Positions 1 to 5,447 of a stretch of 5,447 bases of DNA are shown in pieces. The stretch spans positions 1 through 5,447 of the forward strand of contig JAUUZB010000364.1 in the NCBI GenBank assembly GCA_030590185.1. The letters run 5' to 3'. Every line of letters begins with the position of its first letter. The first letter of the stretch is position 1. The notes below the pieces were generated by a model. That model ran no database searches. It was not told the origin of the DNA and was given only the letters and a program-made list of their open reading frames with translations. The stretch comes from Deltaproteobacteria bacterium. Its GTDB lineage: Bacteria; Myxococcota; XYA12-FULL-58-9; JAUUZB01. The translations under genes were made by a program, and so were the position numbers.

Positions 1-80
1 GCGCCGTGCAAGAACCTGCTCGCAACGCGTCGCAAGACCTGGAGGGCCAGCGCCGCGCAGCGTCAGGTTCAGCACGGCGC
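1..80. repeat. Imperfect inverted repeat at the window edge
   Basis: Left arm GCGCCGTGC (1-9), AA, GAACCTG (12-18) pairs with right arm CAGGTTC (64-70), A, GCACGGCGC (72-80): sixteen Watson-Crick pairs with a 2/1 bulge. A small inner dyad CTGG/CCAG (39-42/47-50) could cap the structure. The left arm begins at base 1, so it may continue outside the window. No T-run follows, so it does not look like an intrinsic terminator. It could be a structured RNA, the end of a small mobile element, or chance pairing in GC-rich DNA. The pairing is seen directly; any role is unknown. Confidence 0.5.
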
Positions 81-97
81 GCGCCAGGGCTCATGTC

Positions 98-111
98 TGG
101 CGGAACCGCCA
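98..111. repeat. Short interrupted dyad, TGGCGG-AA-CCGCCA
   Basis: Six-base arms with a 2-base spacer lie between the edge inverted repeat and the tandem array. The size and symmetry would fit a binding site for a dimeric regulator, but the site is about 540 bp upstream of jetA and no promoter is recognisable next to it. It may be chance in GC-rich DNA. Confidence 0.25.
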
Positions 112-112
112 C

Positions 113-316
113 AGTCCCGCGTGGGGATGAGACGAGAGTCCCATGTGGGGCCGGAGCCGGGAAGTCCCACATGGAGGGCCGAAGCCGGGAAGTCCCATGT
201 GGGGCCGAAGCCGGGAAGTCCCACATGTGGGGCCGAAGCCGGGAAGTCCCACGTGGGGGGCCGAAGCCGGGAAGTCCCACGTGGGGGCCGAAGCCGGGAA
301 GTCCCATGTGGGGCCC
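113..316. repeat. Tandem array of about eight 24-28 bp palindrome-containing units
   Basis: AGTCCC recurs at 113, 137, 163, 191, 217, 245, 273 and 300, giving steps of 24, 26, 28, 26, 28, 28 and 27 bp. The fullest unit (217-244) reads AGTCCCACATGTGGGG then CCGAAGCCGGGA. The second half is almost invariant in the inner copies. Variation is concentrated in the centre, which is CCCATGTGGGG, CCCACATGTGGGG or CCCACGTGGGG. Perfect palindromes occur at 220-231 (CCCACATGTGGG), 248-257 and 276-285 (CCCACGTGGG). GGC-CGAA-GCC in each unit can form a small hairpin. The first and last copies are degenerate or partial, as usual at array edges. There are no unique spacers, so this is not CRISPR. It is a minisatellite, a multi-site operator, or an array of RNA hairpins. 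Confidence 0.85.
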
Positions 317-648
317 ACGGACGAGCTCGCCATCGACGGTTCCGCGTCCCCGTCCGTCCGACCCGACGCATCCCATTGCCACGGCTCGCGGACCACCGCC
401 GGCCGTCTGGTCTTGCTCCCCGTCGCTCTCCAAACGTGCCTTCCGGCACCGCAGCCCATGGCAGCACGGCCCCCCTCCCCTCGATGCCCCAGCAACAGCG
501 CCCGAGAAACCTCCGAACGATCACACCCACACCGGGCGGCCCAAAATGCCTCCGAACGGCAGGCGTGGGCGGTGCTCTGCACCCGACCCGGCGAGCCCAT
601 CCACCCCAACCCTTGCCACCCCTCACCCCCTGATCCATTCTCCGCCCC
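317..648. other. C-rich non-coding leader upstream of jetA
   Basis: No supported gene lies here. The + strand is rich in C, most clearly over the last 60 bases, and the frames open through this stretch give low-complexity Pro/Arg/Ser peptides without domain character. I see no convincing -10/-35 pair, terminator or riboswitch. The operon promoter presumably lies here or within the repeats upstream, but I cannot place it. An in-frame TGA at 631-633 closes the jetA frame just before its start. There is no Shine-Dalgarno sequence directly upstream of 649. Confidence 0.5.
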
Positions 649-3078
649 ATGCCGCGTGGGAGTGCCGACAACCCGCCCATCCCATCCAAGGCCGTCCCCC
701 AGGCCAACAGCCTCGCGAAACTGCGACGGCTCGTCGAGCTCGTCGCGGCCGGGGTCACAGCCTCGCCTGAGCTCCAGCAAGGGATCGCGCTGTCGCCGCG
801 CCACCTGGGCTACTACCTCCTCGCCGCACAGACCCTCGATTGGGTTGCCACCGGCACTGAGTCGGTGAGGAGGGTGACAGATCTGATCGTCACGACGCGG
901 GGCCGCCGCTTGCTCGCCACGACGCAGGATAGCCTGGCCGAGGCCGTTGCGGTGGCCAACGCCATCGAGGACAGCGCAGGCATCCGCGGCGCCGTCGGCT
1001 CGTACCTCACCGAGTACGGAATCGGGGTTGATGATCTCGCAGGGCGCATCGCCCGCCGTGCCGGCCTGTCGCCGGCCACCGCGCACCGACGGGCCGGGTG
1101 CCTGGTCGCGTGGCGATCGCAGCTCGAGGCGCGGGGATGGCATTCTGACGCGCCGGGGGCCGAGCCCGTCGCCGACGCCGCCCCTGAGTCCGATCCGCCC
1201 GCCCCCGAGTCCGATCCGCCCGCCCTCGAGTCCGACCCGCCCGGCCCCGAGTCCGGCCCACCCGCCCCCGAGTCCGGCCCACCCGCCCCCGAGTCCGGCC
1301 CACGACCTTTTTTGTCGGAGCCCTCTGGTACTGAACACTCGTCCACCATGAAGAACCGTGTACACGAGCCTGGCCAGAGCACCCGCGAGAAGAGCGCAAA
1401 CGCGCCAGCCGGGCACGCGCCACCCAACGACGCCCCACCCGCCGACGCCCCACCCGCCGACGCCCCGCCCAGCGACGCCTCGCCCAGCGACGCCTCGCCC
1501 GCCAACCCCCCACCCAACGACGCCCAGCCCGCGCCGGTCATCCTCCAACCCCAACCAGCCTTCAAATACGTCACCGGCGACCACGCGCCGATCTACCGCG
1601 CCATCGTCCAAGTCTTCTTCGCCGCCAAACAGCGTTACGTCATCGAGCTGCGTCCCGCCGATGTCGAACGCGAAATCGTCGCCGGGGGCTTCCACGCCCC
1701 CCTCGCCGACACCGACGCACTCAACTACCACCTCGACAAGCTCGTGGAGTGGGGCAACCTCTCCGCCGCCCACGACACCGCCGCGGTCGCCACCATCGAG
1801 GATTTCCATAAAAAGAGCTTCGTCTACCACCTCACGGCTGTCGGCGAGGCAGCGCACCGCGCCGTTCTCCACGTCGAGGCCACCGTCGGTCGCTCGGGCT
1901 CCCTGCAATCCAACATGCTGCTGGAAATCCGGGACAGCCTGCGCGCCCTCGCCGCCCTCGGCCAGCAGGGGGCACCGGATCCAGAGCGCACCCTGCGCAG
2001 CATGCACGCCCTGTTCAGCGCCTTTGACACGCTCACCGGGGAGGCGGCGCACTTCATCGGCGAGGTCAGCGAGAGCTTCGCCGCCGACCGCATCGAGGAG
2101 GAGCTGTTCGTCCTGCGCAAGCAGGCGTTGGTCACCTACATCAGCCGTTTCGTCGACCACCTGCGCAAGCTAGCGGGGGAGATCGCCGCCGGCGTGCGAG
2201 CGGTGGAAGCGGGAGGCGTCGAACGATTGCTCGCGGCCGCCGCCACCTCGGCGGACCTTCCCCCTCCCCTCGGTCACGAGGACCCGCGCGCGGTTTGGCT
2301 CGACACGCAACGGCACCGCTGGGCCGGGATGAAGGGTTGGTTCTGCGCCGTTGGTGGCCTCGAGCCTACGGTGGAGCGGCTGGCCGCCGTTGCGGTGGAG
2401 GCGATCCTCGGGCTAACCCGGGCCCTCGGACGCCTCAACAGCCAGCGCACGCAGCCCGTCGATCGCCAGGCCGACTACCTCACCCTGGCGCGTTGGTTCA
2501 GCGCCTGCGGGACCAACCGCGAGGCGCACAAACTCTACGAGGCGGCCTTCGGTCTCTACGGCGTACGTCACTTCCACATCGCCGAGGAGGATCCCGACCT
2601 CGCCCGCCCGGGGGAGTCCTGGTGGCAAACGGCGCCGGTCACCGTGCCCACCTCCCTGCGTGCCCGGGGTAGGTTGAGCCGTGCCGGCCGACCCGCCGCC
2701 GCACCGGACCACGGGGCGGGCCGCGCTTGGATAGCCCAACGCCAGCGCCGCGAACGTGAGCAGCTCGCGAGCGCCCAGCGTCGGTTCGCGGGCAAGGGTG
2801 AGATGTGTTTGAGCGATCTGGCCGAGATCTCCAGCGCCGAGCTCGACCTGCTGCTCGCCCTGCTCGACGAGGCGCTCGCCTCGCCCCGCCGTGCCGACGG
2901 CAGCCGCATCACCCGCACCGCCGACGGGCGCCTCACGGTGGTCTTGAGGCCGCCGGACGACCCTGAGGCCTGGACAGAGCTGAGCACACCCCGGGGACGG
3001 CTGCGCTGCCGGGATTATCGCATCGAGGTTCGTGAGGGGGCCGGTACGCGGTCCGCCCCCAAGGAGGTCGCGTCGTGA
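649..3078 (+). CDS. jetA: JetA-like protein (TIGR02677/DUF2397), N-terminal domain fusion
   Basis: Predicted kleisin-like subunit of a type II Wadjet complex, 809 aa. The family body runs from about residue 304 to 797: FKYVTGDHAPIYRAIVQVFF at 305-324, then LVEWGNL (365-371), IEDFHKKSFVYHLT (383-396), GEAAHRA (399-405), GSLQSNMLLEIRDSLRAL (417-434) and ADYLTLARWF (608-617). These are what I expect of TIGR02677, which is normally about 500 aa. The extra 300 residues are a helical domain (about 20-163) with SPRHLGYYLLAAQTLDWV and TTRGRRLL, ending SPATAHRRAGCLVAW, similar to the winged-helix DUF7226-like module of some restriction enzymes, followed by a repetitive linker (165-300). ATG 649 is the first start after an in-frame stop at 631-633. 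It lacks a clear ribosome binding site. ATG 1348 (M234) is the main alternative start. The JetA body is well supported. The N-terminal family name is a weaker, by-eye match. Confidence 0.88.
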   Translation: MPRGSADNPPIPSKAVPQANSLAKLRRLVELVAAGVTASPELQQGIALSPRHLGYYLLAAQTLDWVATGTESVRRVTDLIVTTRGRRLLATTQDSLAEAVAVANAIEDSAGIRGAVGSYLTEYGIGVDDLAGRIARRAGLSPATAHRRAGCLVAWRSQLEARGWHSDAPGAEPVADAAPESDPPAPESDPPALESDPPGPESGPPAPESGPPAPESGPRPFLSEPSGTEHSSTMKNRVHEPGQSTREKSANAPAGHAPPNDAPPADAPPADAPPSDASPSDASPANPPPNDAQPAPVILQPQPAFKYVTGDHAPIYRAIVQVFFAAKQRYVIELRPADVEREIVAGGFHAPLADTDALNYHLDKLVEWGNLSAAHDTAAVATIEDFHKKSFVYHLTAVGEAAHRAVLHVEATVGRSGSLQSNMLLEIRDSLRALAALGQQGAPDPERTLRSMHALFSAFDTLTGEAAHFIGEVSESFAADRIEEELFVLRKQALVTYISRFVDHLRKLAGEIAAGVRAVEAGGVERLLAAAATSADLPPPLGHEDPRAVWLDTQRHRWAGMKGWFCAVGGLEPTVERLAAVAVEAILGLTRALGRLNSQRTQPVDRQADYLTLARWFSACGTNREAHKLYEAAFGLYGVRHFHIAEEDPDLARPGESWWQTAPVTVPTSLRARGRLSRAGRPAAAPDHGAGRAWIAQRQRREREQLASAQRRFAGKGEMCLSDLAEISSAELDLLLALLDEALASPRRADGSRITRTADGRLTVVLRPPDDPEAWTELSTPRGRLRCRDYRIEVREGAGTRSAPKEVAS
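1183..1302 (+). repeat. 21-bp tandem repeat encoding PESDPPA-type heptads
   Basis: Six in-frame units, the last incomplete, encode a seven-residue period at residues 179-218 of JetA: PESDPPA twice, LESDPPG, PESGPPA twice, PESGP. The first three carry Asp and the last three Gly at the fourth position, suggesting stepwise expansion of two subtypes. The result is a Pro-rich, acidic, presumably extended linker between the N-terminal domain and the JetA body. Confidence 0.85.
1308..1351 (+). other. T6 run and internal ATGA stop/start overlap in the jetA linker
   Basis: T6 at 1308-1313 (codons CCT TTT TTG) is the longest homopolymer of A or T I noticed in this GC-rich window. Reading one base forward after it leads to TGA at 1349-1351, which overlaps the in-frame jetA ATG at 1348-1350 as ATGA. 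Reading one base back leads to TGA at 1332-1334. The layout resembles two overlapping, translationally coupled genes merged by a single-base change, or a slippage site that releases the N-terminal domain. As given, the frame is intact through the site. No good ribosome binding site precedes 1348. Confidence 0.45.
1414..1533 (+). repeat. 15-bp tandem repeat encoding DAPPA/DASPS pentads
   Basis: Eight in-frame pentads cover JetA residues 256-295: HAPPN, DAPPA twice, DAPPS, DASPS, DASPA, NPPPN, DAQPA. The sequence and period are unrelated to the 21-bp repeat upstream, so the linker expanded twice independently. It ends just before the TIGR02677-like body begins. Confidence 0.85.
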
Positions 3079-3103
3079 GCTCCCTCGGCATTCGGCTCGA
3101 AAC
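3049..3103 (+). repeat. Direct repeat, copy 1 (jetA end / jetB-like start)
   Basis: Copy 1 of a duplicated gene junction. It matches 3144-3198 at a 95-bp offset with five mismatches in 55 bases (3058, 3060, 3063, 3068, 3095) and an identical 26-bp core (3069-3094). It covers the last JetA codons (RSAPKEVAS), the AAGGAGG site, the jetA stop, and a GTG followed by codons for SSLGIRLET, the same start as JetB. Confidence 0.93.
3061..3067 (+). promoter_or_regulatory. Ribosome binding site AAGGAGG for the 32-codon ORF
   Basis: A consensus Shine-Dalgarno sequence lies 7 bases before GTG 3075, inside the jetA coding end. It is the best-matching site in the window and serves the first copy of the duplicated start, not the true jetB start. 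Confidence 0.75.
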
Positions 3104-3173
3104 GAACGCTGGCGCCGCCCGGTCCGCCGCCCGGTCCGCCGCCCGGTCCGCCGCAAAAGAGGCCGCGTCGTGA
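3075..3173 (+). CDS. 32-codon ORF created by the junction duplication
   Basis: GTG 3075 overlaps the jetA stop (GTGA, 3075-3078), and the ORF's own TGA (3171-3173) overlaps the jetB GTG (GTGA, 3170-3173). The peptide starts MSSLGIRLET, identical to the JetB N-terminus. It continues through three RSAA units and ends KEAAS, a near copy of the JetA C-terminus KEVAS. Because the duplication offset is 95 bp (3n+2), the first start reads exactly to the copied jetA stop. It has the strongest ribosome binding site here. It may be translated as a coupling peptide that relays ribosomes from jetA to jetB, or be only a scar. No independent function is suggested by its composition. Confidence 0.5.
   Translation: MSSLGIRLETNAGAARSAARSAARSAAKEAAS
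3120..3155 (+). repeat. Three 12-bp units CGGTCCGCCGCC
   Basis: Tandem copies at 3120-3131, 3132-3143 and 3144-3155 (last base A) encode RSAA three times in the small ORF. A related CGGTCCGCC lies at the JetA C-terminus (3049-3057), which marks the edge of the 95-bp duplication and suggests slippage or unequal exchange at this motif. Confidence 0.85.
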
Positions 3174-3198
3174 GCTCCCTCGGCATTCGCCTCGAAAC
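3144..3198 (+). repeat. Direct repeat, copy 2 (true jetB start)
   Basis: Copy 2 of the duplicated junction, carrying the functional jetB GTG at 3170. Relative to copy 1 the Shine-Dalgarno is changed from AAGGAGG to AAGAGG, and CGG is changed to CGC, synonymous for Arg, at 3188-3190. Confidence 0.93.
3155..3162 (+). promoter_or_regulatory. Ribosome binding site AAAAGAGG for jetB
   Basis: A purine-rich site 7 bases before GTG 3170, weaker than the AAGGAGG of the first junction copy by one base. It supports GTG 3170 as the jetB start. Confidence 0.6.
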
Positions 3199-4363
3199 CA
3201 CCAATCGCGCCGAGCGCACCCGCGCCCTACGCGGACTGTGGGCGCGGCCACTGATCACGTCCGACACCGACCCCGACCTCTTCGGGCTCGTAGTGCGCCA
3301 CCGTGCCTGGCTATCCGCCTGGCTCGCCGACAACCCCGGCCTCAAGCTCGTCGTCCAACCCCAGGCCGGCTTCGCGCGCCTACACCAAATCCCCGCCTGC
3401 CCGCGGGGCACGCACCCCGCCGAGGTCCGCGGCCGAACCTTCGACCGCCGCCGCTATGTCCTACTTTGCCTCACCCTCGCCGCCCTCGACCGCTCGGGCC
3501 GCAAGCAAACCACCCTGTCCAACCTGGCCAAAATCGTCGAAGAGCTCAGCCGTGACACGCCAGACTGCGAGCGCTTCGACTCCACCCGGTTCGCGGAGCG
3601 GCGGGCCTTTGTCGATGTCCTGCGCTGGCTCGTCGCGAGGTCCGTGCTCCAGCTTCGCGACGGCGACGCCGAACGCTACACAAAGGACCGCGACGGCGAC
3701 GCGCTCTACGACGTCGCCGAGCACCTGCTCGGTCAGCTCATCGCCTCTCCGGTTCCCCCCTCCCTCGCCGAAGAGCCCAGCCGCCTCCTCGAGGAGCAGT
3801 ACCCGGCCACCGAGGAGGGCGAACGGCTCCGCGCTCGCCACCAGGCCCTGCGCCAAATCTGCGAAGACCCGGTGGTCTACTTCGAGGCGCTCACCCCGCG
3901 GGCCGCCGACTGGGTCGACCACGGCCGGGGGTTCATCTACCGGCTCGTCGAGGAAGATCTCGGCATGCAGGTGGAGCGCCGGCGCGAGGGTCTCGCCGCC
4001 GTCGATCCCGCCGGGGAGCTCACCGACACGCGATTCCCCGACGCCGGCTCCACCGTCAAGCACGCCGCGCTCCTCTTGGCCGAACAGCTCACCGAGCACC
4101 GGCGGCTGCATGGCGACGGGGCGGTGCCACACGCCTGGATCGTCGAGCGCATCGAGCTGCTCGCGGAGGCGTACGGCGAACCTTGCGCCTGGAGCAAGCG
4201 CTTCGGCGGCGCCGACGGCGACGCCCGCCTCACCGACGAGGTGCTCACGCTGCTCGAAGCCTTCCGACTCGTGGAGGTCACGCCAGAGGGCGTCGTACCG
4301 TTACCGGCCATCGCGCGCTTCGCTCCGGCGGCGCCCGCGCCTGCGTCCGCCAAGGGAGACTGA
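3170..4363 (+). CDS. jetB: JetB-like protein (TIGR02678/DUF2398), type II Wadjet
   Basis: Predicted KITE-like subunit that would bind the JetA kleisin and JetC ATPase; 397 aa, close to my expectation for TIGR02678. Family features seen: an N-terminal helical segment with LRGLWARPLITSDTD (20-34), FDRRRYVLLCLTLAALDRSG (91-110), TTLSNLAKIV (114-123), GDALYDV (176-182), CEDPVVYFEAL (231-241), and the typical VERRREGLAAVDPAGELTD (268-286) followed by FPDAGSTVKHAALLLAEQL (289-307). The GTG start is chosen because SSLGIRLE looks like a native N-terminus, a ribosome binding site precedes it, and the frame upstream (open from 3032) gives only Arg/Pro-rich shadow sequence overlapping jetA. The stop touches the jetC start with no gap. 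The KITE role is inferred from the equivalent Wadjet subunit of type I. Confidence 0.92.
   Translation: MSSLGIRLETTNRAERTRALRGLWARPLITSDTDPDLFGLVVRHRAWLSAWLADNPGLKLVVQPQAGFARLHQIPACPRGTHPAEVRGRTFDRRRYVLLCLTLAALDRSGRKQTTLSNLAKIVEELSRDTPDCERFDSTRFAERRAFVDVLRWLVARSVLQLRDGDAERYTKDRDGDALYDVAEHLLGQLIASPVPPSLAEEPSRLLEEQYPATEEGERLRARHQALRQICEDPVVYFEALTPRAADWVDHGRGFIYRLVEEDLGMQVERRREGLAAVDPAGELTDTRFPDAGSTVKHAALLLAEQLTEHRRLHGDGAVPHAWIVERIELLAEAYGEPCAWSKRFGGADGDARLTDEVLTLLEAFRLVEVTPEGVVPLPAIARFAPAAPAPASAKGD
4352..4358 (+). promoter_or_regulatory. Ribosome binding site AAGGGAG for jetC
   Basis: AAGGGAG lies 5 bases before ATG 4364, inside the end of jetB. With the TGA-ATG abutment it indicates translational coupling of jetB and jetC. 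Confidence 0.65.
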
Positions 4364-5447
4364 ATGCAAATCGTACCGACCATCGCCAAGATGCCCGACC
4401 CGGACACAGAGCGCTGGCAACCCCTGCGGGCCGGCATTCAAAACCTCTGGGAGTACGACGACCAACGCTTCGTCTTCCACGGCGGCCGGCTCCTGCTGCG
4501 CGGCCGCAACGAGTCCGGCAAAACCAAAGCCATCGAGGTTCTGCTGCCCTTCCTGTTCGACGCCGACCTGTCGCCCCAGCGGCTCGATCCCTTTGGCACC
4601 ACGTCGCGGCCCATGCGTTGGAACCTGCTCAACGACGCCAACCCCGACGTCAACCTCGCTGTCGGTTACGTCTGGCTCGAGCTCGGGCGGCGCGACGGCG
4701 ATCGCACGCGTACGCTCACCCTCGGCGCCGGGCTCAGGGCCAAGCGCAACACCAACGCCGTGGAGTCGTGGTACTTCATCAGCGAGCAACGCATCGACGC
4801 CGAGCTCGATCTCCTCGGCCGCGGCCGGGTGCCCTTGACCCGCGGTCAGCTCGAAGAGGCGATCGGCGCCGCCGGCAACGTGTTCACCAGGGGCCAGGAC
4901 TACCGGCGCGCGGTCAATGCGCGCCTCTTCGACCTGCCGGAGGATCAATACCGCGCCCTGGTGGAAACCCTGTTGCAGCTACGTCGCCCGCAGCTCTCCA
5001 AAACCCTCGACCCCGCCGGTCTCTCCGAAATCCTGGCGGTGAGCCTGCCGCCACTGGACCGCGGCGTGTTGTTGCCCCTCGCCGACGGCTTCGAGCGACT
5101 CGACTCGGACCGCAGAACCCGCGAGATGTATGTCACCACCACCGTCGCCGTCGACCGCTTCGTCGGCCTCTACCGCCGCTACGCGGCCGCCTGCGCCAAG
5201 GCTCGAACCAAAGAGCTCACCACCGCCGACAGCGCCCACAAAAGCGCCCGCGCGGATTTGCGACAGCGTGAGACCGCCCTGGATGTGGCTTCCTCGCGTA
5301 AAGCGGAGCTCGCTGAGCGTGCCCAACAACAACGCGCCGAGCTCGAGGCCCTCGATGTACGACTCGAGGTCCTCAAAACCTCCGATGCTTATCTCGGCGC
5401 CCGGGAGATCGATGAAGCGGAGCGGCAGGCTAGGAGCGCGGGAGCAC
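4364..5447 (+). CDS. jetC: JetC-like SMC ATPase (TIGR02680), 5' part
   Basis: N-terminal 361 residues of the SMC-like motor; the frame stays open to the window end. TIGR02680 proteins are usually well over 1,000 aa, so most of the coiled coil, the hinge-like part and the C-terminal ATPase half lie outside. Seen: RWQPLRAGIQNLWEYDD (17-33), GGRLLLRGRNESGKTKAIE (40-58) with the Walker A motif GRNESGKT at 47-54, LLPFLFDADLSPQRLDPFG (60-78), GYVWLELGR (101-109), VFTRGQDYR (173-181), and LLQLRRPQLSKTLDP (203-217). Charged helical sequence from about residue 275 looks like the start of the coiled coil. ATP binding by the dimerised heads drives DNA loop extrusion in known Wadjet complexes. The start is ATG 4364, preceded by AAGGGAG. 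It shares jetB's reading frame, separated only by one TGA. Confidence 0.93.
   Translation, partial: MQIVPTIAKMPDPDTERWQPLRAGIQNLWEYDDQRFVFHGGRLLLRGRNESGKTKAIEVLLPFLFDADLSPQRLDPFGTTSRPMRWNLLNDANPDVNLAVGYVWLELGRRDGDRTRTLTLGAGLRAKRNTNAVESWYFISEQRIDAELDLLGRGRVPLTRGQLEEAIGAAGNVFTRGQDYRRAVNARLFDLPEDQYRALVETLLQLRRPQLSKTLDPAGLSEILAVSLPPLDRGVLLPLADGFERLDSDRRTREMYVTTTVAVDRFVGLYRRYAAACAKARTKELTTADSAHKSARADLRQRETALDVASSRKAELAERAQQQRAELEALDVRLEVLKTSDAYLGAREIDEAERQARSAGA

Follow-up and report, generated by a model that had tools for sequence, protein, structure and literature searches.

Introduction

Wadjet systems act on plasmids and spare the chromosome. In the literature sections considered, this choice is explained by size and shape sensing, and the cleavage is described as sequence-non-specific (PMC12647877). 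The closest known system to the locus analysed here is type II Wadjet (JetABCD-II), for example that of Neobacillus vireti (PDB 9qe0/9qe1). In the same sections the N. vireti complex is reported to act as a dimer in which each motor holds one JetA, and the JetA expressed in that work bore an N-terminal tag (PMC12647877).

Triple winged helix-turn-helix (HTH) modules are proposed as the target-recognition parts of FokI, SspB, DndG and BrxA-like proteins in the sections considered, which group DndG, BrxA and BpuJI with the FokI/SspB modules and report that BrxA binds dsDNA (PMC10853773, PMC12839542, PMC9240713).

Here we describe a known system, Wadjet type II, in a new architectural variant in which the kleisin JetA is fused to a DNA-reader-like domain. 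In our main reading, to which we give a probability of about 0.5, the domain is a double-HTH reader that loads or holds the motor on preferred DNA. If this is true, the recognition fold of FokI, SspB, DndG and BrxA would be shown to have been added to an SMC motor.

A type II Wadjet operon with an ordinary JetA body

By the window we mean the whole analysed stretch of 5,447 nucleotides. It contains the following genes:

649..3078, + strand: jetA, kleisin of a type II Wadjet with an N-terminal fusion (809-aa ORF; Pfam, NCBIfam and PADLOC matches)
1555..3039, + strand: ordinary JetA kleisin body (DUF2397/TIGR02677), residues 303-797, from profile matches and alignment to the solved JetA
3170..4363, + strand: jetB (DUF2398/TIGR02678), GTG start picked by frame and by a PADLOC match from residue 2
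4364..5447, + strand: jetC (TIGR02680, SMC), about the first quarter, its 3' part cut by the window end

The body of the window's own 809-aa JetA (P0001 in our searches) matched DUF2397 at residues 305-791 (Pfam, E 8.9e-141) and TIGR02677 at residues 304-797 (NCBIfam, E 5.6e-112), both over the cut-offs, and the best PADLOC model was JetA2 (residues 302-801, E 6.5e-143). JetB beside it matched DUF2398 (E 2.1e-100) and TIGR02678 (E 6.1e-74), again over both cut-offs. Downstream of JetB, JetC covered positions 1-344 of 1356 of the TIGR02680 profile (E 1.4e-109); since the gene runs past the end of the window, its 367.7 bits lie below the whole-protein cut-off of 462.85. PADLOC typed jetA, jetB and the start of jetC as Wadjet type II. 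The call rests on jetA, jetB and partial jetC, and jetD, if present, lies beyond the window. At the jetA/jetB junction, a 95-bp tandem duplication (window 3038-3227, copies 78% identical) repeats the jetB start out of frame.

The sequence-only reading had placed the beginning of the JetA body near residue 304, where TIGR02677 proteins normally begin. Both points held, as TIGR02677, DUF2397 and JetA2 start at residues 304, 305 and 302 and no listed JetA model starts before residue 300. Whether the extension belongs to the ordinary TIGR02677 fold had been set as a test beforehand. Residues 300-798 of the predicted model aligned with residues 6-495 of the solved N. vireti JetA, which leaves the extension outside that fold. 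The two systems are alike in that the JetA body, JetB and the JetC start fit type II models, but the solved N. vireti chain (500 aa) has neither the N-terminal domain nor the linker of the window JetA. This alignment and the pLDDT pattern rule out that the N-domain is a part of the JetA fold.

The extension is a separate domain on a probably disordered linker

The region upstream of the body divides as follows:

697..708, + strand: P-Q-A-N motif, residues 17-20; all ten rows of alignment A4 (see below) have P17, Q18 and A19
700..1131, + strand: N-terminal double-HTH module, residues ~18-161, a remote DUF7226 relative with a FokI/SspB-like predicted fold
796..834, + strand: third helix of the first, winged HTH, residues 50-62, with R51, Y55 and Y56 invariant in A4; presumed recognition helix
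1072..1131, + strand: last helix of the second HTH, residues 142-161, with T144, R147, R148 and W155 invariant in A4; presumed recognition helix
1141..1554, + strand: Pro/Ala/Ser-rich disordered linker, residues 165-302, delimited by pLDDT, with 21-bp and 15/30-bp tandem repeats in part

An extra domain had been expected at bases ~706-1137, and we found its ordered part at residues ~18-21 to 161 (bases ~700-1131). The N-domain is a confidently predicted separate fold, with pLDDT >90 in most 10-residue blocks whether it was modelled alone or in full-length JetA. Separate HMM searches led the body to DUF2397/TIGR02677/JetA2 and the N-domain to a weak PF23871 match. The long flexible tether was also borne out, with pLDDT <50 at nearly every position of residues 169-301. 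The models thus point to a linker that is probably disordered and variable; it counts 136 residues in the window JetA and 84-118 in the other three long JetA described below. Tandem repeats occupy window positions 1178-1301 and 1415-1532, in units of 21 bp and 15/30 bp. All units are multiples of three, so the linker length may vary between strains.

Distribution among JetA proteins

With residues 1-170 as the query, four proteins were found: P0001, P0002 (783 aa, TIGR02677) and P0003/P0004 (829 aa, not JetA). The body search returned 157 proteins, and N-terminal offsets were measured in the 120 that were listed, the other 37 standing outside the count. The offset was 241-301 residues in P0001, P0002, P0005 and P0006 (4/120) and at most 93 in the remaining 116. 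All four long JetA carry the same N-domain; P0006 begins within it and is probably incomplete. P0005 and P0006 were missed by the residues 1-170 search and came only from the body search, which marks the protein searches as incomplete. The 93-residue offset of P0101 was considered as an extension and read as an alignment effect, since this protein has a short N-terminus and inner repeats.

The module was absent from 40 actinobacterial JetA loci, searched in the JetA open frame and in six frames of the surrounding DNA; 39 of them are informative, as the DNA of locus L019 breaks off 24 codons ahead of the match. When full JetA was searched against IMG/VR, 0/12 candidate stretches carried the module. 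For the relatives examined (4/120 listed, 0/40 loci), this rules out a common family feature, and the claim that most members lack the extension stands. A separate, linker-tethered domain that is missing in 116/120 listed near relatives makes the architecture non-standard, as had been proposed.

A quick tree built from 124 JetA bodies (the 120 listed and 4 actinobacterial ones) sets the four long JetA apart from all others by a branch of length 0.38 (SH-aLRT 100). Few of the nearest normal JetA are named, and these come from Myxococcaceae, Anaeromyxobacteraceae, Deltaproteobacteria and Thermodesulfobacteriota, which makes a myxobacterium-like source likely. Across the six pairs of long JetA, identity was 55-72% in the N-domain, 16-42% with many gaps in the linker and 71-89% in the body; to P0001 the values were 55-60%, 24-29% and 74-77%. 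The extension looks like one acquisition that was kept for substantial time, and among the examined JetA it is confined to one clade.

These comparisons also bear on the trivial explanation that the extension is GC-rich untranslated DNA, open by chance, and that JetA starts near residue 300. Long upstream frames do occur in GC-rich genomes, as in L029, where the frame stays open for 391 codons ahead of the match. Against this, the domain is common to three other JetA and its sequence is constrained, its fold is predicted confidently, and its G+C by codon position is of the coding type. The N-domain (0.72/0.57/0.84) resembles the body (0.73/0.51/0.86) and differs from bases 1-648 in the same frame (0.73/0.69/0.69). 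Because the three other JetA conserve the N-domain, a chance in-frame extension is ruled out; the artefact, already contradicted, is extremely improbable.

Kinship with DUF7226 and a FokI/SspB-like predicted fold

The sequence-only reading had called the domain DUF7226-like. Window residues 28-155 fall on positions 5-133 of the 142-position PF23871 profile with E 0.076-0.085, and the 13.2-13.3 bits are below the curated cut-off of 27 bits. The profile matched 3/6 relatives at E<=1 (best 3.1e-4). HTH_IclR matched 4/6 (best 6.1e-4), in the window protein only at residues 133-155, the second HTH. Profile-profile comparison was far clearer: hhalign of the module alignment A2 against A3, an alignment of eight DUF7226 domains, gave a probability of 96.4% (E 1.1e-9, 140 columns, score 61.6), while shuffling the columns of A3 100 times gave scores of at most 14.3 and reversing A3 gave 12.1. 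Remote homology to DUF7226 is therefore supported at the level of sequence profiles, while membership is not (13 bits against 27), and we do not file the module as a DUF7226 member since it is under the Pfam cut-off.

The two are collinear over the 140 profile columns and share the pattern PQA, R..YY, T..RR...W. In A4, whose ten rows comprise JetA, P0003, the weak plasmid matches from Pantoea and Curtobacterium and DUF7226 proteins, the invariant residues are P17, Q18, A19, R51, Y55, Y56, L63, G85, T144, R147, R148 and W155. They differ in context: in the places examined DUF7226 sits C-terminal on a nuclease-like protein, whereas the module is N-terminal on a kleisin.

PF23871 was found in 0/4 and then in 2/149 Actinomycetota genomes, one match being over the cut-off. 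One DUF7226 protein in an actinobacterial genome has 432 aa, and the ORF adjoining it resembles an adenine methylase. With the domain of this protein, tblastn returned 23 plasmid records. Seven places were examined, and in six the domain ends a 423-435-aa protein adjoining an annotated DNA adenine methylase; in the seventh (Crinalium) the gene adjoins a hypothetical gene and a MoxR-type ATPase. Because of the adjoining methylase, we infer that DUF7226 proteins are putative restriction endonucleases. Our literature search found no paper mentioning DUF7226.

The predicted structure of the module has the FokI/SspB-type tandem HTH fold over its full length. The seven best fold matches were all SspB, FokI or Nt.BspD6I with 137-157 residues aligned, compared with 63-100 in the other 43 listed. 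The 50 listed fold matches included neither BrxA nor DndG, which does not argue against kinship. The likeness to the FokI recognition domain, SspB and Nt.BspD6I is one of predicted fold, and sequence similarity was not detected: neither FokI nor SspB was among the matches listed for profiles A2, A3 and A4 against PDB sequences. The window module has two HTH units where the literature sections considered describe three for the FokI/SspB group, and, unlike FokI and Nt.BspD6I, it carries no nuclease or nickase part. Q18 was weighed as a counterpart of a DNA-contacting glutamine of FokI, solely by the range of the alignment, and is not claimed as such.

A candidate DNA reader on the Wadjet motor

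The module quite probably binds dsDNA, since the proteins that carry its homologues are putative restriction enzymes, the structures nearest to it in fold are recognition parts, and both HTH helices carry invariant residues. Judging by the predicted fold neighbours, partner sensing is less likely than dsDNA reading. Target recognition or loading control by the module is plausible.

We propose that JetA gained, apparently once, a double-HTH module that is kin to DUF7226, a domain of putative restriction endonucleases, and that would bind dsDNA with preference for a sequence or a modification. Because each of the two motors in the Wadjet-II dimer has one JetA, every complex would have two tethered readers. 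These would most likely load or hold the motor on DNA bearing the preferred site or mark, making such a molecule likelier to be extruded and cut by JetD, and the extrusion and cutting steps would be the same as in ordinary Wadjet. The targeting step is a conjecture; that the module ties the motor to DNA of a particular sequence or mark, or guides it there, has, in our estimate, roughly even chances. In a stronger form that we consider rather doubtful, the locus would be a hybrid of restriction-modification and SMC defence. The two readers per dimer would load or license the extruder on DNA with or without a sequence or modification, adding sequence-coded self/non-self discrimination to size and circularity sensing.

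The presumed recognition helices are kept among the four JetA and P0003/P0004, which points to a common, stable DNA target and not to a diversifying one. By sequence comparison the module differs in this from the target domain of a classical arms race, and the pattern would fit regulation or the reading of a host mark as well.

Such a fixed target would also suit autoregulation, in which the module would act at an operator upstream of jetA, as a repressor or sensor of the operon, while Wadjet action stays sequence-blind. Similarity of a single HTH to transcription-factor families agrees with this, as does a candidate operator. At window 114-313, which is 336-535 bp upstream of jetA, palindromic CCCAYRTGGG units recur every 26-28 bp, separated by a constant GCCGAAGCCGGGAAGT-type spacer. 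The window holds 9 matches (<=1 mismatch) against 0.77 expected, and the largest number in 200 shuffles was 3. The 20-mer GCCGAAGCCGGGAAGTCCCA of the array had no exact match in IMG/VR, and the array none in PLSDB; it is a possible operator or genomic repeat. On the other hand, it is far from the jetA start codon and was scored in the upstream DNA of one clade member, and the fold is closer to defence nucleases than to repressors, so we regard autoregulation as unlikely.

We think equally little of a non-specific anchor, an extra DNA tether that would raise motor affinity or processivity on any DNA. The long disordered linker would fit this, Wadjet has no known sequence dependence in the sections considered (PMC12647877), and BrxA, a structural cousin of the module, is there shown only to bind dsDNA (PMC10853773, PMC12839542, PMC9240713). 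The invariant polar and aromatic residues, common to DUF7226 of putative restriction enzymes, suggest base reading instead. Still less probable is a degraded recognition domain that now contacts a protein or has no role. The N-domain does diverge faster than the body, but it is kept in 4/4 clade members with the HTH invariants of its DNA-reading relatives, while the linker drifted to 24-29% identity.

The preferred reading, a reader that loads or holds the motor, would matter since such a Wadjet may choose where, or on which DNA, its action falls. A natural Wadjet whose kleisin carries a restriction-enzyme-type reader would provide, ready-made, a way to test if sequence can steer SMC defence complexes. 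The question is directly testable, as the domain hangs on a long linker and a clean deletion of it is possible.

Wider relatives of the module

P0003/P0004 are 829-aa metagenomic proteins that bear the same N-terminal module as JetA (48% identity over 90% of residues 1-170) and are not kleisins. In P0003, two RNA polymerase alpha-CTD-like stretches come after the module, then HhH and a sigma region 4-like HTH, and last a C-terminal part with no assigned domain. A profile search among proteins of ~140-450 residues gave one match, P0124 (201 aa, alpha-CTD family), which is probably a piece of a P0003-like protein.

Residues 1-170 had no PADLOC match at E<=1, PHROGs gave no match below E 0.078, and the viral fold library gave no significant match (best E 0.12); a phage search gave one weak partial match. 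Searching 396 Actinomycetota genomes with A2 produced 6 weak matches (best E 1e-3), none of which we count as carriers, and absence there is unproven. The ORFs listed at L043, one of the six, include a long one that resembles a ClpB-type ATPase.

The plasmid searches gave two weak matches, in Curtobacterium (E 0.06; L050 3848-4612, 254 aa) and Pantoea (E 0.07; L049 4152-5450, annotated DUF6575). Both have the PQAN motif, suggesting from sequence that the module may belong to a wider, poorly annotated superfamily.
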